Below are positions 1 through 64,000 of a stretch of DNA of 64,000 nt, piece after piece. A model generated the notes under the pieces. The model worked only from the letters and a program-made list of their open reading frames with translations, had not been told where the DNA came from and ran no database searches. This DNA comes from Spinacia oleracea (lineage: Eukaryota; Streptophyta; Magnoliopsida; Caryophyllales; Amaranthaceae). The stretch lies in the NCBI RefSeq assembly GCF_020520425.1, contig NC_079487.1:108906141-108970140 (forward strand). The letters are read 5' to 3'. The translations under genes were made by a program, and so were the position numbers. Positions within the stretch are counted from its first letter, which is position 1, and each line of letters begins with the position of its first letter.

Positions 1-706
1 CAAAAAAAAACAATATGCTTTTTACACTAATTAATTACCAATAAAAGGTTGATTGAATTAAATTTCGTAAAATTTTTGAAGGACTTAAAAAAATTGCGGA
101 TGATCCCAAAAAGGTGATCAACCTATTTCTAAAGTTGTAGTTAATCAAAATCAATGCACTAAAAAATTTCAAGAATTTATAATGCAAAAGAAAACGGCAA
201 AATACTTGTTAAATTGTTACTCTGTACACAATTTTCCCACATGGCCAAACTTGGGCACTTGGCTACCTAAGAATCCGATTCACCAACCAACCAAAAACTA
301 AAACTCAAACTTAAAAATTATCTTCCTAAAACAATCCATCAACTCACGTCCGATTATAGAGCTATTTTCAGTTTCTCACATTTTGACGTGGATAAACATG
401 ACATTAGGTCTCACCGGCATATTTGTCAGGCATGACACAACATGATCCAATGTCCATGTATTCTATTTTGCCCCCTACCATCTCAAAGGAAAAGTATTGT
501 GCCACCCGACTTTGCAAAATTGCAGTACTCAACGCCTCATGCCTCAATAAAAAATGCAGCCCAGGCACAACCTCCAGTTCAATATACATGGTGTTGAGCC
601 AAACAATATGTTGGATCGTGTCATGCATTGGCCAAGTACTCACTTTGAAGTTCGAATAGATAGAATAGATGTGGACATTCTTATGAAATTGCATTAGGTG
701 AAAAAC
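1..706. other. Intergenic, no recognised gene
   Basis: AT-rich sequence with short overlapping open frames on both strands between about 404 and 724. None has a recognisable domain, splice structure or codon bias, so no gene is called. It ends where a hAT-like MITE candidate begins. Confidence 0.5.
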
Positions 707-1143
707 TAGGGGTGAGTACAACATGTTACCCTGTTAAAATTTCAAGAAGTAGAACCAGAACCAGAATCTGTTGCAACATGTTCCTGAAAATGAGAACTGG
801 AACATATTGAAGTAGATTTCGACTCACGGTACTCTGTAATTTAAACGATTTAAATATTATTACCAATTTTTTTAAAAAAAAAATCTAATGCATAGTTTGA
901 GCTTTGATTGTTTAATAATTTAGGCTTAAATTGCAATTCAATATTTATATTATGAAAGGATAAACTTAATTTCTTTTATGTTTTGGACTTATGTATGAAT
1001 TTTATTTTATTGCGATTTCAAATTTTGGAAACTCTGTATTAAAATTTATGTTTACAGATACTTGTTCCAGAAAATTGAGAATCAAATTGAGAATCGTACT
1101 AGGTTCCGATCGATAGGACACTTGACTTTTTTACTCACCCCTA
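707..1143. mobile_element. hAT-like MITE candidate
   Basis: The left end reads TAGGGGTGAGTAC and the right end TACTCACCCCTA, an inverted terminal repeat of about 12 bp around 430 bp of AT-rich non-coding DNA. The interior contains GTTCC/GGAAC-type repeats. A TAGGGGTG end suggests hAT. The flanking 8-mers (TGAAAAAC and TGGAAGAA) match only partly, so a target duplication is not convincing. It lies about 210 bp upstream of the ARM-repeat gene start and may overlap its promoter. Confidence 0.45.
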
Positions 1144-1352
1144 TGGAAGAAGAAGAAAAAAAAACCAAAACCACAAGGAAACGAACTTGCGTTTTGTGGA
1201 CCGAACACCAGAACCGGGTAGAGGAGAGAGAAAAAACGGGTGAAAAACTGGAAACAAATTTCACTTTGATTTGAGAGACACCCAGAATTTTTGGAGTTTC
1301 AGTACCTGTATTCAGCACCCATTGACGAGATCAAATCATCCTCCATTGTTGA

Positions 1353-4300
1353 ATGGCAATGCGTGGTTTAGCAGCTCAGCTTTACACAGTAAGTTTTTCT
1401 TCATAATTTAATTTCTGGGTTATTTTCAACCTAATTGTTCTTGATTCAGTTTAATTCATTCCATAAATTTGTTCGTTTTTAAGTACCTTTGCAGAATTAA
1501 ACCAGGAAATGGAAACTCTTCATTACTTAGAACAACAGGTCAGAATTATTGCCTCTTTTACTTGTGATTGATGCAAATTAAAATTAAAATTTCATTTTTT
1601 GAACCATTCTTTTGGAATTGGAATTGGGGTTTAGGTTTTTAGTTTATAATAGTTGATTATGATTTGGGAATTTCCAGATGAATTAACTCTTGAAGAACAG
1701 GCTGAAAGAAAAATTGGATGGGTGCTTAAGCTTATATTTGCTGGCACTGCTACTGCTGTTGGTTACCAGCTTTTCCCTTACATGGGTAAATTTTGTTTCT
1801 CTTTAACTTCTAATTCTATCCATCAATTTATATCTGGTTTTTTTTGTGTGTGTAAATGAAAAAACGGGTGAACTTTGGACTAATGTAGCAATTGACTTAA
1901 TTTTACTGTTTTCTTGTGTTTCCAGGAGACAATTTGATACAACAATCTGTATCTCTTATGCAAGTCAAAGATCCCTTGTTTAAGAGGATGGGAGCCTCTC
2001 GGATTTCCCGTTTCGCTGCAGACGGTATTTTGTTTTTTTTGATGTTCTTAGACTTCTTACCTTCTGTGCTTTCGTTTTTGTGTGAATCATATTTCTGATG
2101 TGGTTTCTGACCTGGTATATTCGAGCTATGAGGTTGAAGCATATGTACTCATTTAGTGTTTTATTGCATACAGTATTTTTCTTCAAATAGATATGCGTAG
2201 TGCCATTAAACTTCGGCTGTAATTCAGAAGATTCAACTCTACTCTGAATAATCAGTTTTACAAAATTTGTCTTTCTGGGAGAGAGGGAGTATTGCAAATT
2301 CTGTTGCAACAGTTTTTCTTCTTTTGTCTGATCATTTTGCAAAGGAAAAGTGCATCTCCTTGAGCTGCACAACGTGTCATCCTCCATGGCTATGTTATAT
2401 GCATCTTACATCTCACTTGCCTGACATTGCATGAACTTTCTTTCGCATTAAAGTAAATATTTATTTGCATGAAACACATCCTTTTTTAAAGGAAACCTGT
2501 AGGATTTGGTTTATTTCTCTGAAAAAAAGGTGCAGGGCATTGTTGATGTGTATATGTTCTGCTTGGTCATGTAGTTGTTATTGGTGGTTTTCTGCTACTT
2601 TGCTACTCCTATAAAATCCTTTGCAATTCAAGAACTGATAGGCTCTATAAATTGCATTATGGAAATCAATTAACAGGATCTGATTTCAATTAGTTGTGTC
2701 TCTATTCTATTGATGTTTACGTGCACTTCTTGTACGCTTTACCCCTGAAGTGCGATTCAAAGAACCCTTAAAAAGATCAGACGTCATGGATTTTATTTTA
2801 TGCCCTGCATGTGTTGTAGATGAAAGGAGGCTGAAGATTCTAGAAATGGGTGGAGCTGAAGAGCTTGTGAAGATGCTGGATACTGCTAAAGATGACCGAA
2901 CACGGAAAGAAGCACTTAAAGCTCTTTCTGCACTTTCAGTTTCAGGTCAGATTCAATTATTTGCCCTTGCAATTTGTATTTCTTTTGTCTCAAAAGACAG
3001 TTTTCAGGCGGTAACAACCTTTTAAGGTCCTATACTCCTATGGCCCTTAATTGGTATAACTTGGTCCAGGAAGTTCTACTCCTTCTGCGTGGATAAAAAC
3101 ATTTTCTTTTTGGTTTTTCTTGACTAAATGACGCCACATTTTATGTGACAGTAGTAGGTTTACTGTTTATTTTCCATGCAACGTTCTTGAAGGTTATTTC
3201 ACACAAACTATGCTATTTGGAATGAGCAAATATTTTTCAGTGCAGGATGTGTAATTAACTTCCCCATGACTCTGAGGACTTTAATTGACCTTATATGCAA
3301 ACACTATGATTGTATTTTTGTATATGAGGACAAGACTGATAAACAAGAAAACCATCAATTTTCTGTCTCCCAGTGGTTGTTCAGTTCTATATTACTCTTT
3401 ACAACTTAAATGGAATGACTAACCTCTATTTACATCTTACTGATAAGACTGGAATATTTCCCAGTGCCTACCAAAGCTGGAACCTCGTGAGAAGTAGCAC
3501 CTTTGACATAATAAACTTTGAATACTGAATAAAGGTGCCGATATGCAATGAGAGATTACTGCTGCACACTAAATTATAGGCTGTGAGAAACAGGATAAAT
3601 CAAATTTTAGAGTCGTTAAGACTTAGGAGCCACTAAACTAGCAAATAATTAAATTGCTAAACGAAATGCAAAGTTGGCTTTAGGGGTGATAAACAGCTTA
3701 CCTCATGTAGGAATAAGGGTGACAGCTTTTTTTCCTCAAACATGTTTTGTAGATCTTTACCCTTCACAGCTTCAATCCAAGTTGTCTTTTCTGGCCACCC
3801 CTTAGGCTGGTATGTATTATTCAAATTTCTTGTCAATATAGCCTTTAAAGGATGTAAGCCTCAAAGAGTCGAAGTGCACCATTACCTTTTGATCTGGGTC
3901 CTTGGCAGTGTTGAAGGAGGTACATACTATACAAATTTCTTGTCGATATAGCCTTTAAAGGAAGTAACCTTCAAATTGCTGAAGTGCACCAGTAATGTGA
4001 TCTACTTACGTTTTGACCTGGGACCTTGACAGTGTTGAGAAGGGAAAGTACCAGAGTCCAGACAAATGGGTTTTAGTTGTTACATACTTCGTAGATGCAA
4101 GTAACTGGATCCGGTATTCTCTTAATTGTTTTTATTTTATGTTTGAAGAAAGAAACCTCTAATGTGTAGGATTTGATTGGTGAAAAAATGGTGTGAGTAT
4201 GATCCAGTTCTCTCTTTCGTTTATCACATGAGAAAAACTCCTTATCGCCAGCATAATTGAGTGTAATCTTTGCAGCATTTCAAAATGCATAATTTATGTA

Positions 4301-5625
4301 AAGATGCAAGCATCCCTTAGGACCTTTAACCCTTTTCTAATACAGAGTACATTTCTAGAATTCTAGTCACTTGTTAGGAGTAGTTATCCTTCGTAGGCTA
4401 TAAGTTTTCTAGAGAGCCTTTTCAGGTAGGAATTACTTACTTGGAGGGTAAACATTTTCTTGTTTTAAGGGGAAATCCCAGTCATTTTATCCTGAAAAAT
4501 GCTGGAGAATTTTCAAGGGTAATTTTTTTCTTATGTGTTTTCCATGCCATGGAGTCATGTGAATAGATGCACACAAGAAACATTGAACATGGGTATTGGC
4601 CTAGTGGGCACATAGTTTGGTGTGTAATTCTCGTACAGAGGATGAAAGTCAAGGATTTATCGGTTTCAAAAAGTAGTTCAATTTGGGGAAATGCGATGTG
4701 GATGTGACCTCATGCTCTTGTGGAAGAAGTCAATGGTATATGATTAGCATGTCAATATTCTACTGAATTGGCTTTTACCCTTGGTAGCGAATTGCCAAGG
4801 AATTGAATTCCTCTAAGGGCATGCTTGGATTGGGTGTAATAGATTATGGGGGTAATAAAAGTCAAACCACCTTAATAAAAGGACAATGAAGATGAATTGA
4901 GGTGGTTGCAAGGAGGATGGTGTGGTGGTATTGTGATGAGAAGTTGTGGTAGTGATGGTGTTGTGAGGAGAAGGGAGGAAGGGGGGAGTTATTACCCCCC
5001 AAATGAGGGTAATAATCATCCTAGTGGGAGGTGGGTAACTATTTCCCCCATAATGAGGGTATTTGTTCCCCCTTTTCTTTTATTTTCTTCTTGCCAACAC
5101 TAGCTTATTCTGTATGCCACCACTTCGTCCCCTCATCATCACCTTTAATTACCTTATATTTTTTTTAGTTTGACTTTTATTACCCCCTTAATGTATTACT
5201 CTCAATCCAAGCATGCCCTAATAGTTACAGTTTTGAATATGGTAGGGACAGACTGGATTATTGAGTTGGTCTCAGTGGTTAAGTTCCCTTGTTGAAGAAA
5301 GTCTCAGTCTCATAATACTTGCATCCTTGTTGTAGAAGTAATTTTCATAGAGCCAAATTCTAGGTTGTTATGGGACAGTAAATACAACTTTTATAGATCC
5401 CACATGTGTTAATAATTTCTTCTAATTTTGGGCTTGAATTGGAATTACTTCATATTACTAACAGTATTAATGTATGCAGAAAAAGCTGCTGCTGCGTTAC
5501 ACCAAGCTGGGGCAATTTCGGTGATCAAGTCTGTTCCAGACTCTGCAGAGGATCAAGATATCACTAATTATAAGTCAAATTTACTGAAGAGGTTTCAAGA
5601 TTTTGAGATACAGTTGAAAAACTGA
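1353..5625 (+). CDS. Small membrane-anchored ARM-repeat protein, six exons
   Basis: Proposed coding exons are 1353-1388, 1484-1538, 1678-1785, 1926-2024, 2820-2945 and 5480-5625. They sum to 570 nt (189 aa) with GT-AG junctions and consistent phases. The N-terminus (MAMRGLAAQLYT) is followed by an acidic ELTLEEQAERK stretch and one hydrophobic segment at about residues 45-63, so a single membrane anchor is likely. The C-terminal half is helical and ARM-like (ILEMGGAEELVKMLDTA, later ALHQAGAISVIKSV). Similar short plant proteins are annotated only as ARM-repeat superfamily; organelle targeting is possible but unproven and no specific function is claimed. The exon 2 acceptor is the least certain junction. 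The next acceptor downstream (1495) would create an immediate stop in phase, so AAG|TAC at 1484 was chosen. An AATAAA lies at 5985-5990. Intron 5 (2.5 kb) holds a tandem duplication and a Tourist-like MITE. Confidence 0.75.
3808..4042 (+). repeat. Imperfect tandem duplication in intron 5
   Basis: Two adjacent copies of about 116 bp. Each contains CAAATTTCTTGTC, TATAGCCTTTAAAGGA, GAAGTGCACCA and CTTGACAGTGTTGA-like blocks in the same order. The copies differ at many positions, so the duplication is old. It is non-coding. Confidence 0.7.
4817..5218. mobile_element. Tourist-like (PIF/Harbinger) MITE in intron 5
   Basis: A 402-bp insertion beginning GGGCATGCTTGGATTG and ending CAATCCAAGCATGCCC, flanked on both sides by TAA (4814-4816 and 5219-5221). 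Three-base TAA/TTA duplications with terminal repeats of this kind are typical of Harbinger-derived Tourist MITEs. There is no coding content. It is spliced out with intron 5 of the ARM-repeat gene. Confidence 0.85.
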
Positions 5626-6737
5626 GCATTAACTGCTTTTATTTCCATCTCTGTGAGAAACAACTTAGTGGTATTTGGAAGCCAGTGCCAACAGGAGAAT
5701 ACAAGTGCTTCAGAGTTCAATCTAATTTTATACCAAGTATGATGAAATCTGACACTATTGAATCAATGAATCCTGCAGCGAGAAGTGCTGCCTTCGCCAT
5801 GAGCATGCAATGAAAGCTGTTTATGTTCTTTCCCTGTATTTTGGCATGGGGGTTTGTAATGCAAACATACAAAATAGCCATAGCCAGCCAAGACTGTCAG
5901 CTACTGATAATTCACGCGTTATGAGTTTCATAACGTTAATTTGTAGCCGTATGATCCTCATTTTAATACGGTTTCATTCCAGTGAATAAATTTTGTTAAT
6001 TCATAACTGTTGTTAATTCAAGACTTGTCAAGCTTGTTAATTAAAGTAATTTTGCTTGTTCTCTTTTTATTATACATAACTCCATAATTATTTCTATTGC
6101 CTGGGGATTCAAACTCATTCCCCTCTGCGTTTGAATATGGCTACTAAAAGCTTCTCTATAGTTATAATAATGTTTCACTAAAACACTTTGGTTGTTGTCT
6201 GCCAAATTCATCAACTATGATCCTTTTCCTATGCAAGTGTATGCATGCTTCAGTAGTTCACCGTACAGGCTTCTAATTCTAAAGTTCATCGTTGAACCAT
6301 TGCCCTATTAAAGAATAATCACATGCTCGCATCTAACTGAGTAAATGTAATGGTAGATTGTAGTTTAATTTTCAAAGTCGTTAAAATACTCTGATTCTAG
6401 CAGCAATTATTTTTTTCAATTTTCTGCTAGCAGATTATTGCTAAGATTTATATTCAGAGTACATCTTAAAAACCAGATTATGACAACGAATCCGAAGGCT
6501 TTACTAAAGAAAACAAGATCTGGAGTAGAGACTGCAAAAGTAGTTAGATAAACAGAGGAACCATGAAATTCATAATGTGTAGCCACATACACGTAACCAC
6601 AATCCAGTTCAACAAAAAAACTCTAACTTCAAAGGAGTAAAAATTAACACAAAATTGAGTTTTCCAATCTTTTTTAATGCAAAACATCAGGCATTAAAAC
6701 TTTCCCTCGCTACCTAAGGAGGCTAACCGTGAAGTCC
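5626..6737. other. Convergent 3' flanks of ARM gene and RPS21
   Basis: About 1.1 kb between the stop codons of two convergent genes. It holds the 3' UTR of the ARM gene (poly(A) signal AATAAA at 5985-5990) and the presumed 3' UTR of RPS21. No further gene, RNA or repeat is recognised. Confidence 0.6.
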
Positions 6738-7175
6738 TTACTGGCCACTTTGGACCTTCTTCTTCTGCCAGAGGCGATCTAGAGCACTATCGGCATCACC
6801 CTGAAAACAACCGAAAATCTTTTGTAAGGCTACCAATCACGGAAGCAAGTAAACAAAGTAAATTACAGTGAACACCAATAATCTATACCTGAGCACGAAC
6901 AAAGCCACAAAGAGCAAAGGTGGAGGCACTACCGGTGTAAACACCCTTGTCGTCCAAGTGACCGACATTGATTTGGACTGAGGCATGGTCCTTGGAGTAG
7001 ATCAGCCTGTTAGTGGCCGAACTGAAACAAACCCATAAATAATATGTTAGTTATCCAATTGAATATGGACTATGTACTAAAAGAAGCAGAAGCAAAAATT
7101 AGCAACATATAAACAAAAGTATTACCACTTCCTGGGGATGTAAAGATCGATAATTTCTCCCTCGTCGTTCTGCAT
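6738..7175 (-). CDS. RPS21: 40S ribosomal protein S21 (eS21)
   Basis: Component of the small cytosolic ribosomal subunit. Coding exons on the minus strand are 7175-7126, 7021-6889 and 6800-6738, 246 nt or 81 aa, the usual size for plant S21. Family signatures are all present: [16 protein letters not shown] at the start, [38 protein letters not shown] and the basic LWQKKK tail. A 5'-UTR intron is likely: an untranslated exon around 8120-8165 ends in a CAG|GT donor, and an AAG acceptor lies just upstream of the ATG. That layout is common for plant ribosomal protein genes. A telo-box lies upstream. The reading frame is intact. Confidence 0.95.
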
Positions 7176-8194
7176 CTTTGCTTAGTTTTGAGGTGATCAC
7201 ACAACAATGCAAATACCTACTTCATAAACAATCAAATATAAGACTCATGCAATACTTAGTTTTGAAGTGATCACTTGGAACAAGAGTGACTATATACAAT
7301 TACTACTGCTATTAATAAGAGTGTTAAAGAGTTCAGCAAGCAAACAGGTGAGTCCTTAAACGTGCTAGATGGATTAAACCAAGTATATCTAACCATTAAG
7401 AACTACACAGAAATCATAGAATACTACCTACTAACAAGCGGCAATGATTAGTAATTCCAGGCTAATAGTGATTATTCAAACCAAAAGAGACCATAGAATT
7501 TATTTAACAGAGCTTAAAAGCGTGAATATATGTGGAGTAAATTCGTATTTATCAAATGAAATTAACTCTAATATCTTGTCCAATATACCAAACAATTCAA
7601 TATCAGCATGATACAAAGTTTAGTGCTTTAAAATTCCATGACAATCTAACATTATATCATAAACCCCACAAATACGATAATCACCAATTAAAACAAAAAC
7701 CACAAATCATATTCTGCATTTTCGAATTCACTAGCAATATGATGCAACAAAAACTGGAGTCAAACACTTCTATCCAAGTTTGTTTTCTAAATCTTACAAA
7801 TTTAGATTAATAATCGTCAACATAATTAAAAACCCAAATAATATTCTGAATTTTTTAACCTTTCACGGCAACAGTCTCAACCGATTTCTTAAATTATCGC
7901 TCAGAAAAATCGGAAAAACGAACTTTTTGTCTGAGCTTTAATGAATTTTCAATGCACCATTAAATCAATTAATACAAAAACCAGACACAAGTGTAGATTC
8001 AAAATCAAAATTGCGAATTTAAGAATCTAAAAACATGGTGTGAATAACATATGTTAACATTAAATCAATTCGAAACATGAAGAAGCAGAGGAAAAGGGGA
8101 AAGAAGAGAGAAAAACCTGAGAGTAGAAGCAGAGGAGAGACGGCGCAAGAATGATGAAGACGAAGGGGAATGGGAAGAAATAAAGAGGGCTTAT

Positions 8195-8203
8195 AAACCC
8201 TAA
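8195..8203 (+). promoter_or_regulatory. Telo-box in RPS21 promoter
   Basis: AAACCCTAA, a known plant ribosomal-protein promoter element that often works in either orientation. It lies just upstream of the inferred non-coding first exon of RPS21, next to a TTATAAA-like sequence. Confidence 0.55.
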
Positions 8204-8489
8204 ATTCTTAGCAAATAGTGGACTTTCAATAAAACCTAGGCTTTTTTAAAAAACGTTTTGGGCTTCTGCTTCTCTTTCCATAGTGTTAGTATCTTGGCCT
8301 GCTACTTATTTTTTTCACCCTGACTGAGGATTGTGGTCTTGTGGAGCCTATTCCGGATATTATTATTCGGGTTGTGTTTGCGTTCGTGTCCGTGTTTGGT
8401 TTCATGACGTTTTCGATTTGTTCGTTAAATATGTAAAAAACGATACCGTGCAAGTATAATAATAGAAATTGTATTTAAGAAAAGTTTAT
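8204..8489. other. Intergenic upstream of RPS21
   Basis: Contains the remainder of the RPS21 promoter region. No gene, RNA or recognisable repeat is seen before the tandem duplication that starts at 8490. Confidence 0.5.
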
Positions 8490-8572
8490 CAAATCGGGCT
8501 GAATTTAGGTTGGTTTATGTCCATGTTTCTAAAATAGTCATATTAGAGATTGTCAACTTTGAAACAAGAACG

Positions 8573-8576
<4 letters not shown>

Positions 8577-8612
<36 letters not shown>
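8577..8612. repeat. (TA)n microsatellite
   Basis: About 18 uninterrupted TA units inside the first copy of the tandem duplication. The second copy has a non-expanded sequence at this place, so the array grew after the duplication or was lost from copy 2. Confidence 0.95.
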
Positions 8613-8616
<4 letters not shown>

Positions 8617-8752
8617 ATGTTTCACTTATTAAAAAATTATTACTTTGTTAAAGATTTATAAAAGCGTAAATTTGTTGTTGATTGTCAAATTTGTCAAATC
8701 GGGCTAAATTTAGGTTGGTTTATACGGAGTATCCATGTTTCTCTCAGTCATA

Positions 8753-9011
8753 CTTCCTCCGTTTTTTAATACTCGCAACTTTTGTTACATTCACGCATGC
8801 CAATGCACAACTTTGATCATTTATATCTTAAATTCTCTTTATGCAAAAATTGTAAAAAGTTGATATTTTGAAAATACACATTGAGACGAATTTAACAAGA
8901 TCTCACATGACTATGTTTTATCTTATATAAAAAACACCAAGAATAGTCAAAGTAAATTATATGAATAGTGCAAAAAGTCCAAACGTTGCGAGTATTAAAA
9001 GACGGGTGAAA
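8753..9011. mobile_element. Stowaway-type MITE 1
   Basis: A 259-bp element whose left end CTTCCTCCGTTTTTTAATAC pairs with a right end containing GTATTAAAAGACGGGTGAAA. It is flanked by TA (8751-8752 and 9012-9013). The CTCCCTCCGT-like terminus and TA duplication define Tc1/Mariner-derived Stowaway MITEs. The uninterrupted tandem copy reads straight through the TA target, confirming the limits. Confidence 0.88.
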
Positions 9012-9089
9012 TATTAGATATTGTCAACTTTGAAACAATAACGAGTACTATCTATGATTATGAAAACGTTTCTCATATTAAAAAAAAAT

Positions 9090-10134
9090 CAGAAATTTCA
9101 TGAAATGCCATCGAATTTTGCCATAATTCACCAAACGCCCATCAAGTTTCAATAATTCATAAAATACTCCTCACAATTCGTACAAATACCCAACATACCC
9201 TTACTAATAACGGGTCGTTAGTCCGCCGTTAGTCAAGTTTCCAATTCACCCAAATGCCCCTATTCTGAAACTTATTTCACCAAATGCCCCTATTCTGAAA
9301 CTTATTTCACCAAATGCCCTAAACTTAAATATAGCTATTTTGATGTTTCTCATTACTTCATGATTACAATACAGTAAAATTACAAATATCAATATCCTCA
9401 TTTGTATTAAAACTTTGACTACTTTTTGTTGTTGTTTTAGCTTCTTCTTCATTTGCTTCAATTCTTCTTGCATCTTAATGTTTCGCCTGTTTTCAATACT
9501 TTCTCCTTCGTCTAAGCTTCCCCCGCAATATCCTTCGTGTTGTTGCCCCTTGTTTTCTTGCTCAACTACTCCCTTGCACCATCTCAGATTGTTTTAAGGA
9601 TCACACTTGTAGTACAACCTTTGTGGATTGAGTGTTGTATCAGAGCTTCGAATGACAAATTTCCTACCACAATAACAAAATTTGGCAGGTACTCTAATAT
9701 ATGTGGACTCATTGGGTGTGGATGATGATTTTGAAAGAAAACTCATGACAAAAATCTTATGAAATTAGCAAAGCAAACCAAAATAACATCTAACTTACAA
9801 GAACCATTCAGCAAAGGGGCTTTTATAGTCAACCGTGACCAACGGCTACCTTTCAAACACAAAAACTAGTTGCTGAAACATCAAATTAGCTATATTTAAG
9901 TTTGGGGCATTTGGTGAAATAAGTTTCATAATAGGGGCATTTGGTGAAATAAGTTTCAGAATAGGGGCATTTGGGAGAATTGGAAACTTGGCTAACGGCA
10001 GACTAACGGTCCGTTATTAGTAAGGGTATGTTGGGTATTTAAACAAATTGTGAGGGGTATTTTATGAATTATTGAAACTTGATGGGCGTTAGGTGAATTA
10101 TGGCAAAACTCGGGGGCATTTCATGAAATATCCG
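9090..10134. mobile_element. Mutator-type long-TIR element carrying a GRF-zinc-finger frame
   Basis: About 1.05 kb with inverted repeats of about 240 bp (9090-9330 against 9890-10134). Each arm contains two to three tandem CACCAAATGCCCC-type subrepeats and a CGTTAGT-rich block. The right end reads TTTCATGAAATATCCG. Flanks are AAAAAAAAT and TAAAAAAAT (8 of 9 bp), and copy 1 of the tandem duplication supplies the empty site. Nine-base duplication and long TIRs indicate Mutator. There is no transposase, so it is non-autonomous. The interior holds a GRF-like zinc-finger reading frame on the minus strand. It is structurally related to 24763-26407. Confidence 0.82.
9246..9746 (-). pseudogene. GRF-type zinc-finger protein, broken, inside Mutator-type element
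   Basis: Read on the minus strand from an ATG at 9746, one frame runs MSFLSKSSSTPNE, then a GRF-finger-like block with YCG, then SSDTTLNPQRLYYKCDP and later WCKGV. This is followed by a basic coiled-coil-prone EELKQMKKKLKQQQK and a hydrophobic tail (ILIFVILLY). That order (zf-GRF, charged helix, C-terminal membrane segment) matches a family of small plant GRF proteins. A single in-frame TAA at 9594-9596 (codon 51) interrupts it, and the frame then runs into the right arm of the element before stopping at 9246. GRF fingers bind single-stranded nucleic acid in other proteins; a role here is unknown. It may be a captured host fragment or an element-encoded gene. Confidence 0.6.
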
Positions 10135-10148
10135 TAAAAAAATTATTA

Positions 10149-10408
10149 CTTCCTCCGTTTCAAAAAAAAGTTGCAACACTTTCACTTTTGCCAGTATTCA
10201 TTTACTAACTTTGACCGTAAGTTTTTACTAATTTATTAAAAGCAAATGTTATAAGTAAAATGTTGGTGGATTGATTTCATTGTATATTTTCATACTATTA
10301 AATTTTAAGATTTAAAAGAAAGAGTATGATTAGAGATATTTAAGGTTAAAGTTGTGTCTTGGCATACGTGCTAATCAAAGTATTGCAATTTTTTTGAAAC
10401 GAATGAAA
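10149..10408. mobile_element. Stowaway-type MITE 2
   Basis: A 260-bp element with left end CTTCCTCCGTTTCAAAAAAA and right end TTTTTTTGAAACGAATGAAA, flanked by TA at 10147-10148 and 10409-10410. The empty site is present in copy 1 of the local tandem duplication. Confidence 0.88.
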
Positions 10409-10490
10409 TACTTTGTTAAAGATTTATAAATGCGTAAATTGTTGTTGATTGTCAAATATGGTATGATGTAACAAAAGACTCGAGTGGGAG

Positions 10491-10685
10491 CAGGGGCAGA
10501 TCTTTGTTTATGCTGGGGTGGGCGGCGTGGGCCTGGCCCTAGACCCCCGGGCCGGAAAATTTTGTAGTGTATTTTTAGTTACGCCCCCGGAAAAAAAAAA
10601 TGTGTATAATTGTATAATTACATAGTATATTGCCTAATTTTTTTCTACCTGCCCTCCTCGTAAAACTGTTCAAGGTCCGCCACTG
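10491..10685. mobile_element. hAT-type MITE with perfect 8-bp duplication
   Basis: A 195-bp GC-rich insertion starting CAGGGGCAGATCT and ending AAGGTCCGCCACTG, a degenerate inverted repeat. It is flanked by exact AGTGGGAG copies (10483-10490 and 10686-10693). Eight-base duplications and CAGGGGCGG-like ends are typical of hAT MITEs. Non-coding. Confidence 0.88.
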
Positions 10686-10705
10686 AGTGGGAGCTCAACA
10701 ACTTA

Positions 10706-11316
10706 GACCATTGTTAACCATGTGCAAAAAAAATCACCATCTCTCTCTCTCTACCCACTTTCTCACTCATCATTTTTTATTTTTCCCATTAGCAAAAAAA
10801 AATCCCCCACCCCTCTCTTATCCATGAGCAAAAAAAAACTCCTCACCCCTCTTCCCTACCCCTACTTCTCTCTCTAATGACAACAATAATAAAAAATAAT
10901 AAAAAAATTAGAAAATGAGTAATTAAGTTTTTTGTACATATAGTTGTAAATAAACAAATTAGAGAGAGAAATGAGAAAAAAAATATTGTGTTAAATTATA
11001 TCAAAATGGATGCCTATTTGTAGATCTTGAATTTTTATGAATGATGGTAAATTTATTTTATTTTTTTATGAATCAGAAATATAAACAAATTCCCGTTGAA
11101 AAATTATCGTTACATGAATCTTTTATGAATGCCACGTGGCGGATTTAGATTGGGTGGATTTCCCCACTCCAAATCTAAAAAATCCTCATGCCAAGAAGGT
11201 TTTTGATTTTACACTCCCCAAGTGCGAAATTTTGCACACCATTAAGCCCTTAAATTTGATATTTTCCCCTTATTTTTCCCCAAGTGCAAAAATTTTGCAC
11301 ACCATTAACAATGCTC
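10706..11316. mobile_element. Tourist-like MITE with TTA duplication
   Basis: A 611-bp element with ends GACCATTGTTAACCATGTGC and the inverse of GAGCATTGTTAATGGTGTGC, about 33 bp of imperfect inverted repeat. It is flanked by TTA at 10703-10705 and 11317-11319. The interior has CT-rich tracts and TTTTGCACACC repeats. The short frame inside it on the plus strand has no recognisable content. Confidence 0.75.
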
Positions 11317-11917
11317 TTAATTACTCCATAGCTCTTGACCATGAAATTGAGGTAGCTCTTAAGTCTTAACCATGAGATAGAGGGTTCAATTATCATTGAA
11401 AAAGCTTGAGTTTTGTGGTGGTTGTCTACTTAGGGGGGAAAGTAGTATGGAGTAACGCGAACATCATCAAATGTCATTCTGACTTCCATTAATTATAGTG
11501 AGAATCACCTTCATATATGTAAAATGTAGTGTTACATTGATTGAACTAATCAAACAAGGAGGAGGTCCATCTATGTATGTAGCCTTACATTGAAGTATTG
11601 AACTAGTCAAGTGACTAGAAATTCATCCTACAAAAAAAATAAAAAAAATAAAAAACTAGAAATTCAAAAATCTATTGCCCTTTCATATCCTGCAGATTGA
11701 CCAATACTGTTGCATTACACATAGACAAAGCCATAATTCCAAGATGGAACAAGGCCATGGATTTACATACATCTACAAAAGAATAGCTCGATCAGACGCT
11801 TTTACAGCATTCCCATTTCATATACATCGACACTAGAAACACATACTCCATATCACAATCAAACTACACTCAATGCATACAATTCTAGCCCCAAAATCAT
11901 GGGTTAAGAGGGCAATT
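11317..11917. other. 3' flank of the first AVT6 gene
   Basis: Includes the presumed 3' UTR of the minus-strand transporter (roughly 11700-11917) and AT-rich DNA with direct short repeats around GTAGTGTTACATTGATTGAA. No gene is recognised. Confidence 0.5.
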
Positions 11918-14900
11918 CTAAGACTTGGTTCCATTGGAAATATTAGTCGCAATAGAAATCGTACTTGTAACTACTGCCAAAATCATCATTATCATGGCAA
12001 TAACTTTATCTTTTGTTGAAGATATACCACGAACATCTCTGCCATGAGAAAACAGCAGTCAAATATACATGAATAAGGAACAACAATTTGTTTGGCTAAA
12101 GAAAAAAGAGTGAATAACACGAGAGTGTACCTTAAAGTTATGGCAGCAGGGAAGATGAATGCTATTGAAACAATAGTAGTCGAACCAACATACTGAAAGA
12201 AAATCCATATATCTGGAATAGCAATTGCAGCTAAGTAGGATAAGACCAATAGTACTGAAGTCAAAGAAATGAATCTGATGTTATCTTTAGCCAAAACAGG
12301 CTTCTTAGGGAACAGGAGTTCATCTATGTTCCCCCTCAGAGAGAAGTTAAGCAGAGGGTAGACTAGCACAAGGTGAAGAGCATAGCTTAATCGTACCACA
12401 TCATTCAGAAAAGGGCTCGCAGAAGACCTGTCAAAGTTTACAAGTATGTCGGATGCAATGGACTCCCCAAACAGAAGGTACCCGAAGAATCCAACAGAGA
12501 AGTAGATGACAGCACAAAGTATGAGAGAAATTCTTGTTGCTGTTTTCATTTTAGATGGCTTGCCAAGTTCTGAGCTTATCGGATGGACTATAAGCAAAGA
12601 AAAACAGATAATTGTTTCAGATGTATGCTGTATAAGTCAAAATATAATTTCATTTTTCTTCTAGTATTTAGCATTAGTAATATTTGCTTAAAATCTTCTG
12701 AAAAACAATTAGAAGCATATGTTTTCTCAGCAGTAACAAGTTCTGCACAATTTTGATTTCTAATTTCGAGAGAAAAGATGTATCAGGAAAATTAAAGCTC
12801 CAACCTTTGTTATTTACAATGATAAAGAGTTAACCTTCATTCGTTTCTCAAGGCAGGAGAGAAAACTTCAAATTGATTAAGTTTTCATCAAACAAATTTC
12901 TATATGGAAATGCTGAAGTGCTGAACAAGTTTTCATCATAATGTAATTTAAGCCAATCTTAGTTAATATGATAGTTGAAAATGTTTCACTCACCATTGAA
13001 GTGAAATGTGAATGCCGTCACAATTACTGGGGCAGCAGTGAAGAGGTTGAAGAATGAGGATTGACTATCCAAGTCAGGAAACAGTCTAGGTTTCTGAGTT
13101 TTTCCTTGAAAAAGTGCGGAGATTGCCATGACGAAGCTAATACCAACAAACACCACAGCAAGGAAAACAGCTACTGCAGAGGAAAAACTCAAGGATTCTG
13201 CTTGCAAAAGAAAAGGGAGTTCAGCTCATACTTAAATATGTATTTAAATAAATCTATTTATTAAGCAGGAGTAAATGTTTTGTTGTTCTTCAGAAAAATA
13301 TCTCCACAATTTTAGCAAGAAATTCTTACTACAGCGTAAACCTAAGTTCTGTTAACAGCAGAAAAGACTGAAGTTGAACTTACCAACACGCCGGTAAAGG
13401 ACTAGAGGGAGAAGAATGAAGATGACAACAAAGAGAAGGGCATAAGGCCGAGCATTCCACCAGTGAGATCCAAACCACTCTTGTAAAACGCCCAAATGGA
13501 GGGACTCCTCGTGCTCGCTTCCAGAGAGAACATCCCCTGCAGGATCAAGAGCATAGGATATTATGCACTTGTTTCTTATGACAGCAATTACAAAGAAAAG
13601 AAACAAACAAAATACTCTAACTTCTTATGCACATGTATATAACAGTACAAGTTTTCCATTGGACAAATGCACAAATCATATTATCAATCATGGAAAACAT
13701 CAAATTCAACTGAACTTGTTTGATCTAAGAGAAATTCCAAGTATTATTGTAAGTCTGTAATACTCCGTATATGAATATCCAACACTAAAGAAAATGAACA
13801 ACAGAATGCCATTGCAAAACTTATCAATTAGCCAATCAAAACTCTTATGCTAGTTTACGTCATATACAGATTGTTCCAACTTCTAAGAAAGGAGTATCCT
13901 CATTTGAGAATCCAATACTTCCAAGTTAATTATTTGACATCGAGGCCAACTACATATACGGATATACCACTCCTTCCATTTCAAGTCACAAGAGTGAGTA
14001 AAACTATATACATACAAGTATTAATATATGGTTCATTAGTTGTTAAGTTGACAATCTAACACGGAACATACTCCTTATTTAACTTTACTGGTATGATAAA
14101 ATAATTAACATGTGTTATCTGTTAAAGCCCTAAACAATTTGAAAGTATGTTAATAAAACAATCCCAAACAATAACAATCATCCAAAAACATTCTCAAGTA
14201 AGTAAAAACACCTACGCTACGATTCGTTTAAACAAAGAAAAATGATTTTCCATGCAAAACATCTAAGAGAAAATAATTATGTCAAACAAGTATTCCAGCT
14301 GGTTTCAATCAAATAATACAATAAAGAATGAAGTTGGTATTTTATCGATATGGATATTTTTCCCTTTACTTTTCAACTCCTTTCTTTTGAATTTCCTACA
14401 AGAACTTACATCAATGCCCCGGGCTAGAGATAGAGAGATCTATCTAGTATCAACACATACACTATAACGCTTTACCTATGTACATGCTATGTATAACATA
14501 CTGTCATATTGTCATACTAGAAGAGTACTCCGTATAAGCTACGGAGTATTTCCGTACACTCATTAGTACTTGAGTTCATCTAATTTCAAATTATATGCAA
14601 ATAATTTAAGCCAAAATCACTAAATCAAAACACGGATTCAAAAACAAAAAAACAAAAAAAAAACATAAAAGAACGTGTAAGAATGCAAAAAGTATAGCAA
14701 CAAATTAAAATGGAGTACATTAAAGTTAATTAGAAAAACATACCTAAGATAATCAAATAAACGATCAAGCAACCCCAATTAGAGATAATCACAGACAGCC
14801 GAACAAGTAATGCTCCCACCCAGCCAAAAGACTCTCTCATAACACCGCCATACGTCGCTGTTTCACCGGGAAATGCCGTCGGGTCGCCGGAGTATGTAAA

Positions 14901-15134
14901 CCGAAGTAATAAGTTCACAGATAAATCCGACAAAAATGCGACGATTACAATGAGAAAAAACGCCGGAACAACTCCGAGCACCTTCAACGTCGCCGGAATT
15001 GACATAATTCCGGCACCTATAATGCTCGTTGACACATTAAAAACCGCTCCAGAAACCGACGCTTCTTCACCAATTCTTCTTTTCTCGATCCCACGATTCG
15101 TCGGTAGTAGCGGAACTCCGGCGTCGGAAGTCAT
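11918..15134 (-). CDS. AVT6: AVT6-type amino-acid transporter, paralogue 1
   Basis: Secondary amino-acid transporter of the AAAP family (SLC38-like, AVT6 subgroup), expected in vacuolar or other endomembranes. Minus-strand exons are 15134-14744, 13536-13384, 13197-12994, 12587-12131 and 12038-11918, 1326 nt or 441 aa, the usual family length. The family opening is clear (SGAVFNVSTSIIGAGIMSIP), followed by about 11 hydrophobic segments. Other signatures are LQEWFGSHWW in the second exon, AAPVIVTAFTFHFN at the end of the third and VHPISSELGKPS at the start of the fourth. The C-terminus ends in a final membrane helix and NGTKS. The ATG at 15134 precedes an acidic, soluble N-terminus. Intron phases are 1,1,1,2. 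Substrate cannot be read from sequence; characterised Arabidopsis AVT6 members move acidic and other amino acids. No break is seen. Confidence 0.92.
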
Positions 15135-15528
15135 TTTACCGGCGAAGTGGATGAAGTTACGTTTTTGCCCCTCGCGCCTTGTTGTTGTTGATGATTTGGT
15201 GACTTGGTGTGGCTTATGCAGGATTTAAAAGGGGTGGGAAATAGAAATATGTGAATGGCATTTGGTAAATTTGGTAGTGGGGCGTGTATCTGGACGTCAC
15301 ATGGGGGATAAAATGAGGAGAGAAAGGATAATGTACTTGGACGTGGTAATGTACCATGTGAAACACGATGTTGTCAATTGATTGGATTGGACTTTGGAGG
15401 GTTGAAAATGGCTACTATTTGTGAGCTACTTTGTAATATCCTAATTTGATAATTAATCATTAATAAGACGATTTCATTACGTATCTAGGATTTGGTATGA
15501 GAATATGTGCATAAATGTGTAATGTAAG
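15135..15528. promoter_or_regulatory. Upstream region of the first AVT6 gene
   Basis: About 400 bp upstream of the ATG at 15134 with no other gene. On the minus strand a TTTAAAT-like TATA candidate lies near 15220-15227. Assignment as promoter is by position. Confidence 0.35.
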
Positions 15529-15800
15529 GTTGCGTGTAGGGATGGCAGGATTGACGGCGGATTTAGCACCCTACACGGTTCATGTCAGATTCTACTTTAA
15601 ATTAGGGTATGAGTCTTAATTTTTTAGATCCTATAGGGTAAGGGTAGGATATGGATATGATGTATAGGGTAGGATAGGATAAGGCCCTGTTTAGTTCACC
15701 TTAATTCAGGACCTTATTACTTATTTTAGATTTAATCAGATTAAATCAGAACAGATCGGATCAGATCAAAAAAAATAAGTTCAAATCAGACCAGATTACT

Positions 15801-15813
15801 ATTATTTTTTTAA

Positions 15814-15868
<55 letters not shown>

Positions 15869-15914
15869 TATTATTATTATTATTATTTTATCATTATTAT
15901 CATCATTATTATTA
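15801..15914. repeat. (ATT)n microsatellite
   Basis: About 30 ATT units with a few interruptions, inside the Tourist-like element. Confidence 0.9.
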
Positions 15915-16029
15915 TTGGTATATGTTTATATCATTGTTATTATATTTAATATTTTATTACTATTATTGCTTTAATATAAAATAATGTTGTTGTCGGTGCA
16001 ATTAAAATCTACTCATTAAGGCATAAAAA

Positions 16030-16715
16030 AAACATTAACAAAACATTCAAATTCATCATGTCCAAATTAAAACCATTAAGTCCAGATCATAAACGATATG
16101 ATCAGGTCATGTCCATATTAGAAGTGATTTTTATAGATCATAACCATTATGTATCCATATCATAACTGATTTGTACAGTTCATGTCTAGATAATGTTCAA
16201 TCTGCAAAGATCTTGTCTACATCAGAATCGATCCTTACAGAACCAATATGTTCAGATCAAAACCGATTTGTACAAATCATGTCCAGATCATAATCGACAC
16301 ATCCAAATTATAACTGGTCTAGATATCGACTATGTACAGATTATGTTTAGATCAGAATTGATCTGCAAGGATCATGTCCATATCAGAGTTGATTTGTAAA
16401 GATTATGACAAGATCAGAACTGGTCTGTACAGATCATGACCAGATCATAACTGATCTGTACAGATCATGTCCAGATCAGAACTGAACTGTACAGATCGTG
16501 TCCAGATCAAAACTGAACTGTACAGATCATGTCCAGATCAAAACTTATCTATACAGATCATGTCCAAAACAGAACTGATATGTACACATCATGTCCAGAT
16601 CAGAACTGATCTGTACAAATCATGTCTAGATCAGAACCGATTTGTATAGATCATATACAAATCAGAACTTATATGTCTAGATCATAACCGATCTATCTAG
16701 ATCATGTATAAGTCT
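16030..16715. repeat. 31-bp minisatellite, about 20 copies
   Basis: Tandem units close to TGTACAGATCATGTCCAGAT plus 11 more bases (31 bp), more regular from about 16390 to 16640 and degraded at the edges. Because 31 is not a multiple of three, open frames through it change residues each unit and are not coding. The array makes up half of the host MITE. Confidence 0.85.
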
Positions 16716-17660
16716 ATCTAATATAAGGAATAGTTAAATCATGAGCAAAGTCAAATAAATAATAACAATATTATAAATTTGTGTAATATTTATTTTACAC
16801 GTAAGTCGTTTAATATTAATAAATGTAGATTTTTGTTTAAACATAATTATGAAGAATTAGACCAGATTAGATCGAAAAAATAAGTTCAGATCAGATCAGA
16901 AAAAATAAGTTCAGATCAGATCAGAAAAAATAAGCTCAGACCAGATCAGATCAGATCAAGAGAAATAAGGTGAACTAAACAGGGCCTAAGGATCCAATTT
17001 TTTAGACCCGAACTCTACCCATAAACTCTCAAGACTCATACCATACCCAGACCCAAATATAAACATGCTCAAATTTTGTTAAAAAATATACAATATAAAA
17101 ATAACGACCCTAAAACAATCCACAGAATCACATCTACTCCTCTAACAATAAATTAATTGTACATCTTCTGTGTGCAATACCTTTTGCTCATAGAATAGTG
17201 ATAAATCCTCCGTCCCAATTTAATCGTCGCACTAAGCTTTTCACGAAATTTTATGCGATAAGTTATTGTATGCTTATCTATTATTGTTTAATAGAAAAGT
17301 AGGTATAGTGGCAGATTGTTTAATAGAAAAGGTTGCGTCTAGGGATTACAGGATTGACAGCAGGTTTAGCATCCTACACGGACCATGTCAAACTCTATCT
17401 TAAATTAGGGTCTGGGGTCTTAATTTTTAAGACCCTACAGCGTAATGGTAGGGTATGGATATGATGTACCAGATAGGGTAGGATAATGGCCCAATTTTTG
17501 TAGACTCGGACTCTCCCTATAGATTCTTAAGAATCATAAAAATTGACAGGGATGTTCATGGGATTTCTTCAGATGGAACAAGTTTGTCAATTACTATCTA
17601 TTTTGTCAATTACTATCTAAATTTTTAAAAATTGTCAATTACTACCTACTTTTCTAACAA

Positions 17661-18027
17661 CTAGCTTATGAGCCCGTTCAATGAACGGGTAATTATTTAA
17701 TGGTTGTTAATCGATCTTTTAAAGTGTTAATTTTGTTGAGGGATTGTGATTTCAGTGGGTTGAAAGTTGAAAAAAATATACAAATTAGATGGTGGCTTAA
17801 TATCGAGTGTTAATGAGGGAGATGGGGTGGAAAAAGTTAGATGGGGTTAAATGGTGAATTGATTTTGAATGAGGAAGATGAATTGGGGTGTTAAAGCTGT
17901 AAAATAATTTGTGAAACAAACAACAAAAGGAAAAATTGAAAAAAAATAACAAATTAATGGAGGAAAGATAGGATGACACATGTCATCTAATAAACCATGG
18001 TCTTCCTTTTTAAATACTAGGTATTGA
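17661..18027 (-). mobile_element. Helitron-like element 1, non-autonomous
   Basis: Read on the minus strand it starts TCAATACCTAG at 18027 and ends CTAG at 17661. The bases on either side are A (before) and T (after), as for Helitron insertion between A and T. A short hairpin, CCCGTTCATTGAACGGG, sits just before the 3' CTAG, and a GATGACATGTGTCATC palindrome lies near the 5' end. These are classic Helitron ends. It is 367 bp long and encodes nothing. Same family style as 28467-28869 and 29486-30764. Confidence 0.78.
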
Positions 18028-18249
18028 TTGATCTCAATTACTACTTTAGTAAAATTAGTCCACTAATAACATCATTATTAACATTTATTTATGATTTAAT
18101 CATTTTAATTATTTAATAACAAATTAAATCCAAAAATCACCCTAAATTACCCAAAAAATAAAATAAAAAAACAAAAATATATTTAAAAAATTCTCAAATT
18201 TTTTCCAGGATCGATCTTTTTGGATTTTTTTAAAAAATTGGGTAATTTT

Positions 18250-18275
18250 GGGGGGGGGGGGGGGGGTGGGGGGGG
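18250..18275 (+). repeat. Guanine homopolymer
   Basis: A run of 17 G, one T, then 8 G. It could form a G-quadruplex or could be a sequencing or assembly slip; it is otherwise surrounded by AT-rich DNA. Confidence 0.9.
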
Positions 18276-18899
18276 AACCAAATCATAATTGCGAAAAAAA
18301 TTCCCAAAGTTAAATCCCAATTATTTTTTGTAATGTCGGAAACTTTTAAAAATAAATACTCCGTAAGTAATTTTGACGTATTAATTTGTATTGCTGAATT
18401 AAAGTGATTAATATTTAATTAAGGACTAATTATGATGTCTTTAGTGGACTAATTAATCGAAATATTGACTAGTGTAGCAATTGACAACAATTGTTAGAAA
18501 AGTTAAGTAATATGGAGTATTGAAAAACTTCCTAACAAATTAGGTATTAATTGGCAAATTTTCTTTAAAACAAGGAAAAATTGTCAGAAATGATCTTTTA
18601 TAGTCCAAAAATTGTGACAAATGACCTTTCAAAAAAAAGTTGTGGGAAAGGATTTTATTCAAGTTTTTTTGTTGTGAGTAAGGACCAAAACCTATTATCT
18701 AGTGGTCAACGCCAATTTTCCGGCGTTGATTGATCCGTGGCCGACACGTAACTCGTTTTTAACATTTTTTAAAAAACAAATTCCCTCCAAATTTCCCGCT
18801 TATTTCCCCCAATTAACTCACTCATCTTTAAAAAAACAAAAAAAAACACTTAGTTTAATATCTCCAAGACTTGGTTATCTTCATTTCTCACATCTCCAA

Positions 18900-19045
18900 C
18901 TTATTTCTCACTTCGGTCCTACTTGGTTGAGAGGTTCGGTGCTCAGCCGCTGAGGCATCTAATTCTATGTCTCGAGCTTTGTTGTTCAATCTTTTTCTTC
19001 TCTGCAACAAGGTGTCAACATTATCTTTCAACTCATTGTAGTAGT
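18900..19045 (-). pseudogene. Possible captured NLR coiled-coil fragment
   Basis: On the minus strand, reading from the nested MITE edge, the translation includes YNELKDNVDTLLQRRKRL followed by a KARDIELDASAAE stretch and then RTEVRNKLEM. This resembles the alpha-helical region that precedes the EVxNWL motif in coiled-coil NLR disease-resistance proteins. It then meets a stop. The fragment lies between the TIRs of a Mutator-type element, the layout of a Pack-MULE, and appears to continue beyond the nested MITE at about 19683-19750. The match rests on pattern recognition of a short segment and is tentative. Confidence 0.35.
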
Positions 19046-19674
19046 TAGGGATGTCAATGGGGTGTGATGGATGCGGATGTATGTCCCTCCATCCCCATCC
19101 CCATCCCCACCTAAAATTTCCATCCCCATTCCCGCCCCATCACCCATGGCGGGTACAAAATTCATCCCCATCCCCGCCCCAACGGGTACAAACTAAAATC
19201 CATCCCCGCCCCACCATCCATCTGGGTATCCATCCCCATCTCATCCCCGCCCCATATCCGCGTCAATACCCACCTTGTTTTTCTTATTTTGCCAACATTA
19301 TGGAAAAAAGTAATTTCCATAACAAAAAAAAAAAATCAAACACATAAAATTAAAAGTCTTGCCTTAATTCATAATATCACATACTACAAACCAATCCAAA
19401 CGCATAAAAAAATTGTTCAACTTTTTATGTTCTTTAAAATTTTCAATTCACGTAGGGAATGATATTCGGATAAGGTTGACGAGTATCAAGCGGGGCGGGT
19501 GGGGATGGGGCGGGTCCAACATAAAATCCACATCCGCCCCATCACCCATGGCGGATATGATTTTTATACCCATTCCCGCCCCATCACCCGCCAAATCTTC
19601 CTCCATCCCCGCCTACTTGGGACGGATGCAGGGCGGGTCTCCTATAAAACCCGCCCCACTGACATCCATCCCTA
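19046..19674. mobile_element. hAT-like MITE nested in Mutator-type element
   Basis: A 629-bp C/G-strand-skewed element beginning TAGGGATGTCAATGGGG and ending CCCCACTGACATCCATCCCTA (split inverted repeat). It is flanked by GTAGTAGT (19038-19045) and GTAATAGT (19675-19682), 7 of 8 bp. It is full of CATCCCCATCCCC and GGGGCGGG repeats. Open frames inside it are low-complexity Pro/His-rich and not genes. Confidence 0.8.
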
Positions 19675-20487
19675 GTAATAGTTCAACCAACAAGGCAACT
19701 TGACAATGAATTCCTGTATGTTGTTTGCAGGTTCGAGTACCTTCCATCTGTTTTCCAGTAAATTGATGTAGCTCAAGCCAAAAGCATTTCCCAGAACAAT
19801 CAGAAATAACAACATTATTGTTGCATCAATAACGTAAAACAAGAGTTAACATGTTACTACAATAAGCTTTGACCCAAACTCCCACAAATTAATTAGCTCA
19901 AGAACTCTAATCTCAAGAGTTACAAATTTGGAGAAATTTGAGTAAAAGAATAGGGTTTTTCGTGTTACCTTGTACGAAAAGGATCGACAAGCAAAAGGGA
20001 TTGCGCGAATTTTGTTGGTTTAAACTGCAGGAAAAAAAATTTGAGAAAAAAGGAAGGAAGAAAATGGCAAAAAAACAAGAGGCTAGATGAGAGAGAAAAT
20101 TTAAGTTTGTTTTTTAAAAAGACGAGTGAGTTAATTGGGGAAATAAGGGGGGGAATTTGGAGGGAATTTGTTTAAGAAAAAATGTTAAAAATGAGTCATG
20201 TGTCGCCACGGACCAGTCAACGCCGGAAAATTAGCGGTGACCACCGGAAAATGGGTTTTAGTCGTTATTCACAACAAAAAAAAACTTGAATTAGGCCCTT
20301 TCTTACAACGTTCTTTTTAAAAGGTCTTTTGTCACAATTTTTGGACTATAAAAGGTCTTTTCTGACGAATTTTCCTTAAAACAAATCATGAGAACTGGTT
20401 CATGTTTTGGCATATTGGGCCAGGCTGCTATTTACTTATTTGTTGGGCTAACAGAAGACAAGCAAGCAAAAGGTCTTGCGCGCACTA

Positions 20488-20775
20488 GGTGTACAATAAA
20501 TTTATTGTACACCAAGATAACTTTTACCCAATTTTTTGTAACTTTAACCTAGTTTTGATTAACTTTTATATTAATAATAAAAAAGTTGACAGATAAACTT
20601 TTTAAAAGGTTAAATGATTAATTTTATACATTATTTGTCATTTTAAAGAAATAAGTTTTACTAAAATTAAAAAAATTATCACTAAAAAATACATAACTTT
20701 TACATATATAAGCTTAACTTTTAAGCATTTTGAGTTAACTTTTACTCCGGTATACAATATTTATTGTACACCCAT
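20488..20775. mobile_element. MITE-like element with palindromic ends
   Basis: The left end is a perfect 26-bp palindrome centred at about 20500 (GGTGTACAATAAA and its inverse). The right end, 20749-20772, is a near-perfect copy (GGTATACAATA / TATTGTACACC). Between them lies 230 bp of AT-rich DNA with repeated AACTTTTA motifs. The matching ends in inverted arrangement suggest a MITE, but no clear target duplication was found. Confidence 0.5.
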
Positions 20776-20784
20776 TGTAAATAA

Positions 20785-21471
20785 GAATTTGTGAAACCAC
20801 ATATCTGATCCGCACGATTTTTATCCACATCTGAATATCTGATCACAATATGAATCGACCCTTGTAGTTGTAGCCAGGCTGAACCCCACTACAAGTCTAG
20901 TACTCCAGTACACAACCGAGTGGTCAAATGCAATGTCCCAACAGAATGTCAGCATAAACTGAAATCATTTTTTTCTTAGATTTCTTTTATGAGCCAAAGA
21001 ACTTAAGCCACTGATATCATTTTTCTGTAAGTAAAATACAATTTACAGTAGTACATACTGTAAACAGAGTAACATTAAACCTTACAAAACTAAACAACAC
21101 ATTGGATTGTCAATCCACCTTACAAGCCAGTTGTGATCACTTTATATACATTCAGTTTTAGGTTCGACAAAAGAAACAAGCACCCTCCAAGAAGCTTCAA
21201 TCAAAGAGGCCTGGAGCCCTGGACCAGCTCTTAGTTAAACATGACCCAGAAACAAAAAAAAAAAAAAAAAAAAAAAGACATTTACAGCAAGAATATACAT
21301 TGGTTGGTTCAGCCACCACAAGATGAATTCTGAATTTGGACTTGCCTGGTACTCTGGGAGAGGAGAAAGTCAATCCATCATCTGATCAACAAACTACGGC
21401 TTCAACTCAAGTGCATGAATGATGACAACTATAAAACCCGATAAAATGTGGGTAAAGATGTCATGAATCAA
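20785..21471. other. 3' flank of the second AVT6 gene
   Basis: Contains a poly(A) run (about 21256-21278) and the presumed 3' UTR of the minus-strand transporter. No other gene is recognised. Confidence 0.5.
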
Positions 21472-24448
21472 CTAAGCTGTACTCCCTGCAGGAGGGGACA
21501 CATTTGTCCATATAGCTATTACGCTGGCAAACAGCGCGGCGAGTATAAGCATTGCTGCAACTATCTTGTCCCATGCTGAAGAAATCCCATGAACATCCCT
21601 GTCATTTTTTACCAACAAAGAGCATTTATTTTCCATCAAAAAGTTGTAAAAAAAAACATTATATATTTATTCAGCATCTGAACCAGGTGATTTTATTGGT
21701 AAATGAAAGGTACCTTAGAATAATAGAGGACGGAAATATGAGGATGAGGCAAACAACAGTTGTGGAACCCAGTAGTTGGAAGCAATACCAAATGCTTGGT
21801 ATGGCGATTGCAATTCCATATGCAAGGGCTAGTGGTATAAATGTGATGCATAGGAACCTTGTAGTGTCTTTGTCTAAGTCAGGCTTGTTGTGAAAAAGGA
21901 GTTCATCTATATTGGCTCTCAAGCAGTAATTTATTAAAGGAAACACCAGCATCAGATGAACTGCATAACTTAATCGAACAATTCCGTTGATTACTAAACC
22001 AACCATAGTACCATGACCAATCTGGTCAAAGTTCACCAGCATGTCCGCGTCAATAGAATTCCCAAATAATAGATAACCGGAGAACCCAATGGAAAAATAA
22101 AATATAGTACAAATAACGAGCGATATCCTGATAGCCAACCTCATGTCAGAAGGCTCTCCAAGCTCCGCCCTAATTGGGTGAACTGCAAGAATTTGTAAAA
22201 TCAATCAATAACAATGCTGGCAGCAACTTCTTTAACAAGAATTATTGTTCTGTAATATAAATGTGAACACAGCCTCAAGTTGATCAGAAACTCGTGCCCA
22301 TCATATTCTAGAATTAAGCCTATGTATTATTAAGAATTAAACAATAATCTAATTTGGTAAATTGTGTTCTGTCAGTAGCGTATAGAACAAGAAGAGATCA
22401 AAACATATGTTATTAACTAGAAAACTAAAAACCTGATAGCAGAAAGACCCAGTATAGAACCAGGAGCAAATAAGAAAACTACAATCTTAACAACGTCATA
22501 GCATAGAGTTCAACATCCTTACCATTGATTTGGTATCCAAAAGCAGTCATAAAAACTGGGATGGTGGTAAAAAGGCTGAGGACAGATCCTTGAATGGAAA
22601 AATCCGGCATTAGCCTCAGATTTTGTGATTTTCCTTCCAACAGTGCTTCTATTGCCATTACTAAGGATATGACAACAAACACCAAGGCAAGGATAATGGC
22701 TAATAATGAAGTGTGCCTAAGTGAATCTGAATCAGCAAAATATGAAGATGGTAAGTATTTGAAATAAGTAAAAACACAAAAAATCATAAGAAAGCATCAA
22801 AGATTTAATCCTCATCGCTAATTGAGGAGCCTTGGAAAATTTGAAGTACTGACCTACACGACGAAACAACACCAATGGGAGGATAACAAGAAGCAGAACA
22901 AAGAGAATTGCAAAGGCACGCGAAGTCCACCAGTAAAACCCAAACCATTCTTGTAGTAGTCCAGTGTGTATGGTGTTCCCAGACATGGTTCCTGAAAGCA
23001 CGTCCCCTGAAACAAAACGAAACAAAAAATAATTGGGAGTTAGTCACATGTAAAACTGAAATCCTACAGTTTCAGGGGATGGCAACTTATTCGGCCACAA
23101 CCACAAAACTATCATTGGTTATGAGAACACGCCATTAGCATTCGAGATTAAGGAAGTTTTTTTGTTATACAGTTGCATTAAAATTTACATTCAAAATTCT
23201 AACTTTATTTTCAACTCTATGAAATGTCCCAAAAGAGCAGAACTCATATACAGTTGGACGAAGTGTTTCTTTGGCTCCTTTTACCCCATGTTTGGCAGGC
23301 TCATGAAAAAAAGTGGATTAACTCTAGGACGACCACACAGTTCAGTACAATCAAACAGAGACAGACATGGACCTCCTTGCCCACAAACCATCAAAAACTA
23401 GGCAAGTTGAATGAAAATTAACTACAAATTCACTTCACCCTCAAAACTCCGTAATTAATCGGATTATGATGGTTATAATATCCATATAAGCACCACACGC
23501 ACTACTTGTAGCCTAATAGTTCAAGCATTGATACAAGAACTGTACTCCAATAAATTGAAATTAGAAAACCAGTCAGGATAGCTAAGAAATCTGCCAATCT
23601 CATGTTATTGGTTCATGAAGAGTCACAACTATCACAATTCACAAGAGTAATACTCCGTATGTTATAAACAGGTTCCAAATCAAGTCTTGGTTAGGAATTC
23701 AATGGACTTGAGCTCATATCAGACCCCTACATATCCAAGTGTCAAACTCGGCTAATTTACAAATCATGTACTCCATATTTGGTTCCCTACAGGTGCTTGA
23801 GGTAGTAAAATTAAGAGTTCATTTGAGCAACATGATATTTACATTTATGATTCGATTCGGGTGCTTGATAACATGGGGTTGGAAACCCTAAAAAAAATCA
23901 AAAAATTGTTTTTTATGCAATTTGCATCCCTAGTGATTAACCAAGTTCATCAGTTTTCAACTACAGATTCAAATAAACTTACAAACATACAACAAATTGA
24001 TAATCTAGAAACTGATGATATAAGAAACCAGAAAGAAAGGAAGAAGAAAAAAATCCAACTTACCCATAATTATGAGGTAGATGATGAGGCACCCAAAACT
24101 AGTAATCATAACACAAATTTGCAAAGCAAGAGAGCCAAGTCTTCCAAAAGATTCTCCCATTAAACCAGCATAAGTAGTTGACTTTCCAGAATGAGTATAC
24201 CTTAACATGAACTCTCCAGTAACATCTCCCATAATAGCAACAACAACAAGAACAAACAAAGCTGGAAAAACACCCAAAACCTTAAAAGTTGCAGGGATTG
24301 ACATGATTCCTGCACCAATCATGGTGGTTGATATGTTGAAAACTGCACTTGCAAGGGTTGCTCCTTTTTTAGCAGATGCATCAACTGGTGATTGAATATC
24401 CTGCAGAAATGGAATTCCTGCCTCTGTATCTCTCTCTTCTCCCTTCAT
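21472..24448 (-). CDS. AVT6: AVT6-type amino-acid transporter, paralogue 2
   Basis: Second AAAP/AVT6 transporter in the same orientation, about 6.3 kb upstream of the first. Exons are 24448-24064, 23006-22854, 22726-22523, 22182-21714 and 21598-21472, 1338 nt or 445 aa. Exons 2 and 3 have exactly the same lengths as in paralogue 1 (153 and 204 nt) and all intron phases agree, showing descent from a duplication. Family signatures are SAVFNISTTMIGAGIMSIP, LLQEWFGFYWW, TTIPVFMTAFGYQING and VHPIRAELGEPSD, followed by the last membrane helices and a PPAGSTA end. About 11 membrane segments are expected, acting in an endomembrane, probably the tonoplast. Exon 4 is 12 nt longer than in paralogue 1. 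A TATAAAAA lies 107-114 bp upstream of the ATG. No break is seen. Confidence 0.93.
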
Positions 24449-24554
24449 TCTTGCTTCTTCTTCTCCTTTTGCTTCTTTTTTTTTTTTGATGGTTTTTTTT
24501 GGGGTTAAAAAATGGAGTTTGAACTTTGAAGCAAAGTTTGTGATGTTGCCCCTC

Positions 24555-24562
24555 TTTTTATA
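24555..24562 (-). promoter_or_regulatory. TATA box of the second AVT6 gene
   Basis: TATAAAAA on the minus strand, 107-114 bp upstream of the start codon, followed by a CT/TC-rich leader. Position and sequence suit a plant core promoter. Confidence 0.6.
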
Positions 24563-24762
24563 CTAGATTCTCTGCCTGCATATATGATGGAGAAAGATTG
24601 AAAAAATAAAAAGTTGTTAACCAATTAATCTAGATCTTGCAGAATGGATAAAGTCCAGTCCGGCACACCTCTATTATATGATTAAATCCAATTATCCACA
24701 CAAGAATGGAAATTTTGTTATGTTTGGTCAAGGAAAAGCGGTTTCTTTTTGTTTATTTTAAA

Positions 24763-26407
24763 CGGATTTTTCATGAAATACCCCTCAATTTTCACGAAAT
24801 TCACCAAATGCCCCTCGACTTTCAGAAATTCACCAAATGCCCCTCACAAATGACTTAATACCCTAACTACCCTTACACTTAACGGACGTTAAGTCTCCGT
24901 TAGCACGACTTTACTAATTTGCCCTTATTTTGCTTTTGGGAGCCTTAACCTTTCCCTACCACTGCTGACTGCTACTCTCTTAATTAACTGCATCCTCAAC
25001 TGCTCCTCTCTCTCTCCCCCTTGTTCTTCCTCATTCATCAACCTTATCTGCATCCATTAATCACCGGAAAACACCCAAAAACTTCTGAATATTTTTGATA
25101 AATTCGGCAGTCCGGTCTTCAATTATTCCTCAAAGCAAAATCAATTCATTTGAAACCCAAACCCAACAACAAACTTCTGTAAAACCCATGTTTAATCCCC
25201 CTATTTGCTTCAGAAATTATTTTATGATTCATGGCGATTTTCTTGGGGGTTTCAGGAATTGCGGTTGGAGGCTCAGAAATGGGTTTAGGGGTGACAAGAG
25301 GAGTGAGGAAGACGGTGTATGGGCCGATCTTACCTATCGACGGTGGCGGATGCGGTGGATTTGTTGGGTCTTTAGTGTTGGCCATTTCCCGGTCTTACCT
25401 ATTCACAATGGTGAGATGGTGGTCGATCTTACAATTGCTGAATCCCAATTTTTACTTCTTATTTCACAAATCTGAACAACATTTGAACTAGGAGCATGTA
25501 AATTAAGACCTTCCCATTTTTTGGCTTTTGGTTCCTTGCACAACTCGAGGCAACTATGGATAAATAGGATTGAATCTACAGGTGTACTTTAATTTGCAGC
25601 GGAAAGATTTTAGTTGTGTATTTAGTTTTAGGAGCATAAATGAATTTTTATTTAGTCTGTAGGTACTTTGATCAAGATCCTGACTCATGGGTCTTGACAA
25701 TTTTTTTTTTTTTAATAATTTGTTCCTTTTATTCCATTAATCAAAGTCACACTAGCATTACAGTGATTGGTTTCATAACAACTAAAAACATGACAACACC
25801 TTAAAAGAAAAATGGAATATGGAGTTTAGCAGCTTGAGAGATGTTGAGGGGGGTTACTACATCCATGCGAAAATGTTGTGGTTGCTGGGCTATACATCTG
25901 GACCTCCCTAAACCTTCCGGCAATAGGATTTACATAGGTGCTATTGAGGGTGTATCATAAAGTAGCTTAAACTCTGTTTTAACATCTAGTGTATTTGGTT
26001 TGTAATTGAATGATCTTGGTTATTCACATCAATATAAGGCACTAATACTCTCTAGTCCAAGACAAAAAAAATGATATAGGTAATTGGGAGAGAAAGAGTT
26101 AGAACTTGGGCCTAAACCATATAGGAGGAGAAACTTGGGCATAAATGATTGCGCATCATAATTGATCTTTAAAAATATAAGTATTTGGTGAATTATTTTT
26201 CAACTAAGGGGTATTTGGTGAAATTAGTATTATAAAAGGGGTATTTGGTGAATTTGAAAAGTTGGCTAACGGAGCACTAACGGCGCGTCATTAGTAAGGG
26301 TAGTTTGGGTATTATATTAAAGGTGAGGGGCATTTGGTGAATTTCTGAAAGTCGAGGGGCATTTGGTGAATTTCGTGAAAATTGAGGGGTATTTCATGAA
26401 AAATCCG
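24763..26407. mobile_element. Mutator-type long-TIR element with perfect 9-bp duplication
   Basis: A 1.65-kb element starting CGGATTTTTCATGAAATACC and ending with the inverse, flanked by exact TATTTTAAA (24754-24762 and 26408-26416). The arms (about 24763-24930 and 26185-26407) each contain tandem ATTCACCAAATGCCCCT-type subrepeats and a CGTTAG block. The same architecture occurs at 9090-10134, so the two belong to one broad family. The interior has a relatively GC-rich, gene-like stretch (about 25000-25480) without recognisable domains. Confidence 0.92.
25231..25491 (+). other. Unrecognised open frame inside the Mutator-type element
   Basis: An ATG-initiated 86-codon frame, Gly-rich in its first half (VSGIAVGGSEMG, later DGGGCGGFVGSL), preceded by a pyrimidine-rich leader-like stretch. 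Overlapping open frames exist in the other phases and on the opposite strand, so coding is not established. It may be a captured host gene fragment. No family is recognised. Confidence 0.25.
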
Positions 26408-26416
26408 TATTTTAAA

Positions 26417-28466
26417 TTATATCTCAATTCTCGAGTCTTTCCGTAATAAGCAACAAGTGTATCGTATACTACATGTTTACCAGTTTACAACATGTCCAGT
26501 CGTTCTGCATATTTAGTAGTGGACATTTACTTAATCTAGTATGATTAAATGTTTTGTAAAAATTACGGAGTACAACTATTGTATACCGAGGACATGTTTT
26601 GTCAATTAAGATGTTTTTAAGCTTCTAAAACCAGCCATTTAACACTAACACAATTAAAGAAAACAAGCTAAACTATTAGCAACCTACAAGAAGCAAATGA
26701 ACATCATACTCAATAGGTGGAATTAGGGACTTGTTTAATTTGGGTTCTTAACCTTTAATGGAAGTTTCCTTTTTTTGGGGTCAAATAATGGAAGTTTCCT
26801 GAATTTAGAAGTTTCTCTAGTAACATAATTCCATAAAGCCATGGGATGCTTGCCTAAGGATAGTAGTACACCCAAAAACATGGTACACTACTTCAGCAAA
26901 CTAACATGTTCTTTCACCCGTGATTTATTCTGCAAATAAACATGTTTCTTATGAAATCAATTGCATCCACATGGCTGTTTCGTGCCATTATCAAATAAAA
27001 AAAGCATGTTCCATGAACTTTCCTCTACATAGGTAAGTTAAGTATTTGCCGTTTTATGACTTCTTAGGTACTCCATAATTGATTTAAGCTCTTCAACAAA
27101 CTAAATAAAGGCTCGGATTATGAACTTCCTAGAAAAGAGTCGCGCCAAAATATCATGATACGAAACGTAACCTACTACTTGCAAAGTTGCAAGTTGCAAT
27201 AATGAGAGGAAATGTTTATTTTGCTACAAGTACAAAATACGGAGTACACATCAATCAAACAACCGAAAACGACTCAACTCCTTTTCAATATATGACCTAC
27301 AGGCTACAATTAGCTGGCTTGAGCCCTAAACCCCAATCACATCACGAATCCTGAAGTTCTACATACTTCAACAGAAAATTCAAAGTACAAGTAATTAGTA
27401 AAAGCGACTAATTAAAAGTGTATCAAAACAATTTAAACTCTTATTAATTAACATTTAATTAAGATGATACCTGGCTGTGTTACTTGATTAAGACTTTTCT
27501 CCTGGATGATGATCGATTGTAGATGACAAAACAAGCATAATAATATAAGAAATTAATCGAGAATTCTCAATTTTTATTGTGGTTAGGAAATGTAACACAA
27601 CACCACATATGCTCAATTGCCCAACGAATGTTACTGGGGGAAACACAGAAAGAGATTATTAGAAATTAAGCTAATAAAATTGCATTTCTCATCTGTGTTT
27701 CGACGCCAATTGGGGAAATCGGGTTGGGGATATGATTCGATTGAGGGCAAATCGAAACCAATTAATTAATGAACTGGCTCTTGCTGGCCAATTGGCCATG
27801 ATAACTTATTAGGGTTCTTCATTTCCTTTAAATTTTGTTTTCCCGTCTTTTTTTAGACTCTCCATCCACTTTGTCACACTATATTCGAAAGCCATTATAA
27901 AAAGTAAAAAAAAAGTAAAAGTATTCTATAAAGGAAACGTTAATCTTCCAAAAAAAAAAAAAAATCACTTAATACAAAATAGAATCTTATACTCCGGTAT
28001 TTTTATTTTTCATTTTAATTTTTAGAAAATCTATTATGGAAACTTTGAAGGAGGAAAACAAATTTTGACTTAGTTATAAACAATTGTTACCTTTGTTCCA
28101 TACTAATCTTTATCATTACTATTTAAACAAATATTAAAATAGAAGTGGGAGACTGAGAGTGATAGAAGTGGGAGTGTTTGTATAAATGTGAGTGAATATA
28201 ATATAACATAAATTCTTATTTACAAGTGGTGTGTACAATATAAACAATTTTGTTTTTACATAAACAAGTTATTACGAAGGGTTCTTAACACAAATATAAT
28301 TGACATGTGTTCTATTCCGGCCCAAAAATGACAGATTGGGGATACATACTCCGTATAAATATCTTCTTTTTCTTGTCCCAAATTCTTATAGGAGTAACAT
28401 GCATAAAAAACCATTATGACAAGCGTTTTGGAAATAAAATAAATGTCAATATTTTTTTTGTCTCAA
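26417..28466. other. Two-kilobase intergenic stretch, no gene recognised
   Basis: AT-rich DNA. The part around 27450-27850 is less repetitive and contains CCAATTGGCC- and AATTAATTAA-type palindromes but no supported reading frame. TGTACAATATAAAC near 28230 resembles the ends of the palindromic MITE at 20488. A poly(A) tract lies at about 27950-27963. Confidence 0.4.
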
Positions 28467-28869
28467 CTAGTTCTATACTATATTGGGTCTCGTGCACGCA
28501 CGGATATTTTTTTTAAAAAAAATATAGTACGTTTTTCATTTTCTTATAAAATATTTGAGTAACAAAATATTTGTTCAAAAATAAAGTGGTAATAGTACAG
28601 ATTTTCAAATGATTAATAAAGTTAGGATATATTTTATGATTCTACAAATACTCAGTATTGTTTTTAAGAAATAAAATTACATCTGAAAATTTATATTGGA
28701 GATCAAATAAATAGAGAATGATAAAATTTGAGTCAAATATATTGAATCTTTTCCACAAAAAATTAATGAAATAATAAATGAATAAAAAGGGAAACAAATT
28801 CGGGATTTTTTTTTTACTAGGGAGTGACATGTGTCATTCTTAGTGTTTGTTTTAGTAGAAAGTAATAGT
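28467..28869 (-). mobile_element. Helitron-like element 2, degenerate
   Basis: On the minus strand it ends CTAG (28467-28470, followed by T), preceded by a CGTGCGTGCACG hairpin. Near its start it has CTATTACTTTCTACTAAAAC and an AATGACACATGTCACT palindrome, matching element 3. The expected initial TC appears as AC, so one terminal base has changed. Non-coding. Confidence 0.65.
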
Positions 28870-28901
28870 TGTTCTCAAATTTATTTTTTACTTTTTCTTT
28901 A

Positions 28902-29280
28902 GGTTAAATTGCTTTTTACCACCTAAAAAAATTAACAAATTATTTTTTACCACCTAAAAAAAAATTGTTTTTTACCATCTAAAAATAAAATAAAATTTGT
29001 TTTTTACCACCTCTTAACTACAAAATGGATTAAAACATTATGTGAATTAATGGGAAATAAGGGAAAATGGTAGCTTATAGCATGAAAATCGTGGAAGAAG
29101 AGAAGGAAATAAAAAAATATAGTCGGTGAAATGGATTCGCATAACGTTTCCTTGCATTTTCGGTTAAGAGGTGGTAAAAAACAATTTTTTTATTTTTAGA
29201 TGGTAAAAGACAACGTTTATTTTTTTAGGTGGTAAAAAATAATTTGTCAATTTTTTTAGGTGGTAAAAAACAATTTAACC
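28902..29280. mobile_element. Mutator-type MITE with ACCACCT subrepeats, perfect 9-bp duplication
   Basis: A 379-bp element with inverted repeats of about 120 bp. Each arm holds four tandem TTTTTTACCACCTAAAAA-like units (one variant reads ACCATCT). It is flanked by exact TTTTCTTTA (28893-28901 and 29281-29289). It begins GGTTAAATTG and ends CAATTTAACC. Non-coding. Confidence 0.93.
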
Positions 29281-29485
29281 TTTTCTTTATCTCAATTTTT
29301 TAAAGCCACCCTCGTAAGTCACTATAAAAACTCTTTCAATACAAATGGAAAAACCACGATTGCTCGATAATTGTATTTTTTTTAATAAAACAAAACTATA
29401 ATCTCATATAGACCACAAAAAATAATTATTAGTAATAACGAAGGCAAGAGTTCCCCGGTTATGGATCGTTCCTTCAGTTGAATTA

Positions 29486-30764
29486 CTAGTTTAGGGCCCG
29501 TGCAACGCACTGCTACTACTAAAAGAATTTATTATTTTAATAGTAACTAAAAGACTTGCGATATTAGGAAAACATGAAAGTAAAAAGGATATATGAAAAA
29601 GTATAAATTCAAAGTTATGTAAAAATAATATTCAAATGAACTAAATTTGCATATTACTATGCAAAGTTAAAAATTATAGTCGTTTACTTGTATGTAGAAC
29701 GATCTAACAACGTTAACCAAACCCGAATGACTCAAGATTAATGTTCGAAAAGACCCGAGCATAACCGAGTTAGTCAAATACAACATATTTTGAATTGAGT
29801 AAAATCTTGATAAATAAACTTATATGTTAGTCTACTTACCATGTATTATTATTTTACTTAATATTCTTACTTACCAGTTACCATGTATTATATTATTAAT
29901 AGTAGACTAACATTAGAAGTTCATTTATCAATATTTTTTATATTTTTATCACACTAAAAAGTTATAATATTACATAAATAAAAGGATTTTTTGGTATTTA
30001 CTACCTTAAAAATACACCACTTTTGTATTTACTACCTTATGAAAATTTTATTTTAAATTACTACCTTTAAGTTCCATTTTTTTTGTATTCACTACCATTT
30101 TATAATTTTCTCATTTTAAAATTGAGATATCTCTTTCGTTTCTTAATCATTTTAAGTGATTCAAAGCCCATTCTTCTCATTTATATGTAAGGATTCCATA
30201 GGGATCTTAACTTTTAACATTTCGTACAAGTTTAAACAAATTAAATATTATTTTTAAAATTTTAAAATATTTATGAATTATCAAACGAATTTATTTGAAA
30301 TGACATTCTCAATGAAATCCCTATAGAAAAAGGAAAATAATGAACTTCGAATCACTTTAAACGATTAAGAAACGAAAGAGATATCTTAATTTTAAAATGA
30401 GAAAACTGTAAAGTGGTAGTAAATAAAAAAAATCTGGAAGTTTAAGATAGTAATTTAAAATAAAAATTTCATAAGGTAGTAAATACAAAAGTGGTGTATT
30501 TTAAAGGTAGTAAATACCAAAATTTCCTAAATAAAATTATATCATAAAGGAAAAAATAATATTAATTTAGCTTTCCTCCAATAATATATTATGCAGTACA
30601 CATCCATGGTAATTAAAAGATATTTTTATCTTAGTTTCCTAAAAAAACGTAATGTAACTTATTTATTTTAAAGTAAAAAATAAAAAAATATTTTGGCGGG
30701 AAAAAATCGCACCAGGAAATGACACGTGTCATTCCCAGTGTCTCTTTTAGTATATAGTAATAGA
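29486..30764 (-). mobile_element. Helitron-like element 3, interrupted
   Basis: Canonical on the minus strand: A|TCTATTACTATATACT at the 5' end (30764) and CTAG|T at the 3' end (29486). It has a GTGCGTTGCAC hairpin and GGGCCC close to the 3' end, and a TGACACGTGTCA palindrome near the 5' end. Total 1279 bp, of which 29984-30527 plus a 9-bp duplication is a later Mutator-type insertion. No Rep/helicase sequence, so non-autonomous. Confidence 0.82.
29984..30527. mobile_element. Foldback Mutator-type MITE nested in Helitron
   Basis: A 544-bp element with arms of about 190 bp. It starts GGATTTTTTGGTATTTACTA and ends with the inverse, and arms contain repeated TTTACTACCTT units plus ATATCTCTTTCGTTTCTTAA. 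It is flanked by exact TAAATAAAA (29975-29983 and 30528-30536). The arms make up most of the element, so a transcript would fold into a long hairpin. Confidence 0.93.
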
Positions 30765-31317
30765 TTCTTAGGTGGACCTAGTCCACAACAATATTATTGT
30801 GGACCCAAAGGCAATAGTTTATTCTAGAGTTCCACCCAGTCAATCTCCATGATTAGCGAGCAAAGCAGGTATTTTTTCGTAAATAACTTGTCAAAATATG
30901 CAATTTAAATATTAAATATACAATATCTTTTTATATTAAAATTATTACTTTTTTTTAATATCAAATAATAGACTGTACATTGCAATTTTTAGATTGTATG
31001 TTTGTTCATCATAATTACGAGAATGACACTTGATATGTCAATTAAGGAGATTGTTTAAAAATTTCTCTCTACTCTATCACCAATTTTACATATATAATGA
31101 CCTTTATAGTTCACATAGTGACTATAATAAACTAACTATGATTTTTCTCAGAAATATTAACAATTTTTTAATCAAAGTAACCCTACATTTTTAAAAGAGA
31201 ATCGTGACTTAAAATTACGTTATTCAACCACAAATGCTAACGACACCAATTTCATAAAAAATTTATATTGATTCTAATAAACACGTCAAAATAAATTAAT
31301 TAGAATCAAGTTGTTAA
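30765..31317. other. AT-rich intergenic DNA
   Basis: Starts with GTGGACCTAGTCCAC, a 15-bp palindrome with an unpaired central base, followed by an imperfect ACAATATTATTGT palindrome. The rest is AT-rich and featureless. Confidence 0.45.
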
Positions 31318-31325
31318 CTTTCTTA

Positions 31326-31943
31326 TAGAGTTGATCAACATGGGCCCGACCCGAAAATTAACGGGTTTGGGCAAAATATTTCAGCCCGGTTCCGGGCCCC
31401 GTCCGAAACTTTTAAGTTTTTTGGGGGTTTTGGACAACCTAAAATAACAATTTTAGTTACTCCCTTCGTCCCTTAATACTCGCACCGGTCAGAGTTTAAG
31501 ACATTTGAATTGACTTATTAAATTAATGGGTGTTAGTTGATAGTGGGGTATTTTTTTAATATAGTTAGTGGGAAATGTGTAAGGGGTGAGGAGTGGTGAG
31601 TTGGGGTGTGGATTTTTAAATGATTTTTTGTAAGAAGTAGGGGTGTATGTGGGGTATTAGGTAAGTGTGAGAAATAATATAATATTGGTAAAGATTTTCA
31701 TTTATAGAAGTGGTGCAAGTATTAAGGGACGACCCAAAAAGAAAAGCGGTGCGAGTATTAAGGGACGGAGGGAGTATAAATTTGGCCCAACCCAAAAATG
31801 GCCCGAAAAGCCCGCTATTTTGGCCCTAAATAACGGGTTTTGGGCACACAAAATTGGCCTGAAGCTTGGCACAACCCGGTCCGACATAATGGGCAGATTT
31901 TTACGCTCGCGGCCCGTCCAGGCCCGCTTTTTGTTCAGGTCTA
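31326..31943. mobile_element. hAT-like element interrupted by a Stowaway MITE
   Basis: Begins TAGAGTTGATCAACATGGGC and ends TTTTTGTTCAGGTCTA (degenerate inverted repeat). It is flanked by CTTTCTTA (31318-31325) and CTTTTTTA (31944-31951), 7 of 8 bp. It is rich in GGCCCG and CGGGCC motifs and is split by a 315-bp Stowaway element. Confidence 0.7.
31460..31774. mobile_element. Stowaway-type MITE 3
   Basis: Left end CTCCCTTCGTCCCTTAATAC, right end GTATTAAGGGACGGAGGGAG, nearly perfect inverted repeats flanked by TA (31458-31459 and 31775-31776). It is 315 bp long and nested in a hAT-like element. Confidence 0.92.
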
Positions 31944-32074
31944 CTTTTTTAGACATGTTCTACAATGAATTTAGCGTGTGCTAGGTCCATTTAAGAATTA
32001 GCGCCTTGTAGATATTTATTCCATTTAATTGGGTTTGCTAAATGCACAAGTAGTTCATCATTTTTTGTAATTGA

Positions 32075-32185
32075 CAAAAAAATTTGGAGTGCAAATGAGC
32101 CATAGTGGCGGAGATGAGAATCTATCCCAGGATCACTTGGAACCGGGAGGGAAGCTCTAACCAACTGAGCTACCCCTACTCTCAC
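32075..32185 (-). mobile_element. tRNA-derived SINE fragment or degenerate tRNA
   Basis: On the minus strand, TAGCTCAGTTGG (A box, 32161-32172) is followed 33 bp later by GGATAGATTCTC (B-box-like, 32116-32127), the internal Pol III promoter layout. The D-arm GCTC/GAGC pairs, but no matching 7-bp acceptor stem is present, so an intact tRNA is unlikely. A T-rich 3' tail around 32080 fits a plant SINE. A target duplication was not found. Confidence 0.45.
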
Positions 32186-33303
32186 ATTATTATATATATG
32201 CAAGTTGTGCTAACATTTTATGTTTAACATTTTATGTTGTTAAATTAATATTTTTGATGCAATATTTAGTACTTGCTCCCTTTGTCCCTTTAGGTAGTGT
32301 TTGGTTATCTTGAATTCATTTGAATTACTGGATTTCAAATGTGAAAATTGAAATTCTGAAATTGAATTCCAAATTAAGTGTTTGGCAAATGCTAATAATT
32401 TGAATTCCGAAATTTCAATTCCACCAGTGTTTAGCAAGTGTGGTATTTCTATTCATATTTTTTTGAACTATTCATTTCAGCTTTAGTCCATATAAAAAAT
32501 CAGATCCACAACAATGCTGCCAAAAAAAGTTCCACAATAGTTGCAGAGTATACTCCAATATAATTACAATTTGATATAAAATTTCACGTGGACCTAGAAA
32601 TTGAAAAAAGAAATTGTAAAAAACAAAGAAACGTGATTCATTGTTTTTTACATAACAATTAACCAATTGTGATCGACATCACATACTATTGCTACTTTTT
32701 CTCATACCAAAAGGGATTTGATTTAATTGAAAATAAGGATAAATGAATTAGCAAACTGAACAATTAAATTAGGGACGCATAACCGCCATTAGCTTCGGTT
32801 GTGAAGAAACGTCGACATCAGGATCTAACATTAGCGAAGAACGATCACTAATCGATCTCTTCATCTGTGGTTGCCTTCTATGGTGCTGAAGTGGCGGATG
32901 TGGTGGATGTGAGGGTTATGTAGGTGATAGTCTTGAACGCGTTCGTTGAGCAGGAAGATAAGGAGTCGGAGGTGGGGGTGGTGGTGGCGGCGACGGCGAC
33001 GGTGGAGTCTTAGAACTTAGTGGAGAGGTCACAAAAATGGTGGTTATGGTCGTTGAACTGTGAGAGTTGAGGCGGCGGTTACGGAGGTGAGTGAAGAAGA
33101 AAGTTGATTGCAAGAGAGGGGAGAGAGTGGTGGAGATCAGGTGGTGGTGGCGGCGGTGGAGTCTTACAACTTGGCGGAGAGAAAAGTCTCTGGCTTCGAG
33201 AGGAGAGAGAAAGCAATTTGAGGATGAAGTAAGGATTTGAAATGATGGCATCTGACTTGGAATTTCAAATCCATTAATGTGGAGTTATTTCTTTATTGGT
33301 TTG

Positions 33304-33822
33304 TGATGTGGGCTTGAATATCTCCATCACAAGGCCCAGAGAGGCTACAATGACCAATACCGGCCAGCTGGGCCCAAGCCTAGGAAGAAGGCTCAAACCT
33401 TGGTACCTAAACGAAATAAGAGCACAACCCCATTTTGGAAAGCCCATCCTCTCTGAGAAGACAGGTCCAGTTTGTAAAAGGCTCATCATTGTGGGCCAAA
33501 AGACACGTGTCCTAAATCCCCAAGGGGCACACACCCCACAGCTAGGGTTGAGGGAACAGTTCCCAAGAAACCCTAGCACTATAAATAGCTCAGATCCCAA
33601 GGTAAAGGGTATTCAATTCATTCCCACCAACCGAGAACTATCTTCGCTCTGCCTTCTCTCTACAAATTACTTATCTCTCTAGCTTATAATTACTTAAGCA
33701 TCGGATGGAATATTCCTACGGGAATATTCTTGTTTTGCAGGTTGCCAAAAGTTCGTGCCAGGTCATACTTGATACCTCCGAGGAACGCGTGCCACGTCAG
33801 CACCGTAAAAGATCCCACAACA
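33304..33822 (+). repeat. 5' LTR
   Basis: 519 bp, TGATGTGGGC...CCACAACA. It contains a TATAAATA box at 33580-33587, about 240 bp from its 3' edge, consistent with a U3/R promoter driving gag-pol. Confidence 0.95.
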
Positions 33823-33824
33823 TT

Positions 33825-33834
33825 TGGCGCCGTC
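33825..33834 (+). promoter_or_regulatory. Primer-binding site
   Basis: TGGCGCCGTC, complementary to the 3' end expected for tRNA-Asp (…GACGGCGCCA), two bases downstream of the left LTR. Confidence 0.75.
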
Positions 33835-33853
33835 TGTGGGGAGGTACAGTGTC

Positions 33854-34559
33854 ATGGCTGAACTTCAAACTGACTGCGGAAAATCCAAGGACAAAACGGG
33901 ACTCCCAGCCAGAGGAGGGGTGTCTAAAGATGGGTCATTGTGACGCGGCAGCTAGCCGGCCTGCTGCCGCCATTTCTGTGCAGCACTTGTTGAATGGTGC
34001 TCACGAAGTCAACCCTAAGCACGATAATGGCAGGATGGTAGAGTCTTTGTCAGAAGATCCCGACTCACCTATGAAAAGACGCACCCTGGAGAAAGAGAGT
34101 CGGCATGTCAAAGAGGAACGTCCAGGAAGATGGACGAAACGAACTTCATAGAAGAAAAATGAGGCCCAGGGCCATTACTCTCTAGAGGCTCCTAGAAGAC
34201 AGCATGAGAGCGTCATCCGAAGAAAGAATGGCTGCGGGTCTGAGGAGAAAAGAGGGCGAAGGAAGTCGTCCTCTAGGGGTTCCTTTATGTTCAACACGGC
34301 TCTTGAAAACATCCTCCTTGCTGAGGGACCGAGTTTGGGAATAGAACCGTCCCCCCGACAATTGACCACCTCCAGCCAACAGGCCCCTTTCTGTGCTTTC
34401 TACAACGACGAAGGACATGACACCCAAAATTGTCAGATGTTGAGGAAGATATTAAGTGACCACGCGGCTGAAGGACACCTCCTCCAGTACATCCATTTAA
34501 AGGACGCGGACAAAGAAGTGAGCCCCACTAAGAAGTATTCAGACGAAAGAGAATGGTAA
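33854..34559 (+). pseudogene. gag: Truncated gag of the LTR element
   Basis: An ATG at 33854 opens a short frame that stops at 33941-33943. After frame changes, recognisable gag C-terminal sequence resumes at about 34287, with a zinc-knuckle-like CxFYNxxxHxTxxC motif (PFCAFYNDEGHDTQNCQML) around residues 34-52 of that piece. About 430 bp separate the start from the knuckle region, where a full Tat gag would have well over 1 kb, so the central capsid-like part is missing. It ends at a TAA that overlaps the ATG of the protease frame. Confidence 0.75.
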
Positions 34560-37500
34560 TATCAGGGGGAATAGCTGCAGGAGAACCATGTAAGGAAGGA
34601 AGACAAAAAGGTCCATCTTATCTTCGCCCAGCACAGAAGAATCTACCCTCTGTAGAAATTTTCAAAGACGATTACAGAAGGGCGGCAGCGCCATATGATG
34701 ATGACCCTCTGGTTATAGAGATTAAGGTGGCTAATCTCAAGGTGAAGAGAGTACTGGTGGACACGGGGAGCTCGTCCGAAATAATCAGTCTGCAATGTCT
34801 GCGGAAATTAAGACACGATCCTGAAGACATAGAAAAAGTGTACGGGCCCTTGGTAGGATTCGGAGGGAGCATCGTTCGTCCAATCGGCTCCATTTTACTC
34901 CCGGCCTCTATTGGAGTTCCTCCAGTGACCAAAGAAGTTGTCATCAGGTTTATAATTGTAGCAAACCTCACCACATTCAACATCATACTCGGCCGTCCAA
35001 CACTCAACGACCTAAAAGTTGTGATCGTTCCTCATTTACTACTGGTCAAATTTGTCGGAAGTAACGAACGCGTTGGGTCTCTCTATGGAAATCAACAGTT
35101 CGCCAGGGATTGTTACTTATCGACATTGGAGCCAACGGCCTAGAGAGCCTCTCCGAAGGGAAAAGAGCAAGCTAAACCCCTGGCAAGCCGTCGTAAAATC
35201 CGGGAGACACCAACGGAGCACAATGTAGAAAGACGACCTGAGCCAGTGGGAGCACAATATGCTATAATTCTGGACTTAGCAGACCCGTCTCGAACGGTCC
35301 CCATTGGGGTCCACCCTGACGACCCCATGTCAGCAGCATTAGTGCAACTGCTCCGAGAATACAAGGAAATATTTTCCTTCACGGTAGAGGAGATGCCAGG
35401 CATAGATCCGGCGGTGGCCGTGCATAAGCTAAATGTGGACATCGCTGTAAAGCCAGTACGACAGAAGAAGAGGAATCATGGAGAAGCAAGAAATTTGGCT
35501 GCCGCTGCCGAGGTTAAGAAACTAATGGATGCAGGCTTCATACATCCGTATCAGTACCCAGACTGGGTAGCTAACGTAGTACTGGTACCCAAGCCCAATG
35601 GGACATGGAGGATGTGTGTTGATTACACCGATCTCAACAAAGCTTGCCCTAAGGACAGTTTCCCACTGCCAAAGATAGACCGACTCGTCGACTCAACGGC
35701 CGGACATGCCATGATGAGCTTCATGGACGCCTACTCCGGATTTCACCAGATCCCATTGTGGCCCAAAGATCAAGAGAAGACGTCATTTGTCACGGAACAA
35801 GGATTGTACTGCTACAAAGTAATGCCGTTCGGTTTAAAAAATGCCCCAGCCACCTTCCAACGGTTGGTGAACACATTTTTCGCAAAGCAGCTGGGGAGGA
35901 ATATAGAAGCCTATATCGACGACATGATTGTAAAAAGCAAACAGAAGATGGATCACCTCGACGATTTGAGAGAAACCTTTGAGACCCTCAGGACATACCA
36001 AATGAGACTCAATCCCAAGAAGTGCATATTTGGGGTATCCTCTGGCAAGTTCCTTGGCTTCTTGATTGACGAAAGGGGAATTGAAGCAAATCCGGACAAG
36101 GTGCAGGCGGTCATCAATATGACGTCGCCAAGGACGGTCAAAGATGTGCAACGCCTAACTGGATGTCTTGCCGCCTTGGGACGATTTTTATCTAGAGCTG
36201 GAGACAAGTATCATTACTTTTTCAAGACCATCAAAAAAGGCACCCAATTTGAGTGGACGTCGCAAGCTGAGGTCGCCTTCCTTCGCCTAAAAGAACACCT
36301 GCATACTTTGCCACGACTGGTCAGCCCTCTCTCAAGAGAAGTCTTATATCTGTACCTTGCATCTCAGAGTACGCACTAAGTGTCGTCTTGCTTACAGAAA
36401 GGGATGGGACGCAACTACCTGTTTACTTTGTCAGCCACATGCTACAGAATGCTGAAATCAAATATCCAACAGTTGAAAAGTTTGGCTTCGCTCTATTCTT
36501 GTCTAGTAAGAAGCTTCGTCCATATTTCCTGGCTCATCGACTGGTAGTATACATGGATCAACCGCTAAAGCGGCCTTTCACCAATCTAGAAGCGTCCGGA
36601 AGAATGCTCAACTGGGCAATTGAGCTTAACGCGTTTGATATTTCGTATGAGCCGCGGAAGGCAATAAAGGGACATGCATTTGCTAACTTCATTGCGGAAC
36701 TGACCAAGCCACCCTATTTGAAGAATGAGAAAACCCAGTGGATAGTTCATGTGGACGGCTCTGCCACCCAGAACGGTCAGGAGCCGGCATTATCTGCGAA
36801 TCACCAGAAGGGGATATCTATGAATATGCAATGCGTTTTAACTTTCCGGCGTCAAACAACGAAGCTGAATATGAAGCCCTGATATGTGGAATTCAGATGA
36901 GCAAAGCCGCGGGGGCGACATACGTCCTGGTTTTATCTGACTCGCAGTTAATCGTCAGTCAAGTAAAAGGAGAATATGAGGCCAAGGATGAGGCCATGAT
37001 AAAATATCTGGAAAAGGTCAGTCAAGAAGTTCAGAAGCTGTCTAACTTTGAAGTACAACATATACCCCAGTCTGAAAATAACAAGGCAGACGCTTTATCC
37101 AAGTTGGCAAGCTCAACATCCTGCGACACGCCACGTCATGTATTCTGGGAGGTAAAACAGTTCAAAAGCATTGACGCCTTGAGAACAGACATCTTAGACC
37201 GAACATCCACCTGGATGGATGATATTGTCAACTTCAAAATGAATGGAGTACTCCCTGATGATCCCAAGCAGGCAGAAAGATTACAAAAGAAATACACCTA
37301 GTTCGAGATATGGAATGGGACTCTATACAAAAAAGCCTTCTCACGGCCTCTTCTTCGCTGCGTAACCCCCGAGAAGGGGCAGGAAGTACTGGAAGATCTT
37401 CATCAGGGGTTATGCAGCTCTCACATAGGAGGGAGGGCCCTGACAGAAAAAGCCCTAAGAACCGGATACTATTGGCCCACTCTCAAAGAAGACGCTAATT

Positions 37501-38444
37501 TGGTCAAGCGGTGTGATAAATGTCAACGATTTGCTCACCTAATTCGACGGCCAGCACAGAAACTGACGCCAATCACCAGCCCTATACCATTCGCCAAATG
37601 GGGGATGGACTTATTAGGCCCCTATACGACGGCACCAGGAGGATTGCGTTATGTAATAGTTGCCGTCGACTACTTCACTAAATGGGTAGAAGCTGAAGCT
37701 TTAAAGAACACTAAGGCACAAGATGTGATAGCATTCATCTGGAAAAACATAATCACAAGATTTGGCGTGCCTCAGTCTATTGTCTTCGACGATGGGCCAC
37801 AATTCAAGACGCCCAAATTGGAAGATTGGTTGGTTGACCATGGTATCACAGCATGTTTTGCATCAGTAGAACGCCCCCAAGCTAACGGACAAGTAGAAGC
37901 ATTCAACAAAATCATCTCTGAAGGGATGAAGAAGAAGCTTGATGAGGCAAAGGGCTTATGGGCCGACGAGTTACCCAATGTTTTATGGTCTATACGGACC
38001 ACGGAAAAAAATTCCACAGGAGAAACACCATTCTTGTTAGCTTATGGGGCTGAAGCCGTCCTACCCATTGAAATGTATGAACCAACCCTGCGCGTCATGT
38101 TGTTTAATGAAGATGCCAATTAGGAAATGATGAAGGCGGCCTTGGATTTCTTACCAGAAACCAGAGGGAACGCGGCTCTACGACAACGGCTATACAAACT
38201 CCGAATGACGAGGGAGTACAACAAAAGGGTTTCTAGAAGAATACTAAAAGTCGGAGATTTTGTGCTTAGGAAAATGGAAGACGTCGGACGCGCCAATGAA
38301 CAAGGGAAACTCACCCCTACTTGGGAAGGTCCATATGAGATTTACAAGGAGGTTCGAGATGGAACATACCGGATCCAGGACATGCAGGGACGTCCGATCT
38401 TGCGTACATGGAATGCGGATAACCTCAAGAAGTACTTTTTCTAG
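34553..38444 (+). pseudogene. pol: pol of the LTR element (PR-RT-RH-aRH-INT), broken
   Basis: Protease: VLVDTGSSSEI active site near 34750. Reverse transcriptase: 35246-36379 with YIDDMIV. First RNase H: about 36370-36720. Second, archaeal-like RNase H: opens WIVHVDGSATQNG, followed by EAEYEAL and LVLSDSQLIV, and ends KADALSKLAS. Integrase: zinc-finger region ending CDKCQ, core with WGMDLLGP, FGVPQSIVFDDGPQF and ERPQANGQVEAFN, then a C-terminal VGDFVLRK domain. In-frame stops, all TAG, lie at 35141-35143, 37299-37301 and 38121-38123. One-base frameshifts occur at about 36360 and 36777. The reading order and spacing are otherwise complete. Known family function: reverse transcription and integration of the element. 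Confidence 0.93.
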
Positions 38445-38968
38445 ATTGACACTTATCTTGATTATATGTTTTGTAAAGACGTCTAGAACCTAGACGCACC
38501 ATGTAACATGTTTTAAACATTAAATGAAAAATTCCCTGCAAGCCGGCCTTGCTGGGAAATCTTTATGGCTAATATGTTATTAAATTCCTCAGAGTAATGC
38601 AAACTAACGTTCTCCCTAGAAATAGAGACTAGTCGTTTAAAGGCCTAAGAAGTGGCCCAGATTAGCACCCTCACTAGGCTGATCACCTAGAACACAGGGG
38701 TTACACATTTTTAAACATAGCTATATAAAGTAGCTAAAGACCTCGGCAAAAAGACCAGGGCAGGCATCTGACGTCTCAAGTCGAAGGCGTCAGACATAAT
38801 CATAGAATCAATCACAAAAAAATGACAAAAGCTAAAAAGCAATAGGACGTTCAAAAGACGCCATGTCATTCCAAAAAGTTAGTCATAATTACAAAAATTA
38901 TGCACAATGCCACTAAGCAAGGCGTCATGAAAACGTGTTCAAAATAAATACAAGACGCTTAGGAGCTC
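38445..38968. other. Spacer between pol and antisense gene
   Basis: About 520 bp between two convergent coding regions inside the retrotransposon. It probably contains the 3' UTRs and poly(A) sites of both the pol transcript and the antisense transcript. No motif was identified with confidence. Confidence 0.4.
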
Positions 38969-41249
38969 TCATTCCTCATCCTCGCTGGGAACAAACTCAG
39001 GAGGAGTGCGTCCTTCCTTTTGAGCCTTCTCCACCTCAATCTGATAGGTGAGGAACTTCTCGAACCAGCTGAAGGGACGTTCACTCGCAAATTCGGCATT
39101 CCATGAAAGCTCCATACCCCTTCGGGTTGATTTCTCACCTAGCAAGGCCGACTGGTCGAGAACACTCTTTGACGAAGCAACCTCCTTGCGAGCCGCCTCC
39201 AGCTGAACCTCCAACTCCTTAAACTGAGTCTCAAGACGAGAAAACTCAGCTTCTTTCTCTTTGATTTTCTTAGAAAGGTCCTCCATTTCAGAAAAGTTCT
39301 GATCAATTTGCAGGAGACGAGCCGCGTTCTCAGCATTTTGGGAGGCCAGGGCGGTGGTCACAGCGTCAATCTGCTCCCGCCTGTCAAAGCGAAGTTTCTC
39401 CAGCTCAGCAAAATGCTGATCGCCACACTGACTGGCCAGAAGACGATGTCGAGCCTCTTCATGCACCAAAGTAGTGCGCCAAATTTTCAGCGAGTCCAGC
39501 AGAATGAAAATCTGCACAAAAACAGCAAGAGTAAAACAAAGAGAAACAAGTACAAAAAATAAAGGCATAATGAAACTCACATCCAGTGCCGAGGACTGCA
39601 TGGCGGCAAGCATATTCTCGGCCGCCTCGGGGAGAGTCTCAGCATACTTGGGAGGAATGGCATTGCGCATCAACGTCATTATCTTCATGCGGTCATGAGA
39701 ATTGAACCCGCCTGAAGAAGGGATCTGATCCAATTCAGCATCAATGTCTTTCTGAGGGTCGGGAATTTCTATGGGAAAAACAACGGCCTTAGAATCCCTG
39801 GGAGAGACTATAGAACTGCTAGACGAGGAACGACAGGTGGTTACTATGTTGGAGTAAAACTTACCCCCAAAATTCCTAGCTATTTCCGCCGCCCTCAGAG
39901 GAATGTTTCGGCGGACGGCTTCAGGAATCCCCGCAAGAGGATCAGCCGTCTCTACAGCTTTCTGGAATCTAGGAGAAGCGGATGCAGCCTTGGGGACGGC
40001 AAACACCTTAGGAGCCTTCGAAGCCGTTGACTTGAAGACGGGTTTCCCTGTGCCGCCAGCCCTGCGCTTAGAAGAAGGTGCCGCGTCCGTGGCCGTCTTC
40101 TGAAGAAATGAGGACATATAATTTGCAGACAATAAAGGGAATTACATAGGAAGGTTTGATCAATACCTTCTCCTCAGCAGGAGGGGGAGCCATTTGCTCT
40201 GGGATGGCTTGCTCGGCCGCCTGCTGACGCTGCCAAGCCTTATAGGTGCTGGCGTCAAGTACCTTCGCCAGCCAGGACGACATATCCACTTGGCCTTTGG
40301 AGGCATCGTCCAGCTTATCCATGGCCTCGTCTGAAAAAACAAATAAAGATGTTAGTATAGTTTTGAGGAAACAGTGAAGGACTGGAAGTATAGATACATT
40401 ACCTCTCGGCAAATACGGACACAAGCCCACAGCCGAGAGGAAAACGGGATCGCCCAGTTGATCCAGATGAGGCAACCACCCCTCGGGTATGTAGGCCGTC
40501 TTGTCCTTAATGACGAGTGGCTTGGCCTTGAACAACGACGAGATCCGTTCCCAAAGAATGGCGGAGACCGGAGGGAAAGAGCTGCCTTTTCCAACCAAGT
40601 TGGGCTTGACGTTCCAACGTCTCATCCGCTCGCACATCTCCAAATTTGTGGTTTTGATGACCACCCACTTCTTCCTCCAGTGATGCCATTTGGACGTCTT
40701 CCCCATCACCGTCCGATAAGCTCCCTTGTACGTAAGAATTAGCCAACCCGCGGCGGCTTTTGAAACTTGGGACATGGAGGCGATCCTTAGGAACGGCCGG
40801 AAGGAAGGAGTAATACCTTTGAGCTCACAACGAGCGATATAGCCGAACACACCCGCCCAATAATTGGGGGACATTTGGTTCAGGCCAATGTTGAAGTTGT
40901 CCAGCAACTCCACCACAAAGGGGTGAGGGGGGAATCTCATACCCAGCTTCAGAAAAGAGCCGTAAACGGCGAATTCCCCTTCCACCAGTCCAAAGCTGGT
41001 GCAGTCCATACCAGCCGGCATACGAAACTTATATTCCGAGCATAGATTCAGAGACCTCCCATAGTCCTTCCCCTTGAGGGTGAGGAAGTTCAACCACGTC
41101 TGAAGTGGGAAGATTGCGCTGGGGTGAAAGTGACCTTCCTCCCCACCTGACGTGCTCGTCGGCGCGACATCGGTGCACTCGGGGACGTCCTCCTCTATGG
41201 GAGAAGAAGATTCTCCTTCGAATTGCTCTTCGTCCTCTATCCGCGCCAT
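38969..41249 (-). CDS. Spliced antisense gene of the LTR element (putative gypsy-type transposon protein)
   Basis: Minus-strand exons 41249-40403, 40330-40167, 40099-39581 and 39511-38969 give 2073 nt, 690 aa, with consensus GT-AG sites and clean phases (1,0,0). A fifth, 5'-UTR intron (41422-41256) fits between a CAG|GTAATG donor and a GTGCAG acceptor. A TATAAATA lies about 355 bp upstream of the ATG. The N-terminal half carries FAVYGSFLKLGMRFPPHPFV and later NQMSPNYWAGVFGYIARCE, the pattern of the plant 'putative gypsy type transposon' domain (Pfam PF04195). The middle is Lys/Ala/Pro-rich. The C-terminal third is a long charged coiled coil (about residues 560-640) ending in an acidic PSEDEE. 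No stop or frameshift interrupts it, unlike pol on the other strand. Antisense extra ORFs are known in Tat elements; function is unknown. Confidence 0.85.
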
Positions 41250-41602
41250 TAAATACTGCACAGGCTGAAGACTTGGCTCAAGACATGGGCATTACTTGAA
41301 AAGAGAAGGCGTCAAAGGGGCAAGTTGACGCCCTCAGTTTGATGTACCCCTTGCATAGCTAAGAGAAGAGAAGTGGGAAGGATCCAAATCAACAAACAAA
41401 ATTTTCCAAAAGAAAGCATTACCTGATAGATCAAAGAGAGTTTGTGAAGAACTTTGATGAAGAACTGCAAGAACAAGGCTTCAAAGATTGTGGCGGCGCT
41501 ACAGTGAACTTCGGTGGATGTAAAGACGCCGGAAATCGCCTCCTCTTATAGCTCTCAAGTAATCGCTAGAAATGAGGGGGAAAGTCACTCGAAATGGCCA
41601 CT

Positions 41603-41610
41603 TATTTATA
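41603..41610 (-). promoter_or_regulatory. TATA box of the antisense gene
   Basis: TATAAATA read on the minus strand (AAG follows), between the right LTR and the antisense start codon. With a start site some 30 bp downstream, the 5' UTR would include the inferred 41422-41256 intron. Confidence 0.6.
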
Positions 41611-41712
41611 GAAGGGTAAGAAATGATTAACCCTGCCACGCGTCGTCATCCCATTGAACACTCCAAGAGCAGTGAAAACTAACGTCTGTTTTCACTCCTC
41701 ATGAGGGCCAAA

Positions 41713-42229
41713 TGATGTGGGCTTGAATATCTCCACCACAAGGCCCAAAGAGGCTACAATGACCAATACCGGCCAGCTGGGCCCAAGCCTAGGAAGAAGG
41801 CCCAAACCTGGTACCTAAACGAAATAAGAGCACAACCCCATTTTGGAAAGCCCATCCTCTCTGAGAAGACAGGTCCAGTTTGTAAAAGGCTCATCATTGT
41901 GGGCCAAAAGACACGTGTCCTAAATCCCCAAGGGGCACACACCCCACAGCTAGGGTTGAGGGAACAGTTCCCAAGAAACCCTAGCACTATAAATAGCTCA
42001 GATCCCAAGGTAAAGGCAATCAATTCATTCCCACCAACCGAGAACTATCTTCGCTCTGCCTTCTCTCTACAAATTACTTATCTCTCTAGCTTATACTTAC
42101 TTAAGCATCGGAGGGAATATTCCTACGGGAATATTCTTGTTTTGCAGGTTGCCAGAAGTTCGTGTCAGGTCATACTTGATACCTCCGAGGAACGCGTGCC
42201 ACGTCAGCACCGTAAAAGATCCCACAACA
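41713..42229 (+). repeat. 3' LTR
   Basis: 517 bp, nearly identical to the left LTR, TATAAATA at 41988-41995, followed by the second GTTTG target copy. Only a weak purine tract (GAGGGCCAAA) precedes it as polypurine tract. Confidence 0.95.
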
Positions 42230-42704
42230 GTTTGGATTTGGGCCAAATCCAATTTCAAATTCCATGTTTTCCCAAACAAGTGAATTGGATCAAATCCATC
42301 ATTTGAAATGAAATACCCATATCCAAACACACCATTAAGTTGTTCCTATTTGGGGTTTGGTGTGGAAATTAAGAAAGTGAAATCTTGTAATGATTGGGTG
42401 TAAGAGTAATGATTGGGTGTAGGAGAAAGTAATAAAGAAATGAAGGAAAGTAATAAAGAAATGAAAGAGAGAGAAGATATTTTTATTAAAGTAATAAAAA
42501 AAATCATAAAATTGGGGTTGGGTGGGTGAATGGGGAAATATGAATAAATTAAATAAGGGATGGTGGGGAAATTTATGGTAAAAAGTTATGTCCACAAATA
42601 GAAACATGAAGATCAAATATGAACGCTATTTATGAAAACATGAAGAACATTTAGGAGCAGATGGAGTAGTACATATTACATACTACTTTTGTCCCTTGAA
42701 TATG

Positions 42705-43325
42705 GACCCCCCTATATTCTCCATCATTCGATTTAAACCCACCCTTGCTGGAATAACTCCCAAGCAAGCTCTCCAAGAGAAGAGCTTAACTCTAGGGATC
42801 CTGACTGCATTTCAAATTTTATTCCACAATCCGCCTGCACCCTGAATGAGTTAGCCCCACCCAACTCTCATCATCATCAAGAATAGCCCTATATGCAGAT
42901 CGAACAGAATAAACCTCATTCTTCTGTAAGTCCCAATATACAATACCAGTTGGGAAACGAGAGTTAAGAGGTATACTCAAGACTCTTTTTCTCTCATAGC
43001 ACAGAAGTAGCGAGTAATTAAATTAACATTCCAACAAGAATATTAACATCAATTAAATCACTAACCAACAATTACGGGTTCGCATCCCCTCTTGGAGAAA
43101 TAATGGACCGAGATTGAGTGCCTAGAATCCATCTATCCCTCCACACCTTAACCCGTTGCCAGTTGCCAACTCGTTAAGGGTAATAATGAGCTTGTTAGAC
43201 CTGCTCCACCAGCCTGTCCTATGAAGAAATCAAACGCCACATCTGCTTTCTCAGAATTGCAGCATTGGACATTTTAAGATCTCGAAATCCTAGACCCCAA
43301 GGCCCAGTTACTCCTGAGCTACATA
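42705..43325 (-). pseudogene. LINE ORF2 C-terminal fossil
   Basis: Minus-strand translation recalls the 3' part of plant L1-type reverse transcriptases: GPWGLGFRDLKMSNAA and KQMWRLIS, then KVWRDRWI, then PLNSRFPTGIVYWDLQKN followed by EVYSVRSAYRAIL, and a final LLESLLGSYSSKGG stretch. This is the zf-RVT region after the polymerase. Many stops and frame changes occur, and neither the polymerase core nor a 3' tail is visible. It is an old 5'- and 3'-truncated remnant. Confidence 0.75.
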
Positions 43326-43416
43326 ATTTCATTTGCCGGTGTTTTTAAATTCACATATCCTGATTTACATCCCGTGAGAAAAAATAAAACAAAATTCAAT
43401 TTTCCTTTTAAAAAAA

Positions 43417-44396
43417 GGGAAATTCCCATTAATACACTTGTACTATTGGCTTCTGCCAATGATACACTTATTTTCAATTATATTGCCAATGGTACACTTA
43501 AGGTATTGACTTCCTTATTATCATGACTTATTCCATTAAATATTTAACAATGGTTAACTGGGTTAATTTTTTTTTAAAAAACAAATAAATCTCACATTTT
43601 CTATGTTAGTACACATAGTAGTATCATAGTATAATACCACAAACTTCAACAAATTCTTAACCGAGTACATCATCCCCCCTCAGTTGTGGCTATTTCGTCC
43701 ACTACCAATCAACTCACAAGTAAAATATCGTTTCTCATTGGAAATTCGGAGAAGGAATAACATAGTACACACATGAGATACTAGATATATTAAAAGGGAA
43801 CTACATTCAACATAAAATGTTAAAAACAGAAGGCAACAACATTCAAGGATGTAGCCGAAGATGTAAGCACATATATCCAACTGTGAGGGAAGCAACCAAG
43901 CTGTTTAGGACTACTTGACAACATTCACCAAAAAATCCAGCAAAAATGAGTATTATGCCTTTAATTTTTTTTGTCTCAATTAACCATAAAATTTGATTTG
44001 TGGTTGAAATTGTGTCGGTTGAGTACTAATTTGAGAGTTCACTTGTTGTGAATATCTTGTTGTGCCTTCCCCTTTTGGACCCAACTGATGATGTTCTAGA
44101 TGCGATGTGGCTACTGGTGCTGTAAAACTGTGTATAGTTTTGTTTAGGTTTTTAGATGACAAAGGAAGAAAAGAGGTGGAAGGTGTTTTTAGGATTCTTC
44201 ATTCAAATCAAAGTGTTATGTTTTTTTCTTGTTTTTTTTTTTTTTTTCTATTTGTTTTTAAGCAATGGTTAACCGCAATTAAACCATCTAATGAAAAAGT
44301 TAATCGTAATAATATTATAAATATATTATTGACAAGCCAATTTATATTGAGTGCGTCGCTGGCAAAACGTACAGATGTACTAAAGGGGAATTTTCC
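43417..44396. mobile_element. Mutator-type long-TIR element
   Basis: A 980-bp element starting GGGAAATTCCCATTAATACA and ending with the related inverse (TACTAAAGGGGAATTTTCC). The arms match imperfectly for about 70 bp. It is flanked by TTAAAAAAA (43408-43416) and TTAACAAAA (44397-44405), 8 of 9 bp. The left arm has tandem GCCAATG(A/G)TACACTTA units. The interior shows small frames on both strands without recognisable domains. Confidence 0.7.
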
Positions 44397-44551
44397 TTAA
44401 CAAAAAAAAAGCAATTCTAACACATCATCATAATGCTACATCATTTGACCATTCAGCTCTTGTTGATTAAGAAAATCTAACGTCCATATTTTTTAAAATA
44501 GTGCCATAACTTTAGGAGTTTAGGCCTTCATTCTTTTTCCTCCACATCTAC

Positions 44552-47178
44552 CAACGCGCGGATGGTGCAGGGGCCTGCACGTAGATCTACGTGCACCTGC
44601 ACCAAAACGCAAAAAATAAAAAAATACAAAAAGAACATAAGAAACTAAACAGAAAGAACACAATAGAGTAAACGAAAAGAACATTAACCAAAAGCTGAAA
44701 AGAACACTAATGTTAAAAAACTAAAGAAAATGTACAAAATTGAAAATAACATATTCTCTCTTCTGATACACTATAAAAAGAACAACTATTTTACAAAAAG
44801 AACATCATGTGAAAAATGCAATAGAAAAAAAAATATTATCGATAATATTATAAAAAATTAAAAAACAGTAAAAAAAGTTAAAAAGTTAAAAAGAACACAA
44901 AATAATTAAAAAAAGAACAACAACTTTCTTAGAAAACACAAAGAACAAAATCAAAAGAAAAATAAAATAACAAAAACTCAAAAAAATTTAAGAAAAAGAC
45001 AACAAAAAAAAGAACAAGAGAACAAAACACATGAAAAAGAACAACATTTTCTTTTTCCTTATCAAACAAAAGAACAGAATGAAAGGGACGAAAAGAACAA
45101 CAAATCTATGTTCTTTTATTAGTTGTATTTGTTCTTTTCAAACCAAACCACTTAGTGTTCTAATTAAAAAGACAAAAACGACGAAATTTTGATGCACTTA
45201 AAACGAGATCTATATTTAAATGTATTTTTGTTCTTATCCAACGCATCAGATCTATGTTCTTTTATTAAGTGTTATTTGTTCTATTCAAACGATTTTATGT
45301 TCTAATTAAAAAAAGACGAAACGACGATTTTTTGATGCACTTAAAACTAAATCTATATTTTAAAAAAAAGTATTTTTGTTCTTTTACCACGAATCAGACT
45401 ATGTTCTTTTTTAAGTGTTATGTGTTCTTTTCAAACCATTATATGTTCTTTTTTTAACAATATATGTACGTTGATATAAAAGAACAAACTATTTTGATTT
45501 AAAAGAACAAACTATGTTGATGCCACAATAAAAGTAAAGTTGTGAAAAGAACATTACAATTTGAAAAGAACATTAGAGAAAGAACAAGGAAACGTACCTT
45601 AAACACTTGATCAACATTTATCAGGAGCAGCAATATCTTTTAATAAATCTTAAAAAACTGTTCTCAATCCTCGAAAAATATCACGCTCTCCAGATATTCC
45701 CTTGCTTTGAAAACTAGCCAAATTGAACTAATGTTTTTCTTAATTCACTCATTTTTCAACAAAGGAGAAACATTCAGAAGGAATTTTAGAGAGAGGATAA
45801 GGAGAAAATATATTTTTTACTCTTTCACTCACCATCTCATTCTTTCTCTCTCAAAAAATCTCTCTTATGTTGAGAGAATATAAATCCTCTCCTCTTTCGG
45901 TCTCTAAAATGTATTTATAAAATGACTAATGGTTATGATCCATAAGTACAATTATTATATATATAGTTGCTGAAAAATAGAAAATGAAAAAATAGGAAGT
46001 AGAATCAAAGAATAACAGAGAAGGAGAAAGAAAAAATTCTTAAAGAGTGCATAATGAGAACTATGCACGTGTTTTTATTTTGTTCTTTTAACAGAATATT
46101 ATAAAAAGAACAAATGAAAAGACTAAAAGAACAAATAGAGAGACTAAAAGAACAAGTCAAGTACCTTGTTCAACAATAATATATGATTCGGAAACATCAT
46201 TTTCATCATTCTATTATGAATTATCAAGCACATTATTCATAATATCTGAAAAAATAATAGGTTAACATGTATAAAACCAAGAAAAAGAACGCAACCAAAA
46301 GAACAAAGGATAAATAAAAAGTAAGAAGAAAAATAACACAATAAAATAAAAAGAACAAGTTATGAAACACAAATGAAATTGAAAATAATAAAAAAAGAAG
46401 AACACAATAGAATGAAAGAACAAATTATGAAACGAAAATGGTCTATTTTTCTACTATAATGAAACTGTTCTTTTAATACGAGCATAAAGAAACTGTTCTT
46501 TTAATACGAGCATATGTTCTTTATTACGTAAAACTGTTCTTTTCTGGAAAAAAAATCGTAATTACATAATCCAAATCTTCAAAATCAGCGATTTCAATGA
46601 AATCAACGTGTTGTTACATAATTTGATTCATTAAAATCATCAAAACCACCAAAACTCGATTATTACAAAAACAAAATCATCAAACACACGATTATTACAA
46701 AATCAAAATCTTCAAAACCTAGAATTTATTTTTTCAAAATTGAAAAATTACCTTCCAAAATCTGATTATCAGCTGCAGAATTCAGATTTGAAGAAGAAGA
46801 ATCGATTTAATTTGATGTTGAAGCAGAAAAATCAACGAATTTTTGGGAATTTTCACTACTTTCTCTCTCTAAGAACTATTTTAGAAAACCTAGTTCATAC
46901 TTTCTCTCTCCTCTTCACAATTTGAGTTCAAAACCTAAAATCTAGAAAAATATATATCGCAAGAAGAAAACAAATCGAATAAAAATCGCGAAAAACAGAG
47001 CTGAAAAGAACAGAGCCTTTAATGTTCTTTTGTTCTAGGGTATTGTTCTTTTGTTCTAGGAAAATGTTCTTTTGTTCCCAGGATTTAATGAAACACGCGC
47101 GTTTTATGTGTTTTTTATGTCGTTTTGTTTCAGGTGCACCTAGAGCACGGTGCACACGCCTGCACCATCAAATTTGCG
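44552..47178. mobile_element. Mutator-type element with GTGCAC ends and AAAGAACA repeats
   Basis: A 2627-bp element with exact CACATCTAC on both sides (44543-44551, 47179-47187). Ends are inverted relatives: GGATGGTGCAGG, then TGCAC and GTGCACCTG at the left, and the inverse at the right (GGTGCACCTAGAGCACGGTG, then GCCTGCACCATC). The left end includes a perfect 20-bp palindrome (44576-44595, TGCACGTAGATCTACGTGCA). The interior is AT-rich and contains dozens of AAAAGAACA or TGTTCTTTT motifs. No transposase or supported gene is present. The right end lies 171 bp upstream of the alpha-SNAP start codon. A 277-bp relative sits at 61082-61358. Confidence 0.88.
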
Positions 47179-47187
47179 CACATCTAC

Positions 47188-47349
47188 TCAAAATTTCATC
47201 CGTCCTAATTTCAAGTGTTCAACACTTCTAGACTCCCATCGCATATACTCATCTCACGCGCTGCCCCAACAAACACCTTGGAAAAAGCGCCCACCGAAGA
47301 GAGAAAACAAAATTAGGAGAGAGAATTTTTTTTTGCAGAGAAGACAACA
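47188..47349 (+). promoter_or_regulatory. Short proximal region of alpha-SNAP
   Basis: Only about 160 bp of non-transposon DNA separates the Mutator-type element from the alpha-SNAP ATG. It contains the presumed 5' UTR (purine-rich, GAGAGAAAAC...GAGAGAG). No convincing TATA box is seen. Confidence 0.45.
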
Positions 47350-50300
47350 ATGAGCAATTACTTAGCGCAAGGAGAGGAATTCGAGAAGAAGGCCGAGAAA
47401 AAACTCACTGGTTGGAGTTTTGGATTTAACAACAAACACGAAGATGCTGCTGAATTGTTCGAAAAGGCTGCCAATTTTTACAAACTTGCCAAATCCTGTA
47501 TTATTTCTTCCATTTACTTACCGATTAATCAATTATTTCAATTATGTTGGTAATTTCTTGTTGTTGATTGACCGATCGATCATCAGTTTATTGCTTATTG
47601 ATCTGTTTTTGCCGATTGTCGGATAATTAGGGTTTATGGTTACGGAGTGTGTTGAATCATGCTTTTTTTTTTGTGTGTGATTGGTTATTGTAATTGGTGT
47701 CGTTTTTAGTATCAGCATTGGTTGAAATTGTTGATTGTTTTTATTGATTTTTGTTTATAGACATTTGATCATCGTTATGTAAATCATGTCAATATCCGCA
47801 TTTATTTGTTTGGATTGAATTGTTGTTTTTGTTATTCGTATTTAATAGATCTGATCGTGTGATTAGGATCCATAGGCTTTCAATTGAGTAATGGTAAACA
47901 CTTTTCGATGTCGTTGATTGTAAGTGGATCTTTAAAACATTGCTAGAAATACAACGTATGGCTGCAAGCCTGCAACTTATACCAGCATGCAATATAGTTG
48001 TTTCTGATCGTATGTGTAATTGGTTAAGTAACAGTTTACATAGTCTGAAGTAGGAAAGATGAGTTGTTTTTTTTATAGCATGCTAATTAATGTATTATTG
48101 GTGAATTTCAGGGGATCAGGCCGGTGCCGCATATCTTAAGTTGGCAAACTGTTATTTGAAGGTGAATATTGTTTTCATAAGACTAGATTTTAAATTGAAG
48201 TTTAGTTGGCCAACTGGTATTTTGCGCTCGTTGTAATGGTTTTAGTTCATGCATGCAGGTGGATAGTAAACATGAAGCTGCCAATGCATATGCTGAGGCA
48301 GGTCATGCCTATAAGAAGACCTCATCCAAGGGTAATATGAATTGAATGATTTATGGAAGTATGGAACAGTACATGTTAATTGTGATTGCTTCATGAACAC
48401 GCTGATTCATATTCTAGGAGATTTGCATTGATCTTCACTGTTGTGACAGTGCTCAAATTTCTCTAGTGACATAATTAATTTATTTCCTGTTATCTACAGG
48501 TTTTCACCTACGTTATTAACATTCAACAAACTCACTAAAATTTAACAATTATCACTAAAGTGCCATGGTATAGATACCTAAAATGCTGAAATATCAGTTT
48601 TAGCCATTGTTTTTTTACATGTGAACGCTCTATTTAAGTGCCTTGAGATGTATCGTCAACTCATTATAGGTTGTTGCTCACTTTATGATCTCCTGACAAT
48701 TTCTTTGTTTTTGCACAGTTTACTAGTTAAGTATTTTCTCAGTCAGCTAAAAATTAAATAACTGGAACTGAATTCTGGAATGCTGCAATCAATGCCATAG
48801 ACTTGCCAACTGTTCTCATATCCTATCTTAATTAGGGGTATCTGCCTGTTCTTAACAGAATTAGACTAGGTTTTTCCTCTTTGTAAGCAGGCTTTGTCAA
48901 GGCTCACTACATCAAGTACCTTTTCCTTAGAGAGAAATGGGAAGTTAGTCTAGTGATATTAGGAAATAGCCTCTTTGGAACTGGCAACTCCGTGTACATT
49001 TGCCCAAGAAGCCTAGACCCTGGAATATGTAGGTGCATCTTTCACTTTGATTGATGGTTTAGTGTGGTTTCATTTGTATCATGAACTGTTAATGATGTAT
49101 CACCACGTAACAACCAGGTTTGATCTTGTAGCCATAAAATGGTAAATTTTTTTACAGGTTAATGACTGTATTTTATCTTTGGGAGATTTAAATTGCATTG
49201 ATTAGTCTGGAAGGAAAGGCAGAAGTATTTGTTCATATTGTATGGGACTGATTTGCCGATGTAAAAATGCATCCAGTTGAGTTGCACTATTCTGTAATTA
49301 TAGGGCATTCCCTAATGGCCCTTGTTAATGGAATGTTGCAAATTATGTTCGTGTGGCTATCACTAAGATCCCAGTCCCACTAGTTATGATATCTAGGCTT
49401 GTCGAGCTAGGTAACAACATTTTGGTTGGGACGAGTTCTAATCTTTTCAAATCTCTATGCTTTGCAGAGGCGGTATCTTGTTTGGAGCAGGCTGTAAATA
49501 GCTTTCTTGAAATGGGAAAACTTAATATGGGTGCTAGATATTGTAAGGTAAACTAAATGGTTGAAAGTTGGTTTTATCTCTATTTGGTTGATACACGCAT
49601 TAATTTCTTTCTGATATCTCTATATTGTCTTTATTAGATTATCAGCTTTTTACTTTGTTTTTAATTAAGTCGATTTTGATGATGATTAGAATCTCTTTCG
49701 ATTGTAATTTATGAATATGTACATTATGCGTGATAAATTGCACAGGGTTCATTATATCCTTTATTTGAAAGGGATAATGACAATCTCGTTTCTCATTGTC
49801 CCTCATGATTTATCTCATTTGCACAGGAAATTGCCGAAATATATGAGACTGATGAAAATTTGGAGCAGGCTATTGCTTGGTATGAGAAAGCTGCAGATCT
49901 TTTTAAAAGTGAAGAGGTGACAACCTCTGCAAACCAGAACAGGCAGAAAGTTGCACAGTATTCTGCACAGTTGGAACAGTATGCTTTCCCCCCTCCATCC
50001 TTTCTTTTTGAACAATTTTTTTTTTTTTTTTTTGATAAACAAATTAATTCATTGATAAAATGTCATACGACATCTACATAAAGATTTCAATCTAACAAAT
50101 ACATAACAATCGAATCAAATAAAAACTTCCTTTCACCATAGCTACGATCGTAGTATATCAAACATTCTGTATACCCTCTTTTATATCGCTGTGATTTACA
50201 ACCTTCATTGACGAGGGGGTCTATAGATCTGTTGTAGCCGTGACAAATATGATTTCCGTCTGATTCGTCTGATTGTAGTCGAAAGATTGACATCCTCTTC

Positions 50301-53300
50301 GATCCCGCATAAATCTTTACCAAAGAAACAACCTGACTAAACTAAACACACAAAACTTAACTAAAAACAAACTCACCATAGGGGTACTTACTACACTGAA
50401 ACAATCAAACCCACCATAGGGTTACTTACTACACCGAAACTATGTAGTTTTATTGAGATCTAACGCAAAAACACAACAGAATTGAAAGAGAAGGGGCGGA
50501 AATAACCAAATTTTCGAAGAAAATTGGCTATTTCCGCCCTAGAAAACCCTAATTTTTGTAAACCCTAAAAAGAGAGAGAAAAGAGGGAGAGAGGGGAGAA
50601 GCGCTAATTTTAACAGTACCCTAATTTGTAAACCCTAATTTTTGCTTCTTTTTGAACAATTAAGTGTTGCTCTGCTCGTTAATTCCTGCTTGGTCTACCT
50701 ATTCAGTATGATTTATGCTACATGCTTTTCCCAATAATTGTGGGACTGGCATGGTGGTAGGAAAGTGGATCCATTCATTTGTTTATTGCTAGGAACAACT
50801 TATGCTTTTACTGGAAAGTTGTGTCAACGTTATTGGTCAACCCTCTTTGTTCGACCCTGTATATTTATGCTAGAGCCTAGAAGTTCAGTGGAGATCAGAA
50901 TTTGATTATTTATTGAACTGTTGGATACTTGGATAATTGAATTTGTTCTGTTTGTGGAACTTCTTGGCATATAGGGCAGTGGGTACTTATGTGTGCTTTT
51001 CTGTACAAGAATTTATATCTTGAGAGTTGATCAGAAAGTTACTTATGACAATGATGTTCCATGAGACTGTAGTTCATCAGTTAACCTGGCAGATTGTTTG
51101 TTAGCTAGTCTCGCTGCAACTTGTCAATCATATTCTGCTTAGCTGTGATGCAAAATGGCTTCTGCCAAGGGAGTTTGGGTTGCACAGGAATTGTAGTTTC
51201 ATTTTCGAAGGTGGAGGTAATGGAAGTATTAATTTTGTTCTCCTTGGTAAATTGGTGACACAATATGCCAATATCAGGTTGTTAGGCTTCTTTAAATGTC
51301 ATTTGAATGGATACTCCAGAACTTTCCTTTTCACCTCCTTTTTTGCGAGTTTCTGTTGGGCATGGGTAGTTTATTGGGTTTTCTTCACGCTCTAAGTTGC
51401 ATAAATCCATCTGTTGCGCTCATTTCCTTTGTTTCCAATTGCCAAAAATAAAAAGTACCTTGGAAGCCTTTGTCGGCAATCTCAAAAGACACACATTTGA
51501 ATGTTTTTGACTTCCATTCGTTCTCCATTTTTATGCCTCAAGATTTCTCCTGGATCACCAAATAGAGTGCTCTGCATGTGGATTGTTCATGTTAGGAAAG
51601 CTCCTTAATCACAAATTACTGGCAATTTGGACTTTGGTACTTAAAACTGCAGGGCATTTAAACTCAGTTGGTTAGACGATGATTAATGTGGAGTATTGAC
51701 ATGATTTGATATGCCATTTTTGAGTTGTCCACCCTATTCCTACCTGAAGCATCTCTGCGCACCTTTGTTAAGTCTGGAAGATGGATTTTAGGAGTACCTT
51801 TCCTCATATCATGTACTGCTGCTTTGCCTTTAGTGTGCATGCTAAAAAGGGATCAGTTACTGTATTGATGAAGTGAATTTATAGTGTAATTATAAAGTGC
51901 GTATTTCATTCAGGTACCCAAAGGCAATTGAGATTTATGAAGATATAGCACGACAATCTCTGAATAATTCGTTGCTGAAATATGGAGTCAAAGGTCACCT
52001 TCTCAATGCCGGGCTTTGCCATCTCTGTAAGGGAGACGTCGTTTCCATAACCAATGCATTGGAAAAATATCAGGTTTCTTTTCAACTTAATTGTAGAAAC
52101 TGTGAAGTTTTGCATTGACATATGGAATTCTCATATTATTGTTCTTGAACCATCAGGATCTGGATCCTACTTTTGCGGGAACACGTGAATACAAAATGCT
52201 TTCGGTATATCTCCAACTTTCTGTGCTCGTGTTGTTTTATGTTTTCTGTTTGTATTATTTGTTGGCATATTGATCCATGTGAATGTATTTAGAATTAGAA
52301 TGGTTGCATTTGAGAGGAAGGATTGGGTAAGAGAAGTGGGCAACGTAGTGTAACACCATTGCTTATTTGCTTGAGTTATAAACTTCTAATAATGGACATG
52401 GGTGGACCTTTTGTCCTTGCATGGCTAAACTTGAAAAGATTGCAATAAACTACTAATCTGCTGAAACAAACGGCTACTTCTCCTCTAGTTTCTCATTCCA
52501 TATCTTCTTAGCGTCCTCTATTGGTAGTGAATTAATTAATCAGTAAGTATCTTTTAGATTCTTTTGCAATTTGAAGTTCTTTTTACTCCTTCCAGCTGGA
52601 AATGATTGTCAGATTCGTTATTTACACTATTTTGGACGTCCCTGTAAAGTTGTCAAAATAGAAATGGTTTATTTCCATGAATATCTTACTAAAGTTGAGA
52701 ACTGGGGAGAGTGGGCATCCCACAGCTGTTATGAAGGGTCTTATTTTGTGAAGTTGTGTTATTTTCTTAAAATACATGGCCAGTGAATCTTTAGGATAAC
52801 GTGACAATTATCTAAGGTTCGACTGGATTACATTGTTAGCTATGCTTGTTACTCCAATAGAGATTTCTATGTTGTTTTGTGGTTGCAGGATTTGGCTTCT
52901 TCAATTGACGACCAAGATGTTGGAAAATTTACGGATGTTGTGAAAGAGTTTGATAGCATGACCCCACTGGTATCATTTCTCTGAAATAAGAAGCCTTCAT
53001 TTAATGTTCCTTCGAATGAGCATATGCATGGGCCTCTTCCTGAAATTTAAAATGTTCAATTACATATTTCCATTGTCATCCTAAACATAATTCACATACA
53101 TCCAGGTTAAAATGTAAATAAGAGCAGTAAAATTGGTTACAAAAACCTTTATGCTTGAAGAGTCAAAAGTATTTGAACAAGTTTATTGTGTGTTTAATGC
53201 TTAGAACAAAAGAAAATTGCAAGTTATTAAAGGATGAACTGCTGCAATTGGCAGGATATTGAAATTCCTGCTTATTAGATTAATTAGTTTATAGCTTAAA

Positions 53301-53700
53301 AACCGTATGTAGCAGTTTTGGGACAATCCATGCATACTACTACTGTATAGGGTTACCTAAAGTTTCTCATTGGTGCTTCCCCTAATTTTTTCTTGGGACA
53401 TTTTTGCTCTCCCCTTTTGCATCTTAAAACCTCCGAGTTTAAATAGTTGCTGGATAAGGCACTCGAGTCTCATGCCAGTATATAGTCATTTCTCGTATGT
53501 GCTCGTCTTGAGTTTGATCTTACAGTGGTGGGTTTGTTTTCTGGAAATGTATTTGGAACTCTTTTTACCATGTGCATTGTTGTGATTTTTTCTGTTTCTG
53601 TATTTTGTTTGATGCATAGGACGCGTGGAAGACAACTCTACTTCTAAGAGTGAAGGAAAAACTGAAGGCCCAAGATAACGATGATGATGATCTTACATGA
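47350..53700 (+). CDS. ASNAP: Alpha-soluble NSF attachment protein (alpha-SNAP), nine exons
   Basis: Adaptor that recruits the ATPase NSF to SNARE complexes so they can be disassembled after membrane fusion; cytosolic, peripheral on membranes. Exons are 47350-47497, 48112-48161, 48259-48331, 49468-49547, 49827-49978, 51914-52073, 52157-52204, 52889-52969 and 53620-53700, 873 nt or 290 aa, within one residue of the Arabidopsis protein. Seen in the translation: N-terminal [14 protein letters not shown]-like helical repeats ([50 protein letters not shown]), the near-invariant [23 protein letters not shown] and [14 protein letters not shown], and the C-terminal [10 protein letters not shown] plus acidic DDDDLT. 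All junctions are GT-AG. Intron 5 (1.9 kb) contains a 628-bp retroposon. No break is seen. Confidence 0.96.
50018..50645 (-). mobile_element. Polyadenylated retroposon in alpha-SNAP intron 5
   Basis: A 628-bp insertion flanked by an exact 16-bp duplication, TTCTTTTTGAACAATT (50002-50017 and 50646-50661). On the minus strand it ends in a poly(A) tail preceded by AATTAATTTGTTTATC, the look of a plant LINE 3' end. Its 5' part carries repeated AAACCCTAA (telo-box) motifs and a purine/pyrimidine tract. One 78-codon frame (50323-50087, [17 protein letters not shown] start) has no recognised family. It may be a short non-autonomous LINE or a retroposed transcript; it lies antisense to its host gene. 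Confidence 0.8.
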
Positions 53701-54566
53701 GTGATTTCTTAAATGGCTCTCAACTTTTGATTTGTTCCATTTAGATAAGAGTGCTGCCGTGATGTACAAATGATCTTCAGTGACTTTTTAAGCATTGACT
53801 ATGTATGTTTCATGTTGGAGAAATTATTGATCTACAGATCTGGTGTTTGTGATTGTATTTTAGTCTAAAAAGAAGAGGGTTTATCCTTGTTTTACTGGGA
53901 TGGGTTTTGCCTCTCATTATTGGACATTTGACTAATGTGAATGTGATTTGTATCATAAGCAGTGGTGTCTAATGTCAATGTGACAGTGCTTTTGCTGTTG
54001 TCAATACTCTTAACATCTGCAATTAGAGTTGCTAACACCACGCATGGGGCGGTTAAATTTTCAGTACATTGTGCAAGATCGCGCTTCGTTCTATTCAACT
54101 TACTTTAACTTAACCTATCGTAAACTTATCTATTCGTATATGAACTTGTTTAGCAAAACATAACCTTAATTGCACTCGTTAATTAAAAAATCCATACAAA
54201 ATTACTTTGGAAATAAATGTCATGTTTAATTTACCTTATTATTCAAATTTAATAACTAAATAAGATTACATCAGTGAGAATCTATGAACAAAACTTTTTC
54301 TAAATGATTTTCATTTGTTTTTAAATTCCTTATAAATTCTAAGGATTCCATAATTTTGAAACATTCAACAAACTGAAAAGAAAATTCTCAATTAAGTTTG
54401 TTTATACTATATAACCAGCTTGTTTATCAAGTGAATGACAATGATGACCGTTTGTAAATATGCTCTTAAACATTCGCCTGCATTTTATTGTAAAGTTAGG
54501 GAAACTAATTTTGGCTCCACTTCATTGCATTTGGTACACCTTTTTGTGAATATAACACAATTTCCC
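53701..54566. other. alpha-SNAP 3' UTR and intergenic DNA
   Basis: The first 200 bp or so should be 3' UTR. The remainder is AT-rich with no supported gene. Confidence 0.5.
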
Positions 54567-54584
54567 GTGCATTATAGTGCTTGT

Positions 54585-54784
54585 TTTTTTTTTGGTTCTA
54601 CTACGAGGAATTCCTACCGCCTTCGACGAGTAGACTAATCTCCCGTGGGAGTTTGCATGAGTACCTCGATGGGCATCATCCCTCCCAGTTGAAGTTTTTC
54701 CATTCTCAAGGCTCGAAGCCGAGACCTTGGTTAAGGAGCAAGAGATTCTTAACCACTCATGCCAACTTCAATTGGTACATTATA
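54585..54784 (-). mobile_element. tRNA-derived SINE with 18-bp duplication
   Basis: About 200 bp flanked by GTGCATTATAGTGCTTGT on both sides (54567-54584, 54785-54802). On the minus strand it has TTGGCATGAGTGGTTAAG (A-box region), then GGTCTCGGCTTCGAGCC (B-box region), a body with ACTTCAACTGGGAGGGATGA, and a terminal A-run. This is the standard plant SINE layout. Confidence 0.88.
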
Positions 54785-54835
54785 GTGCATTATAGTGCTT
54801 GTGCCTGGGCAAGGTTAATGACTAGCAAGTAGCAA

Positions 54836-55538
54836 GTGGACTCCTCCTGCTTTGTGTTCAATAGCACAATAGCACGCACCACGTTCGCCGAATCACATTT
54901 GCGTGAGCTTCAGCCATTTTGGGTGACCATTGGGCCTCTAACCTCTTCACTGCTGCACCAAGAACTTCCCCCAGCTCGTCTCTACACACAGACACCGAAA
55001 CAAATTCGCGACTTCCTTCAAAGTTTAAATATTCTTCCCGTCATTTCGAGCTGCAAATTTAGCTTCTCTTTACTAGAATTACTCCATTTGGTGAAAACCC
55101 AGGACCTCATTTACAGCTTTTCTTCTCAGAGGTATGCAACTAAATCAATTTCATTATTTCAAATTATCTTTTTGTATTTTAATTCTTCTCATTAGGCTGT
55201 CGATGCTTATGTGAATTCTTCAATTGTTTGGTTTCTTTCTTTTAAATTAAGCTTAAACCCTAATGTTGAATTTTGAATTCCACCAAAGAAAGGGTTTATT
55301 GAGGAATGGCATAGGTGGGAAATAGAGCAAGGAATTGGGGGTCAAATATTACATGGATAGAATTTTATTTGTGGGGCAAAAAAACCTAAAAGATAGATAA
55401 ACTGTAATTTCTACGTGTATGATTCTGAGCTTTGGAATTTTTTAGGAGAAAGTAGGAATTTGTGAGTTCTATTCATAGTACTAGTGAAGGGTCTTACCAC
55501 TAACCAATCTGTTGGGACAATTTATAATTGGCAAGCAT
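54836..55538 (+). other. Presumed 5' leader of the alpha/beta hydrolase gene
   Basis: An open stretch (54836-55195) without domain similarity. A CAGAG|GTATGC donor near 55132 and an AAG acceptor just before the hydrolase ATG could define a 5'-UTR intron. It is interpreted as promoter plus spliced leader rather than a protein gene. Confidence 0.35.
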
Positions 55539-56492
55539 ATGGCATTAGCTTTCGCCTTGCCATTGCCTCGGCAACATCAGCCTCCAATCCGAGGATTAAA
55601 TTTGGGTCCCCGGTTGTCGTTTAGTGGTCCCCAGTGCGTCCCTATTGTAGCTCCGGCTGCTTCTCTCTCTGACCCACCTCGCCCTGCTGTGATACTCCCT
55701 GGTCTGGGGAATAATTCAGGAGATTACCAGAGGCTGCAAGTGAGCTTAGAGGAATATGGGGTTAAGAGTGTAGTTGCTAGAGTTTCGAGGCTGGATTGGT
55801 TTAGGAATGCGGCTGGTTTAGTGGATCCCAATTACTGGAAGGGCACCCTTTGTCCTCGTCCAGTTTTAGACTGGTACCTTAATAGGGTGGATGAAGCTGT
55901 GAATGAAGCCAAGGAGATTGCTCAGGGAAAGCCTCTTTCTTTGATTGGGCATTCGGCGGGAGGATGGCTTGCACGAGTTTATATGGAGGAATTTGGGAAG
56001 TCTGATATCTCATTGCTTTTGACACTCGGAACTCCACATTTGCCGCCTCCAAAAGGCGTATCTGGTGCAATTGATCAGACGAGGGGGCTTTTGAATTATG
56101 TTCAAGAGCATTGTGCGAAAGCTGTGTATACTCCTGAGCTTAAGTATGTATGCATTGCTGGAAGATACATCCAAGGAGCTCGGGCATTTGGAAACTCATA
56201 TGACATAGAGGAGGCATCTCAAGGAGCTGCAGTTGTTAATGTTTCTGAGTCAACTTCGAATGCTGTTACATTTCAGTCCCGCTTTGTTGGTCAGGGGTAT
56301 AAGCAAGTTTGTGGGCAGGCAGATGTGTGGGGTGATGGAGTTGTTCCTGAGGTATCTGCTCATTTGGAGGGTGCTCTTAATATTAGCTTGGATGGAATAT
56401 ATCACTCTCCTGTTGGTTCAGACGATATATCCAGACCTTGGTATGGTTCGCCAACAATTATTAGCAAATGGATTAACCACCTCCTAGAATGA
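55539..56492 (+). CDS. Alpha/beta-hydrolase (lipase-like), possibly plastid targeted
   Basis: A single-exon coding region of 317 aa. The nucleophile elbow is LIGHSAGGWLARV (Ser at about residue 139), preceded by an AVILPGLGNNSGDY oxyanion-type loop. A likely acid lies in WGDGVVP and the catalytic His in GIYHSP near the C-terminus. TLGTPHLPPPKG after the elbow recalls PGAP1/lipase-like members. The first 45 residues are rich in Pro, Arg, Ser and Ala with few acids, so a chloroplast transit peptide is possible. The ATG at 55539 was chosen because it opens this region; upstream in-frame sequence has no ATG. Substrate is unknown; an ester or lipid is expected from the family. The frame is intact. 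Confidence 0.88.
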   Translation: MALAFALPLPRQHQPPIRGLNLGPRLSFSGPQCVPIVAPAASLSDPPRPAVILPGLGNNSGDYQRLQVSLEEYGVKSVVARVSRLDWFRNAAGLVDPNYWKGTLCPRPVLDWYLNRVDEAVNEAKEIAQGKPLSLIGHSAGGWLARVYMEEFGKSDISLLLTLGTPHLPPPKGVSGAIDQTRGLLNYVQEHCAKAVYTPELKYVCIAGRYIQGARAFGNSYDIEEASQGAAVVNVSESTSNAVTFQSRFVGQGYKQVCGQADVWGDGVVPEVSAHLEGALNISLDGIYHSPVGSDDISRPWYGSPTIISKWINHLLE

Positions 56493-56684
56493 CCAGATGT
56501 GGGTGCTTCAATCAAAGTGATAATGTAAAATGAGATTAGCTTTTGTTGGTGCTCTTATGAGCACATTGCTTTCTCATCGCAGCAAGTATTCGTAGATTCA
56601 TTCATTAATTAAGTAGCTTTTACTCGTATTTCACACAATGATCCCTGTAGTTAAGATCTCAACGGTATATAACAAACCCGTTTT

Positions 56685-56723
<39 letters not shown>

Positions 56724-57270
56724 CCCCCCACCCTTCATTTCCTCTAATTCCCAACTCTTTCTTCAATTTTTCTCTCTAATTCTTCTACTTCCCTAAATCT
56801 ATCTACAAATACCGACGGGACGACGCGTTAAACCCTTCCCGCTATTGCAAGATTTGCAACGGGCTTGAACAAGAATTATTTTTAGAAATTAATTAATTTG
56901 AGGGCTTAGCCTGGCCTGATTATGTGGATGGGTGAACTCTACAATCTCTCATTGAGTAATGATTTTTGAATGAGCTTTTTGTTCGGCTTGTGTTTGGCCG
57001 CAATTCTTCTATTCTTTGCCTTGTTTTGCCACCCAGGTATAATTTTATACATCCAGTATTTAATATCAGTATGCCGTGGATCTGTCATTTGGGCATGCTT
57101 GTTTGCACCTATGTTCTGGACTTGTCATTGTAATTGTTAGAACCTCTTGCTTCGATAAATGAAGGTAAGCATACAATTGAGTATAACTATTTGCTTACCT
57201 TTAGTTTTTGCAGAATATATTCAATTGATAGAAGTGGCTTCAGTTTTGGTGTCAGCATTAAAAGACAAGA
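56493..57270 (+). promoter_or_regulatory. Promoter and leader of the Integrator subunit gene
   Basis: Includes the hydrolase 3' UTR, then a (CT)n tract typical of plant leaders. TTTTTGCAG near 57210 could be the acceptor of a 5'-UTR intron just before the ATG. No TATA box is assigned. Confidence 0.4.
56690..56729 (+). repeat. (CT)n microsatellite with C tail
   Basis: About 15 CT units followed by nine C residues, probably in the 5' UTR or core promoter of the following gene. Confidence 0.9.
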
Positions 57271-60200
57271 ATGGAGAAAATTTCTGCTGCCTGGGCAATG
57301 GGATGGAGCATTGAGCTTGAGAAAGGCCTTCGGTCTAGAAAACCAGGTAACAGAAAATCATTGTTTAGGTTTATAAATTCACGTGGACATTGCACATAAA
57401 GGCATGCCTGTCTGCAGATAAAACCTTTTCTTTATAGCGTGTACTTGTATGTGGTTCTCGCAGATGTCTTAGACTCTTAGCATTTCTAATGAGTATTTTC
57501 AAAAAGCTTTTGAGTATGAAAATTGTTGAATATAACGTCTGATTTGCTCATTTGAAGGATATATGTGGTTTATTGTTGAGAAAATTCCTTGATTGACTTG
57601 TTTTATCTGCTGACTTATCTTTATTTTCAGGTTATTCTATTGAATCAATAAACTTGATAGGTCCTAGACTAAAGCAGTGGAGTAAGGAGCCACAACCCAC
57701 ATTAGCTGTATATAACATGTATGGCTTAGCTCCTGGGGAGGATAGGGTATTTGCAGATGCAATTCTACTTAGGCTTGCAGATGCATTTGTATCCGGGGAC
57801 AAAGATACGAAAATCTCGGTCATAAGAGTGCTATTGTCAATTCCGAGGCACTACAAGACAAAAGATAGCCAACCACATGGAATCTTTTCAAACTTGAGCG
57901 AGGAAAACAAAATGGAGTTTTTGAGAAGATTTAAAGCGGTTCTTAGTGCTGAGAATGTTGAGTCCAGAGCATTGTCTTTAATTCTGCTTGGATGTTGCGC
58001 TGAGCTGGCTTATGATGTTGTTGAAATTAGACATACAATACTATCTGATTTGTTCTCTTGTCATGTTTTGGAGGTGAGGACCAGGTTAGCATCTTCTATT
58101 GCTAGATGTAGTTTATCTGGATTCTACCTTATTTTTTGATTGCAGTTTTCTTATACTGTTGCATCTGGTTAAATTGTAACTCTCAATTCTAACATAGTTT
58201 AATCTGATATATCAACAGCGGGAAATCTGCTAACACCACCCGAATTTTCTAATGTCTTCTTGACGATCTTGAATCTTTCTTCTTCAGGTTAGTGAGGAGG
58301 GTAGTTTAGCACACATCCGTTTCACCTGTTGAGAATGCTCTTAGCGTTTAGTTTCAGTTACATTTCTCCTTAATGTGTTTGCAACAGAGTGAACTGTCTT
58401 GTGAGCCTAAGATGTGTCTCTACATGTCACTCTTTTTAGTTTCAAACTTGTTATGTTGCTAGCAGTTAAGGATTTCCTTCTAATTGGTGTAATCACGAAA
58501 GACATTGTTTTAACCTCCTCTGTTGGCTATCTGTCAATCAGCATGAGCCCAAATTTCCTATATCAAGTCAGTAATGAAAAACTGATAGTTCAGGTTTCTG
58601 TTTAGAGAATCAAATATTTTTCTTTAGTGAGGAAATTAAGGTAGATTTTGACTGGTCATCAAGTCAAGAGCAAGAAAATGCTTGTGCCTTCAAATTGTGG
58701 ATATATGTATGCTTCAGTCCAGGTTTTTGACTACTAGATGAATGTCAGAACTAGAATGCTTCGCTGAAAACTAGAACACTACTGAACTACTATCTAGTTC
58801 GTACTTAAGTAGTGGCAGTGGTTCGACCATGATCGACCAACTCTTTTCCTTTGTACTTCATACAGGTTACTCTGTAAATTAATACTCCTTATATTGTGCA
58901 TTCCTACTGAATCGCGGAGGTCATGTGTTGTTGTAGTTCTTGGTTAAATTCTCGGACTTGTTGCCTCCAATAACTGCAATTTTCCTTCAAACTCAATAGA
59001 TCCCATCAACCATCCATCCATCCATCCATCCATCCATCCATCCATCCTTATTTGTTGTTGAGAAGTGGAAACCTGCCACTGGAAGGGTCTATGGCATTGG
59101 TGATCATGAATTCATGATGTATTCATGCTATATCCTTTACAAACAAGGTGAGAGGCAAGGGTTACAGGATTTCTCTTAGTAATTAAAAAGAACTTATGTT
59201 TTACCTACGAAACATTTTCTCAAATTACATGATCATTTTATGGACATCTGCATGACCTCCTTGTCACAATACCCTTCTCTCTTGCAGATATACATTATTC
59301 CATGTGTTTAGATAGTTGTCAAGTTCCTGTCAAAAAGAAAAGAATATAGTTGTGAAGTGGTTGCTTTGTGCAATTTACACAGCCCTAAGCACATATTTTA
59401 CTTGTCAACATAAAAGACATAAGTCGTAGCTGATGTTTGATTGCCATTGTTCCTTTACAGGTTAAAGCGTCACTGTTTGCAGCTGGGTGCCTTTCAGATT
59501 TTTCAGATGACTTTGGGTTTGTTTATTTGGAGAGTCTGATCAAACTTATGAATTCACCGAAAACCTTGCCAGCTCTAAGAATTGCCGGAGCACGGACTTT
59601 TTCTAAAATGGGATGCTCAGTTTTACTTGCGATTAAATCATACAAGGTATTTTTTATTTATATGCTCCTTTTGCTTTTAGATAAATGTGCTTTGTCTTAT
59701 TAATGTCTTCAATTACCCAATCTGCAACATCTTTTATTCATACAAGCCTCTATGGATTAGGTTTCCCCTATTATCAAATGCTGTAACAAAGCGTGAAACG
59801 ATTTTATGTCAGACAACATATTGTAACTGTTGAAGCTGGTGGAGTTGCATGTACTTTTCTGGTGGGTTGCTCTGTTTATGTAAAGAATTTTACCGATGAA
59901 CCATGTGCTGAAATTGTCCAAACATGGAATAGTTGCTCATTAGGAGGGATGTGTAGAGCAAGATATGCTAATTAAAGAATGCATTCCCTGTGCATTCAAA
60001 ATCTTGGCTGCTTGGCAGTCTCAGCAAATCGATTCTCATGTTTAAATTAAGCTGGGTTTTCGAATTTCACCTTGTTGCACCGTACCACAGGTCCACAGCA
60101 CACTATTTAACCAATGCCTCTCACAAAAGTTTCATCTGTGGTAGGGTCTCAACTTTTCGTTAAAAGAGTTAAGACTATTTAGCAGATATGTTCCGAATTC

Positions 60201-63200
60201 TTCTTATGGCCACACATTTTTGAACTTTGATAGCCAAACTTACTACCTGCTCACCACACCTTCATGAGAAATCAGCATTTTTTTTTAACAAAGTTGTTTC
60301 TTTCTGAAATCTTAGACAACGCTTCATGATTATGAACATGTTTGCAAGTTTCAGTTTAGTCTATCCAAATAATTGTATAGTTTGTATTGTGTGTTGTAGC
60401 TATATAGGTGGGGGATTCTGATACTCTAGAAATTCTAGGGCAATGTGGCTGTATGATGAAGCTGTTTATCTGCTATTTGATGCAGGCTGGCGCAGAACTT
60501 GTAAGAAACACTCTGGAAGAGGATATATTGGCCACTCTGTTGACCTCTCTCACGAAACTTTCTTTGAAAGCGTCCATTTTGATTTCTGATCAGGTAAACA
60601 GTTGAAGTTCCAATGTCAGTATGTCTGGATGTACTACCTCATAGTAGTTCTTCTGTGCTCACTCTGGCCAACTTACGATCCTTGAACTTATGGTAGATAG
60701 AGGCATCACTCGATGACTGTAGATAGACTCTAGCTTTCTTATAGGCGCATATCATGGTGCTAACTGCTCAATGTTAATTTGTTGCTCTTTATGTTTAGTG
60801 GTTTCCTTCGGTCCTGCAAAAGCCTGTCTAGTTAGGCTGTAAGAATGCAAGATTTGAAAACTTGTGCTTCATTTTGTACTATCCGTTTTTGTCAGTACTG
60901 AATTTTGGGAATATGTTGCATCTTTTATGATGGCAAATAATCTGTTTTTAATTTTTTTAATTTTAATACATGCATGGAAGATAATAAGTATTTATTTTGT
61001 TGGTCTTGTTATGAGTAGGTTTCAGTCTGACAGTCTAACCAAAAGATTTTGTCCTTTTTGGTCAGACCAATTAACTTTTCAATCCGTGGACTATGGACCG
61101 TGGTGCACATAGAGCATGGTGCACCAAAAGAACATATGTACATAAGCAAAAGAACATGACACTACGACAAAAGAACATGCGATATAATATTTCACTTTTT
61201 TGTTATAAAAATAATATATTATTTTACTATTTATTAAAAACCTAAACAAAAAAATACTCATGTTCTTTTCTCGTAACCAGATGTTCTTTCAACTATATAC
61301 TAGTGTTCTTAAGGTGCACCCTGCTCTATGTGCACCATGGTCCACCTTCTAAATTGCGCTTTTCAGGTTCATTATTTTTGTTTTTTTTATTTAATTTGTA
61401 CTTGAATTAGACTGATTTTGTCCTTTTTGGTCAGACCAATTAACTTTTCAGGTTCATTATTTTTGTTTTTTTTATTTAATTTGTACTTGAATTAGACCGT
61501 TTTTTACAAGAATGTTCCTTTGGTTATAACCAAAATACAAATACAGTGGTGCAGCAGTTCATGCTTTATCTTGGTTGTGTAATTACCAGTTCCTGAAGCT
61601 TGTTTTTACTCCATTGTCTAACTATTCTATCCATTGATCCTGGCTTCTCTGCGCAGATAGGCCTGCTCAGTTCATTTCTGGCTCAGAAAGCAAGCTTTCG
61701 CTTACAGGGAACATTGCTTAGATGCATGCGTAATATTGGCGAGGATGCAGCATGCTTTTTACCTTTAGGCGCTTTTCCATTTCAGAGTTTGTTCAGAATG
61801 CTTGACGAACCGAATTTGCCTTCTGCTTTGCGTTGTGAAGTGCTACAAATTTTCCTCAAGGTTAATTTTTTTATTTGATTTGGTTGAGACATTTCCTGTA
61901 CTTCTTTAACTATCCTGATTGTTTTGCTACTACTGAATTTCTTGTAGATTCTTGCATATGGGTTACCTGATATGCTTTTTATTGCCACTGACAACTTCAT
62001 GAAACTATTGAGATATGTTGAGGATGCAACTTGCTCTCCAATATTTTCTGTAAGACTCCTAGCTTTTCAAATCTTGGTAAGTATAGCTGATAGGCTGAAG
62101 GGAACAGAGAGCTTTGAGGTTAATTCTGTTACTTTCACAACTGGAATTGTGTCAGCTGTGATTGATCAGATAACTCTTTTGGTGAGTCTGGTGCCAGGTG
62201 GTATTTCTAGCTCTGAAGTAGAGCAAGAACTGGGAATCATGCTCAAACTGCTACTTTTACTGTTTGAGAATCATTCAGAATTAGGTTCTTTCATAGTGGA
62301 TAAACTACATACTGTTATCAAGAACATGGTAAATTCGCAAAACACGCCTTCATCTTCAATACAGGATTCTGAGGTACACAAAGTTGTTAATACATCAAAG
62401 CAAAATTGTTCTGTGAGTGTATTGATGTTTTACATCTACAGATTTTTGGTGGCCTTCCTAGAAATTCTGGATGATTTTAGTGCTTCTAGTGAAATAGTTA
62501 GCAAATTGAAACAACTGGTCTCCTCTGTTTGTGACAGTAATTTATTTGATTGTTCTACCCACACATTCTTTGCCCTTCTTCTGCATGTCAATTGGAACTG
62601 CCTTTCATCTGATAACAAGTATAGCAATTTCGTTCATGGACTGAGTGGATCTCCTAGTACATTGCTTGAGAGTGAAGCACTCATTCATGTATGCGCAAAA
62701 AACATGCTTACAGGTGGGGATAATTGGCGTGCCTACAAAGCTGGAAGATATGCTGCCTGTGAGGGAGAATGGGATGTGGCTAACTTTATATTTCAGCATC
62801 TAGAAGCAAAGGTTCAGTCTAAATTTTGCTGTCAGTGGTTAAAATTCTTAGTTCAGTTCACCCATTCTGAGAAGACTGTCAAAGTGCTGCTTCAGAAAGC
62901 GTCGTGCTGTTTGCCTCTGGACCATGTCTTGGTGCCATCTGCTGTGGATGATATCATCGGAAAACTTGTTGATTCCCTTGATAATGTTTCTTCATCTGAC
63001 AAGATTTTGGAAGTCATTTCTTTACAAACACAAACCCTTTGTTTCCAAAGATGGTTCATGGCCTTAAGATTTAAGGTTTTACTTGTATTTGTGGATATAT
63101 TTAAACTCTTAAATGGTTGTCTAGTTTCCAAGGCTGGCTTGGAGAGTAATAGGCACATTGGGGGAAGTGACGTTACTGATGGAAAACCTATTTTTCAAAA

Positions 63201-64000
63201 GATGAAAGACACGATGTCTTATTTGGTTGGAGTATCTGCAAGACTAGCTAGTATTGCAGAGGAATATGATTTGATTTCCTCATCTTTTGTTGACTTGGAT
63301 TCCAAAAGCTTGAATGTAACTTCAGCCCTTGCATTCAGTTGTTCCATGTTGGCCTTCTGCACCGACTTTACTAATCTGACTCCTAGTCCACCTGCTTTTG
63401 GCGAGCTGAAAAACGAATCTGGCTATCGCCAGTGTGTTATTATCAAAGATTTTGCTGTGCGTTTGTGGCATATGGACTCAGAGATCAGTATGGATCTCCT
63501 GTCACTATTAAAAGAATATAAAGTGCATGAGAGATCATTGCATTTACTTCCTGGATTTGGGACACCAAAAGTTAATCATTTCTCAGACGATATTCTAACA
63601 TTGTGTATATCCAGTATCAGAGGGTTAATTGGATGCCGAAATCCTTGTGTGAGTGTTGAAAATGAGGATACAATGTGGCAAGTTTACAAGGATCGTATGC
63701 AACTCCTGTTAAGTATAGTCGAAGCATGGATGCATATCCCTTTTCGGATTCCCAAGTATTTCTTCAGATTAAGGTATGATGATACTGCATTTATTGATGT
63801 ATAACACTTATCTTGTTACTCATGCTGTATGAAGTGTTAGCTGACAACTTTTGTTATAATGGTAGTCTTCGGTATGATCTGAAATTATCGTTTCAGACCT
63901 TATGGAAGTTCTTACTGTGTCCCTCACTTTAGTGTATTGTGATGAAGTGTGAAGCGTTAGTCTCGCAGTATCATGAGATGCAGGATAAGACCTATGTGAG
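57271..64000 (+). CDS. INTS7: Integrator complex subunit 7 homologue (3' end uncertain)
   Basis: Large helical-repeat scaffold protein of the nuclear Integrator complex, which trims snRNA 3' ends and attenuates transcription; the Arabidopsis counterpart as I recall is EMB1895 (essential for embryogenesis). Exons are 57271-57346, 57631-58073, 59461-59646, 60486-60593, 61657-61860 and 61948-63773, all in phase, giving 947 codons plus two bases. Recognised blocks: MEKISAAWAMGWSIELEKGL at the start, RLKQWSKEPQPTLAVYN in exon 2, VKASLFAAGCLSDF in exon 3, RLQGTLLRCMRNIGE in exon 5 and a very long sixth exon ending RIPKYFFRLR. A GT donor follows at 63774; a CAG acceptor at about 63895 would add PYGSSYCVPHFSVL and a stop near 63944. 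Homologues continue further, so the real 3' end may lie outside the window. Intron 4 holds the 61082 MITE. Confidence 0.85.
59011..59047 (+). repeat. (CATC)n microsatellite
   Basis: Nine CATC units in intron 2 of the Integrator subunit gene. Confidence 0.95.
61045..61498 (+). repeat. 85-bp tandem duplication; copy 1 interrupted by a MITE
   Basis: Copy 1 (61045-61413) and copy 2 (61414-61498) both begin GATTTTGTCCTTTTTGGTCA and end TTGTACTTGAATTAGAC. Copy 1 contains the 277-bp element 61082-61358 after AACTTTTCA; copy 2 reads AACTTTTCAGGTTC without interruption. Confidence 0.88.
61082..61358. mobile_element. Short MITE of the GTGCAC/AAAGAACA family
   Basis: Near-perfect inverted repeats: GGACCGTGGTGCACATAGAG at the left, and the inverse of GGACCATGGTGCACATAGAG at the right. 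Both are followed inward by GGTGCACC and then AAGAACA. Outermost bases at the right read AAATTGCG, as in the 2.6-kb relative (AAATTTGCG). CTTTTCA (61075-61081, 61359-61365) repeats on both sides; the expected 9-bp duplication matches at 7 positions. Located in intron 4 of the Integrator subunit gene. Confidence 0.85.

Follow-up and report, generated by a model that had tools for sequence, protein, structure and literature searches.

What is an uninterrupted, apparently spliced gene doing on the strand opposite gag-pol in a retrotransposon whose own pol is broken? The question is raised by a locus of Spinacia oleracea, which we analysed in a window of 64,000 nt (NC_079487.1, positions 108,906,141-108,970,140, forward strand; positions below are those of the window). 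The locus holds a real antisense gene with conserved coding introns. As the original prediction had it, four minus-strand exons with consensus splice sites (847, 164, 519 and 543 nt, 2073 nt in all) join into 690 uninterrupted codons plus TGA, and each coding intron is GT-AG (Table 1). The longest open frame within 38445-41712 measures 407 codons, compared with a maximum of 237 codons in 500 dinucleotide-preserving shuffles. The proposed 5'-UTR intron fits at 41422-41256, with its donor GT in 28/29 and its acceptor TGCAG in 29/29 copies holding the region, and the upstream TATAAATA is present at 41610-41603; these conserved signals point to splicing and to a promoter of the gene's own. The claim that the gene lies antisense within the element needs qualification: it is on the minus strand inside the element, between pol and the 3' LTR, but it does not overlap gag-pol, being downstream of pol and convergent with it (stop codons 524 bases apart). 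At the start of exon 3 (40099-40100) the window copy lacks nine in-frame bases present in at least 27 of the 29 other copies.

Table 1. Features of the element and its antisense gene (window positions)
Feature	Position	Strand	Basis or remark
Whole element	33304-42229		Tat-type Ty3/gypsy LTR retrotransposon
5' LTR	33304-33822	+	direct repeat of 41713-42229
Primer binding site-like sequence just inside 5' LTR, TGGCGCCG...	33825-33842 (end approximate)	+	read from sequence
Short gag remnant	33854-34552	+	Cys/His stretch remains; capsid domain not found
Protease and reverse transcriptase frame, in-frame stop at 35141	34553-36376	+	RVT_1, E 1.2e-35
RNase H, then second RNase H (RVT_3), in two frames	36388-37298	+	PF17917, E 1.3e-12; PF13456, E 1.7e-19
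Integrase, in-frame stop at 38121	37500-38444	+	rve, E 2.6e-15
Antisense exon 4, coiled coil and acidic C-terminus	38969-39511	-	joined frame; structure model
Antisense intron 3 (phase 0)	39512-39580	-	GT-AG; same position in family B
Antisense exon 3, basic Pro/Ala/Ser/Thr-rich linker	39581-40099	-	weakest constraint, dN/dS 0.45
Antisense intron 2 (phase 0)	40100-40166	-	GT-AG; also in family B and in some loci of family C
Antisense exon 2	40167-40330	-	joined reading frame
Antisense intron 1 (phase 1)	40331-40402	-	GT-AG; common to families B and C
Antisense exon 1, Transposase_28 domain (residues 96-156)	40403-41249	-	PF04195, E 4.1e-8
Inferred 5'-UTR intron	41256-41422	-	splice-site conservation
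TATA box-like TATAAATA of antisense gene	41603-41610	-	identical in 28/30 copies
Polypurine-tract-like sequence adjoining 3' LTR	41701-41712	+	read from sequence
3' LTR	41713-42229	+	direct repeat of 33304-33822

The host is an LTR retrotransposon with two LTRs bounded by a target-site duplication, GTTTG flanking both outer sides (33299-33303 and 42230-42234). The LTR pair differs by 10 substitutions over 518 aligned sites (K2P 0.0196), which corresponds to an age of 0.75 My at an assumed rate of 1.3e-8 and of 1.4 My at an assumed 7e-9 substitutions per site per year. The domains RT_RNaseH, RVT_3 and rve follow one another on the plus strand, bearing out the predicted Tat lineage with its additional RNase H, a domain described between RH and integrase in Ogre and Retand elements (PMC6317226). 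A further feature of Retand, an antisense ORF with Transposase_28 lying between pol and the 3' LTR, is likewise in place. Pol is interrupted by in-frame stops at 35141, 37299 and 38121 and by two frame changes, exactly the three stops and two frameshifts predicted, and the protease matches of its first frame fall below the Pfam cut-off. One pol stop recurs in one of the three further copies that we compared, so the pol lesions need not all date from the window copy. No Pfam gag family was matched at E<=1 in the element pieces tried, and the Cys/His stretch of the remnant is zinc-knuckle-like. The element thus shows neither the recognisable capsid-bearing gag nor the intact pol of an autonomous retrotransposon. 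To the left of the element we observed two foldback or MITE-like inverted-repeat pairs (29983-30528 and 28901-29281), with arms of 222 nt (86% complementary) and 62 nt (97%).

The predicted N-terminal PF04195 domain was recovered by HMM (33.8 bits against a Pfam gathering cut-off of 26.2), and it scores higher in relatives (61.0 bits for L002, 50.2 for L051 and 59.1 for L007). From N- to C-terminus the protein comprises an acidic stretch, the Transposase_28 domain, a basic linker with basic clusters near residues 337-350, a long coiled coil and an acidic tail. The last two features had been foreseen as well; the exon 4 model is a single helix of 111 residues (31-141 of the exon product; model mean pLDDT 88, with block values above 80 throughout and above 90 for most). 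For exon 1, a structure predicted from 24 aligned sequences of three families had a mean pLDDT of 34 and was unusable, hence DNA binding is without support in the present analysis; a PDB profile search with the three-family exon 1 alignment returned 0 matches at E<=1, and the plant mobile domain PF10536 had no Pfam match in the window protein. The stretch 'GAYRTVMG...WRKKWVVI' gave the impression of the start of a PH domain, which was dropped as Pfam gave no such match.

To place the gene among its relatives, we searched the genome with the 2281-base gene region (819 candidates, the best 40 scored, 41 rows) and with PF04195 (2698 candidates, 150 scored and listed as over the cut-off). Among the best 40 of the 819 DNA candidates, 35 matches, window included, are full-length and 92-100% identical. 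The 34 others span 2276-2301 bases, against 2073 if spliced, and judging from these spans none of these best-scoring matches has lost its introns. The closest match in that set (L010, C5:123249796-123252087) has an adjacent integrase that is not collinear and a gag-remnant match some 42 kb away, perhaps owing to a nested insertion. We compared 30 copies of the window family (L009-L038, window copy included) and found the GT donors of introns 1, 2 and 3 in 30/30 and the AG acceptors of introns 1 and 3 in 30/30, the intron 2 acceptor being altered in a few. Alignable integrase adjoins the antisense gene in 27 of the 30.

Two diverged families, each of ten loci, extend the comparison: family B (L043-L047 and L049-L053), 41-43% identical to the window in exon 1 (five compared), and family C (L001-L008, L048 and L054), 20-23% identical (six compared). 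L043 was excluded from the alignment, much of the gene being missing. In the nine remaining family B loci the DNA alignment shows the GT donor of intron 1 in 9/9 and its AG acceptor in 9/9 (one acceptor displaced by a base), the GT donor of intron 2 in 9/9 and, for intron 3, the GT donor in 8/9 and the AG acceptor in 9/9; the intron 2 acceptor follows an AG|GA pattern in eight. Splice-aware protein alignment located intron 1 at residue 283 in phase 1, as in the window gene, in 8/9 loci, the ninth needing a frameshift, and put introns 2 and 3 at shared phase 0 sites (about residues 335-338 and 510) in 4/9 each. The aligner was permissive, adding extra introns in family B and scattered placements in family C; introns 2 and 3 of family B therefore rest mainly on the DNA alignment, and for both families only introns borne out by alignment, pattern or eye were accepted as shared. 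Intron lengths differ within family B, and (AT)n runs lie within intron 2; in L051 and L047 a long run of this kind is confined to the intron, with the preceding exon end unchanged. In family C, GTATG stands at the place matching intron 1 in 7/7 loci read by eye, and intron 2 with a GTAAG donor appears at residue 334 in phase 0 in 3/10 loci by splice-aware alignment. By these comparisons all three coding introns are common to the window family and family B, and one or two of them to family C.

The upstream region is less widely shared. In eight family B loci the roughly 340 bases ahead of the start codon contain no TATA box, and one of four family C loci has one about 1 kb upstream, so that a TATA box near the start codon appears, as far as we looked, to belong to the window family only. 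In four family C loci (L002, L003, L006 and L008) TTGTAG stands directly before the ATG and looks like the acceptor of a 5'-UTR intron as in the window gene. A search for integrase close to the antisense gene covered all 20 loci of the two families and yielded a single piece, which lies on the strand opposite the gene (L006, family C).

Is the encoded protein selected? Over 435 pairs of the 30 copies, dN/dS of the antisense frame is 0.276, where the original prediction had named a value near 1 as speaking against it; the four exons give 0.23, 0.28, 0.45 and 0.24 in order, and codons 90-160, the Transposase_28 region, 0.18. The ratio of nonsynonymous to synonymous single-step variants (N/S) falls with sharing: 2.0 for private variants (N 338, S 169, stop 24), 1.19 for those in two to three copies (N 69, S 58, stop 2) and 0.56 for those in four or more (N 42, S 75, stop 0), the first and last differing at p = 2e-9. 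The private value is somewhat under the neutral expectation of 2.68, derived from the non-coding spectrum, suggesting that some private variants predate insertion. In off-frame controls N/S of widely shared variants rises instead, to 3.23 and 4.65 in two wrong frames. These figures indicate that the protein was selected during family spread and decays after insertion; the purifying selection is specific to the antisense frame.

The further proposal, that the antisense protein was under constraint more recently than pol, did not hold up. The C-terminal 324 codons of integrase yield a pairwise dN/dS of 0.254 over 27 copies (L010, L021 and L033 were dropped, this part not being alignable) and an N/S of 2.02, 1.25 and 0.19 for private variants, those in two to three copies and widely shared ones; on the same 27 copies the widely shared N/S is 0.19 for integrase against 0.49 for the antisense frame (p = 0.11), integrase being if anything the tighter. 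The antisense frame has 0.41 stops per copy-kb and the integrase part 0.61 (same 27 of the 30 copies, p = 0.23). Premature stops in most copies had been named beforehand as adverse evidence, and 18/30 antisense copies do contain in-frame stops; the full-length frame from the ATG is still open in 4/30, the window among them. From the age of the LTRs one would expect 0.92 stops in the antisense frame of the window copy, and the probability of none is about 0.40, a value that counting frameshifts would lower. The open frame therefore fits its age, and the contrast with pol in a single copy is no evidence for more recent constraint. The interpretation originally offered is thus supported in part. 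Three copies (L029, L035 and L036) have an integrase stop (37473) in common and each carry an 8-base deletion in the antisense gene; this pattern suggests that they arose by duplication after the decay and not by fresh transposition.

The missing capsid proved to be a property of more than the window copy. The 938-base stretch spanning LTR to gag remnant is collinear, in one piece and of nearly equal length at 40/40 scored places (the best 40 of 632 candidates), with no inserted capsid region at any of the 40; a search with this 5' end favours window-like copies, and ancestors may have had a capsid. This capsid-less 5' end is linked to 15 of the 30 antisense copies, window included, and in those 15 alone N/S drops from 1.79 for private variants to 0.38 for variants in three or more copies (p = 3e-10). 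The subfamily probably borrows capsid in trans. That it still keeps both the antisense gene and integrase under selection hints at a testable role in cis, with the antisense product serving mainly the copy that encodes it. Frame-specific selection, seen also in these copies, means that the protein, beyond antisense RNA, is needed for spread.

We consider it probable, taking the following as a whole, that the host is a Retand-like (Tat, Ty3/gypsy) retrotransposon subfamily with a spliced antisense accessory gene under selection that encodes a nuclear regulator, and that the window copy is an ordinary insertion about one million years old whose antisense frame happens not yet to have decayed. 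RNA polymerase II would transcribe the gene from a dedicated promoter within the internal region (TATA at 41610), and the transcript would be spliced. Only in the antisense transcript would the intron ends be recognised as splice sites; the sense genomic RNA, in which the introns are invisible, would thus carry them unchanged through reverse transcription, which would explain their survival. Reporter assays with a reporter gene and an intron set in opposite orientations are described in PMC12786077. The product, most likely a nuclear, self-associating accessory or regulatory protein, would enter the nucleus through its basic clusters, a location suggested by these clusters and by analogy, and would probably bind the element's DNA or chromatin and adjust transcription, silencing or integration.

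It is rather unlikely that the protein acts instead in the replication cycle, in the particle, in import of the pre-integration complex or in integration targeting. Its selection profile does resemble that of integrase, a coiled coil would suit a structural function, and pre-integration-complex import is discussed as one possibility in PMC7264820, but a separate antisense unit with a promoter-like region would be an odd route to a partner produced in step with gag-pol. Improbable is a role for the antisense RNA rather than the protein, through double-stranded RNA with the genomic RNA or through transcription interference, that would limit copy number. This idea, also raised in PMC7264820, suits the convergent layout, in which all 2.3 kb of the antisense gene would be covered by genomic RNA; selection on amino acids in one frame, with off-frame controls going the opposite way, weakens it as the sole explanation. 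Capture of a host gene or fragment by a single element, or a host-domesticated copy, would account for a multi-exon structure typical of host genes and for a frame intact while pol is broken, but we regard it as very improbable and as largely refuted by at least 35 full-length matches (window included), integrase adjoining in 27/30 copies, and diverged families with the same introns; moreover, the LTR pair marks an ordinary insertion, and most fetched copies are decayed. The reading that open frames and splice-like sites arose by chance, for which only the weak information content of single splice sites speaks, is refuted by the length of the open frame, the conserved introns and the selection, and has next to no probability left.

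The spliced accessory gene favoured here has close counterparts. Antisense TRP28 (PF04195) ORFs are reported in 97% of Retand clusters, their proteins are predicted to bind DNA, and antisense Transposase_28 ORFs are described as widespread in flowering-plant retrotransposons and without known function (Vicient 2025, PMC11963269); that survey comprises 63 Retand clusters. These ORFs resemble the window gene in place (between pol and the 3' LTR), orientation, domain and lineage, although the 'Spinacia oleracea 1' cluster in Table 1 of that survey has a shorter LTR (425) than the window element. Grande gene23 of maize lies like the window gene antisense between pol and the 3' LTR, and has a nuclear product and its own promoter (Gomez-Orte 2013, as cited in PMC7264820); for a putative promoter of that type in the window gene, the signals seen are the conserved TATA box and 5'-UTR intron. 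In the sister Tat subclade the Ogre eORFs are likewise accessory but differ in domain, being of the plant mobile type PF10536 (PMC6317226), and the extra ORFs of Athila and Tekay (PMC11728184), as there described, have no bearing on the window gene.

The spliced antisense gene HBZ of HTLV offers a functional analogy only, homology not being expected: it too lies near the 3' LTR and has a regulatory product. HTLV antisense genes are discussed in PMC7264820 and PMC11963269, and their promoter is placed inside the LTR (PMC7264820), in contrast to the putative internal promoter of the window gene.

Antisense Transposase_28 genes in the Retand lineage are thus already known; what appears new is an intron layout common to diverged families and the measurement of selection. 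The text of PMC11963269 contains no word beginning with 'intron', PMC7264820 asks for spliced antisense transcripts to be looked for, and we found no report of introns in antisense Retand genes among titles and abstract openings, a coverage outside which most subscription papers lie. A conserved multi-exon structure alters annotation, since surveys by ORF length can split or miss such antisense genes. As described, the Vicient survey scored uninterrupted ORFs of 600 bp or more, noting shorter ones if TRP28-bearing (PMC11963269), whereas the window gene joins TRP28 and coiled-coil parts in one gene; beside this we cite the figure of 97% of clusters given above and the 23% of Retand elements in which Transposase_28 was found among ORFs of at least 250 codons (PMC6317226). 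Tentatively, and with slightly less than even confidence, we propose that the separate Retand antisense ORFs are exons of one ancient spliced gene that predates the split of families with no more than about 20% identity in exon 1, and that its product is an accessory factor benefiting mainly the encoding copy, hence kept in a capsid-less, probably trans-complemented subfamily. The 11 Smc-type antisense domains that the survey lists separately (PMC11963269) may represent 3' exons of genes like this one.
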